From contig CACVBU010000236.1 of the NCBI GenBank assembly GCA_902728285.1, positions 124,001 through 188,000 of the forward strand: a stretch of DNA of 64,000 nucleotides. Reading direction: 5' to 3'. Position 1 is the first letter of the stretch. Each line of letters starts with the position of its first letter. The notes under the pieces were generated by a model. The model worked only from the letters and a program-made list of their open reading frames with translations, was not told the DNA's origin and searched no databases. The stretch comes from Clytia hemisphaerica. Its lineage: Eukaryota; Cnidaria; Hydrozoa; Leptothecata; Clytiidae. A program made the position numbers and the translations under genes. Shown here in pieces: positions 1 to 64,000 of the stretch.

Positions 1-147
1 CATTAATATGGTAATATTTGCTCTTCATCTTTGATTTTTTCTACAGTGATTAGATTGACACATGCGCGATAAAATTTCTATTATTGGTCTTCAGAGGTTA
101 CTATTTTCTTTGAAAACTTCTCTGAACTCTGATACTCAGGGTAGCAT
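1..147 (+). repeat. Interspersed repeat family A, truncated by window edge
   Basis: This 147-base stretch recurs almost unchanged near 20098-20237 on the same strand and, inverted, near 40904-41036. All three copies end close to a CTGATACTC(A/T)GGGTA motif. This copy is cut by the start of the window, so its left end is not visible. No coding capacity is seen; it is probably a non-autonomous transposon. Confidence 0.7.
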
Positions 148-2585
148 TACCCAGCTTTCAACTTTCAACTTTCCAATCGGCCAATTAGATATCTGCTAAA
201 TTTTATGAAATTGATCATCCGCCAAATTAAATCTCCGCCAAAAATCGCTTTTGTGCAGTCACCAAATTAATTCCACGTTAAAATTAGTCTCCATCCAAAC
301 ATCTAAACATCGTCATCCACTTTCGTTCTCTTAAAGGTGTTACCCAATGAAATAACAAAGTTTTTATGAGTATTCTAAAACAACTACAGATATGATGGCT
401 AGTGGAATTTGTTTCCTTGGAATACGAATGTCATCACGGTTTTCGTTCTCGTCGAGTCTCAAAGTCACCCCAGTTCCTTTTTAGGTTTTTTCTGATTTTG
501 ATAGCGCTCGCGATTGTACAAAGTCCATCAATAAAATTGAAAAGTGATGCGACTGGCTCTGGTTCTTGATTGGGAGACAGTCTTACCACACCTATAATTG
601 CTAATGCAGATAAAAGATGTCTGTGAAATAATTACCTACCCATTAAACATGGACCTTGCAAATGTTATTGTTTCCTTGCCAGTATTATAAGGATCAAATT
701 GCACATCACCCTATAGTGGAAAGTTGTAAATGAAATTTATTCTGTGGTATAAAGTTCATTTGATGCAGGTATTCAACTAATTCCGACTAATGCTTCAATT
801 CTGGCTAATTAAATACATTTTGTATATATATAAGAACAAACTATATAAGAACATAAGGCTTCGATGATATAAGAACATTTTAAGGCTTTGTAGACTCTAA
901 AGCACCGGATCTTTTAGGTAACCTTTTTTTGTTATAGAGTTGCTTTGAATCTTCCTGATCTAACTATTTTTTCGTTACGTTTTATCAAAAGTTACATTTT
1001 CATACCTTGGGAACGGTTATTGGCAAAAAAACTTGGTTGAGGTGGTATTGCAAGAATGAAAAACGTGGAAACGTTACTGAATGATCTGTGTCGTGTGATA
1101 CAAACTAAAAGAGAGAGAAAAATGTTTAATTCAGGTTGAGGCCCCCCAGTGGACCTTCAATTCACACAATCGCCCAATTTTTTCCAAATTCACGCATTCA
1201 CGCAGTTTTTTTTTCAAATTTCACGCATTCATGCAAGTGAAAAAAGCCTATTCACGCATTCAGGCAAACCGCTGGGAGGGGCCCTTGGCTCGAATCTCCG
1301 ATTCTCCCCATGTTTTATTCAGTCGTAGCAGGGTATAGTCAACAGAATTAAGATCCAACGAGACAATTGAAAGAGACTTCGAAAACTCTCGATCAATGGA
1401 CTATCCACGTAAAATATAGATGCTATCAAAACATTTATAACTATACGGTGTGAAGTATATAAATTTTCAAATCTTATTTTTTATATCGCACATCTTTGTA
1501 CAAAGCTTCATTGTGACACCCCTTCTTAAAAGTAAGGAAAAAGCCGACATATTTGGTCTTGAATAATTTTCCTCTCACTAAAGGATATAATGATACCCCC
1601 TATACCCGAATGCTCCTCCCATTGATTTGTACCATACGTTCCTCCGGACATCAATGTGGAGGGAATCCAGTTTAGAAAGTCTAGTCATGTCTAGCTTTTA
1701 ATTGTACAGTATATTGTTGTACAAAGCTTTGTAATTTTAGTTTTCTAGCTTTGTCTGTGGTTAGATTATTGGTTGTGATAAAAACCCAAATTCACAGGAA
1801 CCAAAAAATGAAAATTGATTTCATTTGCTTAATTTCAGCTTCCAAAGAGATGGTGATGGTCGATTATCAAAAACAAAAAAGATTTCAAAATTTTCAATGA
1901 AGATTTTTTATGGTAAGTGAATATAACTAAAAACTTACTTGTCCGAAATGGACACTCATGTCACTCAGTTTGCGTTTACTTGGAATATCTTCGATCTAAA
2001 AAGAAATTTAAAGAATCCGCATATGGGGCATGTCAATCACGCTTTGATATAGTCTACACGCTTTTTTTTTTTTTAAGAATGGTGTTTTTTCATTTAATCA
2101 TGGATATTCTTAACTTTTTGGCGAAATCATCCAAAAACATTCTTACGGTATTCTTAGGTTAAGATCGAAATTGGCAATCTACAGGTTAAAATGCATTAAA
2201 AATGGCATTCTTAGGTTCAATTTCTAAATTCCATGATGGTGATATTCTCACTATATTCTTAATTTTTTGGCCATTTTCATCATGGACATTCTTATAAAGT
2301 GTATTCTTATAAAAAAAAGAAGCGTGTATACCGATTGAACCGCCTCTCTATGAGTGCTATGAAACGGTGCATCGATCGTGGCTCTCCTAGCTAGATCCCA
2401 ACCGGTATCCGACAAAATGAACGTAACGCAGCCCTTTCTCAGCAATGATCGGTATAGGTGAGCATTCAAAGTATACATCACGTTTGTAATTTAGCACGTT
2501 TGTAATTTTTTAAAAATACAAAAATCTCACCTTTCAACAATAGGTTGTGCTTTAGAAAACTTAATTGACTGAATTAACGTCTTAC
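148..2585. other. Non-coding stretch, left end of window
   Basis: No convincing exon was found on either strand. The stretch holds an inverted-repeat transposon (2055-2328) and a segment at about 2335-2485 that resembles about 6170-6310, so it is a dispersed repeat rather than an exon. Remaining exons of the haem-peroxidase gene, which is read leftwards, would have to lie here or beyond the window edge. I could not find the distal-histidine exon. Confidence 0.5.
2055..2328. mobile_element. MITE, TACACGC family, TA target site
   Basis: The ends are inverted repeats beginning TACACGCTTTTTTTT and ending AAAGAAGCGTGTA. The interior shares TTCTTATAA and ATCCATGATGAAAATGG-type motifs with copies at 11430-11703 and 40313-41599, and with a fragment near 5885-5945. 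TA duplication and short length suggest a Tc1/mariner-type non-autonomous element. No ORF of interest is present. Confidence 0.65.
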
Positions 2586-3690
2586 CTGTCTAAAGAGCTC
2601 GTTACTGATTAACCTAGGTGACGGTCGCGTTGATCCCATACCGCTGTTTTCTTTCGGATACGGACATGTTCCGGTTAATGCATGATGCCTGGTACAACCA
2701 CCGGAAGGTTCAGAAATATTATCTGCGTAAGCATGCGAGGATAAGCGCTTGAGGAAGGTACGGGAAGCACCCCATTCGGATTCTTTAGGATTGTTGAAAC
2801 GCCCATCTAGTGGTCTAAAGAAAAGATATTTCAAATTCAGCATTTTCCCCAACCTCGTTCCCTGCGTATTATCATCTATTTGGTGCTTACTGATAGTGCT
2901 AGATAATTCTCTCGTTTCAATCAGTAACGTAAATAAAGCCTGGGATACACGGAAACGAGGTTGTCTTTTCCCGATCTGTTTGATGTTCGGTTTTAAATAA
3001 TAACAAGTAAAAGTAGGGTATTTAAGTAGCTTATACTCTGGGGTTATAAGGTCCCGAGAGGGTGATTCGAATAAAAGGGAGAGGGGGTCCGAAATTTTTG
3101 TGAAATATGATAAACGGTGAGGGTCTGAATAAAAAGGGGTCTGACTCAGACCCATACTTATTCTATTGAGTGTAGGGATATATTTGGTTGGATGATTTTG
3201 CACTTTGTTTGTATTTGTAAGAAGAGTATATAAGAAGAGTATTGAAATGAATGAATGTATACCTTATTTTCAAATCTGCAGATCTTGCTGTGTTTCCATT
3301 AGGCTTGTTGGAACCAGGTCTGAAACATTTGTTGGGAATGAAAAGAGGTGGTTTCCCTCTCAAATCAATGGTCACATTTCCAATAAGTAATTGACCTTTG
3401 TATTTGACATTGTATTGAAAATATTGTACACCAACATCCATAATTGTTTGACCATGATTGAGTTTGTAGCTGACTGATTTTCCATCAGGATTCATTTGTA
3501 TTGTACCAGCATTGGGTTGTTTTGTAATGGTATTGATTCGAAGTGGGTCACATCTTTGAAATGATGGATCTATGATGGCTTCTTGATTGCTAAGGGTGGA
3601 TAAAATGTCAGTGCAATTATTCTTAAAAGATGACCAAAGCATCGTAATTTTCTTTGTGATTAATTGTTGGTCTGGTACGTATTTTGTCAA
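2586..3690 (-). CDS. Animal haem-peroxidase domain, two 5' exons (partial gene)
   Basis: Two exons join in phase: 3263-3690 and 2586-2814, with donor GTATAC after 3263, acceptor TTTCTTTAG before 2814 and donor GTAAG after 2586. The second exon has the haem-peroxidase N-terminal signature: RPLDGRFNN, then EWGAS, then a YADNISEP segment, then RPSPRLISNELF. This matches the family pattern of Y-R-x-x-D-G-x-C-N-N, W-G-A-S and L-P-x-P-R-x-x-S. The first exon (about 142 codons) is unrecognised. The distal histidine, calcium site and proximal histidine exons are not visible, so activity cannot be judged. No signal peptide is seen. The gene lies just downstream of the CRTAC1-like gene on the same strand. 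It may be a separate gene, an operon partner or a 3' extension of it, because the phases do not connect directly (the upstream exon ends phase 2, the acceptor at 3690 is phase 0). Confidence 0.55.
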
Positions 3691-4020
3691 CTACAATAAT
3701 TTTTGTGGTTCTAAAGTTCACATTATTGGAAATATTCAAAAGACAAAAAGCGGGTTATTGCGGTTAATTTTTCTTGAAGAGCTTCAAAAATAGCTTTAGT
3801 TGAACTTAGATGTCTTGTTCAAATTTCTAAAATTAAAAAAATTCAACTTCAATTGCAGGGTCAACAGTACCGACATTATTTTATTTGGATGTCATGAATG
3901 TTTTCCATAAGAATTACTATTAATCTTAATTAGAAATGGTTTGACAAAAACCCAGACGAAGCCATGGAAAATCAATCAAATAATAATTGATTGGATCAGG
4001 GAAGGAAGATGAATTTCACT

Positions 4021-7000
4021 TACGCTAAATCAGGTGTAATCCTCATGATCTGTTTAGTTTTTACACTCTGGAGTGTAATTGTTTTGTCGAAACGAGGCCA
4101 AAATATGGTTATATCAACATAATCAAATTTGCCGACACCGAAATGGCAGGTGATTGTACTTTGACCCATGTAATGAGTTTTAGAACCAACTTCAGTAAAC
4201 TGAAATAAACAAAATTCATTTGCAATTAACACATGACCGAGTTCCTAGGCTCTCCATCACTGAAAAACTTTTTGATGACAAAACTTCTAAGAAACTTCAA
4301 TGCAGGTCTTCAGTGTGGATGGTGGAAAGCTTTAAAGTTTCTTTGAAATTTTCCATGGAATGAAATTTCAGGGGTTATCGTTAACGGGGACTACTAATTT
4401 TTGAGCTACTTTTTTAGTGGGTAGTATTCACCCAAACTTGAACCTAGTCCCTTAATTCGCTTTTTCATTATTCTGATTGCGTTAACAATTGTACAAGCTT
4501 TTGTATCACATTCATCAGTAAAATCAAAAAGTAGTGCTCTGGGTACGAGATTCTGAGTCAGCAGAAAAAAACAGACCTGAGTTTCATTATCTTTTGTGGT
4601 GACGTAAACTTTGGCTCCATAAGAATCACAATACTTCTTTGGATTATTATCGCATCTAGAATAAAAAGTATTGGGAGTTAAAAAAAAAAAGAAGGTCCGG
4701 AAAGTGCAACAGATCTTAGAATGAAGGATACTGGGAAGATTAATTGAATTCAAAGTCGATAGGACATAGGGTTTTCTGAAGTTGATGGTTTTGATTTTCT
4801 TATAACCTGGTTGATGGTTTATTAGCATTTTAGCCGTCCTCAATTTTACGGGTCAAAACTATGATGGTTTGTTCCTGACCGTTTCAGTTACTCCTCTGTC
4901 CTCAAAATGTAGACACATGACAATGAACTCACTATTGGCACATGAAGAAATGGCTCATGGTGAATTATCAAAAACTTATCGAAAAGCAAAACAAAAAGAA
5001 GATAGTTCCAACATACTTATGCATGACTTTGATCTTGATCCATTTATTCTTATCTGATCCGCCCTTGTTACGCCACAACAAGGGTGGTCCTGTATTGTCC
5101 ACCACAAGCAGATCTTCGTGTCCATCTCGATCAAAATCTAAGATCGCCATAGCTCGTCCCATACCGTCAAACTCAAGACCTGTTTCTTTTGTTACGTCCA
5201 CCATGGGCGTATCACGCCCTTGGTTTTGGAATAAATTGATACTTTCTTTACCATCAAAATCACTATCTTCGAGGGTAGTTGAATCGATTTGAAATCCATT
5301 TGTAACAGCGATATCTAACCGCCCGTCATTATTGAAATCGAACATGGCGGCGCCCCACGCCCATCTAGTTTTCTTCGCCCCATACTAGGGAAATAAGAAA
5401 AAATAATATAAGATTTGGTTTCAAGGGAAAAAAATAATTTCTTCAGACTTCTTGTTTGAACATGTAATTTTGCGTCATTTTTGATTTTGATTGATTTCTT
5501 TTAATTCATCAAAAAACAAAACCAATCAACTTAGTTCGTTAATTTAAATTAGCCTATACAATCAACTAGAAGCTTACCTTATCGGCCATTTTGAATTTTC
5601 GATTGCTGTTGCCAAGATACAATGCGTTACCGATTTCACCAAAGAAACATGAAAAGACTGGGCATGACTTGTTGCTATAGTGAACAGCTGATATAAAAAA
5701 ATCTTGTTTTCCATCTCGATCGAAATCGCCAACTGCAAGACCCATTGCATCCTGAAAAGAAAAAAAAATTTTGAATATAGATTCGACATTTAACACACTT
5801 CCGTTTATTGGGAACATTGCAAAAAGTGGCTTCATACGGGTACAGAGGTCCGTCATTTTTGTTAAGTTTCGTTATATATTTCCGCCAATCCAATTTCATC
5901 ATGAACATTCTTATAAGGTATATTCTTATTAAAAAAGCGTGTACCTGGTTTCCAATGATACCGCATTCTTTGGTACATTCAGTGAACGTCCCATTCTTGT
6001 TGTTCCAGAACATCTTCGATTGTCCGAAATCTCCGGTCACAAATAAATCTGACCAGTTGTCATTGTCAAAGTCCTGAAAAAAAAAAGAAATATTGCGGGT
6101 CTAGTCCGGCAACTATCATTTGGATAATCGTTAACTAATAATCGTTAACGACTTTATATTAGGACTGCAACCATGGTAAGAGATCTATGTCCAATTGAAC
6201 CGCCTCAATAGGTTTTATAAAATGATGCATGGGTCGCTGTGCTAGGTCCCTACTACCGGTATCTAGTCAAAAATGAGCGTGACGTAACGTACACTTTCCT
6301 CAGGAATTGCTGTTCAATGAAGTAATAGCACTTGTAAAAAAAACCGTTATCAAAATGAAAATGGACAGGAATATAGATGCTTGTAGACCCAATATCTATA
6401 AGTTGCCTTTTGATAAATCAATGTTTCCAATACTAGAACAGCTGAGGGTCTTCCAAAGCCAAGGTTTTACTCTTAAATTTATAATGTTCATCTATTTCAT
6501 ATTTGAGCATATATATGGTGAAGCTTTGATCAAAACAAACGGTCCAGTTTGGGTTCGCTGGAAAGCCCTTTCTTCAAGTTTTATCTTTCCATCTCCTATG
6601 GGCACGCAACGTCTTATGGACATTCAATGAACGTCTTTAAGACCTTTGGACGTCCTAGAAACGTACATTAGACGTCCAAAAGACGTTTGTGCCAATTGGG
6701 TAATATTTGAAAAATAAGGTCAATCAAAATTAATAAAGGATGTCGAAAGAAATTTGGCTTGTAGGTTATTGTGAGTGTTATTGAGTGCTAGCTCTAGTAT
6801 TATAACTAGCATGTATAGTTTTGAGCGTTGACTTACAGTAAAGGTGGCGCTAAAAGTGTGAGTTCCTGCAATATGTGAAGTTCGCATGAATTTCCAGGCG
6901 TTGTCCATGCTGACACCTGCAAAGTCTGTTGTGTCTTCAAAGTACCTGGAAAAAAATAGTTCGATGAAAGGTCTTAAAAAGTTGGACTAAAATGTACAAG

Positions 7001-10000
7001 CAAAGTTATGGGGCGTTTTGGTCTGGCGTTGGTGTTCGGCTTGAGGAACTGTGTCAGTATTTCGGTAAAAAAGGTTTTTTGTAGATATTGCAATTGAAAT
7101 AAATTGTGTCGGTCCCAGTCTTAAGTATTTTATTTATCAGAAGCTTAACCTGATTTCAATATTTCGAAATGCATTCGGGAAAGGTCGGAGGAGGAGAAAT
7201 CACGACGTCGACAGACACTGCGACTTGACAGACGCGAACTGCCAAGCCATGCCGTAAACCATGACACTCAAACGACACTGGGAGAACGATGCTCAGGTGA
7301 GGCCAAACCTTGTGAGCAGTGCCACGGCACGTCACAATGTCTGTCTCATCTACCCACACTCTTGTATCAAAGTAATGGTACCCAATTCTCCGAATTGCGA
7401 AATAGATACTTTCTAAAAATATATTTTTTGTCTTTTCTGATTTGAGCCAGTTTCACAGGGTGAGTATGGAAGGAAATTCTCCATATACATAAGAAAAATT
7501 GATGATTTTTTTTGGAATGATTTTCAATTATTGATGAATTTAGATATTATAGACACAATAATACTTACCCAGGTTTGCTTGTTCCTTTATTTCGAAACAA
7601 TCTGGTGGCTGAGTGCTGGGAAGAAATAAAAAGGATTGCTGTAGGCTAAATGATGTCTAGTAAGATGTTATATTGGTTTCGTGCATATGTTACATGTTTT
7701 TTTCTACTTGCTACAATCATAGTCGAAACATATTGAAATTTTAATGTATTTTAACGTTTTTTAGAATTTAAAGTTCGGGCAAGAATTGCTATTTTAGCAC
7801 TTCCACTTTCTTTCATTGAATATTTCGATTTTGGAGGGGTTTGAAGGCTTCTAGGCTATATTCCAAGCCTTATTGGAGCAAATCTGAGCTTTTAAATCCT
7901 AAGATCCTAGGGTCTTCCGGTCTTCCTAAGTCTTAAGTCTCAAGACTCTACGCGCTTAAAAATCATTTGTGGTGTTTAAAATTTCGCAGGGAAATCCCCT
8001 TTGTCTCAAATGTTTTGTCCATCATTGTAGTGGAGAAAGCGGTAAACACAGTAATGGTCAAGGATTTCCCTGAAGTAACGGGGAGAAATAAGGTAGATCT
8101 TTTAGAGTAACATTTTCTAACTTGAAACTTGGTGGTAATACCTTCTCCTCCAAAAGAAAAGGTTTTTAAAGGTTTGGGAAAGGTTTTTGAAGCAAATGCG
8201 CATAGAAGCCGTTCAACTCTCGACCCACTGTCCTGAAGATTAGGTCAGAGATTTGGCGACAGTACACGGATTGTTAGAGATTCATTTTACGTGAAACCTA
8301 CAGTGAATTCACGTTCGTTGGCGTTATTCATAATCCATTCGGCTGTATAAACATCCAAAAAACCATCTCTATCATAATCTCCAAAGTTGGGCGTCATTCC
8401 ACTTAAAAGTCGTTTAGATTCAAATTCCAACGAAAGACCTCTTTCTTTGGCTTCTTCAGTAAAATAACCGCCGTGGTTGACGTAGAGATAGTGACGGGAG
8501 TCGCCTACGGTTGTTACGTAAAGGTCAAGATCCCCGTCGGAATCGATGTCTATCCATCCGGCAGAACTACCGTACATTGACGGTCCGACGTTAGTGGTTC
8601 GGGTTACGTCTGTGAATGTTCCGTCACCTAAGATTTAGAATAGTATTCAGGAAAATCTAATCTTTTTTCACTAAATTTTTTGAAATATTTAAAATAAAAC
8701 TTTTAATTAGTACAGGAAACATAAATTTGCTCGAGTTCGGGAAATTTTGAGTTATGAAGTAAAGGTATTGTTAACTGAAGGAACCATTAAGTTTGTTCGA
8801 GATAAGGAAATATTCGAATTAAAGAGACTTTAATGTATGTATTAATCAAAACGTTGCTTTCCTCTTTAAAAACGAAAATACCAGTGAGGTAGTAAAAATA
8901 CAGGGGGGGGGGAAATCTCAAAACTTAATAATCGGGGGAGGGGTTGGAATCAAAATGTCCGGGGTGGAAAATGTTTGAAAGGGAGGCTAAGACAGCAGAA
9001 TTAGGGCAAAAGAGGGAACTTATTCAAAACATTTTCTCAAAAACTAATAAGCGGGGGGGGGAGGGGTTGAATAAGAATGTCCTGGGTGGAAAATTTCCGA
9101 AAAATTAATTAGCGGTGGACACTTATTAGGTACCCGAGAGTAGGTGAAAACGTATAGGGAAAAATGGGCAAAAAAATTAAGAATAAACAACCTAAAAAAA
9201 ACAAACTTTCCCGGTTTTCAGGAAAAATAGATTATTGATTTAGGAAACTAACCATTATTTCTGTACAACAAGCTATTTCCGTAAAAAACAGTGAAGAAGA
9301 CATCGTCCCATCCATCACCATCATAATCACCCACCGCCACTCCGCCCGTCAACTTCTCATAAGTACATCCTTCGCCCTTCAAACGGGCGGTGTAATTGTT
9401 CGGACCAGTTATTGTAGTATCAAATAAACAATCGTTTTTGTGTGGTTGTCTGTCTTTGTGGAGATGCTTGAAACCAACTTTCTGTAAAATAGAAACGACC
9501 ATAGCTTTAAAAAATGGGTGTGGTCCAACTTGGACCTGGCTTGCTCAAAGGAATTTTCAATTTTTCCTGTTTTTGAGAAAAAATCTTTAGGTCCAGATCG
9601 GAAAAATCGACTTAACGGAAGATCTTAAATTTAGTATTAGTTAGTTCTTAGTATTTAATTTATGCACAGCGTTGTTAGTTCAACCTTGTTCGGGTCACAC
9701 GTGATACATCTGTCTACTCAAAGCTCAGCAACTAAAGAGAACAGTCAAGGGTAAAAGTCGGTAAACCCAGGGGGAAAAGAGTGGCACCATACCCACACCT
9801 TTTGGTAGGTAGTCATGGGAAGTTTGCATTTTGGGACATTTTTAGAACGAAAAGGAAAAAAATGGAATAGAGGGTTCCCATGTTTTGTTAACTTGCGTAA
9901 CTTCCGCCATTATGAAAGCAAACGTTCGATTTGCGTAAGGATCGCCTCCACTTGCGCACGCTTCGATCGCACCTTTTGGTTTCAATCCTTTTTGCTTGGA

Positions 10001-13000
10001 AAAAAGATTATGTCATAAAAATGTACCGCGCGCTCGAAAAAAAGTTGAGCACGTTTCAACTTTTTTCAACCGCTACGTCAGTTCACGTTAATGGAGTTGC
10101 TTCATTTTTCTTTTGACCAATAGCGTGAAAGCTTTGCTCGAAAAAGTGCGATCGAAACGCGCGCAAGTGGAAACCGGCCTTAAAGGGAGCACTTCTACTT
10201 GTTCCAACATTTGCTTCCATAATGGTGGAAATTACGTAACTTAACAAAATATTTTTATCAAATAAATAAATTTTTCTATTTCTCGGTCATACTTTCACAA
10301 TTATCAAAACTTATCTAGATTTATGGGAGGGGGTGTCTTGGAGATGAGATTGGAGAATTATTAGTCTCCGCAACATCAGTTATGTCTAAGAAATTATTCA
10401 ATTCCAAACATGGAAGTATTTACGAGGGAAAAAGCCCGAAATTCAACAGTTAATGAATGATTGGTACCAATAAATATGAAATTTGAAAGCATTCCCAAAT
10501 TTTGGTACTTTAGATATCTATCATAGATTTTTGACATTTACAGACTATATTTCACGAGTTTGCATATTATGAACTAATCAATCAAGTTTTCCTTTAAGTC
10601 TGTCTATCGATCAATCAATCAACCCGAAAGGAAGCCATTCTGGCCAAACTAAAACTCTAAATGATAAAGTTTTCTTTCTTTTCTTGGTCATCTTTGGTGG
10701 TGAGCATATCAGAGAAAGAAAAGAACCAATTTTCCAATATTGTAAGCAAAGGTAAGGTTTATATGCTCACCAATAATAGTTTATTTTTACCGTCAACTTG
10801 TCGGTGGTCAAGGTCAGTGCTCCCTTGGACAAGGCTCCCTTTACAGTAAAGCTTAAGGGCTCTGGACATATCCAATTTTTCGATTTTACACCAACTTAAA
10901 TGGCAATTTCTGAATTTTTAAAAAGATTAATGTATAACTTTTTTTATATGTCCTGTTAAACCTGCCTTTTTAGAATTTAAAAATCGAAAAATTGAAATGA
11001 AAAAATTAAATGAAGAAGAAAACGAAGAAGAGTATTTCACCTTTTAAAGCCCTAATCTCGGTATAAATCAAACATTTTGGATTTTTTTTTGGTTCATGTG
11101 ATGTATCTATTTAGTATCTAAAAACACAATTTTGGAAAATTTTTGTGGAAGTATCTTTCCTTTAAAATCTCCAAAAACCTCATTTTTGGCAATTTTCTCC
11201 ACTGAATTTCCATACGAAAACAGCTATAACTTGGGATGTAGCCAAATACAATTTTTTTCCGAAAAAATCTATATAAAGAAATTATTTGTCATTAACTTAA
11301 AAAATGTTTGAAACAATAAAATGATTTCCCCAAGGTGATTAGGCTTTTTTTGTGAAAAGTATACGAATAGCGTCGTTATGACGTTTTATTGAGGTCCATG
11401 CAACACTTATTCCCTAATTACTCATGATGTACACGCTTTTTTTTTTATAAGAATACACTTTATAAGAATGTCCATGATCAAAATGGCCAAAAAATTAAGA
11501 ATATGCTAAGAATATCACCATCATGCAATTTTGCTATTCAAGCAAAGAATGTCATTTTTAGAGCATTCTAAATTATAAATTGCCAATTACCCCCAAGTAA
11601 TAAGAATGCTGTAAGAATATTTTAGGATGATTTTCCCAAAAAAGTTAAGAATATCCATGATGAAATGGATTTACACCATTCTTATAAAAAAAAGAAGCGT
11701 GTAATTACTTAAATCTATTTTTTCAAAAGCAGAAAGCAGCGAAAACATAAGGTTTTATCTTCAAATTGTCCAGAGCCCTTAAGAGGCTACGGATTCGTGA
11801 CTTTTACATTGACGGTTTTTGGAATGTGGAAAGAACTGAACTCTAAATCATTTGCACAAGTAATTGTATATACTTCTAAGAAGAATTCGGAGTTAAATTG
11901 ATTTCAATTAACGTCCGAGTTATTGAGAAAAAGGGAAAGTCAAACACGGAGGAAATAAAAAAAGCCGTAAATTTCAAATCGAGGAAAAACGGCTTTTAAA
12001 TCTTAATCTTATACACGCTTTTTTTTTAAGAAACACACTTTTAAGAAACATGAGTGCCTAAAAACTAAGAAACATCTAAGAAACATGCGATGCAGAGGCT
12101 GAGAATGAGAAAATAACATTTTTTAATTCAGTTTTTTTAAGGACCTTCCAATCCAGCCTTTTATGAGGCTGATTATGTCAAAAAGTTTAGAAACATTGAG
12201 GCTGCTTGGTAAAACTAGTTTCTTAAAAAAAAACGTTTAGCCGAGATCAAAATCGTTGACAGTTTAAGTCCAAGGGGTTGCATAATGTCAGGTTTGCGTT
12301 TTAACTGGACCGTAGGGAATGGACCTGGGACTTTCTGCGTACCAGACTCGTAGTTGCGTATTCTTTTTCGTTTTATTTAGTTCGCATTTGCTATATGGCA
12401 TTATATTAAGTATCTTTTCTATAATTTTCTCAATGTATTTCTTAAGGTATTAATAAGTTGCGGTTTTCGTGCCACCAAAAGTATATTCGTGTTTGTTCGT
12501 GTTTGTCTTTTAACCTTTTTTTAACCTTCTGAAAAAGTTTTGATCATTTCTTATCTTTTTACTTTGGTTAATATTAATTATATCGATATGCATTTTTTGT
12601 CAAAAAATTCACTTTTCCCAGTTGACAAGATCCATCTAACATCTCTAGCGTACATTTAACGTTAGATGAACGTTTGGTGGCAGTCATCTTTGAAATGTGT
12701 CAGTAAGGGGGTGGGTGTTACGTTTGTATTAGATAAGGAGATATAAATACACATATGTTTTGTCAATTTGTCATGGTGAGTTGTGTCCTTTGATCCTTTG
12801 CACGAAGGTCAAAGACTTCAATACATCTCGCCATAAATTTTCTTCGGTTGTAAAATAGCGTGTAGAATAGAACATTACGTCGCATTTTCACTGAGTATTT
12901 TTTTCCCGATAATGTCCTTTGACCTTTTTCACGAAGGTCGCCTTTGACCACTACACGTTTTTTTTATTTTAAGAAACACACTTTTAAGAAACACGAGGCT

Positions 13001-14190
13001 CAGAATGCCTAAAAACTAAGAAACATCTAAGAAACATGCTGAGGCTGAGAATGAGAAAATAACATCCTTTAACTTGTTTTTTTTTAGAAACCTTCCAATC
13101 TTTGCATGAAAAATAGGCTGATTATGTCAAAAAGTTTAGAAACATGTAAGAAACATTTAAGGCTCAAAAGGCCGATTTCTTAAGAAACATTGAGGCTGCT
13201 TGGTAAAACTAGTTTCTTAAAAAAAAAACGTGTAATAGTTTTTTTCTGTCAATTGCATGCATCGAGGTCTTATTTTCTGTTCTCTTCAGACATTTAGTCA
13301 TTCAATAGATGATTGTCCACGTAATTTTCAGATGACGTAATTTTCAACCTGATTTTCAACCTAAATTTAACACGTTCACTGCCGAGCCCTTTTCAGAAAT
13401 TGAAAATTTGACGTCTTTGAATTTCCTCGAAAGTTTGACTTTCAGAGGCTCGACTCGGAATTTTACGAAGATTCCAGAAATGCAATAGAAAAGCAAGCAA
13501 GTGTTTCCATATTAAAAGGTTTTAGTACTTTGAAGTACTACGAGTAGCGAGTATACTCGTAGTCGGCTATAATATATAATATAGGAGGTTATAGTAAGGA
13601 AGTCTGCGACCGCAGTCGGAGGCGACCCGAAGGCTCCTCTTTCGATAGCTATCTACCCGAAGGTAGGGGAGGGCGCCACTCTTTCTCCCTGGATTTCTCC
13701 ACTTACCCTTGATCCTTCTCTTAGTTGCCGAGCATCAAGCAGAGAGGCATCAAGTACCATCAAGTACTAACCCCCGCCTGGGGGTTGAACCCACAACCTT
13801 GCGAACCGCAGCCGGATGCTCTACCACTGTACTACGGTCGCTTATAGGAGGTTATAAGAAGGTCTTTAATAATGTAAAAAAAATTACCTTAGCAACTTCT
13901 TCAAATATAAGCTTTTTCTTTTCTTCATCATTCCCAACAAAAAAATCTTCGCCATTTGCAATGGTACAAGAACCAACCTCTTCGTTCAAAATCCTATCGT
14001 TCACAAGGATTTCCAATTTCTTCAAAGATGAGGATCGTGTAAATTGATGACCAGAATCTTCAGTTTTCATTTTCTGTTCAAAATGTGGACCGTATCCAAA
14101 GAAGTAATCATTTTCAACTTTGAAGATCTCCTCTGATGATACCAGAAGGTTTATTGATGCGATGATTAAGAACCGCAGCAGAGCCCACAT
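4021..14190 (-). CDS. CRTAC1: CRTAC1-like secreted FG-GAP/ASPIC protein, 10 exons
   Basis: Exons, all phase-consistent: 13888-14190 (start), 9253-9481, 8298-8627, 7569-7608, 6837-6945, 5945-6073, 5578-5751, 5017-5384, 4577-4655, 4021-4199 (stop TAA). The product is about 646 residues, close to the usual CRTAC1 length. It opens with a hydrophobic signal peptide (MWALLRFLIIASINLLVSS). It then carries several FG-GAP/VCBS calcium-loop repeats: GDYDGDGWDD, DIDSDGDLD, GDYDRDGFLD, DFDNDNWSD, GDFDRDGKQD, DFNNDGRLD and DFDRDGHED. It ends in an ASPIC/UnbV domain (SYGAKVYV, then HFGVGK, then ITIFWP). No C-terminal EGF module follows. The family forms extracellular, calcium-dependent beta-propellers. A splice acceptor lies 7 bases before the ATG. 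The stop codon sits inside a perfect donor (GCG-TAA-GT), so splicing onward is conceivable; a possible AATAAA lies about 145 bases downstream. Confidence 0.85.
9938..10180 (-). mobile_element. Harbinger-like MITE, TAA target site
   Basis: The right end reads CGCAAGTGGAAACCGGCCT followed by TAA. The left end reads TAAGGATCGCCTCCACTTGC. The interior is the reverse complement of the 24005-24248 copy. A 3-bp TAA duplication and GGCCGGT(C/T)TCCACTTG termini fit PIF/Harbinger non-autonomous elements. Confidence 0.7.
10857..11778. mobile_element. piggyBac-like non-autonomous element, TTAA target site
   Basis: The termini are GGGCTCTGGACA and its inverted copy TGTCCAGAGCCC, each flanked by TTAA. The interior is AT-rich and non-coding and contains an intact TACACGC MITE at 11430-11703, which must have inserted later. 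TTAA duplication with GGG/CCC ends is the piggyBac pattern; no transposase is encoded. Confidence 0.65.
11430..11703. mobile_element. MITE, TACACGC family (best preserved copy)
   Basis: It begins TACACGCTTTTTTTTTTAT and ends AAAAGAAGCGTGTA, giving inverted ends with TA at both edges. The interior holds pairs of the motif TATAAGAAT. It is nested inside the TTAA-flanked element. Related copies are at 2055-2328 and, split by a later insertion, at 40313-41599. Confidence 0.75.
12012..12239. mobile_element. MITE, AAGAAAC subfamily
   Basis: The inverted ends are TACACGCTTTTTTTT and AAAAAAAAACGTTTA. The interior repeats AAGAAACA many times and contains GGCTGAGAATGAGAAAATAA, shared with the copy at 12952-13234. 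It appears related to the TACACGC family by its ends. Confidence 0.6.
12952..13234. mobile_element. MITE, AAGAAAC subfamily, second copy
   Basis: The inverted ends are TACACGTTTTTTTT and AAAAAAAACGTGTA. Multiple AAGAAACA units and GGCTGCTTGGTAAAACTAG are shared with the copy 0.7 kb to the left. It is non-coding. Confidence 0.65.
13594..13842 (-). mobile_element. tRNA-derived SINE with 14-bp target duplication
   Basis: On the minus strand the element starts with a tRNA-like head: an A-box-like TAGTACAGTGGTAGAGC followed about 30 bases on by the B box GGGTTCAACCC. It is flanked by the direct repeat TATAGGAGGTTATA at 13580-13593 and 13843-13856. A second, older copy is at about 17402-17655. It sits 31 bases from the splice donor of the CRTAC1-like start exon. 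Confidence 0.75.
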
Positions 14191-14574
14191 CGTAGTACTG
14201 AAAAGAAAATTTGAAAAGGAAAATATAGAAGTGAAAGTCCTTAAATGTGTATTCTTTTTGTGCCTACAATCTGGAAGCATCCTAAACGCCTGGGGCATAA
14301 AAATAAATATTCGCTTATCGCGCCAGGAGAGGACCGCGCAACCTCTCCCGTGCGACATTCTTGTTGTGCTTACAATATAGAAACCATGTCAGCGTCGACA
14401 TTGGTTTTCACATGATATCAAAGGGACTTTAAAGCAAGAAGATAATAATGTTGGTTGGGTAGCTCAGTTGATAGTAAATACACCGTGTAAAAGCTTGACC
14501 CCTTGTCATAGCCAAAGAGTAGCTTTGATCGGATAGCATGTGAGTTACCCTTCACCTTTCAGTATTCAACTTAC

Positions 14575-14665
14575 CGAATCGGGCGCCAATAGAAAGAGGA
14601 ATTGGCTTCTTGACTCCCTGCTGCACCTTCAAACGTTTCCAATGCTTACTTTCTTTACTAATATC
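14575..14665 (-). other. Candidate exon or short ORF ending in an RFG motif
   Basis: The segment has a fair acceptor (TATATTCAG) and a good donor (GTAAGT) and encodes 30 residues ending KKPIPLSIGARF plus a split glycine. Unspliced, it continues Gly-Lys-Leu-Asn-Thr-Glu-Arg-stop, so a dibasic site, an RF and an amidation glycine occur in order. Spliced to the CRTAC1-like start exon it would be out of frame, so it could be only a 5' UTR exon. No signal peptide is visible upstream. This may be chance. Confidence 0.2.
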
Positions 14666-14699
14666 CTGAATATATAAATTTGTTAATTCTTTTCTAAAT

Positions 14700-17390
14700 G
14701 CGTTACTCTTAGGTTCCAAATAAACGGGTCCCCCCCGCTTGTTATATTTCCGAAAATTTTCCAACCTCGCCGGACCTTATTAGGACACCCCGTTTATTTA
14801 TTTTTCAAAATAGTTTCAACTGTCAAAGAGAAGTCCCCTTACTTTGTTCTAAATAGCTTGATTTTAGCCTATATTTACCTTATTTTCGGGTTTTCAGAAG
14901 TACAATTTCCAATCCACCCGGCAATTAGGTCCCCTCGTTTATTAAAATCTCAAAAGTTTTCCGAACCCCCCCCCCCATTTATTTGCGCATCCAAGGTTTG
15001 TTCGGGTGTTCGGTGTAGTTTTAAGCCTGGGGAACATAGCTCTACGTCAAGTCCGTGTCATCACTACATACCGTACATATTAAAATTCACGGCTTACGAC
15101 TTGAGTTTATAAATAGAAGTTTTATTAAATGAGTACAGACAAACTCTCAAGCTGTTTTCTGCTTAAACGGAAAAAATGTGGCTAAACTAATTGAAAACGT
15201 AATTACTTGGATAGCCTTAGACATATTTTGATTTCATTTTAATGATTGAAACAGGTATTTGGGCTGTTTCATCAATTTTTACTGAAAATCTTCTTAAAAA
15301 ATTACAATTAAGGCCATTTTTTTCATAATTTTTCGATAAATATCTAAATATCTAAAAAAGGCTGTTCTTGCGTTTTTCGTCTTTTTTCTTCGGTTTTGTA
15401 CTTATAGAGAATAAGAATAAGAATCAAATTTATGTTTGACTTAAGAAATGTGCGCTGGGATCTAAAATCAAAAGCCTCTCCCCTTCCCCAAAAACCATGA
15501 GCAAATACTGTTTAATGTGCACGGGGACTAAATTAGATAAATGGATAAACGGAGGGTACGGTAAATGCAGTGTAAAATTTCTGATTAATGGTGTCACTCC
15601 TTAAGTTGTAGACAAATTTTCGATGCAGACTACATAAAGTCACTATTAACTAATGCTACCTCAAAGAGCTGTATCTTAAATACAATATTTTTTTGTATTT
15701 GTACACTTCTAAGGTTTTATTCAACATTTCAATTTTTCCACGTCGAGGAAAATTAAGGTTATTTCTAGACAAAGAAAATTTCATGCAACGTTTCATAGAC
15801 CTGACTCACCCAAATTGTAAGCAGCTCCTACTGTTTTGAATTTTTCTATGGCTACTGCAGCTCTTTTTACAAAGTAGCAAAAGTTTTAATATCTGCTCTC
15901 ATAGTAGAGATCAAAAGAAGCCGGGGATGACCCTGTGTCTCAAGGTAGAGATTCTACATTTACGTAATAATGAAGTGAGGTATGAATTGATATATGAAAG
16001 CTGAAATAGACTGAGCTTTAGCCGTGTAAAAAAAAGAAAAAGTTTCTGAAATTACTAACACATCAAAATAAAAAACCGTTCTGTCCTTTTCTATTTTAGA
16101 ATCAAGATTTATATATAATCTTGCTAAAATGATTTATTCTCCATAGCGACTACTTAGCTTCTATCGCGGGCTTAGCTTAGATAATTTTTACATCTTTGGT
16201 GAGAGAAAGAAGCTTTGAGATCTAGCCGAAGGGTGTTCGTACAGAAACAATTGCTAGATTGAAAGTAACAATTACCGCCAGAGCTAACAAATGCTCAACA
16301 CGAAAATAAAAAAAAGACACTCAATCCAAACGAGATTGTTTTGTGAAAGTTTTGGAGATTCCGATCTAGCCTTCCGCTTCAGCTCATAAGACAAAAACTG
16401 TTAAAAAAATGACAAATTTGAAAAAATACCAAATAGAAATTTCCAACCCATAAGTCTAGTTCCACTGGGGCAATTCACAAAAGCTTTAGTTTAAGACACC
16501 TGAGTGGATGTCTGAGCTTTTAACAAATCGAATTCAATTTCCCCACCAAATTAAGATTTAAGAGATTTTCATTCCATTGAGGGGGTAGTCAGCTCCTTTT
16601 ATTTCATACTACAGGCTAAATAATTTTCATTGGGTCATCCACTTGATCGAAGCAGAGAATGTCAACTTATGCAATTGACGAAAAAGTACAAAAATAAAAT
16701 ACCTTATATTGATCGTCTTATTTCTCCGTCTTTTTCGAAAGATTGATACTGTCATTAATCGCTTTCTCGATGAAAGTGATACATAAGAAAGACATTCAAG
16801 TCATTTATACCAGATCCGAAAAAACCGCAAAAACAATTATAGTATAATTTCATTATGTTGCTTATTACGTACGAGATTTCTCGTTTTGTACGCTGACACT
16901 CTTTTCCCTTGACCTTGTCTTAACTTAATCAAGAAAATCAAACTTTCTCATCCTTTGACGGATAACTTTTCGACCCTTCTTACGCAAGCCCCGGTTGAAC
17001 TTGAATGCCAGCATCCCCCTCATTTGTTTTGCTACAAGGGATACGAATCAGCCTCAATAATCACGTCCGCTTGAAGCGCAACTTTTCGCTAAAAAAGTTT
17101 TTCAAGCTGGGAATTGTTGATGAGATTAAAATTTTAGTGAAGAAGAATATTAAAGGTACGTAAGGACATAAAGGGTCGCACCACAAAAACTTGCCTTAGT
17201 AAATTCTAAAGGGTGTTGATGCGAATCTAATGCTGACGTTATATATAGTTTGAGCCACAATTGATTTTGTGGTTTTAGCGATGCTTGCTAAATCGATCTG
17301 GCCAGCCAGGGTGCCGTACGCACCATAATGCATATGCTGCTCTGCCAACCAATTCTCCTGAGTGAATATAGTTGGACAGAAATTCTTATA
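14700..17390. other. Intergenic stretch, nothing recognised
   Basis: The sequence is AT-rich with no convincing exon. A C/G-run repeat region lies at about 14720-15000 (CCGTTTATTT motifs in both halves). The remainder shows no structure that I can name. Confidence 0.4.
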
Positions 17391-17401
17391 TATTATATGG
17401 T

Positions 17402-17655
17402 AGTAAGTAAGTCTGCAACCGCAGTCGGAGTCGACCCGAAGGCTCCTTTTTCGATAGCTATATATCCGAAGGTAGGGGAGGGGGTCACTCTTTCTCCCTG
17501 GATTGCTCCACTTACCCTTGATCCTTTTCTTAATTGCTGAGCGTCAAGCAGAGAGGCATCAAGTACCATTTTGGAAATCTCTGGTATGACCGGGCTGGGG
17601 GTTGAACCCTCAACCTTGCGCACCGCAGCCGGGTGCTTTTACACTGTACTATGAT
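17402..17655 (-). mobile_element. tRNA-derived SINE, second copy
   Basis: It shares its whole length with the element at 13594-13842, including the body motifs GATAGCTAT and CTTACCCTTGATCCTT. The B box (GGGTTGAACCCT on the plus strand) is preserved, while the A box has changed (CTTTTACACTGTACTA). More divergence than the first copy suggests an older insertion. Confidence 0.65.
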
Positions 17656-17736
17656 CGCTATTTATGGTGAAGAACAGAGATAGGAAAGGAAGTGTTACAA
17701 ATACTAAATAAAATAAACATAAAACATAAAAAGGGA

Positions 17737-17899
17737 GTAATATTTTTATAATTATATGATATTATGTTCCGGAACGAGTGAAATATTTCCATATTGTACT
17801 CGCAACTGTCCGATAACTATTACATAAACTCCAATGGTTTTTGGTTGTAGTTGCTTTTGAAAGGAAGAACATAATATCATATAATTATAAAAATATTAC
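17737..17899. mobile_element. Palindromic MITE with perfect 33-bp arms
   Basis: The arms 17737-17769 and 17867-17899 are perfect reverse complements (ending in ATATGATATTATGTTC), separated by 97 bases. The arms are almost pure A/T, and the spacer is more GC-rich. It is non-coding and probably a short inverted-repeat transposon. Confidence 0.65.
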
Positions 17900-18689
17900 C
17901 CAAAAAATGCACTTTTTGTGTTGGAGGACACTTTGGTATCAAAGTGACGTTAGATTGCTTCTACCGCTACAATGCAACAACATCTTTTCGTCAATTTATA
18001 TTTTTACATGTAAAATACAAGATATATTGTACTCTTTTTAACCAATCAGATTGCAGATATTTTTTGGATCGCCGATAAAGTAGTAATATCCAATTCTTGA
18101 TATTCTTGATGCCACTTTCAGTATGGGGAAACACTAGAACTAGCAACAAAAATCCAGTCTTTCTTGGGTGCTTCCAGATGAAATATCATGTAAATGTTGA
18201 ACTGCAGAATAGGATGATGTGACAAAGGGGTTTTCTTCCACGAATTTAAAAGATATAATATCATCAAGTTAATTGTCTGATTCAATTTCCAGTCAATTAA
18301 TTGTTAACTTAATTTCGGCGTCTTTAATCTAGTAATATGGTTAGATTCTATCAAACAATATAATGACCGGAACTGCACTCAACATGTTCTGTCAAAAAAA
18401 TGACTTAATAGATTTCTTTACCAGGACATTCGATTAAAATTGTTAACATAAATTTCCTGATATGATTGGCCTTCATTTTCTTGCCGCTGATGAGTCAAAT
18501 GAAATCGGCTTTTTGATTAGAAAATCCTGTCTCGGGGAAAACTTTTTTACGTATAAATAGACGAACTGAACAATATTGGGAATAGAAAACCCTTGAGTGA
18601 AAATTGAAAATTTTATTGTTAACACTTCAAATATCTATAGGTAGGTTATCCAGAATTGTACTTACTTCTCCAGTGAGGCCCAAAATTCA

Positions 18690-18979
18690 GTACACCCCTG
18701 TCTCACAGTCCCGGTGGAACTTTTTTCTTCAGCTGGAATAAAACTTCCTCTTGAAATCTTAATGGGGATAAAAATTCTATTGTTCTAAGATTAAAAAAAT
18801 CCAGTGGGGACGGTTTTGAAGTGCAATTCTTAAACGCATTGAATTTCGAATGGGGATCAATGTAAATTTCCCAGTTGTGCTGAAATTCTAGGATATTTTC
18901 CCACCGGGGACGAAATCTTTGTCGAATTTTTCATTGTGGATGGGGTCCCTTCGGGTCTACACAGGGGTGTCTCAGTACC
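18690..18979. mobile_element. MITE, ACCCCTGTCTCACAG family
   Basis: The left end reads GTACACCCCTGTCTCACAG and the right end ACACAGGGGTGTCTCAGTAC, giving inverted termini. Similar elements with CCCCTGT/ACAGGGG ends lie at about 53924-54042 and 55124-55298, with a weaker one near 25598-25852. All contain CCAGTGGGGA-type motifs inside. Confidence 0.6.
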
Positions 18980-19283
18980 GTGAATAGCACAGGTCAAAAT
19001 CATATATTGACGCTGTGCCGACGAATCGAGATCCTATTCAGCGCGCAATCAACGAAGACAACAGTGATATTTTTATTCCCGTCGTTGAAAACACAACTTA
19101 AAAAAGTCATCAATGCGAATTCATAACATAAAGTCTGTCTATTATTTCGATTCAAATAAAGTGACATTTCCATAATTGAAAGTTTAGTAATTACTGTTAT
19201 ACATTTGGGGATCATGTAAAAGATTTCTTTCGAAATAAACTCATTTCAATTACACTTGGAGGTTTCTGGGGAATTCGTAAATA

Positions 19284-20065
19284 CAGGGTGTCCCTAATTA
19301 AAGTATCGAGTTTAAACATGCGATTGAGTAGAAAGTTTTATGTGCGTGTTCACAAAATTGGCTGCGTTTAGACCAGCCTGGCATTTGTAATTGCTTGCAG
19401 TATTCTTTTGAATTCTATTGTTCCGCACAATTGTTCGGTTTGTCAAATGCCTAATGATGCCAGCGTGTTGGCATTTCGTTGGCATTTGAAATGCCATTTT
19501 GAGCAAAGGATTCCCCTTTTCTGGCATTTCAAATCAAACAAAGGAACCAAAACAAAGAGAAAAAATGACATTTTTGATTTTTTAAAGTATTTGCACGTTT
19601 TTTATTCAGTTCTTTCTATAGATTGTAAAATTTGCAAGATTTGCCATAGCCTAGCCCTACGGCAAAAAGTTTCAGTCTTGATGACTGCAGTTTTTGAGAA
19701 ATTCCATGCTTTTCATTGTTTGATCTGTCAAAGTTGAACTTGAGGGAATCACCTTTTCAGTAATGACTCTAAAAAGACGATTTCTTAAATGCCATGAAAG
19801 AAAATACAATGGAAGAGCTATTAAAATCGAATCCCTCATGAGCAAATGCCAAATTACAAATGCCAGTTGGTCTAAACGCAGCCATTGTATTTTAAGCTCT
19901 GCCTCTTTTTTCTTTGTCATTACGATTAATTTATACGTTGTACCCAACTACCTTTTGTAATAAGCCTGTGTGATGGAGAACGTTCTTATATTTTAGCGAT
20001 AACACACACAAACTTTTCTACTCAATCGCATGTTCAAACTCGATACTTTAATTAGGGACACCCTG
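19284..20065. mobile_element. MITE with about 50-bp TIRs, TA target site
   Basis: The termini CAGGGTGTCCCTAATTA and TAATTAGGGACACCCTG continue as inverted repeats for about 50 bases and are flanked by TA. Another inverted-repeat element (19360-19883) lies inside it. The short ORFs inside are not supported as coding. Confidence 0.75.
19360..19883. mobile_element. Inner MITE nested in the TA-flanked element
   Basis: It begins GGCTGCGTTTAGACCAG and ends GGTCTAAACGCAGCC, with TIRs of about 32 bases that continue through TGGCATTTGTAATT. The flanks ATT and ATT are a possible 3-bp duplication. It sits wholly inside 19284-20065. Confidence 0.65.
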
Positions 20066-20239
20066 TATTAAACATCATACTGATACAGTCTGCTAGACAT
20101 TAATATGGTAATATTTGCTCTTCATCTTTGATTTTTCTACAGTGATTAGATTGACACATGCGCGATAAAATTTCTATTATTGGTCTTCAGAGGTTAATAT
20201 ATTATTCGAAAACTTAACCTCTGATACTCTGGGTAGTGT

Positions 20240-22750
20240 CTCAGTGTAGGCTTCTAATGGGCGCGAAGATGTTCTTTGATGGTTGGTGTCCGACGACAAA
20301 ATGTCGTCATTTTTATGTCATCATTGAGTATATGTAAAAGCGCGTTTCGTGGTCACAGGTCGTATTGGGTCTATTGATCACATGGAAGGAGATCTCTGGT
20401 CAATTTCTGCTTGTCTGAAAGAAAGGTTTTAAGACATTTTTAAATGTTGATCAAATTCAAAACATAACGTACCCCTCTAAATCTTCTTCCAACGTTTTTT
20501 GGTCAATTTGATGACGTCACCATACTACGGATTTGTTCGAAACACTCTCAGATATAACAAGGGGACGTTAAAAATCATTTTCGATCTACCAAGGAAGAAA
20601 ATAAAAAGTTATGAACTGATAAAAATCAAAATATCAAAAATTTGATTAAGTTTTCGGAATATTTCATCCTCCTCTCTACAGCTTTGTACCTTTGTCTATA
20701 AATGGACCCAAAAATTAACTATTCTTTTTCGTGAGTTTTTTGTCCTCTTGTTTACGCTATGATAATAGGGAAATAAACTCTTTGTGATTTTTTGGATTAT
20801 ATTTTGTGTCTTCGAAGAGAAGTAGCTCAACTTTCCCGATTAATTTCCCTTTTGGGTACACTATCACTGTAAGAGTTTAATTTTTTTGTTTATGATAATT
20901 CTCTTTTCAAAGCTAATAACCGACAGATGAAATTACAGGTTTGTTTCACACTAACAAAGGACAACCGTAACGTTTTAAGAACGTACTATTAATGTACATT
21001 ACAGATCCATTGAATATTTTGAAAACTTAAAGGAAGAAAACTTCTTACTTAGCGTGTTGATATCAAATTCATGAAAATTTGAAATTAAATTCCTTGTTAA
21101 AAATCAATCTTCCCTCTTATTATTTTTAAGGGGGTAAATTTCCCCTCTTTAAAAACAAATAATATCAGAGGGTCTAAAGAATAGTCAAGTGTGGGATGGT
21201 TAATCTTTCTCTCGAATTTCCCATAAGGTATTTTACTATGATCCTATATTATTAAGAATTAATTTTTCATTTTGATAATCTACACAATGGCACGGAAAAT
21301 TAGGACGGAGGTATAAATCCTGACGCGTCTCTGATATAAGACACTTTATTCACATCAGTTTTGTACGCTTCAGACCTGTTTAAACGGAATTTAGACAGGA
21401 AAAATTTGAAATTTTACATACGTCAGAAATAGGTAAGATTTTCTCTGTTTTGATTTGATTTTAATAGATTTTTCTTCTATATAGAAGGAGGTCCAACAAA
21501 ATTGATGTAGCCAAAACACCGCCAAATATTTTCAAATGTTGAAAGTTTATTTATTGAAAAATTATTGAAAAATTCTCATTCTCTTTACTCCGAATATTTT
21601 ACTATCGATTGTCAGTGTATCATAGACATTTTTGTACTGCACATGTATTTTACAACTTAAAATTGTTTTTTTTTTCTACGAAATTTGCCACATTTTGACC
21701 TTATTTTTTCTAATTTTCTACTTCGTGTTCATTATTTTTCCAAAAAGAATACTTTTAAACATCTATCAATTCCAGGTATATATTTATTGAGGAAAAACAA
21801 AAAAACTTGTTTTAGGCAGAGCTTTAGATACTTCTAATAAATAAACTCTGAAAGGTAAATTTTGAGATATTTAAAAAAGGAGGAAGAAAAAAAGATCGAT
21901 TTCGAATTTTTTGGAAGAACTAATATCTCTCACTGCATGTAGCGATTATCTTTTACAATATGAGTATTTTAGTACTTCGCTTAGATAGATTAAGTCTTAA
22001 TTAATGTCTGAAGGTTCCTGCTAATGATTAATAGAGCTGCTTATTTTTTGGTTCAGGTATAATAGATTTTGAAGAGTGTTTAGTTTAAGCTAGAAGCGCA
22101 GGATATAAGGGGTAGGGTCTAGAACTACATTATTCGTGCAAAGTTCGTCGGGGAAAAAAAGACCAATTTTTTTTTGCCGACGATTATTTTTAACTGATGA
22201 TTAATTTTTTCCGGCCAACATTTTTCCCGAATGAATTCAGTTACTTTGGTATTTGGAATTGTTTATTTAGCTCCATTTAAACCCAACCTCTCTTTTTGTT
22301 GAGACCTCCACCCTTTTCTTAACTTCTCCTCCCCTGCCCGTGCAAGTAAACATCCTAAACGTGAAAATAAATGTACAAGAACAAAACTTGTTTGTGAAAT
22401 TAATCTGTTTTCTTATTCATGAAAACGCCTCCTAAAGGGCTGAATATTTGGATTTTAAGTTAATTTTTAGAGCCTATAAAAAGCTATAGTCATTCTTTTT
22501 TGTATTAGTGTAAGCTTTAGATTTTTCTCTCCTGCCCTTATGGAAAGAAGTTGGTTGTTGAAAATTATTAATGTATTTTAAACTAGTCTTTTAATGGCGG
22601 AGATATTCTGCATAGCTATGAACAATATTCTATATGGTGGCGGTGATTTAATGATTTGCACCTTATCAGCCTCGTTTTTACGACTTTGACAAATGTTATG
22701 TACACTGAATAAATTTCTATCAATCGGATTTCTAATCTTTTTTTTTTCAG
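20240..22750. other. AT-rich region upstream of neuropeptide exon
   Basis: No exon was recognised. The stretch presumably holds the promoter, and any leader exon, of the neuropeptide gene, unless that mRNA is trans-spliced. A run of T ending in CAG at 22739-22750 is the acceptor of the coding exon. Confidence 0.4.
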
Positions 22751-22755
22751 GTAAC

Positions 22756-23601
22756 ATGAACTGTGTGTTGATCTTTTTGGTATTATTCCTGGCAAATAAT
22801 GTTTACTCCGCCTCCTTGACACGTGAGGAAGATGCTCTGGTAACTAAGCTACTGGACACGATCGAAAAACGGGATGCAGTACCTCGACTTGGTAAACGAG
22901 AAGTACCTAGGCTTGGAAGAGAAATTGAGGACGTACCTAGGCTTGGAAGAGAGATCGAATTGGTACCTAGACTAGGACGAGAAGCTGAAGAAGTACCTAG
23001 ACTAGGACGAGAAGCTGAAGAAGTACCCAGGCTTGGTCGAGAAGTTGAATTGGTACCCAGGCTTGGTCGAGAAGTCGAATTGGTACCCAGGCTTGGTCGA
23101 GAAGTCGAAGTTCCGAGACTTGGGAGAGAGGTTCCCAGACTAGGACGGGGAATTGACGAAGTTCCAAGATTGGGTAGAGAAGTACCTAGGCTGGGTAGAG
23201 AACTCGAAGTTCCCAGGCTAGGCCGAGAAGTACCACGGCTTGGAAAGCGTGAAATTCCAAGATTAGGAAAACGAGAGGTACCTAGACTCGGACGAAGAGA
23301 AGTACCTAGACTGGGACGTGAAGCATCAACGTATGACTTGAAACAATTGTACAATCAATTAAAACGTGAAGTCTCAAATGACATGATAGAAGCTGAAATT
23401 AAAGAAGAAAAGCGCGTTCTGAAAGCGTTCGATCTTGGCACGCGTGGTCTAATATTGAGAAGAATCGGAGATAAATTAAATAAAGATGGATTTTCTGACC
23501 AAAAACGGGATATGAATGAAAAGGAAAGTAGCAGACCATTCTTGCATGTGAAACGTACAAACTTACTCTCGTTGATCGAGAAGCTTACTTCAGAAGAATA
23601 A
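22756..23601 (+). CDS. Multi-copy VPRL-amide neuropeptide precursor
   Basis: A 281-residue precursor read from an ATG 5 bases after a strong acceptor (poly-T then CAG). Residues 1 to about 19 form a signal peptide (MNCVLIFLVLFLANNVYSA). Residues about 42-188 hold 17 copies of a PRLG unit: 16 VPRLG and one IPRLG. Each is followed by Arg, Lys-Arg or Arg-Arg and mostly preceded by acidic spacers such as REVE, REAEE or REIEL. Cleavage at the basic residue and conversion of Gly to amide would release (X)VPRL-amide. Loss of N-terminal Glu/Asp spacers is typical of cnidarian precursors, so VPRL-amide is the likely main product, of the X-Pro-Arg-X-amide class. The C-terminal 93 residues hold further dibasic sites but no PRLG unit. 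Family placement is inference; secretion and processing sites are visible. Confidence 0.9.
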   Translation: MNCVLIFLVLFLANNVYSASLTREEDALVTKLLDTIEKRDAVPRLGKREVPRLGREIEDVPRLGREIELVPRLGREAEEVPRLGREAEEVPRLGREVELVPRLGREVELVPRLGREVEVPRLGREVPRLGRGIDEVPRLGREVPRLGRELEVPRLGREVPRLGKREIPRLGKREVPRLGRREVPRLGREASTYDLKQLYNQLKREVSNDMIEAEIKEEKRVLKAFDLGTRGLILRRIGDKLNKDGFSDQKRDMNEKESSRPFLHVKRTNLLSLIEKLTSEE

Positions 23602-23673
23602 TATGTTAAAGTAGTATTTAATAATTCTAATTTTAATGAATCATTATCATTATATAAAAATTTATATCGTTAA

Positions 23674-23679
23674 AATAAA
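23674..23679 (+). terminator. Polyadenylation signal of neuropeptide gene
   Basis: AATAAA lies about 73 bases after the stop codon of the neuropeptide precursor, in AT-rich 3' UTR sequence. Confidence 0.6.
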
Positions 23680-24004
23680 TAGTTGGTAGATTATAGAGTG
23701 GCTTCTAAAATATCTTAAATAACACCTATACAATTCTTTATAAGTCAGCCAGCGAAAAGAATGGTGCGAGTAGCTCTGGATACGGAGATAGGGACAATGG
23801 GCGTATTTTGAACTTAATTGCTAAGTCACCACACCCTGAACAAAATTGCCATCCAGCTGAAAATTGGCACAGATGCTCTTTAGGGTATACTTAGTTACCA
23901 AAAAACCCCGTCAATCCGGACAACGGAAACCACTTTTTACATCTTTAGAAACCCCTGACCCCTAGCTTACCCTAAAGGGAACGACTCACCCATGACCTAA
24001 TTAA

Positions 24005-24248
24005 AGGCCGGTCTCCACTTGCACGCCCTTCGATCGCACTTTTTCGAGCAAAGCTTCCACCCCATTGGTCAAAAGAAAAATGAAGCAACTCCATTGGCGC
24101 GATCTGACGTAACGGTTGAAAAAAGTTGAAATGTGTTCGACTTTTTTTTCGAACGCGCACTACATATTTATGGCATATTCTTTTTTCCAAGCAAAAAGAA
24201 TTGAAGCCAAAAGGTGCGATGGCAGCGCGCGCAAGTGGAGACCGGCCT
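24005..24248 (+). mobile_element. Harbinger-like MITE, TAA target site
   Basis: The termini AGGCCGGTCTCCACTTGC and its inverted copy are flanked by TAA on both sides. The interior is the reverse complement of the 9938-10180 copy. No coding capacity is seen. Confidence 0.75.
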
Positions 24249-24355
24249 TAAAACCTGTGCCACTATTATGATTACAATAGTTAATGAATTATCACACTGT
24301 GACGACAAACAAACATTCTTTTCAACGTGCATTCTGTACCATACCTACTCATAGC

Positions 24356-24612
24356 CCCGGGGGAGGTACTAGGGCAAAATGGGTTATGGGGATGTGCCAC
24401 TGGGTCCCAGGTAGGGTCGCAAAAACACCGAAATAGAAAAAACCTTTTTTGGAAAATTTGAGGAAAAAGTAGAAAATTTGGGAAAATTTCAGTCCCGTTC
24501 AGAGTCACTTTTTTCGCAAATTTCGGCGAAATCTTTGAAAAAACGAGTCCCGCGTAGGGTCCATTGCTCGAGCCTCAGTGGAACGCCCCGTCGGTCGGCA
24601 AGGGTAGTTTGT
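24356..24612. mobile_element. G-run-capped repeat (GTACTAGGGCAAAATGGG type)
   Basis: It starts at a CCCCGGGGGAGGTACTAGGG head and shares AGGGTCGCAAAAAC and TCCCGCGTAGGGTCCAT-like motifs with 55901-56202. It is non-coding, and the ends are ragged. Confidence 0.45.
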
Positions 24613-25120
24613 ATCGGAAAAGTGTCAATTTTTGTGACACCTTACTGTCAGAAATGTCAACATGCTCAATGTGTGAAAATATTTAGGTGTCAAATTTTAT
24701 TTTATTTTGAAGCTAAATAAAAGTTAGGAATTTACAGAAAATTTCACGGTAAAAGCTCTATTATTTCAGGAGCTATTACCAATAGTTTGACCTCCGTACA
24801 GAGAGAGCTCCCCTTAGGCCGAATAGGGTTAAAGAAGATTCTGCAAGAACTCTTTTGTGGACTTAGCAAAATCTCGTTTTTGGCTTTATTCACAAACTGG
24901 CTGTATCGCAACACTATCCGAAATTTTTATCATTTCGTCGCGATTGATAGACCTTCTCATAACTTACGTTTTGAACATCACTTACCTCGTTTTGAAATTA
25001 TTGCCATGGTGATTAACACTCCCAGCGGATTTTATTTTTTCATAAAAAAATCATTTAATGTCTTAAGAGATATAATCACCATAGTAATTGTTTGAATACG
25101 AGGCAAGTGATGTTAGTGAC

Positions 25121-25446
25121 GTAGGAATGGGGGGGGGGTTTACCAGCTGAAGGTACGTTCGGCGAAAAAAATCGCTTTTAGAATCGTACCCTTACAGTGC
25201 AGAAAAAAAACGGTCAAATTCATACCCTTACAGTGCATTTTTTCAAATTTAAACTTTTTTAGAGCAAAAAAATCAAGATTTTCAAGCAAAAATTTACAGT
25301 TTTTCCTAGATTTGCTGAAATTTCCACCTATACAGTGCATTTATCAAAAGTCCACCCTTACAGTGCATTTTTGACATTTTGAAAAACATACGCTTAACCA
25401 CCGCACATACCCGTCGGTCAATTTGCCTGACTGCCCTTCCCCCGGG
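25121..25446. mobile_element. G-run-capped repeat with ACCCTTACAGTGCA units
   Basis: It runs from a G tract (about 25129-25139) to a CCCCCGG tract at 25439-25445. Inside are four spaced copies of ACC(C/T)(T/A)TACAGTGCA. The same unit in the opposite orientation recurs inside 51949-52379. The ends are GC-rich and the interior AT-rich. Non-coding. Confidence 0.5.
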
Positions 25447-26715
25447 GTTTATTTAATTGTTGAGCGAACTTCTGAATTGAAAACAGTAGTAAGTACTGTG
25501 CAAGAGTAACCATGGCAATAACCCAGGATCTTGGATAAATTTGTACCAATCAAATCACAATTAAGAAGAATAGAAAAATCTATTGAAACCTTATTCGATA
25601 ATACCCCCTTCTCACAAACCAACTGGAAAATTTGGCCAAAATATCTAAAAATAATCAAATAAACCAATCCTCTCTGCAAAATACTATGCTATTTTTCCCA
25701 TTCCCACTGAATTTTCTGACTTGAAAACAAACGAATTGAAATATCCCAAGCCATAAAAATTATTGGAATATCAATCCCCATCGAGTTTCAGTCCGATATC
25801 TTCATCCCAACTGGCTGAAAAAATCCTACTGGGTCTGTGAGAAGGGGTTGTGATAATACTAAAAGTCACTCTAATAAACGATCCTCTACTATTCGATACG
25901 CTCCCTTATTAGATGAAAATCCAATTCCCCTTGGAAATCAAATTAGAGAGCGTCAACTGTAACGTGATTGAGATGTACTTATGTGATAAAATTCTTATAT
26001 TTCGTCACAACAGGAGAGAGAGACATGCCATAACTTACCCGAGAACAATTAATGTAAAATCACTCACGTATACAAAACAAACTTGTAAAACAGTTGAAAC
26101 AATCAAATACACCCAAATTTGTTTTGATTTTGTATTTTGACATGTGACATTTGTTTTGATTTTGTATCCCGCCGCTTATGGTTTGTTCACAAATTTTGTC
26201 AGTACTTTTACGTCCCTTTAAGAGAATTTTTTTCCAATTTGTATACAGGTTTAATAACCATCAAGAAAACAGCTATTTCATTTTTGTATTATTCTTTAAA
26301 TTCCAGTATAAGGTATAAGTGTACAAGCTCAAGGGATTCGAATTTCAAAATTCAGACGTTGTAGATAACATCACAAAGGGCTTGAGTTACCGTCAGCACA
26401 AATGGTATAAGGCTTTCAGAAAAATATAAGCTGTGAGGACGAACTGTAAAAGTAGAAAATGATTTTTGATATTCGGAATCTTGGATAAAGGAAAAACCAA
26501 TTACAAATTACAAACGTATGAGAGATTCAATGAAGGATTTGAACCAGGTTCCGGAGTTCTTTTTGTGGTATTTCTTCCTCATTCTTTCATTATAATGAAA
26601 AATAAAAGCCTTGTATTTCATCTACTGAAAGTTATCTAACTATAAATTTTTAATAGTTTTTTCGTGTCTATAGGGGCCTCTATAATAGTTTACACGACTA
26701 TTAATGTTCATTTGA
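25447..26715. other. Intergenic stretch 3' of Mab-21-like gene
   Basis: No exon was recognised. A weak copy of the CCCCTGT family may lie at about 25598-25852. The 3' UTR of the Mab-21-like gene should run leftwards from 26716. Nothing else is seen. Confidence 0.4.
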
Positions 26716-28248
26716 TCATTCCGACGTGGATGTTATTTGTTCGTCATTTGGAACCACACGGATAGGCTCAATGCCCTCAATATATCGATTTGGTCTCTCT
26801 CGAATGTCTCGAACTTTTTTCAAAAGAGTGTCCCATTGCAATTCACTCAATTTAAAGTTTTCGTACATGTTGACGGCTGACATCCAGAAAATTGGGCATT
26901 TCTTTGTATCAAAACTCTCCTCCAAGCTTTGTAAGAGAGAATCAATGCAACGATCCAAATTTTCAAACCCGTCGACACCGTGTTGCTCTAACGTGAAAAA
27001 TAAAATATATTTCAAATGGATAGATTTCAGCTTGTTAGCGGACACAGGGAACACGTGATTTTTACAAATTGTTCGAAAACCAATGAAACATTTCCGAATC
27101 GATGTTGGAACGTGTTTCATTAATGTCACTTCAGCTTTTGAAAACGATATCCGCCATGTTGATCCAGTTCTCATCCCTTGTTCTCGAGGCACAAAATGGC
27201 AGCCGTTTCCCTTTATTGCATCTATTTCACCGTCTGCCGGCCATTTAGCATTTCCTCTTTGTCCCCAATCACTTATGTCAGGCCATTCATCACATTTTAA
27301 GGAATATGTTAAATCACAATGAAAGCGATCATGTTTATCTTTCTCCGATCCAAGTTTGTATTTGATTGAAGGCCCTTTAATGTCGATGCGTGCAAAGTTA
27401 ACATACCTCTGCAAGCAACACATGCAAAATAGTTGACAACAACTTTCCTCAACGTAATCTGGGAACGAATCAAAAGTCAAAGAACGAATTGTTTCCTTTA
27501 TCATTTTCTTGATAGTATATCCTTTCAATTCCTCATTATTAGAAGTGATGTTGAAAAAGGGCGGGGTTGTATCTTGAGTTACCCGAACCCCTGGGTTATC
27601 TTCAGTAATGTTTGACGGCCAGTTCCATTCCCCATCGTATGTTAAAAGTGTAGCGTGGTATTCTTCCGTCGATTCTCGATTGAAACTTACAAAATCTGTC
27701 TTAGGCGAAATCATAAAATCAAGGTCAGAAACCAATGCATGATTTTCAATGATAGTTTGGTTAGATGCAGAATCAATCCAAGCAAGAGATATTGGTATAC
27801 TAAGCCCCTCTGCTACACTACCAGCTAAAAATAACTCAGTTTCAATGTTCAACTTTGGTTTACTCTCAAGTGTTTCTTTGGTGATTCTAAGATATCTCTT
27901 GGCTTTGTTTGTAGCTTTGTCCAAATTTGTTGGTATGTGAACAAACAAATTATTTAAACATTGTTCAAGAGGTTCTGGAGACATATTTAGTTGGATTTGT
28001 TTGGTTGGCTTTAAATAACACCATTGGCAGAGGAAGATCAAAATAAATATGACTACTGCTATTGCACATCCCGTTGCGACATTTATTTTATAATATTGCT
28101 TTGTAAAAAGTGGGAGTGTGAAAACCAATGCTGTAATACACAAGCCAATCACAAGAAAGATTGATAAAGACAACCAAATCGTACGACATTCAATAACTGT
28201 TAACGGTGGCCGATTTCTTATCTTTTTTAAGTATCTACAACAAGCCAT
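26716..28248 (-). CDS. Membrane-anchored Mab-21 / cGAS-like nucleotidyltransferase-fold protein
   Basis: A single-exon gene of 510 residues starting at the ATG at 28248 (MACCRYLKK). A splice acceptor (TGTGCAG) lies 7 bases before it, which decides this start. Two hydrophobic segments at about residues 24-45 and 57-77 form an N-terminal hairpin anchor. A Mab-21/cGAS-like fold follows: GS motif (LAGSVAEG, about 143), an acidic pair S-D-L-D-F (about 175-177), a third Asp in FHCDLTYSL (about 312), and the C-terminal helical part WRISFSKAE, then LKYILFFTLEQ. The GS plus three Asp positions are those needed for nucleotidyl transfer in cGAS-like receptors, so catalysis is possible. The family also contains non-catalytic members (Mab-21, ITPRIP-like). 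The cysteine-rich stretch at about 270-279 (CCQLFCMCC) could bind metal. Family placement is from motifs; function is not established. Confidence 0.75.
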   Translation of the reverse strand: MACCRYLKKIRNRPPLTVIECRTIWLSLSIFLVIGLCITALVFTLPLFTKQYYKINVATGCAIAVVIFILIFLCQWCYLKPTKQIQLNMSPEPLEQCLNNLFVHIPTNLDKATNKAKRYLRITKETLESKPKLNIETELFLAGSVAEGLSIPISLAWIDSASNQTIIENHALVSDLDFMISPKTDFVSFNRESTEEYHATLLTYDGEWNWPSNITEDNPGVRVTQDTTPPFFNITSNNEELKGYTIKKMIKETIRSLTFDSFPDYVEESCCQLFCMCCLQRYVNFARIDIKGPSIKYKLGSEKDKHDRFHCDLTYSLKCDEWPDISDWGQRGNAKWPADGEIDAIKGNGCHFVPREQGMRTGSTWRISFSKAEVTLMKHVPTSIRKCFIGFRTICKNHVFPVSANKLKSIHLKYILFFTLEQHGVDGFENLDRCIDSLLQSLEESFDTKKCPIFWMSAVNMYENFKLSELQWDTLLKKVRDIRERPNRYIEGIEPIRVVPNDEQITSTSE

Positions 28249-28298
28249 ATTGCCTCTGCACAAACTAACTTTACAATGATTAATTATTTCGTATATAC

Positions 28299-28434
28299 CA
28301 AGAAAAGAAAAATAACCAAACTTGCTTTTTACAATACTTTAAGTTTCATGTTTCCAATCCTCAGTTGTAAACAGTTTGGAAACATGAAACTTAAAGTATT
28401 GTAAAAAGCAAGTTTGGTTATTTTTCTTTTCTTG
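28299..28434. repeat. Perfect 59-bp inverted repeat (hairpin)
   Basis: The arms 28299-28357 and 28376-28434 are exact reverse complements, separated by an 18-base loop. The structure begins about 50 bases upstream of the Mab-21-like start codon. The direct repeat TATTTCGTATATAC occurs on both sides (about 28285-28298 and 28488-28501), so the hairpin plus about 54 bases probably came in as one insertion. Part of the tail (GCTCCTTCGGTAGAGCACT) resembles a tRNA D-arm. Confidence 0.9.
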
Positions 28435-28965
28435 ATATTATGCTCCTTCGGTAGAGCACTCTTTGAAGATACATTTAACTTTTACATATATTTCGTATAT
28501 ACAGTGCAGATGAAACTAGGAAACGTAACTCGGAGTGTATACAAATTGCACAAGCGACGTTAATTAGTGAATTGATTGCTTATTAATGTTTACAAGAATT
28601 TTTGTCATTGGATTGGTCGTTAACTATTCAAACAAAATAACCAATTATGTGGGCATCTTGTAAAAACTTCAACGCAACTGAGTAAATGTTGACTTTTAAG
28701 AGCTTTTAAGAGGAGACGAGCTGGAGTTTTTTTTGGAGATGCTTAACTGATTGGTTATTTTTAAATAATAGGGATGACGCGTTCTTTAGAATAAGTAATA
28801 CAATCGTTTGTCTCAACATTTAACAACCAACAGAGTCATCAAAGAACTTGTAAAAACTCCAGCTTGTCCCTTTAAGAGCTGGAGAGTCAATGCTTTCCAT
28901 CGGAGAGTAAGCAAAAAATTAGTTTGCGGAAAATAAAGATGGAAAATTATAGTATGGAAGATATG

Positions 28966-29182
28966 TGTTAGCCGAAGCTAACAAAACTGTCCTGGGGGTT
29001 CAGAATTAAATAGAGAGCAATAGAATGTGCTTTTTATAGATTTTTACTACAATGTCCTAAGTTCATAATGTCTAGTTCCATATTAAAATTCCTTTTTCTA
29101 ATTAAATAGTTGCGGCTAGATACAAAGAATAACCTTCAGCATAATGCCGAAGGTGGGCCGTATTTCATATAGCTGCCTGACA
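28966..29182 (-). repeat. 3' LTR of the retroelement
   Basis: A 217-bp LTR starting TGTTAGCC and ending CCTGACA on the plus strand. It matches 39573-39790 except for one G in a G run. Its edge forms a short hairpin TGTTAGC-CGAA-GCTAACA. On the minus strand a TATAAAAA box lies at 29031-29038, pointing leftwards to the Mab-21-like gene. Confidence 0.95.
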
Positions 29183-29192
29183 ACCCTTTCCT
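29183..29192 (-). other. Polypurine tract
   Basis: Directly inside the 3' LTR the minus strand reads AGGAAAGGGT, a purine run in the place expected for plus-strand priming. Confidence 0.7.
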
Positions 29193-29235
29193 AAACGAAG
29201 CGATTCTCCGCAATCGTTGAAAAATAAAAAAAATT

Positions 29236-29400
29236 TTCTAATTAAAATAAAATGCTACAATCTTTTGTTTGTTTTTTGGTATAAAAAATCCTAATCAAAA
29301 TAAAATACTACAATCTTTTGTTTGTTTTTTAAGTATGAAAAATTCTAATTAAAATAAAATGCTACAATCTTTTGTTTGTTTTGTGTTTATTTTTTGAAAA
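29236..29400. repeat. Three 53-54-bp tandem units near 3' end of retroelement
   Basis: Units starting near 29236, 29289 and 29343 share CAATCTTTTGTTTGTTTT and TAATTAAAATAAAAT-like blocks. They lie in the untranslated part between the envelope-like ORF and the 3' LTR. Confidence 0.75.
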
Positions 29401-29801
29401 TCCTACTTCTTGATAAAATAAAATACTACTTATGTATGAAAATGTAAAAAGAAAAGAGATGAACGTGGGAGTCTGAGTTCATCATTGAAAGACATGTATA
29501 CGATAGGTTAATTCGCCGTGTTGAAGACTGATGCCTTCATGTTGGTTTTGGGAGAACTTGTTCACCAACCCAAACGAGTAAAACAATCAACACTACTGTT
29601 TGTGTAATGCTTTGCTGTGGTTGATGATTGATTTCATTCCCAAAGTCTGTTAAGACATTCGATGCGTATCACCGAATTGCCGATTTCACTGAAGCGCGAT
29701 TTCATCTAACGGTAAGTGCAAATTTTGTTATATTTCGGTATTTGTGAATCTTTTAAAATTTAGAGTTCTATTATGTTCGCTTTGCCACGTGGTGTCGTTC
29801 T

Positions 29802-32800
29802 CTACGGATTCTCTTTTTTATAGATTCGATGACGACATTTGATGGATGTTCTGGTACTGATGTTTGGTCCTGAAGTCCAGGTAACTTTTAATACTTCACC
29901 AAAGTTGAAGTTTTTCTGTAGTATATCCGGTATGTTGACTTCCATGATAGAAATTGCTTGAGTGTTTGACGCAATTACTCTTCCGGATCTTGCTCCGATT
30001 GTGGTGATGCCCGTTGAGTACTTGGTAGAATTCATATCGATGGTCTTCAAATTGCTGCATGCCATAGCTGAGGTCTCCTTTGTGACTGTCGTAGTTGGAG
30101 TCTCGTTTGTGGTCGTCATGGCTATTCGCATTGTCATGGCTGCTACAGTTACGAGCCATAGTGATAATAGTCCGATCATTAGCTTCTTGATTGACTTGTT
30201 ATATACGAATGGACCTTTAACGAACAACTTGGGATGCTTGAACTTTGAAGGGTTCACCCGTGCCATTCCTTTCTTCGTCTGGATGTTCTCATTCGGCAGG
30301 TTCACAACTGCTTTGATTCTCTTCAAGAAATCTAGACCAAGCACTAGGTTGAATTCCACGTTGCTTGACACATACACTTCATGGAGCCAACTTTGACTTC
30401 CTATGGCCAGTGGGAGGATAGTCGACCCTACTATCTCCACTGTGGATCCAGTTATTGACTTCACTGTACCAAAGTCTCTCGTGTCATCTGTCATCATGAA
30501 TGGTTCCACGTTGCATTGGTCCCACATTTCCTTTTTGATGAAGGATATAGGGCTGCCGGTATCGATTAAAGCTTCTAGTTTGATTGGCATGTTCCCCAAC
30601 AATGCTGTTGCCGTCACCAACATCCCGTCATTTGTGCTTCCATTGATGATGTGCTTTACTGCCGAAACATGGTTTGCTGAATTTTCTTCCTGTTTTCGCC
30701 TGTTGCCTCTTCTGGATTTCAGACTTCGAGGTGGAAGCTCTGGTGGCTGATCTTTTGGAATTTGCTTTGATTGTTTTTCCTTTTTCTTCCTTTCAGTAGC
30801 ATTCTGGCTCGTTCCTGGCATACTTGATATGTATCTCTCGACTTCTTTTCGAACATACTCTTGGATTATTCCCATTAGTACCAAATCCGATTTGATGTCG
30901 TGATTTGCGGGGGTAGTTATGTTCGACATTTCAACATTATTTCCAGTAACTCCTTTTGCTTGCAGCTCACTTCTATACTTGAACAGCAAGAAGAGTAAGA
31001 TGAGTCCAACGACGATTATGAGTCCCATCATGACCCATTTGTTGAAGATTTTGGCAATGCCTTCAGCAGCACTGTCAATTAATTCGCTTCCTGCGTCTCC
31101 GACTGCATGGATTAGTTCACTTCCCGCTCCGCCCACAGCCTTTACAGTGTCTGTTAATCCCTTACCGAGGGCAGATATGACTTGGCTGGGAGATTCTGAT
31201 AGGAAGTTTCCAAGTCCGTACGTGATAGCTGTTAAGATGTCTGGCTTGTGGGGTGTTTCTTGATTTGCTTTCATCCTTGCCACTTCTTCTGTGATTTCCG
31301 CTAATTCACTGACGGCTCCGTAGACTCGAGACATGATTTCGGATATGGTTACTGGTGGAAGATGGAACTTTTCTTCTAGTATGATATCCTCGTGATCCCC
31401 TATGATGTCTTGGATGACATCTTGTGACTGAAAATCCTCCAGAGATTTCAATAGGGATTGTGTCTTTCGGATTGTGCCATTCCTGCTTATTCTGAAGGAG
31501 GATTGTTCGTTATCCACCACGAATAGAGCATCGCGTCTCGCGCATGAGATTGTTGGGCTTTCATTCACCACTTGCCTTGTCGAGAGCACCAAGAATTCTG
31601 AGAATGGCGAATCCTGAGAATGTGTGCCATTAACACTGTCCTTCTGTTCTTCAGTTCCACTCCCATTCGAGATTCTGCGGATGGGAAAATGTAAGTAACA
31701 AGTGTTATTATACTGTCTTGACCACCAGATTTCGACTGCTTCCTTGATTTCCATACACTCTTTCAACATGATTGCGTCTCCCATTGGTTTAACAATGACG
31801 TTTTGACCACTACGGATCCATTCATTTGCTGCAGAGGGGAAATGATTAGTTATCCAATGGTAAAGTTTGTTTTGACCAGCTTGAAGATTGCATGTTCTTC
31901 GCATCTCTTCTAGAAGGTGATGTTTGTGATTGATGAGTGCATTAACAATATGTCCTTGTACTATTGGAAGTGTCGAAGTGGTGCTGGCTTTCGTGGCAAA
32001 TTTCCTTACTTTAGTTAGCGAATGTATCTTCGTTTCAGGTGGCAATTCTTTCGATGTCACCACAAAACCATTGTCAATTTGGATGATGTATGGTTCCAGT
32101 AGGTGCTTTATGGAGAAATGTTCACTTTTATAGAACGTCTTCTGTGCAAGTTTGTCTTCTCTCCACTCGTATGCTGCTGAAACGTGTCCGGCCAGTCCTA
32201 GCTCAGGAATCGATATGAAGTTTTCTGCTTGTAGAACAGGTAATACTTTCATCAATTGAAAATCGTGATTATCATGCTTGAGCTGATAGTAGAGAATAAG
32301 TGTTGTTGTGTCTTCCGTATTGTTATATACTGGTGTACAATAAGCTGCTGGCATTGGCGGAACATACTTGATACCAGTGTTTTTGGGTTCTTTCCCGGCC
32401 TCTAGCTTTATTACAGTTCCAAAGTCTGATTCAGTGTTCATGTTTCCACAACTCGTGTTTGCAAAATAACTCATTTGTAATTTCGAGTCACTGCCCGTGA
32501 TGTACGCTGTTTGAATTTCAAATTCGTAGAAATAGTGCCACAATATCTTGCCAACGGGACAAGTGTCAGGATACCATATACCTTTATCGTCTTTCCTCCT
32601 GACCACCGGAGGAATAAGTGTGCGCACTCTGTATGTCGAGCCATAACTTTGAAATTTATACGGGAAAGACATATCCACATTGTTTGTATCTCCGAAGATT
32701 GCTTGCCGGATCCATTGGTCGCACTGTATTGGATTCACTGGTAGATACGTGCTACCTTTCCAGTCTCTGGCGTTCCCATTCTTCACTCTTGACTTTCCGT

Positions 32801-33131
32801 TGCAATTTTCCTTTACTTCGATTGCCCTGCATATGTAAGTGAAGAAGTGAGTGGTTTTGGGTTGGAACTTGAATATCTTGTGGTCCTTCACGTTCACTTC
32901 AGTGGCGTCGTTGTTCAGGTTGTCACAGGAGTCGATTGTTTGAGGTGCATATACTCCTAATATTTTGCTTTGTTTACAGTCGAACAACTTCAGTTTCGGT
33001 GAAACATCTTCGGTGCTATTGTTCGTAACTGTTTCATTGTGATTGTCCTTTATTGTCGTTTTGTTTGTAATGTTTGTTTCGGCATTCACGACAGCAATGC
33101 CAAAAGTGATGAAGATTAAAAACTTCTGCAT
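29802..33131 (-). CDS. env: Envelope-like glycoprotein with C-terminal retropepsin-like domain
   Basis: An uninterrupted 1109-residue ORF downstream of pol and in another frame. Residues 1-17 are a signal peptide. Residues 18-698 are an ectodomain with many N-glycosylation sequons and cysteines. A long helical region (about 597-620) and a Gly/Ala-rich membrane-proximal region (about 639-695) lead to a transmembrane segment at about 699-718. This layout is reminiscent of class III fusion glycoproteins of the herpesvirus gB type, but that is inference from layout only. After a basic, proline-rich cytoplasmic stretch, residues about 835-940 look like a retroviral aspartic protease: LIDTGS at 855-860, a flap-like glycine region and LVLGLDFL at 929-936. 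A second hydrophobic segment follows (about 983-1001), then about 108 residues. Pol has its own protease, so this domain is extra. Confidence 0.8.
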   Translation of the reverse strand: MQKFLIFITFGIAVVNAETNITNKTTIKDNHNETVTNNSTEDVSPKLKLFDCKQSKILGVYAPQTIDSCDNLNNDATEVNVKDHKIFKFQPKTTHFFTYICRAIEVKENCNGKSRVKNGNARDWKGSTYLPVNPIQCDQWIRQAIFGDTNNVDMSFPYKFQSYGSTYRVRTLIPPVVRRKDDKGIWYPDTCPVGKILWHYFYEFEIQTAYITGSDSKLQMSYFANTSCGNMNTESDFGTVIKLEAGKEPKNTGIKYVPPMPAAYCTPVYNNTEDTTTLILYYQLKHDNHDFQLMKVLPVLQAENFISIPELGLAGHVSAAYEWREDKLAQKTFYKSEHFSIKHLLEPYIIQIDNGFVVTSKELPPETKIHSLTKVRKFATKASTTSTLPIVQGHIVNALINHKHHLLEEMRRTCNLQAGQNKLYHWITNHFPSAANEWIRSGQNVIVKPMGDAIMLKECMEIKEAVEIWWSRQYNNTCYLHFPIRRISNGSGTEEQKDSVNGTHSQDSPFSEFLVLSTRQVVNESPTISCARRDALFVVDNEQSSFRISRNGTIRKTQSLLKSLEDFQSQDVIQDIIGDHEDIILEEKFHLPPVTISEIMSRVYGAVSELAEITEEVARMKANQETPHKPDILTAITYGLGNFLSESPSQVISALGKGLTDTVKAVGGAGSELIHAVGDAGSELIDSAAEGIAKIFNKWVMMGLIIVVGLILLFLLFKYRSELQAKGVTGNNVEMSNITTPANHDIKSDLVLMGIIQEYVRKEVERYISSMPGTSQNATERKKKEKQSKQIPKDQPPELPPRSLKSRRGNRRKQEENSANHVSAVKHIINGSTNDGMLVTATALLGNMPIKLEALIDTGSPISFIKKEMWDQCNVEPFMMTDDTRDFGTVKSITGSTVEIVGSTILPLAIGSQSWLHEVYVSSNVEFNLVLGLDFLKRIKAVVNLPNENIQTKKGMARVNPSKFKHPKLFVKGPFVYNKSIKKLMIGLLSLWLVTVAAMTMRIAMTTTNETPTTTVTKETSAMACSNLKTIDMNSTKYSTGITTIGARSGRVIASNTQAISIMEVNIPDILQKNFNFGEVLKVTWTSGPNISTRTSIKCRHRIYKKENP

Positions 33132-33330
33132 TCTTGTTTTAATCTTTTTTCAATGTTTGTGCCTTCTGCATAAGTTTCTCTTATGAAGAATTCGTTTGTA
33201 CAATTTTCTCTTCTTTTTCATTTCAGGATGGCTGCCATTCAAATGCATGTGAATAGATGCAACATCCCGTCATTCATATTATCATTAACAATTTACGATT
33301 GATGGTGTTTTCCATATAAGGTAATTGAAT

Positions 33331-36300
33331 TCATTTTGTTTTAAAGTTTTTCCAGTATTGTTCAATTATCTCTTTAGGAATATTCTCTTCAGGTTCCCAA
33401 GAATTTTCTTCTTTTTCGTAGTTTAGCCATTTCACCAGGAATTTGGTTCCCTTTTTGTTCCTTTTGTGTTTGATCAATTTCTCCACCAAGTAGTAGTCTT
33501 CTGGTAGTTGTTCCTCATGATCGTGTCGAATTTCGGCTTCTCTTGCTGTTTCTATGTCATTTTCTGACTCTTGGAGTTCGTCGCTTGCTACTCCATTTTG
33601 GGTTTGTCTCGTCTTTGTGTTTTGCTCTTCCTCCAGCTTCTTCCAAGGCTTCATGCGGTCGTAGTGAACACGAGCTGGAGTATCTTTTCCTCTCTTTTTT
33701 ACTTGATACAGGGGATGATTCTCTTTGAAAACTGTGTACGGACCTTCCCATTTTGGAGCTAGCTTTCTTGACAAGTTTTTGGTTCTCCTCTGTATTGTGA
33801 TGTATACTTCATCTCCAATACTGTGTCTATTGGCATTCTTTACTGATCGCAAGCGCGAATATTCCTTGCTGTCCGCTAAGTTTGTTTTTACTTGCTGATG
33901 CAAATTTTCCAGTTTATTCTTGAGGTGATGCAGGTATTGGTTGGGAGTTTGGTGGTTCTCCACATCTCTCGTAATAGGTAACTCGGTTGGTTGGTGAGCG
34001 ATCCTTCCGAAGAGAATTTCAAATGGCGAAACTTTCCTTGTTTTGTTGACGGAGGACCGATACGCGAACAACACCAGTGGAAGTCTTACATCCCAATTTC
34101 TTTGGTTCGTATCTATCAGCGTAGATAATGAATCTGCGATCACTTTGTTGAATCTTTCGACTTGACCATTAGATTTCGGTGAGTATGGTGCTGTCTGTAG
34201 TTTCTTTATTCCGAGTAATCTGCAAACTTCTTTCATTAGGTTGCTGACAAAGTTTGTTCCACAGTCCGACAAGATTGTTGTCGGAGTTGAAAATCTTGCG
34301 ATGACTTCGTTGACCAGAAGTGATGCGATTATGGGGGTTTCAGTAGTTGGCACTGCAAAACACTCGGGCCATCCACTAAAACGATCAACGAATGAGACAA
34401 TGTATCTGTTACCAGCGTGCGTTTCCACGTAAGGTCCAAGGACGTCACAGGAAATGTCTCTCCAGGGTGCTGTAGCTTCCAGAGGGTACAATTCAGATAT
34501 TTTCTTTCTTCCTTTGTAGATCGCACATTTCTCACATTCCTTGACCTTCTTGATTATGCCTTTCAACATTTCTGGCCAATAGTAAGCTGCTTTCAGCTTC
34601 TGGTATACGATTTCTGAATTCAGATGTCCTGCAAATGGGGTAGCGTGAGCTTCATGTATTAACTGGTCGCGATTGCTCTTTGGAACACATAGTCGTCTTT
34701 CTGCTTGGCCATTTCGATTGGTTATTTTGTGCAGGAAACCATTGTCATCCAAGAATAATTTGTCATTGCTTTCGCGATTCTTGAATTCTTCCTCCTCCTC
34801 CAATTGCTTCAACCAATCTTCTGCTTCAGCATCTTCAGTAACTCTCAAGATCACGTTGACTGCTTGGGGTAATCTTGATACTCCATCTGCATCTCTGTTC
34901 TTCAACCCTGGCTTGTAAATGATTTGGAAGCTGAATTGTTGAAGATACAGGTACCATCTAGCCAGTTTCGATGTTAAGTCCTTTACATTGAAGAGGTGAA
35001 CCAATGCTTGGTGGTCGGTGTGAACAGTGAATTTGTTACCTTCCAGGACGAAATAGTGTGTTTTGATTGCATGCAACATTGCTAAGCATTCCTTTTCGGT
35101 GACCGTGTAGTTGCATTCTGCCTTGTTTAATTTTCTACCACCATAGAAAATTGGGTGTTCTTTTCCATCTTGGCCAATCTGTGTAAGCACGTGGCCGATT
35201 GCTGTACCTGACGCGTCTGTGTTCAGGTTGAATTCCTTGGTGAAGTCTGGATAGGCCAAAAGTGGAGGATGTAGGAGTGTTACGATCAGCATCTCATACC
35301 TATCTTGAAGGTCTGTGCTCCATTGGAATTGTACATCTTGCCGCAACATATCATACATCGGCTTTGTTATCTTGGAATGATCTTTGATGAATCGTCGATA
35401 ATACGCGATGAGTCCTAGTATGGATTGCAACTCTTTTTTGTTTGAGGGAGGCGTCTTGTTTTGCAATGGCACCAGGTTGGTTGGCGCAGGCAAAATTCCT
35501 TCTCTGCATACTATGTGACCAAGGAATTTCAGCGAATCTTTTCCAAAATGACATTTGGAGCTTTTGGCTGTCAAACCTGCGTTTTGTAAAAGCTCGAAGA
35601 CTTCTCGCAAGTGCCCAAGATGCTCCTCAAATGTTTTACTGAAAACCACAATATCATCAATAAATATGAGAACGCAACGTCCTCTGACCTTTTTCAGCAC
35701 ATCCTCCAGCAGCTTCTCGAACGTACCCGATGCTCCTTGCAAACCAAATGGCATCCTCACATATTCGAAAAGGCCAACGTGACAGCTGAAGGCGGTTAAC
35801 GGTATGGACGATTTTTCCATTTTCACTTGATGAAATCCAGACATCAGATCCATTGTCGAGAAGAACTTTACTCCATGCAAGGCTGCTAAAATATCGGACG
35901 TGTTCGGGATAGGATAAGCGAATTTCTTGGATGCTGCATTGATCTTTCGATAATCAACACACATTCTCCAACCTCCTCCGGCTTTTCCAACCAAAACAAT
36001 TGGGCTGCTGAATTCTGAATTGCTTTCCCGTATGATGCCTTTACGCAGCAAATCCTGAACTTGATTCTCGATCTCTTTCCTTTTGAAGGGTCCAACACGG
36101 TATGGTTGTTGTCGGATGGGAGTTGGGTCCAATAATTCTATCTTGTGCTCGATTCTGTCTGTTGAGCCAAGTGGCTGCGAAGAATCTGGAAATAAGCCAC
36201 TGAATTCCTCGACGAGGTCTGTGATCTGCCTCTCTTGAACGTCGGTTAAGCAGCTTGACTTTGGCACCAAGGTCGGCTTGATTTCATTGTGCGGTGGTAG

Positions 36301-36924
36301 ACTGGTATCACTGTTGTCTTCTTCTGCATACCCAACTGGTGCGGAGGCTTTGAATTCAATCTTTTCATCTGAAACATTTGTAATTACAAAGATAGCGTTA
36401 TTGGCTGACACTGGATTCTTCCCCATGGAAGTGAACACTTTTATGCTAATTTCCTTAGCAAGAGTCGTCAAGTTGCTTTTGTGGGATCCATTAAAGTCTG
36501 CATGGAATTGCTTGCTTTCCCCCGGTAAAATGTGTAACATTTCATCGTTTGTTTCATGGGAAACAATGTCGAAATTTATTTCTTTCGTATGTCCTTGCGC
36601 GTTAATAGTTAGTTTGCGCTGATGGAAGTTTACCGTAATGCCGTGATCGCTCAAGAAATCAATGCCCAATATTGCTTCAGTAGCAATGTTTTCAAGGACC
36701 AGAAACTTGTGACTTATTAAAATGTTACGTCCGATTCCAAGTTCCAGGTTTATGAATCCTTTCGTAAGAAGTGTCGTGCCCGATGCACTCATCAAAGTGA
36801 TTTTCGATTTTCCATCAATACTCCTTTTAAGTTTTTTCATCATATTAACACTGATGATAGAGACCAATGATCCACTGTCAATCAAAAAATTTATGTTTAA
36901 ACTTCCAACAGAAACTTCAAGCAT
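33331..36924 (-). CDS. pol: Retroelement pol: protease, RT, RNase H, integrase, chromodomain
   Basis: An intact 1197-codon ORF in the same frame as the gag C-terminal part, from which it is separated by one TGA. Domains by residue: aspartic protease about 1-100 (LIDSGS, active Asp16; ILGIDFL 85-91); reverse transcriptase about 270-475 (MPFGL; FIDD 421-424); RNase H about 560-680 (NTDASG; TVTEKE); integrase about 750-1000 with a zinc-binding H/H-C797-C800 module and catalytic Asp827, Asp887 and Glu923; GPY/F-type module about 1053-1095; chromodomain about 1142-1193 (LVEKL, FLVKW, SWEPEEN). All catalytic motifs are present. It would be made as a gag-pol fusion by readthrough. RT and domain order place it in Ty3/gypsy (Metaviridae). 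Confidence 0.95.
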   Translation of the reverse strand: MLEVSVGSLNINFLIDSGSLVSIISVNMMKKLKRSIDGKSKITLMSASGTTLLTKGFINLELGIGRNILISHKFLVLENIATEAILGIDFLSDHGITVNFHQRKLTINAQGHTKEINFDIVSHETNDEMLHILPGESKQFHADFNGSHKSNLTTLAKEISIKVFTSMGKNPVSANNAIFVITNVSDEKIEFKASAPVGYAEEDNSDTSLPPHNEIKPTLVPKSSCLTDVQERQITDLVEEFSGLFPDSSQPLGSTDRIEHKIELLDPTPIRQQPYRVGPFKRKEIENQVQDLLRKGIIRESNSEFSSPIVLVGKAGGGWRMCVDYRKINAASKKFAYPIPNTSDILAALHGVKFFSTMDLMSGFHQVKMEKSSIPLTAFSCHVGLFEYVRMPFGLQGASGTFEKLLEDVLKKVRGRCVLIFIDDIVVFSKTFEEHLGHLREVFELLQNAGLTAKSSKCHFGKDSLKFLGHIVCREGILPAPTNLVPLQNKTPPSNKKELQSILGLIAYYRRFIKDHSKITKPMYDMLRQDVQFQWSTDLQDRYEMLIVTLLHPPLLAYPDFTKEFNLNTDASGTAIGHVLTQIGQDGKEHPIFYGGRKLNKAECNYTVTEKECLAMLHAIKTHYFVLEGNKFTVHTDHQALVHLFNVKDLTSKLARWYLYLQQFSFQIIYKPGLKNRDADGVSRLPQAVNVILRVTEDAEAEDWLKQLEEEEEFKNRESNDKLFLDDNGFLHKITNRNGQAERRLCVPKSNRDQLIHEAHATPFAGHLNSEIVYQKLKAAYYWPEMLKGIIKKVKECEKCAIYKGRKKISELYPLEATAPWRDISCDVLGPYVETHAGNRYIVSFVDRFSGWPECFAVPTTETPIIASLLVNEVIARFSTPTTILSDCGTNFVSNLMKEVCRLLGIKKLQTAPYSPKSNGQVERFNKVIADSLSTLIDTNQRNWDVRLPLVLFAYRSSVNKTRKVSPFEILFGRIAHQPTELPITRDVENHQTPNQYLHHLKNKLENLHQQVKTNLADSKEYSRLRSVKNANRHSIGDEVYITIQRRTKNLSRKLAPKWEGPYTVFKENHPLYQVKKRGKDTPARVHYDRMKPWKKLEEEQNTKTRQTQNGVASDELQESENDIETAREAEIRHDHEEQLPEDYYLVEKLIKHKRNKKGTKFLVKWLNYEKEENSWEPEENIPKEIIEQYWKNFKTK

Positions 36925-36932
36925 TGGAAGGC

Positions 36933-36939
36933 CTAGTCA
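36933..36939 (-). promoter_or_regulatory. Leaky stop TGA-CTAG between gag and pol
   Basis: The gag stop is TGA at 36937-36939 and the next four bases on the minus strand are CTAG. Gag and pol are in the same frame with no further stop between them. UGA followed by CUA(G) is the best-known readthrough context, so this is probably how pol is expressed. Confidence 0.7.
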
Positions 36940-38318
36940 CTTTGTAGTATCCTCCTGGTGTTGATTCTTGGACCGACAAAATTTTGAAATGTGTCCATTT
37001 TTTCCGCACGTATGGCATGTGATATTCCTGTATCGTTTGGTGCGACACTCTGCCTCTACATGTCCCTTTCTCTTGCAGAAGGTACACGTCTTGCCGTTGC
37101 TGCGGTCTTTCGTTATTGAATTTAGTGATGATTTGACATCTTTGGTGATCTTCTTTAGCTGTTCGATCTGTCTTGTCATTGCCACTGGATCGAAGTCATT
37201 GTTGTCCATGACCTTGGAATGGGAAATACTTCTTCCATTGTTCATTAACAGCTGGCGTACCATGTCCATTAATTCGCCATCCTGCTGGTTCGGTCGTTCA
37301 AGTGCGTTCTTGAGCTGAATGAAACGTACAGCTTCGTTGTACGTTTTTGGTTGCTTCATCTGAAGCCGGTAGGCGAGTTCTGGCCTAAGATTTGCGGTGA
37401 GAATGTCTATCTTTGTGGTGTCAGGTGTTCCGAGCTCTGCAAACGATAACTCGAGTCTCTCCAAGAAACTTTCAAGATCTTCACTTCCCTGTCGCTGCGT
37501 GTATAGGATAGCACGGTGCTTCGCAATATCTTCTGGCGAACAGAATTGATTTGTTATACGCTCTTTACATTGTTTGTAGTTCTTCTGGATTTCCAGAGGA
37601 ATGGTGTTGTAGAAGGTCAGTGCTCTCTTCACCAGACAATTTGGCAAAATTAGAGCCTTTTGCAGCTCTGTTCATTCATTCAAAAGAGCATACCTCTCAT
37701 ATTTGTTGAAGAATTGTTTTATGGTGAGCTTTTGTCACCAAAGCATGGCAGATCAGCTATTCTGGTGCTGAGGTGTGGACGATGGTCGATTGGTTGCGTT
37801 TGCTTCTGCCTTTGGTCAGCCATCATTTTCTCGAATGCTGCCACGAGTCCTTCCGATTCACTTCCAGTACCGATTGGATTGACATGTCTTTCAACGTTCG
37901 GACTGTGTTTGCTTTCGGCAACTTGCTGGATTGAGTCAATCTTGTCACCGTCGTCCCCTCTTGGAAATAGATAATATTCATCTTCTTTGAGACCATTTAA
38001 CTTGTTTTCTGTCTGGCTGCTGTCCATAACTGTTTTTATGGTTATTGGTACTTGGAAAGCCTTCTTTCTGTGATCCCTTTTTGAGGATGGATGTTGGAAC
38101 GATGTCTTTGTTGACTCAGGAGTGTACAGCAAAGTTGAATTTTCAGCTGATGATTCTCCTATTGATAACGGTGTGTTTGACTGTTCCTTTTCAGCTTCTT
38201 CGTCTTCTTCGATTGAAGATAAGCTTGTTTTTGACTCGTTTTCTTCTTCTGCTGAGTAATCTGCTTCGTCTGGCACAGAGGTTGATCTTTTTCCTTTTCG
38301 AAACCACCTCTTACTCAT
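36937..38318 (-). pseudogene. gag: Retroelement gag, broken by a frame change and a stop
   Basis: The N-terminal part is open from 38318 to 37719 (about 199 codons, acidic and Ser-rich). The C-terminal part is open from about 37647 to 36937. It has a capsid-like helical region and two CCHC zinc knuckles (CTFCKRKGHVEAEC and CHTCGKNGHISKFC, about residues 188-224 of that part). The two parts lie in different frames, with the change falling near 37719-37740, and an in-frame TGA at 37672-37674 follows. Two lesions make this copy unlikely to produce a normal Gag on its own, although pol and the envelope-like ORF are intact. A frame change by programmed slippage cannot be excluded, but no canonical slippery heptamer is seen. 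Confidence 0.8.
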
Positions 38319-38418
38319 TTTTTAGATATCACTTCTTGTATGATTGAATGCTTGTTTGAAAGCGTCTGTTTGTTTGAATGTGTCTATTTGTTTAGAAACA
38401 ATTGCTTTGTTATCTAAT

Positions 38419-38625
38419 CTACTTTGAGATAATTTCTCCATTGTTTATGTTTACCTCATCTTGGGTACGATTTGGCTGATCTGTTTGTTTATCATTTGGC
38501 TCCTGTGCTGCATTGTTTGTTGCTTTGTTTTGGGTTATTACTTCATTCTCTTTGAAGTTTAGCTTTACATTTCTCAAATCTCTTTCTGCATTAATTATGA
38601 TTGTTTCATTTGTGTTTGTTTCCAT
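38419..38625 (-). other. Short ORF in retroelement leader
   Basis: A 68-codon ORF with an Asn/Glu-rich, low-complexity product lies between the 5' LTR and gag, in a different frame from the gag N-terminal part. No domain was recognised. It may be an upstream ORF or chance. Confidence 0.3.
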
Positions 38626-39552
38626 GGAAACGATAACTGGCTTCTCCTGAAGCTGCCTTCAAGTTTTACATATAACTGATTCGCTGGGGGTTTTTCCTTG
38701 ACCCCAGTTTCCATGATATTTTTATATATATATCCTTTTCTATCAATTTCAGCGGTAGCTAATTTGCCTATACGGCGTAATTGTACCTGGCTATTATTTT
38801 ACCTTTTCCTAGGCTTCCGCTTTTATACTGTATTGATAGCTCTGCTGTTAACTTTCTTTATAATGTTTATTCAGGTGAACGTGAATATGAAGCAAAAGAC
38901 TCTCGAATATAGGGCCCTTCCAAAAGAATTTATTTCAATATCCTTGCCACCAGCGATCGCTCTCCGTCAAGGTGATCTGCTGTCCTTTGCAAATCGAAAA
39001 TGACGTACGTGTGAACTGTTTCGATATGGTATTGTCAATTACCGCATGCATCCGTGGTACCGAGACACCAGAGCACGACTTACAACCATCTACAGCCAGC
39101 GCGCTGTATTACTTTTATAAATAAACTGTTATTTTTTTCTCCGATTTGTCACGCGTGTTTCCATTTTTGTTTATAGTTTTGTAAATATACTTTTCTGATA
39201 TGTCATATGTGTTTCCATTTTATTTATTGTTTCTGCTGCCATATTCTTCCGACGGCATCATACGTTTGTGTATTAACTTCACATAGCCAATTTTAAAACT
39301 GCTTCTTGTATCATTCTCTATGATTCATATACTTCGTCGTGACCCTGACGCGGGGAGCTACAGGGTACTGTCCTTGCTCAAGGGAGCCCTGGAGCATGTT
39401 ATAGTCTTGCTCATGACATTTCCATTGATTAAATTCCCATCAATCAAATTCTGACTACCTTTGAAGGTGCCAGTCTTCCATTTATAAACTTAAGTTCTCT
39501 TTTGTAACTCTCGGTTCCCCAGAACAGTACAACAGTCCAAGATCCATTAAGG

Positions 39553-39570
39553 ATCTCGGTAGAACCTCCA
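39553..39570 (-). other. Primer-binding site
   Basis: Two bases inside the 5' LTR the minus strand starts TGGAGGTTCTACCGAGAT. TGG pairs with the CCA end of a tRNA primer. I could not identify which tRNA it matches. Confidence 0.6.
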
Positions 39571-39572
39571 CT

Positions 39573-39790
39573 TGTTAGCCGAAGCTAACAAAACTGTCCT
39601 GGGGGGTTCAGAATTAAATAGAGAGCAATAGAATGTGCTTTTTATAGATTTTTACTACAATGTCCTAAGTTCATAATGTCTAGTTCCATATTAAAATTCC
39701 TTTTTCTAATTAAATAGTTGCGGCTAGATACAAAGAATAACCTTCAGCATAATGCCGAAGGTGGGCCGTATTTCATATAGCTGCCTGACA
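39573..39790 (-). repeat. 5' LTR of the retroelement
   Basis: A 218-bp LTR identical to the other copy except for one extra G. On the minus strand it contains a TATAAAAA box (39639-39646) suited to driving the genomic transcript. Confidence 0.95.
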
Positions 39791-39956
39791 ATATGTAGGA
39801 TTGTATGATTGACTTGAACATTACTTTCAAGTTTTATACAGTGGTGTATGTTGAACTATGTTGTGGATTTCGGATTGCCAAGGTTCTAAGCTGATAATAA
39901 TTTAGGATATCCAAGAGTTCAAACTTTTTTTCCATTTTTGATGTTTCTGATGTTTA

Positions 39957-40270
39957 TAGCCCGGAGGGGGGGGTACTAGGGTTGGCAGATGAGGGTATGT
40001 GCGGCGGACGGCACCTCCAAAAACCGACCCTTATAGAGAGACTGATTTTTGCTGAAAAGGTGACCCTAAGAGAGACTTCTTTGAAAAACTTTCTTCCATT
40101 TTTGAAAAAAATCCTACCCTTAGAGAGACTTTTTTACAATGTTTTCTCTCGAAATCAAAAAAATTTCCTAAAGATCGTGAATTTTCCGACCCTTAGAGAG
40201 ACTTTGAAAGGTGAAAAAACCGACCATAACCGTCCGCACATATACCCATTACCCATTTTTGCCTAAGCAA
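39957..40270. mobile_element. G-run-capped repeat with CCCTTAGAGAGACT units
   Basis: It starts at a GGAGGGGGGGGTACTAGGG head and ends near CCGTCCGCACATATACCCAT. Inside are four spaced copies of an ACCCTTA(G/T)AGAGACT unit. The build resembles the ACCCTTACAGTGCA elements at 25.1 and 52 kb but uses a different internal unit. Confidence 0.5.
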
Positions 40271-40312
40271 TCCCCTGGGTTTACAGCCTGGTATCCACTA
40301 ATTTGCATCCTA

Positions 40313-41599
40313 GTACACACTTTTTTTATAAGAATACACTTTATAAGAATGTCTATGATGAAAATGGCCAAAAAATTAAGAATAATGCTAACTAGTGTAT
40401 ATTATGGCATGTCCAAAAGAAAAAGGACATAAGTTTGGCGCAGAAAATTGGGGGCCTTAGCCATGTTCCTTTTATACCTTTAAAGAAGCGTATTAGGATG
40501 TAGAATTCAGAAATCACTGTTAATGAAAACATGGGCCCCGTCAACGGGGGGACCGGGGGGTCAATGCCCCCCCCCCCACTTTTTGGTAGACCATGTCATA
40601 CGTTTTTAAGAGTTACTATTTTAAGCTGGTTTGAGACCAAATCAAACCACAAAAACTATTATTCTCCCCAAATAGATATCGTTTTAAGGTGTTTTGAGGG
40701 TGTAAAAAGTGAAAAATCTTCTTCGTCGCCCAACCATGGTGGGCGACATTTTTTTCCAAAATGTTGGCCCCCTCACTCAAAATGTCTCGCCGGGGCCCAT
40801 TTAAAACTAATAAAGTTATATTTCAAAAATCACCCTTATACTCAAAATAAGGAGTGATTGGTGTTTTTTTAATTGTTAATAAAATTAATTTTTTCACCCA
40901 AAAAAGTACCCTGAGTATCAGAGGTTATATATCAACCTCTGAAGACCAATAATAGAAATTTTATCGCGCATGTGTCAATCTAATCACTGTAGAAAGAATC
41001 AAAGATGAAGAGCAAATATTACCTTATTAATGTCTAGCAGACTGTATCAGTATGCAGTTTAATTTACGAATTCTCCAGGAAACCTCCAAGTGAATTGAAG
41101 AGTTTCTTTCAAAAGAAATCTTTTACATGATCCCCAAATGTATAACAGTAATTACTAAACTTTTAATTATGGAAATGTCACTTTAATTGAATCGAAATAT
41201 AGACAGACTTTATGTTATGATTCTCTTTCACTGACTCTTTTTAAAAGCATTGATGATAATTTTAGTTGTGTTTTCAACGACGGAATAAAAATATCAACTT
41301 TGAACTTCATCCAAGATCTTGGATTTATGGCTTTTGAGACATGCCAAAACTTACACGAGAAGAATATCACCATCATGGAATTTGACTACGCTAAGAATGC
41401 TAATTACCCCCAGTAAGGCTCACTCCTTTCACAAAAATGTCATTTTATGCTTGAGACGCATGTACTAAATGTTAAATCTAGTCTGAATTAGGATTCTAAC
41501 CTAATGCTGCTGTACGAATATTTTAGGATGATTTTCCCCAAATTAAGAATATCCATGATGAAATGGATTTACACCATTCTTATAAAAAAGCGTGTATCA
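40313..41599. mobile_element. TACACGC MITE split by a later ~1-kb insertion
   Basis: The left part (40313 to about 40391) and right part (about 41362-41599) together match the intact copy at 11430-11703. The intervening sequence, about 40392-41361, contains a GC-run repeat and an inverted copy of repeat family A. Confidence 0.55.
40904..41301 (-). repeat. Interspersed repeat family A, uninterrupted copy
   Basis: This is the reverse complement of 19066-20237 without the nested transposon; one part also matches 1-147. It gives the pre-insertion state of the TA-flanked MITE at 19284. Confidence 0.65.
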
Positions 41600-41768
41600 G
41601 AAGGCAGTACAAACGTACTTGGTCAATTCAAATATTGTGGGAAGATAAAAAAACTCATTTAGATGGATCAAGCAGTAAATAAGAAAGTAATATACAGATT
41701 AGATATCCAGGCTGAGTGTATCAGCGAGTGCTTTACGTGAATTTAGTATATCAAATTAGATTAACCTT

Positions 41769-43795
41769 ACAGTATGTGGCCCCCAAAACGGCGATCAAAT
41801 TTGAAATTTCTCTCAAATCTAGAGGAAAAGAGATTTTACAAAAGTTTTTGCTGCATTAAAACCTTTAACATCTCTACTTTATTTCCTGGAAGTTCTTTTT
41901 CAAAATTTTCAATTTCAACAATATTTTTCAATCGCTTAAAGATAGCTAGCTTTTTTCTAATGGCCCCAAAAACGGAGGTTTGAAATTTTAGCGATTTCTC
42001 GAGATATTTTTAAGATATGAATACAAAATTTTGACCATAGTTTTGAAATATGATTTAGAGGGTTTTGGGCATAAATTTATTTGATAAAATTTTTACAGTA
42101 TACCCCTGGTTGTCAAAATGCAGGTTTGGGGCCCCCAAAACGGAGGTGTAGTTAAAATCAAATTATTAAGCCCAGTGGTAATAGGGGGAAAAACTATGAA
42201 CATATTTATGTTTTCCCTTAAATTTACGACCCGATGGATGTAAAATTTATGATTTTTATGAAATATTTCAAGATTTTCGATATTGCAAAGTCCAAACTGA
42301 AAATTTAGAAATTTTCAAAATGACAATTTTGATTTAACAACGTCTTAACCCTATTAGCCCCAAGCTTTTTTGACTTTTGTATCCCCAGGGGGGGGGGGTA
42401 GAATCTACCACCCTCGATTATTTTCGATCTAGTAGAGCTATGGCCATGAAATTTGGTACAGATGTTCTCCATCATGATGCAATTTTCCAGAAAGAAAAAA
42501 AAATTGATGACGTCATTCAAAAACTGATGACGTCATCACAAAATTTCCACCTGTCGGAAAAAAGCCCAAATATATGGTTTACAAAAATGTCTATTACAGT
42601 CGAACCAATAAAGATATTTCAATTCTGTTTGAAGATTCTGAAAGGTAAAAGACTGTTCTTTAACATAATTGCCGGTTTTGCAATTTCCATGAAGATTTTT
42701 TCTTAAAATCTATGCTGAAGATGAGTAAAATTTTCAAAATTTGATGACGTCATAAATGATGACATCATCATTTTCAAAAATTTTTTTTATATTTTTTAAA
42801 TTTGTATTATCAATGCCTATCACGTGTCAAAATTTGAAAATGATTGAATAAATAGTTTAGAAGTTATCAGCACTTTAAAATTTTGAGTTTTAAGGATTTT
42901 AGCTGGGTTTTATGTCATGTTTCACAATAAAGTCATAAAACCTGATCTGGACAACCTATGACCCTAAATTTTGTACAAGTACTCTTAATAGGATTTTATT
43001 AAAAGTCAGAAAGTTTCAAGTCGTTTGAAAAATTTTTCTCCGAGATATAAACAAAAGAACTCCAGCGTGGTAGATTCTACCCCCCCCTGGGGCTAATAGG
43101 GTTTAATCAAGTTTTTGAAAACAAATCCTCTTTGAAAATAGTTCCATTCATGTATGGAATAAGCTGTGAAAATTTTAGAAAGAAAGCTTAACTGAAACTG
43201 AAAATATTAAGCTTTAAAGATATTTTTCTTCTATATTTTGCAAAAAAATGACAGAATTTGCCGTTTTTGTTGATTCAGCCAAAACTTTTATATCTAATTT
43301 TAATTTTTTGTTATAAACTATTAACTCAAGGTGATAGGAATAGAATTCCAAGATTTTTTGCTTTTTCTCATATTTAGAATTTTTGGTTTTATCAATGCTG
43401 ATTCTGGGGCTCCAAAATACTGGTTGACCTTCAAGATGCTATATCCTTTACCCAACCTCTAAAGTCACAGATGTATTTGCATTTTCTGAACTGCATTAGG
43501 TGTAGAAAGTTTCCTATACCCCGTTTTCATAACTTATTTTCAATATCCAAGGAGCTAGAGTGAGTTATATACAATTTTTATCTAATTTTGGTGTTAAAAT
43601 ATTTCCTTTAGACGCAAATATGTCATTTTGAATCCGTCTCAAACCAGCAAAAACATGCTCATTTTTAAGTATAACCATCATTCATTCAAAATAAACAAAA
43701 ATCGTTTAATTCTGATAAATCTACAAGTCAGAATCTTCATTTTAATGAAAACCTCCGTTTTGGGGGCCGTCTCCGTTTTGGGGGCCATATACTGT
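41769..43795. mobile_element. 2-kb non-autonomous DNA transposon, GGCCCCCAAAACGG ends
   Basis: The ends are ACAGTATGTGGCCCCCAAAA and its inverted copy (one mismatch in 23). The CCCCAAAACGGAGG motif also recurs inside near 41960, 42130 and 43770. The body is AT-rich with no transposase. A TTAA-flanked element (42349-43102) is nested within. Confidence 0.65.
42349..43102. mobile_element. Nested piggyBac-like MITE, TTAA target site
   Basis: The termini CCCTATTAGCCCC and GGGGCTAATAGGG are flanked by TTAA. Subterminal GTAGAATCTACCAC and GTGGTAGATTCTACC blocks beside G or C runs extend the symmetry. It is non-coding. Confidence 0.65.
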
Positions 43796-43882
43796 ATGTC
43801 CTTTCATAACTTTTATAATGTACCAACTGCCAGTTTTCAGGACTATAGCAGTAAGTCTTGTTTTTCAGGGGTTGATATAACC

Positions 43883-44473
43883 ATGGACATATAAACGACT
43901 GGACATCCATCTCCTTTGCCTTTTTGTAGAAAGGGCTGCTAGCTTCGCGTTGCCGCCTCGTTAAAAGCATAAAATGAAACAATAGATTTTGATGATATAC
44001 CACTTGGGAGTACCTTGCTAACAACGTCAAAACTTCGACAAAAGTCTCTGTTGTTGTACTCTTCTCAAGTCTTTTATCTATATCATAACAAAGATAACAG
44101 AGGCAAAGTCATCGTCAGCTTGTCAAAACTCTGACTATTATTTCTAAATTTTGACTTAAAAGTGTGTCTAATAATTTTAGAGAGTGTCGCATTCTAATTT
44201 CGATATTCTTATGACACAGGCTCTAAACTTTGGCAAACTATTTTTTTCAAGCCATAAAAAAAATTATTGGAGTGACAAAAGGGATTCAAAAGTATACACG
44301 CAGTTGAAATTTTGCGTTTTACAGTTGAAAATGTTGATAAAATATATTTACAAACTTGTGAAAAAATTCGAAAATTATTCGGATTTTTCAAACAAACTTT
44401 GAAATACAGGCGGCAACGAAGCTCGCTTCAAAGAGACAATAAAAGATAGATGTCCAGTCGTTTATATGTTCAT
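43883..44473. mobile_element. MITE with 9-bp target duplication
   Basis: It is flanked by GATATAACC at 43874-43882 and 44474-44482. The inverted ends begin ATG(G/A)ACATATAAACGACTGG. A 9-bp duplication suggests a Mutator-like origin (hAT would give 8). It ends 174 bases before the GPCR start codon. Confidence 0.65.
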
Positions 44474-44647
44474 GATATAACCAAAAACTTCGGTTACGAG
44501 GTATTCAAACTTTTTTATGAGAGCCTTGCTTTTGTTTTTATTACTCTCCTTAAAATTGTTTGAGTATATTCTGTAACCGTCACTGGATATATATATTACT
44601 TTTCAATTTTAAAATTTCAAAGGAAATATTTTTTAATCAGGAATAGC

Positions 44648-45618
44648 ATGAAAAATACAACACACGCAAAGAACTGTACAACAGTTCCAATGGAGGCTGG
44701 TCCCAGCATAATCTTCGTTGTTTTGATAGCTATCATCCTGTCGTTGCTCAATGTCATTGCACTAGTCGTGATATTCTCAACTTGTTGCAAGGGACTAAAG
44801 AAAAAGTTTTTTTCCAAATTCCCAATTATCTGTCTTTTGGTTGGTTCGACTATTAAAGGTGCAATAGCAGACCCTTTATACATTTACAAAATCTTACTAT
44901 TTCCTGAATCGCATTCTGAACCAAAATGGTTATGCGATTCAAGTCGATTTTTACGCATATTCAGTTCCCATTTGATGAAAATCAATATTATGTCATTGAC
45001 TTTACAACGCTTGTATGCTATTAGTAAATCGTCCAAGAAATCCTCTACAAAATGCTTGGTGTGGTTTGGAAGGATATTGTACTTTATATACATGATCAGC
45101 CCCATTGGTATTGACATTGTCCCGTTTTTCGAACATCCCAGGCGGAAGCATCATTGTAATTACGTGCCAAATAGACATTGGGTGATATCTGTTGAAGTGG
45201 TATACAGCATTATTCCTCTCACCATAGCGTTTTTATCCCAGATAGCTATTATATATCAGGCATATAAGCAAGCTAAGGCTGGAGATGAGATACTGAATGA
45301 TCAAGAAGGGCAACCATTGAGGAGGAACAACGAAAGCAATATCCGTAGAAAAGATGTCAAATTTACTTTCAAAAGTATAGCCTCACTCAAATTAATTGTG
45401 ACCTCTGGTATTTTTCTGTTTTGCTGGTTTTCCTTGAGTGTTTTTTGATTGAAATTGAAAACCATCACCTTATACCTAAAGATGAATGTAGTTTGAGACG
45501 ATTGCCGAAGGTACTGGAATTTGTATCTTGTTTGGTGGTACCGCTTGTTTATTGTTTCTGGAATGACGAATTTCTACAATCTGCAAGACACATTCTTATG
45601 GGTATAAAGGTGATTTGA
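44648..45618 (+). CDS. Divergent class A GPCR with one frame break in TM6
   Basis: An intronless seven-helix receptor, read from the ATG 7 bases after an acceptor (TTTTTTAATCAG). Asn-X-Thr/Ser sites lie in the short N-terminus. Helices by residue: TM1 20-45, TM2 57-80, TM3 about 98-122, TM4 137-160, TM5 178-204, TM6 from 247. Cys96 and Cys170 can form the usual TM3-ECL2 disulfide. The DRY site is changed to L-Q-R-L, and NPxxY to V-P-L-V-Y. The first frame stops at 45446-45448. TM6 end, TM7 and the tail continue in the -1 frame to 45618, the shift falling at a T6 run near 45441. Either a pseudogenising indel or a sequencing error in the homopolymer. No ligand can be proposed; lineage-specific orphan class A receptors are numerous in cnidarians. 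Confidence 0.7.
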
Positions 45619-46500
45619 ACAAACACTGACCCCTGGGAATATTATTAGCCAGCATTCTACCATTTTGACGTTTTTTCTATATTTGCACTGTTTTTGTTCA
45701 ATATTTGCACTGTTTTTGGGAGAATAACGAGTTTATGCACTCCTTTTAAACCAATCAGATCACTCGTATTTTTTCCACTATAATACCTTTTTATGTTCAC
45801 CTTATTAATTTTAGTTATTATTTTTTAAAAACTGTCTTGATCTGTCTTGTGAATTTGCGACAATATTGAACATGTTTTTTTATAAGAACATTGCAAATCT
45901 TGGAACCCATTAGATTCTGGCCTTCTTAACTTTATGGATATGAAGTCTCAAAATGTTCTCACTTTGAGCATTTTCCTAATATTTCGGTAAGGTTTCTCAG
46001 AAAGTTGCCTGCTTCGTAGCCCTCAAAGCCTAAAATGCTCTTAAAATGTTCTTATTTTTTCTGTCTTCGAAGCCTTAGGTTCTTACATAGAACAAGAGTG
46101 TTTTGTTTGATTCTTCCTGGTGCATCTTACACAAGATAGAGGGTTGACTTATTAGTATTTTTTTTTGTTTACTGTATTTCCCAGACATAAGAGTATGGAT
46201 TGTACATTATATATTACTAAGATGTTTTAGCCTGTCAAAATTAATTTTTTTTTGTATTTTTGCTGTTTACTAAAGCTAGCAAGTAGCTGTCGCTAAGAAT
46301 GCCCCGCAGAGCTTCCTTTCGAAATATCCCTAATTAAGCAAAATAACGCATGTGTAGATTTTAAATTCGTTTTATCGATAAAATTTAAGTCGGAGGAAGA
46401 AAGCTTTACTTTTGAGATGACATGCGATAGACGGTCGCTCACATCTCAAAAAGAGAAGTTATCGCTCACATGTTATCACAGTGGAAACGCCGAAAATTCT
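45619..46500. other. Intergenic stretch right of GPCR
   Basis: No gene was recognised. A repeat with TATAAGAACAT and TCTTACATAGAACA motifs at about 45875-46095 resembles sequence near 820-900 and 58690-58760, so it is probably an old MITE. Confidence 0.35.
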
Positions 46501-46503
46501 GAA

Positions 46504-46780
46504 ATTGATTTGATTCGTATAAAGTAGACACTTATAATAAAAATAAATATGCTCATGTTTTTCGCCATACTTTGTTTACTTTGTAAGAACTAATTACCGA
46601 AAGGTATATTGCCTTCAATTAAGAGTGATTGATTTGATTCTTATAAAGTAGATGCTTATAATAAAAATAAATATGCTCATCTTTTTTGCCATACTTTGTT
46701 TACTTTGTAAGAACTAATTACCGAAAGGCATATTGCCTTCAATCAAGAGATATTGATTTGATTCTTATAAAGTACCAAGT
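46504..46780 (+). repeat. 124-bp satellite-like tandem repeat, about 2.2 units
   Basis: ATTGATTTGATTC(T/G)TATAAAG recurs at 46504, 46628 and 46752, exactly 124 bases apart. The same unit, in the same orientation, makes the larger array at about 61820-62516. Each unit carries TTCTTATAAAGTA and TTACTTTGTAAGAA, which are near-inverted. Confidence 0.85.
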
Positions 46781-47056
46781 AGCAACAAAAAAGATATACT
46801 ATTAGGTGCGCGCGAACATTTTTTAACCGCGGCGGCCGAATCAGAATCGAAAGAAACAACAAGATGAATCTGAATCTGAACATGAATATTTTTCTGGCGA
46901 GCAAGTCCGCTACGTGAAGCAACAAAAGCCCCTGCGGGGCAATTAGTTTCCTTAATGTATCAACTAATCAATTTAGTACGCGAGAGCCACTTTACTTTAC
47001 AGTTTTACAGTCCTGTACATGATAGATTGTTCCTTAATTTCAAGTGAATCTTTATC

Positions 47057-47332
47057 GCATTGAACTTTAAGCCTGAAGGGCTAGAAGCTAATCTACTAGG
47101 TAAGATTTACCTACCTAAATTACGTGGCCTATTACTGTCCGTCTGATTTTCACCAAATGCCGGATTAAAATTTACCGCCAGATTCTAAAAAATGTACCAA
47201 TCAAAAACAAAAAAATCGCTAGATTCAATCCGTCATAAAAAATGCGGCGTATCTATCAAATGCTTCACTTTTGCTTGCATATGCAGGATATTGAAGATTC
47301 ACTTCTAGCCCTTCGGGCTTTAAGTTCAATGC
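47057..47332. mobile_element. MITE with 30-bp TIRs
   Basis: The ends GCATTGAACTTTAAGCC and GGCTTTAAGTTCAATGC are inverted and continue through GAAGGGCTAGAAG with few mismatches, for 276 bases overall. Non-coding. Confidence 0.65.
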
Positions 47333-48401
47333 TTTAATCCTAGAATCCTGGTTACACATAGGTCCGCATTTACAGGTGATTACTTAAAAAAGTGACATTA
47401 GTGAGGTTACTTTTTTTTATGGTGGGAATTTCTTAATCAGAAAATATATTTCTCTATTATTCATCCTTAAACAAAGAATTATTGAGGTTAAGCATACCAG
47501 GGTAATCACGACGACGGGTGAAAAACATAATAGGCTAGTGAAAATACAAAATCTGACTGCTTGAAACTCACTAGCCTGTTAAATTCGTTCGTTCGTTGTC
47601 GTGATCTTGACTTAATCCCACTAATATCGAGGTCGGTAAAGCAAGAGGACACATCATTACGTGAGAGCACTATTACGTGATATTTGTACAGTCTAGCGCC
47701 TATTTTCCAGGCTAAGATAAGAAAGGGGTTTATTTTCTAAAATTTGTAAATAATAATGGTAAACATCATATTTTATCAATACCAATTTCATAAAGAATTC
47801 TACAAAGCTTCAATTCATGTACCATGACCCTGAGCATCCTTATTCACAACCCTGTCTCAGTAACCCTATACATTCGGCTGGTGGCGGTGATTCTGGGAGC
47901 TGGTGCTTGAGTTAAATGACGTACCGTAGGTACGGCCAAGTGGAGTTTCCATAACTCGAACACGCACCGGGAACACAAATTTGTCGAGTTGGAAATTTCG
48001 AGTCATGGAGTAAGATCTATAAGGATTGTTAACTAGAAGGATCAAGTTAAGGAGACGTTTGATATACGTGTGGTAGGGATTCAAGTTATGGAGGCTCCGC
48101 TGTATAAGAAAAATATGACTAATATTTTACTATAATGGACGAATAATTTTCAAAAGAATTGGCTAAGATTCGGCTAATTTCTTTCTACATTGTTAGGGTT
48201 CAATTTGAGACAGTCACTTTAAATCGATTGCCCGGATGCAAATGAAATTATGAAACTAAACGTTGGATTGGAAATCTCATGCTTGTTCTCCTTGAAGTTC
48301 GAATAGTGAAGTTCATCCATTTGAATATCTAGCCAACTGATTTTAGTGTGGCACAGGGTTGTTTCTCTACGTATGAAACAATCTTACCACCAAGCCAAAC
48401 A

Positions 48402-51041
48402 TCAGCTATGACCTAGTAATTTTAATGTTACCGTAACGGTAGCTAAAGTGGCAGCATTTGTTGGAAACGCTCTTAACAACGTAGCATTCAGACCACGAAA
48501 TAGTACACTATATCCTTCCTCTTGTACACTCTTTATAGTACAGTCTAGAACACCTTTATACTTCAGAGCGCCCATACCATCCATTTGTTGTCGCGTCTTT
48601 ATAACGTCTACTGGGTAGGTTACAATCCAACATACAATACCAGCTGTTCCCCCACAAAACAAAAGTTTCCAAATATTAACAGTGTTTTCCGTCACTGCAT
48701 TTGTTTGTCTGCACAGATAATCGTAAGATGCAAAATAGACACCAAAAGATGGTATTTCTCTCCATAATGTTAGCGATATTCCTCTAAAAACTCCTTGGAA
48801 ACCTCCTTCGTACTTGTAAATCTTTCTCAAACAGTCTAAAGGTGATTTATAAAAATATCGCATATCTTTCTTAGTGTCCTTGATTTTAGAAGAAATGCCT
48901 TCTCCTTGCATTTGAAATCTGATTTTGACCAACTCCATCGGCGAGGCTATGAAACTTTGAACACCCCCGGCTATAGAACCAGCGATAAATTGTCCTTTGA
49001 TGTCTTGATTACCCAAAGCTCTCAATACGTTTCCATGGATACCAAATACAATTGCGTTGATACCGATTTGGCCATATAATGGTGATAGCATTCCTTTATA
49101 CAAACCAAATATCTGAAAATCAAAACGAAGTTAAGTTTCACAAAGAATATTCTGATTATTACCCCCTTTTAAGGAGAAAGAAAGATCCGCTATTTCTGTA
49201 CGTATTCAACTGCTCCATGTAAGGAAGTCAGAGTATTGGACCCTAACAAAAAATGTTTGTACATGGGGGATGGAGGATATAGTGTCCGGGGGTAGTGAAA
49301 AATCTACAAAATTTGCTTTGTCCAGGGGAATACTTGCTCTGTTTGAGGGGTATTTTGAATGTCCAGAAATTTCAAAAAAATATTATATCCTCCACCCCCA
49401 TATTCAATATTTTTCTGAAAAAGCTCATTTTCATAGATTGATAACCAATAGGGTTTGAAAATTTCGCAGTTCTTCCACGCCAGGCTCTAATCTAAAGATA
49501 TAAGGCGATTGTGATGATCTGACCTTGTTGTTCAACCAAAACATTAGAAACCACGTATTATATTTTGCCAAAAAATGTAATCGAAAGTAGCAGGGTCCCT
49601 ATATTTACTGGCTACTGGATGTCTTCATTGTTGAAGGGAAGAAATCTTCGTTGCGTATCATAAGTCTCCAACGATCATAAGTCTCTCGTTCCTACCAGGC
49701 GGTAAAATAATCTTTAAAAAAACCTCAATGCAAAATTATTCCAGTGAGTGCATAACTGCAAATGCAAAGATAACCTTAGTCCGTCTCTACCCCAACACGC
49801 GATTTTTTTATCACTCTGAACGGTGTCGAGGAAAAAGCCGTGCTCGTCAGATACAGGCAAGGATAACCTATGGTTGGGGCTGAATGAGATCTTATGAAGT
49901 AAAGATATCGTACCGATTCTTTCTTGACAATTTGACTGAAACAATTCCATGTTCCGGTGTATTTGATGTTCTTTTGATCTTGACTTTGTAAACGAACCTA
50001 AACAAACGACAGCAAATGGATTGGTAAGATGGAGTTTTGGCTATCTGATATTCCGATGGCATACTTGTGGCCGCATAAGGCTCTAAAGGTACAGGTCATT
50101 TTACCCAAATTTACTAAAAGATATTACTGACCTTTAGAGCAAAGCGTGCCATCGAAAATTCCCACATCTGGTACCAGATAAGAGTTTTGATTGCTTAAAC
50201 ACCCCCCCCCCTCAGAAGGATATACTCAGGGAAGTCATTGGAAGTTAAAAAATGGCCGGTAGTCAAAAGAGTAGCGATTGCTCCAAAAATTGGAAAAAAA
50301 TTTGAATAAAAGAAAGAAACAAACTTCGGTATAAGTCTCTTGCAGTCTAGATTGTTAAAGATTCGGAAGTCTAGAGAAAACATACTCAGCAACTCCAACC
50401 CTAGTCGCCCTTTCAGAGCACTTTTAATCTCAAACAAAAATATAGACAAGACAATAAGTACAGTGTGAGCAAAACTTTGATCTCAAAATCCTTTCCTTTC
50501 CAGTCAATTTTAGCCTCATTAATAGCACATATCTTATTTAGGAGTTTACTCACCTTAACTGTATCAAAGGGATGTCCAACCAGAATTCCTGCAAATCCTA
50601 AAGTAAACAAATTCAATGAACAAATTCATTCTCAAATCGTTAAATCTATCAAAGAGAAACACAAAATCGACTAAACAATTGGCTTTTTAACGCTTTGCAA
50701 ACCTTTGACACCATTAGCGATTAAATTTGCGTCTTCTTAGCTGTAAAAATCCATATTTTGACGGAATTTGTCCAGCACTTGTAAAGAATCACTATCACGG
50801 ATTTTTCATATTCTCAGTTTTTCTCATGGCTTGAAATACGCCTTTATTATTTCTTTCAAAACCTACCTGACCTAGGTCGGGTGCCAGCCAGGACTAATAC
50901 CATTACCTTTCAGCGATGGATATACAATATCCTGGAATAACCCAATGAACAAAGTTTTTAAGGAATAGATCAAGGAAAACAACAATTGCAATCAAATGAT
51001 TACTTACCTCCAATACATCCCACTGCAAAATCCAAAGCCAT
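48402..51041 (-). CDS. SLC25A29: Mitochondrial basic amino-acid carrier, SLC25A29 orthologue, 4 exons
   Basis: Exons: 51008-51041 (ATG), 50554-50597, 49914-49997, 48402-49112 (stop). All have GT-AG borders and matching phases, giving 290 residues, the normal carrier length. The N-terminus MALDFAVGCIGG, followed by GHPFDTVKVRLQ, closely resembles vertebrate SLC25A29. Three carrier repeats with P-x-[DE]-x-x-[KR] signatures are visible: HPFDTVKVR, SPMELVKIR and YPVDVIKTR. The C-terminal AFPTNAATLATVTV is also characteristic. The family exchanges arginine, lysine and ornithine across the inner mitochondrial membrane. An acceptor (GTAG) lies 7 bases before the ATG. The gene appears intact. Confidence 0.92.
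50041..50174. mobile_element. Short MITE in carrier intron
   Basis: Ends CTATCTGATATTCCGATGGCA-like on the left and TGCCATCGAAAATTCC on the right are inverted. A related element ends at 61046 (GCCATCGGAATATCAGATAA). It lies between exons 2 and 3 of the carrier gene. Confidence 0.45.
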
Positions 51042-51274
51042 TCAAAAACTACAAAATTCTCATTTCTGTGTCATCTTTAAGATCAATAAAGTATATCATA
51101 CCAAAGACCTTCAAAATCGTTTGTTACTTTTAACCATTGATATTTTTTTCAAGAAAATTCTATTTTTGATATCGGTTGTCGAACGGACAAAATGCAAAAA
51201 TGCAATGCAGGGATAAAAAGAAAAGTGACGTCAATCTAAGATTTTCGTGGTAATGAAAATGTATTTATAGAGCG

Positions 51275-51740
51275 ATGGGTAAGTGGTCAGGACGTCAGCG
51301 CATGGCGTCCTCTAGCTTTTTGGTCCCCCCCATATGAGCTAAAATCCCCATCTGGCCTCCCCCCCACCTGTCTATAAAATTCGTGATCCCCCCAATTGGG
51401 AAATCCCCCTAGCCGTATTGTATAAGGGTTGCGAAGTGATGATCCAGACTCGCCTCAATTTGCAAGCTACTATAGCAAAAAAAAAAGACTCTCAAAATCC
51501 CTAGAAAGACAGGCTCATAAGCCTGAATGCCCAAACACACCAGGAAGGTCTGTATTTATCCTATTACTTCCCCCCACTAGGTAGAGGACTGAATATACCC
51601 CCTATTCGCCTTTCTTCCCCCATCAAGCTTGAAATTTTCACTTCCCCCTGGCACCAAAATCTGATTCCCCCCCATCTTCCTGGGGGGATGATCCCATGCA
51701 GCGCCATGAACCAAAAATTCTCTGTTTGAATCCCTGCTCC
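51275..51740 (+). mobile_element. Possible tRNA-SINE interrupted between A and B boxes
   Basis: TGGGTAAGTGGTCAGGAC (about 51276-51293) resembles a tRNA A box and GTTTGAATCCC (about 51724-51734) a B box. Between them is a C-run-rich segment whose edges, GCGCATGGCG and CAGCGCCATG, are roughly inverted, as if a MITE had landed inside the SINE head. Confidence 0.35.
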
Positions 51741-51948
51741 TTCCGATGTTCCGTTCAGTTCATAGATAGCCTAGCCGACTGGCTATGGACCCCGTGAAAC
51801 AATCGAAAGACTGTCTAAAAGTCCTAGATTAGTGGGCTATCTACGTTGAAATCGACAAAAAATGAAGAAATGTTAGGTTATAGAGATTGAGATTCTGAAT
51901 CATATCTGGAATATTAAGCCAGTAGCACTCTATCACATGCAGGTGGTC

Positions 51949-52379
51949 TTAACCCGGGGGGGGGGCACTCATATGGTCTAAACCACGGCATGTTGCGCCC
52001 TTGAGGGTATGTTTTTCGAGCCCCTCGAAATGCACTGTAAGGATGTACTTTTGATAGAGTGCAATATAAGGGTCTTCTTTTAGATGGATACACTAAAAGG
52101 GTGTGTTTGGGGACTACTGAATTGCAAGTCTGGCAGTAAAAGTCTGATGTATTTTTATAGTTTTGACTCGCACCCATTTTGATTTGTTTTGCACACTGTG
52201 TCAACCTCTCATTTTCAAGTGGCTTTAGTAAAATAAGATTCAAAATTACAGTACACTTATAAGGGTCAGAAATGTTCGGTAAAATGCACTGTAAGGATAC
52301 CTTTTCACTGTTCAAGAGCTGCACTGTAAGGGTCCGATTTTGAAAGCCAATTTTTGGCGGCACATGCCCCCCCCCCGGA
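51949..52379. mobile_element. G-run-capped repeat with TGCACTGTAAGG units
   Basis: A G tract at about 51956-51966 and a C tract at about 52367-52376 cap an AT-rich interior. At least four units of the type TGCACTGTAAGG(A/G)T are present, the complement of those in 25121-25446. Confidence 0.55.
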
Positions 52380-53920
52380 CTTAACCATATTTGATTTCGA
52401 TGAAACGGAAATCGTCCTTACAATATCAGTATTTATCCTCTTTACTCCATCCTCAATTGTAAAATAAATAACATTATAGGTCCTTAAGGGTTATGCCTTT
52501 CTTTTTATAATTTACAGATTCCCTCAATAGAAATAATAGCCTTTCAACAGATGCAATCCAAGTATCAAATTTCTCAAATTATCACATGAAAATGACATGC
52601 TAAATATGAAATTTTTGTCAATGAACTTCAAAAATGTTTTTGCTGATAATAAATGTTATACTTTTTTGATAAAACCAAGCTTAAAATGTCCCTCTAACAA
52701 AGAAATTCTGACGTCGGATGTCTATTGTATAATACTGTAGGTGATTAAGATAAAAACTGTTTAAGACCATTGAGTTTGAAGTCCCGTAGAGATGAATTTT
52801 TAACCTTTCTCAAGCAAGAAAAAGTGAAGTCTTAAGTCTGCCCCGCATTCAGAAATTTTGTTTGGGTCACGTGTTCTCATATAAAGTAAGTGGCTTCATT
52901 TTCCATCCAGGAATTTTGGATCAAAGTTTAAGACTTTGAATTGAAATGCTTAACTTAAACTACAGTGTCTTCCTCTTAAACATACTATGAAGGTCATATT
53001 TGAAATGAACTCTGGGAGAGGGGTACAAATTTACGGGGAGACGGGTTTGATTAGATTGAACTAACTGTTGTATGGTGTATTTGAAGACGCCAATGCTAAA
53101 GCTTTGGAAAGAAATGGCAGTCATCTTTGATATACCAGAAAACTCGAGTAGGATTAAACTTCGAAGTATAATCTGAAAGACTATTGATCATGTCGAAATT
53201 ATCAAAATCAAAGGCTGGGCGGGCGTTTGGTAAAATAGCCAGACTGGAGAGCGAGGGAATATCGGTGAGAGAAAACTGAATTTTTAACCCCTCCTACCAA
53301 CAATTTTTTTTGTCTATACGTCTATCCAAGTCCATTCTCTCTAAAGCGTGCACTGATTCTTGAATGATAACGAAAAAGCTTTATTTTGATGCTATTAACT
53401 TCATTTTTGATATACACTTTCAGGCTTCTTCCAGATGCCAGATGTAATCATTTTTCACAAGTTACAGCCTTAGAGTCGAAAAACTCTATTTTTGCTGTTT
53501 TTTCTACGAAACGTTGTATAGGTTTAGCTCTGGAAAAAAATTCGTTATGTTTTTGCTTTCTTGATACCCCTAAGTAGCTCTGAGCGAGCTCTTTAAATAT
53601 AACTTAATGTCAATTTAAGTCAAAGATATGACTTGATAAAAAAGTTTTGATAAATCTTTTTGTTGAAAATACTAGAATGTAACGTTAGCAAAAGGGTAAA
53701 ACCAGGGGTGTTTTTAATTTTTGTCCTCAGTTTTCTTGCATATTCAACCGAACGCTTGAACTGAGTTTCTTTTTAGGGTCCCTTTTTAATAAGTTTAGAC
53801 AAGAAAATTTGATTTATAGAATACTTCTACTCTAAGTCTCTCACTGATGGCGTCCCTATCCTGTTTTAACATTTTGCCATTTTAATTGGATAGATTTCAA
53901 TCCCCAAATTTAAAACACCG
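52380..53920. other. Intergenic stretch, nothing recognised
   Basis: AT-rich sequence with no supported exon, RNA gene or named repeat. Confidence 0.4.
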
Positions 53921-53923
53921 CTG

Positions 53924-54042
53924 TCTCATACCCCGGTGGGGCTATAACTGTAGGGCATTTTTCCCGCCAGGGACGGAATTTTCGCCAAATTTTCCAGTGG
54001 GGGCTGTGGTTCCAGCGAGCCTGTGACACAGGGGTGGTGTTT
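53924..54042. mobile_element. MITE, CCCCTGTCTCACAG family, short copy
   Basis: The left end AAACACCGCTGTCTCATACC and right end TGTGACACAGGGGTGGTGTT are inverted. The interior has GGGACGGAATTTTCGCC, as in the family copy at 18690-18979. Confidence 0.55.
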
Positions 54043-54106
54043 TTTATGGAAGATTATCATCGTGTCATTAAAACGGACGTGTATAAAGGCTCCACAGTCG
54101 TTTGCT

Positions 54107-54136
54107 TGAATGAATGAATGAATGAATGAATGAATG
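54107..54136 (+). repeat. (GAAT)n microsatellite
   Basis: Seven consecutive GAAT/TGAA tetranucleotide units. Confidence 0.85.
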
Positions 54137-55123
54137 GGTTTTTTCGAACTTTCGAACGTGATCTAAATCCACTTTTTGATTGCGTAAATGCGTGAATCTG
54201 TGCTATTTGTTTGTGTGAATACTTTAATTTTCTTTTTTTCCGCTGATTATGTGCAAATTTCCCGATTTTTCAAATGTAACTCTTATTTTTCCCAAAAGAT
54301 TTTCATATTTTCTTAAAAATTGGGTTTGCGTCATGGCGCTCTAAATTTAGAACGCCATGGTTTGCGTGAATCTCGAAAAAAATTTGCCTGAATGCGTGAA
54401 TTTCGAAAAAAATTGCGTGATTGCGTAAATTGAGTGGGGAGGCCCCATCGGGAGGCCCCGTACAGATAAACAGTGGATTTCTTTCGACCACACCCTGACC
54501 AACTTTTCTTCCAACAAGCACAGAAAATAAAAAAATATTTTGAGGGACAAATGGTGTACAAGTCTTTTACTAAAAAAGAAGGACTGCCATATTTTATGTA
54601 CTAAAGTCTATTTATATCTTTCATAATAAATACATTCAATGTTTTTTCTAAATTTTCAAAAATTGAAAATAAAATAATATTTCTAACTGAAGATATGAGT
54701 GAGTAATATAAAGAAAAAGGAAAATTTACAAAAGGGATAGCATATAAATATATAATTCCATATACAAAGAAATTATCATGAAAATATAGGATACAAAAAA
54801 AAATGGTGTTGTTAAGCATTTGCCAGGTTATCGCGGAGGAAGATTTGTGTCATCTATAGTTGGATTTATTGATTTGACTGAGGCTCCACTGTTTCTTATT
54901 TTTGATTTTCAGGTTTTAATGATTTTAACTTTAATTTCTTAATATGCTTACGCTATTCAATTCTCATTGTCCAAAAAGGGTTCGAAATAAGCTTATTTTT
55001 TAGCTATTTTTCATATCGACACATTGCAGCTCCGATCTTTACCAAAACTAAATACATCCATTGATTAGTTCTACCAGTAATCAAGATGATGCATACGCAT
55101 ATACAGAACATGACTAAGGATAA

Positions 55124-55298
55124 CCCGTGTCGCACAGACCCGCTGGGACCCCTGCCCACTGGAAAACTTGGCCAAAATTTCGTCGCCGGTGGGTAAAATT
55201 CCCATTTAAAAATCAAAAATCCTCAATGGATTCCGATGGAAATTTTTGTCCCCACTTTGGGAAAAAGTTCCTCTGGGGCTGTGAGACAGGGGTTTTCT
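55124..55298. mobile_element. MITE, CCCCTGTCTCACAG family, third copy
   Basis: It has ACCCGTGTCGCACAGACCC on the left and GGGGCTGTGAGACAGGGGTT on the right. The interior shares the TTGGCCAAAATTTCGTC-type segment of the family. Confidence 0.5.
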
Positions 55299-55900
55299 AG
55301 GGGTTAGGAATGTTACTGTTAATTTTTTTTTTTGCATTTAGGTGCCTCACATTTTGTCACATTTTCGCGATTCTTCTGACCGGAAGTAGTTTCTGTTCAT
55401 ACAGGTATCATAAAGCAAATAATTGTTCTAATAATCTATCTATGTCATATAATAAATTCATTAAACTTTGGAGAAAAAGAAAAGTAAAGTTTGCCATCAA
55501 AATTTTTCTTGGAGTAAATTCCAGTGAAATTTTGAAAATCGATTTTGATAGTTACTTAACGTTTTTCAGAGCCTTCAAAAGACTAGTGGTTAGTAGTATT
55601 TTTCAGCATTTTAGGGAATTCCTTGCGGTCTAAAACTGGTTCTCGTCATCAATAGTGTACTTAACTCTCAAGCTGGACACAATTTAGAAATATTTATGTC
55701 AAGGTTGCTTTACAAAAATTTGATTTATAGGAATAAATTAAAAAGTTTCTAAATATAAAGTTTTTTGACAAAGAGAGTTCATCATTTTCATTACAATAGC
55801 CAGACTTTGTTATCCCTGCAAAAAAAATGATATTTGGAAATTATTCAAGGTTAATTGACAAAATTTATGGAAAGTCCCATGAAATCTGGTTAAGTGACCC

Positions 55901-56202
55901 CGGGGGGGGGGGGTACTTTGGCAAAATGGGGTTCAGGGATGTGGAGATGGTCAGGGTATCTTTTTTCACTTCCACCAGTCCCACGTAGGGTCGCAAAAAC
56001 TCCCAAAAATCAGTCCCTCGAGGTACCTTTTTGGGGGATTTTGAGAGAAAAAGTAGAACATTTTGAGAATTTGCCAGGTTTAGTCTCATTCAGGGTCACC
56101 TTTAAAAAAAAAACAAGTCCCACGTAGGGTTCATTTATCGAACCTCGGTGGTACAACCCCCGTAGGTCGGTAAGGGTAGTACTCTCCAGGCCCCACGGGG
56201 GA
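55901..56202. mobile_element. G-run-capped repeat, second GGGTACT copy
   Basis: It has a CCCCGGGGGGGGGGGGTACT head, repeated CCCACGTAGGGT motifs and a tail at GTCGGTAAGGGTAGTACTC. It resembles 24356-24612. Confidence 0.5.
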
Positions 56203-56638
56203 GTGACCCAGTAAGAAATGTTTTGCTTTTGATAAAGTTGCGTGTCAACTTAAGGTGCAGAAGATCAAGGTTCAAGGGGAAGTCTCTTTTTTTAAGAATC
56301 TAAAAATCCAGTGAGAAAGCAAGTCCAAATGGGATTCTTAAGATTTGTTCACTGTAGGAAATAGATTGCAGCAGGTTCCAAAGAATCAAATATGTAATCT
56401 AGTATGTTTTAGGTCATTTTTTTCACCGGGGACGCCGGTAATATTGCCGAGGGTAAAGGACCACCGAGGCCGTAAAAAAAGTGCTCTCCAAATTAGAAAC
56501 CAAATCTGCAAGTAATTCAAGCAGTCATGATTTAACCGCGCACTCAAAAACTTTGACTTTCAATATAAGTTTTTCCCATTTCGCAAAGCCTGTATAACTG
56601 AAACTTTATAACTATAACTAAATTATGTTACATTTTAC

Positions 56639-59600
56639 CTTTTATCAGGACAGCCTTCGACGTATCGGACTCCATACATACGGCCATCTCTTAAGAGTCC
56701 TGGCTTGATGGCTGGTAGCCTCTTATTGGTTTCTATAGATTGTCTTTGGATCTTATCTGATTGCCAGTCAGTCCAGTAAAGAATAGAATCTGAATTGGTG
56801 ACACTGAATGGATGCAACACCTGGTAACCCGAAAATAAGAATAATATGATATCTCGACTTAGGCCTCGCTAATTTCCACTCAAACGGGGAATGTTGTTCG
56901 AATAACAGAGGGATTCGAATTAGAGAAAGTGTTTTAAGAAGGTTTCTCTTGACAGGAACTAATAAGTTCGAATTATAGAAAGATTCGAATAATAGAAGTT
57001 CGAAAAACGAGAGTTTTCTGTACTTAGAAGTGTGTAATTACGAACCTTAAATTACGAACCTTAGATTACGAACCTTAGATTACGAACCTTAGATTACGAA
57101 CCTTAGATTACGAACCTTAGATTACGAACCTTAGATTACGAACCTTAGATTACGAACCTTAGATTACGAACCTTAGATTACGAACCTTAGATTACGAAAC
57201 TTAGCTTCAACCTACTCGCTGACTAAAAAAGATGAAGTTATGTATGTATTTTGAAGTTAGCTGTCGAGATTCAGAAAGGAAAAACTTTTTGCTAGCCCCT
57301 TAGAATCTACATATTCACCCTATCAATATAAAGAATATTTCAATAAAGATTTTTTACCGAAACATCAAAATAACTTACTGTTTTAGATATGATCTCGACT
57401 TTTTTTGGTCCATCAAGTTTCATGCACGCCACGTGCAGAAATTTATAATCCGTCCAACATAATCGATTTCTTTTGTAATCCAACGTCAATCCATTTGGTT
57501 GATTGACATCTCGATAATCCAAAAGCACTCTCCGGTTGCGTCCGCTCATGTCTGCCACTTCGATTTTCGGATAAAAATAATTCCAATCAGTCCAGTAAAT
57601 TTTCCTGTAGGATAAAAAGTTTTGGGTTAAGTAGCAGGATAAATTCATTCTTACAATACAATTTCCTTCTCGTAAATAAAGGGCGACGTTCAAAGATGGG
57701 CGTACACTTCTAGACGTTTTGAAAAAAAAATAAACAAAGCTTTTTTTACAAATACTCAAAGTTTCTTGTTTTTTTAAAGCATTTAATCGGTTGGTTTTCA
57801 GAAAAATATTTCAGTTGATGTCCAGTAGATATTGCACCCCTGTCTTGTTACCCGGTGTTAAGCAAGGTATGTTAACTATCACAAATTTAGAAAGATGACG
57901 GATCACTCAAAATTCAATATGGAGGAATGCGTAAGTTTTTTGCAACCTTTTGTCAAAATCTATAAAAAGTCATGGATACTAATCTGTGTTTTGGCCAAAA
58001 ATGTTGATGCAAATCTGAAAAATATCTCCAAGAAAAAGATTTATGGAAATCTAAAATCGCTTTCGAAAATCAAAACGCTGCAGAGAAAGGCTTCAGATAC
58101 GTACGGCTATTATTACATAGATTAGAATCAACAAAGTTCCTTTGAAAATCAACAAGAAACCGAAGCGACGAAGCCGCTGCTTCTTCAAAACGGACATACA
58201 GCAAACACTACGGACAGCAAAATATAAATTAATTAATGACATTATCATATTCAGTTTCAGGTGATTCAATTCAAGCAAATCTTTTTAAAATTGAATTCTG
58301 CTTACCCCTCATTTGGATCACATAAAATATCTCGTGGTTGATAAATATCATCCTTGAAAAGTACGACAGATTTTGAACCGTCTAAAAATCCGACGGATAT
58401 TTGACGGGATTTCGATTCTGTCCAGTAGATTCGTCGCCCGATCCAATCAACCGCGATACCTATGGCAAATTAATTAGACATTGTAACATTTGACTTACTA
58501 TCTGACTGAATGAAGTCTATCATTCAAGTTAAAAGACTTTAAAAATTCTAAAAAGTTTGTGTTTTCTCGTTGGTGAACTGCATTGTTATAGAGTGAAACC
58601 TTGATTATCCCTTTTGTCGGTCAGCGATGTTGGACCTAAAATGTTCACCTCCTTTCAATCTTTCTCGTTATATGAAATACATTCGAGTTCAGTATACACG
58701 TTTTTCTACAAGAACAATCTTTATTTTAACATAAGGCTTTTAGGCTAAAACTTTAAGATCATTGTTAGGCTTTGCAAACTCTAGACCGTCCATTTTTTTT
58801 TGAAATGACAACAGAATTCCCACAAAATGCTCAGAATAATAAAACCGTAAGAACATATTAGGCTTTTCTTACAAAAAAGGTTTTCGTAAGAGAGAGATGA
58901 GAGTGTACCGTTTTTGTTCTTACCCTCTGGAAATGCTAGTCCTTGGAACAAAACTTGATGACTTGGTGAATTGGTACTTATTTTGCCAATGTATCCATCG
59001 ACGACATCCGTGAAGTAGATATTCTCCATTAAACAATCATATTCAACATCCACCAAGTAATTTAACTGTTTCGATTTGAACGCATATGTCAATGATGATA
59101 AACGTCCTTCAAGATCGATTCGTTTGATTGTCCCACTCTGAGCAACAAGGAGGTATTTCTCTAAATGAACAAATAAAGCTTAATGAGGTGCTGATGAGAC
59201 ATTAAATTTCCAGCCGAAGATTTTTTTAGCCTCCCAGGCAAGCAGAAACGATGCCTTAAAATTAAAAACCAAGGATTTATTATACACTGGATATACAAGT
59301 AACATATTTTTGCTGATTTCTCGTGTAGTAGCTATGTCCGCAGTAATGATATTATTGTTCACTCTCCTTCCCTCATTAAATGAATTTTTGAAGCATTTTT
59401 ATTGCATTTCTTATCGAAAATCACTCATCCAATTCCCAAAAGAGACTTAAAACTTTCCTGTGAGAGTCAGATTCTTCCACTTAATTGATAATTATAAGTC
59501 GTTATGACGTTTCAAGCTGTGAGAAAAATGCAAAAGACGTGTTGTGTATAAGAAATTTAATGTTGACACCGGAAACTTTCAAACTTCAACCTCAAAAAAA

Positions 59601-62600
59601 CCACCTTGCCACCACGTGCCTCCAAAGGATTTTCATACCACAGTGGAGCCAAGACACTCAAGTCTTATGTATCTTAATTTCAGCTCTTCTGGGAACAGTC
59701 TTGGAAAGATATTTCCAATTGAAAATTTTGTGTCACTATAAGCATTTTGGCTGGATTTGTACTAGTAATCTCATGGTTGTGAGGGAAATTCGGGATAAAT
59801 TTCTCGAGGTCAATTTTGAAATTTTTTGAAATTTCCCGAGTGCAACGAGGGAAATTTAAAAGATTTCGAAACTTGACCGAGGGTAATTTATCCAGAATTT
59901 CACGAAAACAAGCATGGGATTCCTAGTTAATCTCATGGTTTGGATTGAAATTCTAACAATTCTGAAAGACGTCAATTTAACACTGGAAATCAACCTGGAA
60001 CTTTAAAAAGAGGTCTCAAAAAAGTCATAGAAACGCGAATCGAGTTTTGATTGGATAGTATTCCATTTACTTAAGCCTTCGAAGTTATTAAGAACTTCGA
60101 AAAAAGTGATGAGTTTCCAAACGATGAAAATTTCACTCTTGCGGGAAATTACAAAATCTAGGAGGGAAATTACAAAAGCTAGGAGGGAAATTACAAGTTC
60201 ACGGGGAATAACAAATTAACGTAAGCAAAAACGTCAATCGAATTTCAATAAACCACGAGATTACTTGTCTAATGATGTTTTTCTCACATTAGATTTCACA
60301 GATGTATCTGGGCTTGGAATACTAGCCTTACTTTCAAACTTTTTTTTCTGTAAATGTACAAAAAGAAAGTGCTAGAGAACTTTTTGAAAATAAGACTGAT
60401 GAACATTTTTATAGACATCTTCGAGCCGCCATGACAGTTGTCCTTTGCGGACAAAGCTAGAACATCATTGTTTTCTGAAACAAAGGAAATACAATGATCG
60501 CTCTCCATCGTTTCATGAGTCGTTTATCCAGTGTATAATAAATCTTTGGTATAACGAATTATGGATAGCATGACATTAAATCTTTTTTGTTTTCTTATTT
60601 TCATTTTTCGCCTTCTTGTGGTAAATGCTATTTCTAATCTAGCGTTCGTATGAAAACCACTCGGGCCGATCAACTTATTTAGTAAATAAGTGGCTTCAAA
60701 TCGCATGTATGAAATTCATCTCGAGCTCGAATGTTTGTCTGGCACCCAGATGCAGAAATTTTCATCCGACACGCTAAAGCTCTAAAGGTCGGAAAAATTT
60801 TCAACATCTGGAAGGTTTAGATTACGGAATTTTTCAAAACAGCTTCATGGATTTTGCAGTGAGAGGTCTGGTAACTGGCTCGTTTTCGGGGATTGGCGGG
60901 TCCAACTGATTAACTTTACGCGCAAGGGTAATTGAACCCGACTGGGGACATAAAAGGCAGACCATCATTCCTCTCCGATGGGAAATTAGACCGTTCCTTT
61001 AGAGCTTTAGCTTGGACGGTCGCCAATCTGCCATCGGAATATCAGATAACCGAATGTATACTTCAAACCATAAAGTGAAACAAGAATTACTTGGTTTTGG
61101 ATTGTTATAAAAAGTCTCATCTGGTTGGTAATCTACTTCCAGTTTGGGAATGAGAGTTGGTGGTTGCCCAGTGGTTTCAAATCCTGTGGAAGTAACTTCG
61201 ATAGCATTTGAGGAGACACGTGGTGATTCTGTTGTTGTAGTACCTCCACCAGCAGGTTTCAATCCACCTTAAAAAAATAAAGGAAGAGATTATAGGTGAC
61301 GAGTTAGTAAGACAGTGGGGATCTTATAAAAATTTGATTGTGACATCTCTTTTCGGAAAATCAGAGGGGATGTTTGGTTGAATTATTGACCGAACCTTCC
61401 CTCTACTTTTCAAAAGTCGCTCAACTTTTGTCCAGCTTATTTCATAACTAAATTTTCAATCAGAATTATGGCAATAACCTCGCCCATTTGATTTTAGAGG
61501 TTGTTCCATGGTTGCTGTGAAAATGGAGAAGTCGGAGAGTTTAAAAATGTTAGATCAGCAAAAAAAAATCTTCTGTCTATTTTTTATTCTCTGTTTTTTT
61601 TTTTACTTGAAAATATTTCATAAATACCGAAATCGTCCCAAAATACAACAAGACGACTTGAAGTCGAAAATTTCGCCTAGAATTTGAACTACATGGGAAA
61701 AACAAGAAGTAGATGAAGCTAATCTGAAATTTACTTTACATCGAGCCTTGATGAAACAATTTTACAACAAGAACAACGAGGCTTAAAATCGCTAAAAATG
61801 TAAGACCAATTTCAAACTCTCATAAAGTATATGCTTATAAAAAATAGATATGCTCTTATTACACGCCATCCCTTGGTGTTTACTTTGTAAGAACTAATTA
61901 CAGAAAGGTATATCACCATCTATCAAGAGTTATTGATTTGATTCTTATAAAGTAAATGCTTATAAGAAAAATAAATATGCTCATATTGTGCCCCATCCCT
62001 TGTTTACTTTGTAAGAACTAATTACCGAAAGGTATATCACCGTCTATCAAGAGTTATTGATTTGATTCTTATAAAGTATATGCTTATAAGAAAAATAAAT
62101 ATGCTCATATTGTACACTATCCCTTGTTTACTTTGTAAAAACTAATTACCGAAAGGTATATCACCGTCTATCAAGAGTTATTGATTTGATTCTTATAAAG
62201 TATATGCTCATAAGAAAAATAAATATGCTCATATTGTGCGCCGTCCCTTGTTTACTTTGTAAAAACTAATTTCCGAAAGGTATATCACCGTCTATCAAGA
62301 GTTATTGATTTGATTCTTATAAAGTATATGTTTATAAGAAAAATAAATATGCTCATATTGTGCCCCATCCCTTGTTTACTTTGTAAGAACTAATTACCGA
62401 AAGGTATATCACCGTCTATCAAGAGTTATTGATTTGATTCTCATAAAGTATATGCTTATAAGAAAAATAAATATGCTCATATTGTGCCCCATCCCTTGTT
62501 TACTTTGTAACTGTGAAGCTAAAGACACAAAGATATAATGACGTAATCACAAGAAAACCTGCGAAGATCTTCCGTGGTTATACGAGCGTGTAATTTGTAA

Positions 62601-63335
62601 ATTGATTTTAGTGAGTTCCTCCACCGTATCAGATTCTGTAAAAGGTTGTTGCTGTTTTCACAGCATGCTATCAGTGGTCACCAGTTCTTTGATCTAATTT
62701 GTTTTTTACTTTATTTAAAGGGTTGAATTTTAATTTTCAAAATAAATCGCTTTTACCAAGCGAATTTTACTAAGGTAAATTGTTTAATATGATTTCTTTA
62801 GTAATTTTTATTTGGTTATAATTCGGTTTTAATTCGGTTTGCACTGACAGCTAGAGTACATACCCTTTGGATAATTGTTTTAAAAAAACAGTCATTTATC
62901 AGATTTGATTAAAATTAAGTTTGTTTTAAGTTGAAGATGTCTCAAATAAAAGATTGATTAATTAACTAATCAAATAGAGCTTCGATCTTCCCTTTTTTCT
63001 TTATATAGAAATATTGTAAATTTTTTTTGGTATAAACTTTTTAAAGAAATATTGTAAGTTTTTTTGGTATAAACTTTTTAAATTTTTTCTGGTATAGAAT
63101 GTTTAAAGTTTTCTCTTTCTATTTCTTTTCTTATGAGTGCTAAGGAACCATGTTTCTTACCTCTATGTTATAAACCTTAGCCATGAGGTAGCGGAAACAT
63201 TAACAGCTGAATGGTGGCATAACTCCAAAGAAACGCAGGATAAGTATTTGCTAGTAATAAACTATGAAAAATTCGTTTCTTACCGTTGTCATTTTCGTTG
63301 TCATTTTCGAAATTTGGTGTTGTAGCATTAGCCAT
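56639..63335 (-). CDS. YWTD beta-propeller protein (nidogen/LRP-like), 6 exons seen
   Basis: Exons with matching phases: 63284-63335 (ATG), 61091-61267, 58924-59160, 58306-58459, 57379-57604, 56639-56820. The last ends at a donor (GTAAAA), so the 3' end is missing or not recognised. The product so far is about 342 residues. Residues 1-75 are an acidic, then Thr/Ser/Pro-rich linker with no signal peptide. The rest forms a six-bladed YWTD propeller: IYFTD, RIYWTES, KIYWTDW, LCWTDY and LYWTDW, with spacing and a PKIEVADMSGRNRR / QPNGLTLDY pattern closest to the nidogen propeller by eye. Nidogen and LDL-receptor-type proteins are extracellular, so the missing signal peptide is odd; an upstream exon or alternative start may exist. 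No EGF or LDLa modules were found in the window. Confidence 0.75.
57034..57202 (+). repeat. 14-bp minisatellite ATTACGAACCTTAG, about 12 copies
   Basis: A near-perfect head-to-tail array lies in the last visible intron of the YWTD gene. Only edge units vary (AATTACGAACCTTAA at the start, ATTACGAAACTTAG at the end). Confidence 0.95.
59760..60269. mobile_element. MITE in YWTD gene intron
   Basis: The ends ACTAGTAATCTCATGGTT and AACCACGAGATTACTTGT are inverted. A third internal copy of TAATCTCATGGTTT is near 59929. Non-coding. Confidence 0.5.
60739..61046. mobile_element. MITE beside a splice donor of the YWTD gene
   Basis: A right end GCCATCGGAATATCAGATAA matches the inverted left end of the element at 50041. 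CTAAAGCTCTAAAGG and CCTTTAGAGCTTTAG form an inner inverted pair. It ends about 45 bases from exon 61091-61267. Confidence 0.4.
61820..62516 (+). repeat. 124-bp satellite-like array, about 5.6 units
   Basis: TTATTGATTTGATTCTTATA recurs near 61932, 62056, 62180, 62304 and 62429. The units are nearly identical to each other and match the short array at 46504. The array lies in the first intron of the YWTD gene. Confidence 0.9.
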
Positions 63336-64000
63336 TTTGTTAGAGATCTTGAGTTGAGTTAAGTTGAATTGAGTTGAACTTAGTTATAGTTTGAAAACTT
63401 GAGTTGAAAGGGATATTTTAAAAATATTCCTAAGGTTTTATTCGTCGGTTTTATTTGTCTCTTTTGTTCCTTTTGTTAATTTTGTTTTGTTCCTTTTGTT
63501 TTGTTTTTGGTATCTATTGTGTTCTTGTAGATAGCTATTGTTTTAAAGATGTGGTATGGTTTTTTCTCATTGGTTAGTTTCTTCGAATGCGTCACGTGTT
63601 AATGCAATTTGTTTTTATTGGTTGAAGCGTTTTTGAGGTTCACGTGTTTGTTGAGGCGGTTTTAGAGGTGATGGTGGTGATGGGCGTGTAACGTATTTTC
63701 TAGCTATTATTTGATCTGATTGGCTTAGGATATTGTAATATATCACGTGGTAGTTTCTTTTCATTTTGGTTGGTTAAAATGCTTGAATGCGTCATACTTA
63801 TGAGTATAATGTTTTTTGTATGTTATTTTCATGTCGTCTTTTGGATATGTTATTGTTTTTGACTAATTTAGGTGTGATTTGAAATTTCACGTGTTTTCGT
63901 TAAATTTTCATTCTCAATTACGTAACGATAATTTCGAAATTTTCAAAAATTTCACATCTTGGTGTTATAATTTTATTTCATGTGAGTTTCCGATTTTGAT

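What the first reader, a model, noticed from the sequence alone, without database searches (positions are those of the whole stretch)
29802..33131. Envelope-like protein carries its own retropepsin-like domain and a second membrane segment
Seen: one uninterrupted ORF with a signal peptide, a large ectodomain and a TM at about 699-718. Beyond these are LIDTGS (855-860), a flap-like region, LVLGLDFL (929-936) and another hydrophobic segment (983-1001). Known: retroviral and Metaviridae proteases sit in gag-pol, and this element has one there too. Inference: if the chain starts outside and crosses at the first TM, the extra protease faces the cytoplasm or virion interior. It could trim the envelope tail in cis, as some retroviral proteases do to activate fusion, or be a degenerate domain kept as a binding module. 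I know of no described element with this arrangement.
Basis: partly seen in the sequence, partly recalled or inferred. Interest (0 to 1): 0.88.

Follow-up and report, generated by a model that had tools for sequence, protein, structure and literature searches.

The report
Envelope protein with built-in protease
An animal retrovirus-like jumping gene carries a cell-entry protein with a second, apparently intact protease built into its predicted inner side; related families in the same genome share this layout, so it is a conserved design whose job still has to be tested.

Summary
The ORF (minus strand, 1109 codons) lies in a young 10.8-kb chromodomain Ty3/gypsy-type element whose pol has its own protease (PR). 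The envelope has a signal peptide, ectodomain, transmembrane segment (TM1), a retropepsin with complete motifs (D-T-G-S, LVLG), a second segment (TM2) and a C-terminal domain. Searches outside the host genome found no relative. The genome holds this family (A) and four more (B-E) with the same order; B-D are 24-25% identical to the window's envelope. In B-D pol and envelope share a frame; one copy is a single 3182-codon gag-pol-env frame. Families A-D each have two proteases: D-S-G in pol, D-T-G in the envelope. D-T-G is kept at 32 of the 35 loci examined. Against six older copies the envelope PR has dN/dS 0.10-0.36. Two related envelopes lack the PR, so it is part of a separable module. The envelope is of the Monjiviricetes (class III) kind. 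Charges put the PR inside. Best reading: a membrane-tethered retropepsin that cleaves the envelope's own inner loop on assembly, like R-peptide removal. Activity, site and fold are not shown; one key survey could not be read.

The parts
39573..39790 (-). 5' LTR, TG...CA, 218 bp
28966..29182 (-). 3' LTR, 217 bp, one 1-nt indel from the 5' LTR
39791..39795 (.). target-site duplication CATAT (5' side)
   Evidence: read
28961..28965 (.). target-site duplication CATAT (3' side)
   Evidence: read
39553..39570 (-). primer-binding site TGGAGGTTCTACCGAGAT; the tRNA-Gln assignment is recalled, from no call
   Evidence: the same string stands behind the 5' LTR of the family C copy at C861
37719..38318 (-). 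N-terminal ORF in Gag position, 199 aa
   Evidence: no Pfam match
36937..37647 (-). Gag part with zinc knuckles; ends in TGA followed by CTA, in frame with pol
33331..36924 (-). Pol ORF, 1197 aa
36625..36924 (-). pol retropepsin (LIDSGS ... ILGIDFL)
   Evidence: PF13975 5.2e-9
35509..35985 (-). reverse transcriptase
   Evidence: PF00078
34933..35247 (-). RNase H
   Evidence: PF17917
34177..34686 (-). integrase zinc-binding domain and core
   Evidence: PF17921 and PF00665
33349..33492 (-). chromodomain
   Evidence: PF00385 8.2e-14
29802..33131 (-). envelope-protease ORF, 1109 aa
33081..33131 (-). signal peptide, about residues 1-17 (end placed by eye)
31038..33080 (-). ectodomain, 18-698; residues 404-469 weakly match herpes gB; relatives match PF24664 Monjiviricetes fusion glycoprotein
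30978..31037 (-). TM1, 699-718, basic residues after it
30627..30977 (-). fast-evolving linker 719-835
30267..30626 (-). envelope retropepsin, about 836-955
30552..30563 (-). catalytic motif D-T-G-S, 857-860
30324..30347 (-). LVLGLDFL, 929-936 (psi-loop glycine 932)
30123..30185 (-). TM2, 983-1003, basic residues before it
29805..30122 (-). C-terminal domain 1004-1109, conserved end KCR.R, sequons; predicted outside

Best explanation
A recently mobile chromodomain Ty3/gypsy-type element makes a Monjiviricetes-type (class III) fusion glycoprotein with a second retropepsin in a cytosolic loop between two membrane segments, followed by a small outside domain. Shown from sequence: the order of parts, complete catalytic motifs, conservation in five families and purifying selection in the past. 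Inferred: the ectodomain faces out and the loop faces the cytosol. Envelope trimers crowd at budding sites, two loops pair to form the obligate retropepsin dimer, and the enzyme cleaves the loop, in cis or between neighbours. This separates the fusogen (ectodomain plus TM1) from the PR-TM2-C-terminal part, a maturation step that works like removal of the murine leukaemia virus R peptide but is done by the envelope's own enzyme rather than the Gag-Pol one.
For: Five families A-E have the order ectodomain, TM1, PR, TM2, C-terminal part. D-T-G is kept at 32 of the 35 distinct loci fetched that span the motif (many are near-copies, so not independent). In the four-family PR alignment 19 columns are invariant (131 columns, 121 profile positions) and include D, T, G, S and the psi-loop G (P=6e-5 if invariant positions fell at random; B and C are close, so this overstates). 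Envelope-PR dN/dS against six older loci: 0.10-0.36, bootstrap upper limits 0.27-0.85. Between B and C: PR 68% identical, linker 48%, C-terminal part 44%, ectodomain 78%. Net charge after TM1 (+2,+2,+3,+4) and before TM2 (+4,+3,+3,+4) places the loop inside in four of four families tested. Families F and G, without PR, end roughly 100 residues after one TM. R-peptide cleavage activates fusion in MuLV (PMC3917443, passages read).
Against: No activity, cleavage site or dimer is shown. Both AlphaFold models are unusable (pLDDT 37 and 38). Three of seven family C loci have a changed motif (D-T-S-S twice, D-N-G-S once), one of them (C473) in an otherwise open 1197-codon frame, so some copies persist without an intact motif. 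Among near-copies, PR dN/dS is 0.09 for window-C193 on four changes, 0.44 and 1.19 for two family C pairs, and the other four pairs have too few changes or none. Codon usage trained on pol is weak for residues 976-1109 (in-frame -0.006 and 0.032, other windows mostly 0.1-0.25), although the C-terminal part is conserved between families. Sequons do not favour one topology in family A, which has four in the loop and two after TM2. Both family E copies are damaged. The element's own pol PR could do the same job.
Confidence: 0.5

Rival explanations
1. The envelope retropepsin is active, but its substrate is not the envelope tail: tethered under the membrane, it processes Gag, host membrane proteins or a restriction factor at the budding site.
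For: Same conservation of the catalytic motif and predicted cytosolic placement; the pol PR is of another type (D-S-G in families A-D), which suggests divided labour.
Against: No substrate evidence. Sitting in the same chain as a fusogen makes self-cleavage the simplest use.
Confidence: 0.25
2. The retropepsin fold is kept as a dimerisation or binding module, with catalysis secondary or lost.
For: Three of seven family C loci have a changed motif, one in an open frame.
Against: D-T-G at 32 of 35 loci examined; each of families A-E has it; invariant positions include the catalytic motif.
Confidence: 0.12
3. The PR-TM2-C-terminal stretch is expressed as its own protein (splicing, or host cleavage of the chain), and the fusion in the ORF is only a genomic economy.
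For: Fused frames are common here: pol and env share a frame in families B-D. Codon signal is weak in the last 134 residues.
Against: Order behind TM1 is the same in five families; no expression data.
Confidence: 0.1
4. Chance fusion or damage in one copy, of no function.
For: Gag is interrupted in this copy.
Against: The same arrangement in families 24-25% identical; a 99% copy at C193 with an open envelope frame.
Confidence: 0.02

Closest known systems
Anakin BEL/Pao elements of mosquitoes with a chuvirus glycoprotein (PMC7642597, passages read; the name Anakin from PMC10084718 and PMC12440569 passages)
   Same: LTR element that captured a Monjiviricetes-type class III fusogen downstream of pol
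   Different: BEL/Pao; PR listed in pol, none in the glycoprotein in the passages read. The same group found no clear capture by Gypsy elements (PMC10084718, passages read)
Atlas virus, hookworm belpaovirus-like element (PMC9094657, passages read)
   Same: Gag-Pol-Env as one uninterrupted frame, like the family B copy at C129
   Different: Phlebovirus-like class II Gn/Gc; no PR in Env in the passages read
Envelope-carrying metazoan gypsy elements / errantiviruses (Chary & Hayashi, eLife 108449; not held, known only from passages of PMC12859917, PMC13172572 and PMC12992720)
   Same: gypsy elements with envelopes in cnidarians, ctenophores and tunicates; may include these very lineages
   Different: Could not be compared; whether a PR in Env is reported there is unknown
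Murine leukaemia virus R-peptide maturation (PMC3917443, passages read)
   Same: Proteolytic removal of an inner C-terminal piece of Env controls fusion
   Different: There the viral Pro enzyme cleaves Env in trans; that Env carries no PR is recalled
ASPRV1 and DDI1 retropepsin-like proteases
   Same: Best sequence relatives among solved structures of the envelope PR
   Different: Cellular proteins; no fusogen (recalled)

Membership tests
Retropepsin (single-domain aspartic protease) | D-T/S-G-S/T/A active-site motif | tested here: met
   D-T-G-S at 857-860; D-T-G at 32 of 35 loci examined
Retropepsin (single-domain aspartic protease) | hydrophobic-hydrophobic-Gly psi loop | tested here: met
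   VLG, IIG, IIG, LLG, IIG in families A-E
Retropepsin (single-domain aspartic protease) | profile match to curated families | tested here: met
   family B over cut-off for PF13650, PF13975 and PF00077, family C for the first two; window copy just under and family D clearly under (best 0.0014); four-family profile to PDB 5e-9
Retropepsin (single-domain aspartic protease) | retropepsin fold | tested here: inconclusive
   AlphaFold mean pLDDT 36.9 and 38.1
Retropepsin (single-domain aspartic protease) | homodimeric proteolytic activity | not testable with these tools
   needs protein
Monjiviricetes / class III fusion glycoprotein | PF24664 match | tested here: met
   met for relatives: B 1.5e-9 and C 1.8e-8 over cut-off, D 1.3e-5 under it. 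The window copy itself has no PF24664 match, only weak gB 0.046, and is joined to B-D by the alignment
Monjiviricetes / class III fusion glycoprotein | class III fold, trimer, fusion loops | not tested
   ectodomain not modelled; sequence profile to a gB structure is E=2.1 only
Ty3/gypsy (Metaviridae) chromodomain LTR element | LTRs, target-site duplication, PBS | tested here: met
Ty3/gypsy (Metaviridae) chromodomain LTR element | PR-RT-RH-IN order and C-terminal chromodomain | tested here: met
   families B and D
Ty3/gypsy (Metaviridae) chromodomain LTR element | place in an RT tree with reference clades | not tested
   no reference set was fetched

The most novel reading that the evidence does not exclude
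A lineage of animal LTR retroelements encodes a self-maturing fusion glycoprotein: a class III fusogen with its own cytosolic retropepsin between two membrane anchors, distinct from and working beside the Gag-Pol protease, so that envelope activation does not depend on Gag-Pol.
Probability: 0.45. Interest if true: 0.88.

Novelty: new variant of a known kind. Interest (0 to 1): 0.73.

Why it matters
Retroviral proteases are thought of as Gag-Pol enzymes. An envelope that brings its own would be a different answer to how fusion is held back until assembly. The genome offers a natural comparison: related envelopes with the module (families A-E) and without it (F, G), and PR copies with intact and changed motifs.

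Tried and rejected
Single damaged copy or chance fusion: rejected, since diverged families share the order.

Recent duplicate of the element's own pol PR: not supported. The two PRs are 30% identical over 92 aligned positions, and the five envelope PRs tested fall on one side of a branch from four pol PRs, with moderate support only (85/94, 86% of 200 bootstrap trees, one very long branch; family E not included).

Is the PR gain single and older than the split from F and G? Unresolved: the envelope-core tree of seven rows did not separate PR-bearing from PR-less rows.

Relatives outside the host genome: none at E<=1e-3 for the whole chain, none at 0.01 for the PR alone and none at 10 for the tail in the protein collection; none in viral contigs, prokaryote genomes or plasmids (tail only). 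I take these collections to hold few animal genomes, so this says little about other animals.

Structure: a single-sequence model of the tail and a two-sequence model of the PR are unusable; no fold search was run on them.

The copy census is a lower bound. Of the 26 PF24664 matches in the genome, 21 were examined (20 as given loci, C526); 19 have an envelope PR and 2 (C912, C526) do not. Five (C342, C574, C554:307k, C435, C113:1593k) were not examined. Some of the 59 matches (for example C554:252k, C824:99k) were not fetched either. A wider search with the family D envelope did not complete.
Full report
WHAT IS THERE. The ORF runs on the minus strand from 33131 to 29802. It lies in an LTR element of 10,825 bp (28966-39790). 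The LTRs are 218 and 217 bp and differ by one indel. The element is flanked by CATAT on both sides, so the insertion is young. In transcription order it holds an ORF in the position of N-terminal Gag (no Pfam match), a Gag part with zinc knuckles, an in-frame TGA followed by CTA, then Pol (PR, RT, RNase H, integrase, chromodomain), a 199-base gap, and the envelope ORF. Gag is interrupted in this copy: its two parts lie in different frames, with stops between. Envelope and Pol are open.

IS THE SECOND PROTEASE REAL. Yes by sequence. In the window copy, Pfam PF13975 (9e-6) and PF09668 (2.6e-5) match 851-944, just under the curated cut-offs. Against the pol PR the segment scores 85, versus at most 59 in 5000 shuffles. 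Families B and C pass curated cut-offs; D stays under them (best 0.0014). A profile of four families finds ASPRV1 (5e-9), DDI1 proteins (3e-6 to 8e-4) and, only as whole-sequence scores with no single stretch passing, HIV-1 protease constructs (0.003). AlphaFold gave no usable model, so the fold itself is not shown.

RELATIVES. The window's assembly (417 Mb, 951 contigs) gave 59 matches to the envelope, a lower bound. Family A includes the window, an open copy at C193 (99%), near copies at C254, C760, C680 and in part C232, and decayed older copies. The envelopes of families B, C and D are 24-25% identical to the window's over the alignment, yet share the order hydrophobic N-terminus, ectodomain with ten invariant cysteines, TM1, PR, TM2 and a C-terminal end KCR.R. 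Family E (C170, C40; both copies damaged) was found through PF24664 and has D-T-G-S, IIG and a following hydrophobic segment in the same place. The B copy at C129 and the C copy at C861 are bounded by LTR-like repeats of 99.0% (about 507 bp) and 97.3% (about 880 bp) with TG...CA ends. At C788 and C455 the direct repeats found (99.6%, 276 bp; 98.2%, about 600 bp) do not have both such ends and look partial; none was found for D. In B, C and D the envelope is in frame behind the chromodomain; the C129 copy is one open frame of 3182 codons from gag to the C-terminal domain.

TWO PROTEASES. In families A, B, C and D a pol PR stands before the RT and reads D-S-G, while the envelope PR reads D-T-G. 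E was not checked for a pol PR. A tree of nine PR domains puts the five envelope PRs on one side of a branch (85/94; 86% of bootstrap trees), with one very long pol branch, so this is moderate evidence.

SELECTION. D-T-G is kept at 32 of 35 distinct loci that I fetched and that span the motif: A 14 of 14, B 9 of 9, C792 (B/C-like) 1 of 1, C 4 of 7, D 2 of 2, E 2 of 2 (loci seen under two ids were counted once; many are near-copies and so not independent). The exceptions are D-T-S-S at C473 and C677 and D-N-G-S at C628:2094k, all family C; C473 is otherwise open. Against six older family A relatives the PR has dN/dS of 0.10, 0.13, 0.19, 0.28, 0.36 and 0.33, with bootstrap upper limits 0.27-0.85. 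The first two have nearly saturated dS (2.9 and 2.3), a further 35-codon piece had no finite dS, and the copies have decayed for some time. Between B and C synonymous sites are saturated and PR dN is 0.25. Near-copy pairs carry few changes: window-C193 0.09 on four changes, two family C pairs 0.44 and 1.19, the rest no usable value. Codon usage trained on pol supports the frame through the PR but is weak for residues 976-1109; conservation of that part between families is the better evidence that it is coding.

ENVELOPE TYPE. Families B and C match PF24664, Monjiviricetes fusion glycoprotein, over cut-off; D is below it. The window copy shows only a weak match to herpes gB at 404-469 (0.046), and the ectodomain profile touches a gB structure at E=2.1, behind a pilin at 0.76. 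I read these as a class III fusogen; the fold is not tested.

TOPOLOGY. In A-D the 15 residues after TM1 carry net charge +2 to +4 and the 15 before TM2 carry +3 to +4. The positive-inside rule (general knowledge) then puts the 240-267-residue loop with the PR in the cytosol and the C-terminal domain outside. Sequons are present after TM2 in all four but do not discriminate in family A, which has four in the loop.

MODULE. Two related envelopes lack the PR: F (C912, open frame 2339) and G (C526, open frame 2112). Each ends roughly 100 residues after its membrane segment, and no PR was detected at E<=1 in the fetched stretches. The PR-TM2-C-terminal part is therefore separable. Whether it was gained in A-E or lost in F and G is unresolved.

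HOW IT MOST LIKELY WORKS. Shown: the parts, the motifs, the conservation. Inferred: crowding of envelope trimers at budding sites lets two loops form the dimer that retropepsins need (general knowledge); the dimer cuts the loop and frees the fusogen from the TM2-anchored part. In MuLV, removal of the C-terminal R peptide is needed for fusion, and uncleaved tails hold the trimer legs together (PMC3917443, passages read). The difference here would be that the envelope brings the enzyme. A membrane-tethered enzyme acting on other substrates remains a real rival.

KNOWN OR NEW. Anakin (BEL/Pao, chuvirus glycoprotein; PMC7642597) and Atlas virus (single Gag-Pol-Env frame; PMC9094657) are the nearest described arrangements among the passages I read; those passages mention no PR in the envelope. 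A 2023 survey reports no clear capture of such glycoproteins by Gypsy elements (PMC10084718, passages). Searches for papers on a protease in an envelope and on envelope-bearing or chromodomain elements listed none with this arrangement in the titles and abstract starts shown. The most relevant survey, Chary & Hayashi (eLife 108449), is not held; a meeting report says it finds envelope-carrying gypsy elements in cnidarians, ctenophores and tunicates (PMC12859917, passage). So 'undescribed' is provisional.

HOST. An animal, judging by haem peroxidase, Mab-21, mitochondrial carrier and neuropeptide-precursor-like ORFs over their Pfam cut-offs and a receptor-like ORF under it; the species was not identified.

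Noticed in passing
36937-36939 (-): Gag and Pol are in one frame separated by TGA followed by CTA, a context recalled as favouring readthrough; suggests gammaretrovirus-like Gag-Pol expression rather than frameshifting.
   Followed up: partly
37640-37720 (-): Gag of this copy is interrupted by a change of frame and stops although the LTRs are nearly identical.
   Followed up: partly
L015:4709-9001 and L009:3-6254 (C129): One open frame of 3182 codons from gag through pol to envelope, PR and C-terminal domain.
   Followed up: yes
L056 (C912), L058 (C526): Related Monjiviricetes-type envelopes without the protease, with tails of roughly 100 residues; the C526 tail holds PPHY.
   Followed up: partly
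L012 (C473), L053 (C677), L049 (C628:2094k): Family C copies with changed catalytic motif; C473 and C677 share the same codon change, which suggests that it was copied or duplicated.
   Followed up: partly
29802-33131, residues 973-979; L011: Families A and D share the string GPFVYNK just before TM2, absent in B and C: a candidate functional or recognition site.
   Followed up: no
29231-29385: Three tandem copies of a unit of about 54 bp between envelope and 3' LTR.
   Followed up: no
22693-23601 (+): ORF with many VPRLGR repeats, a probable amidated neuropeptide precursor.
   Followed up: no
26716-28263 (-): Mab-21-like ORF with hydrophobic N-terminal segments beside the element.
   Followed up: no
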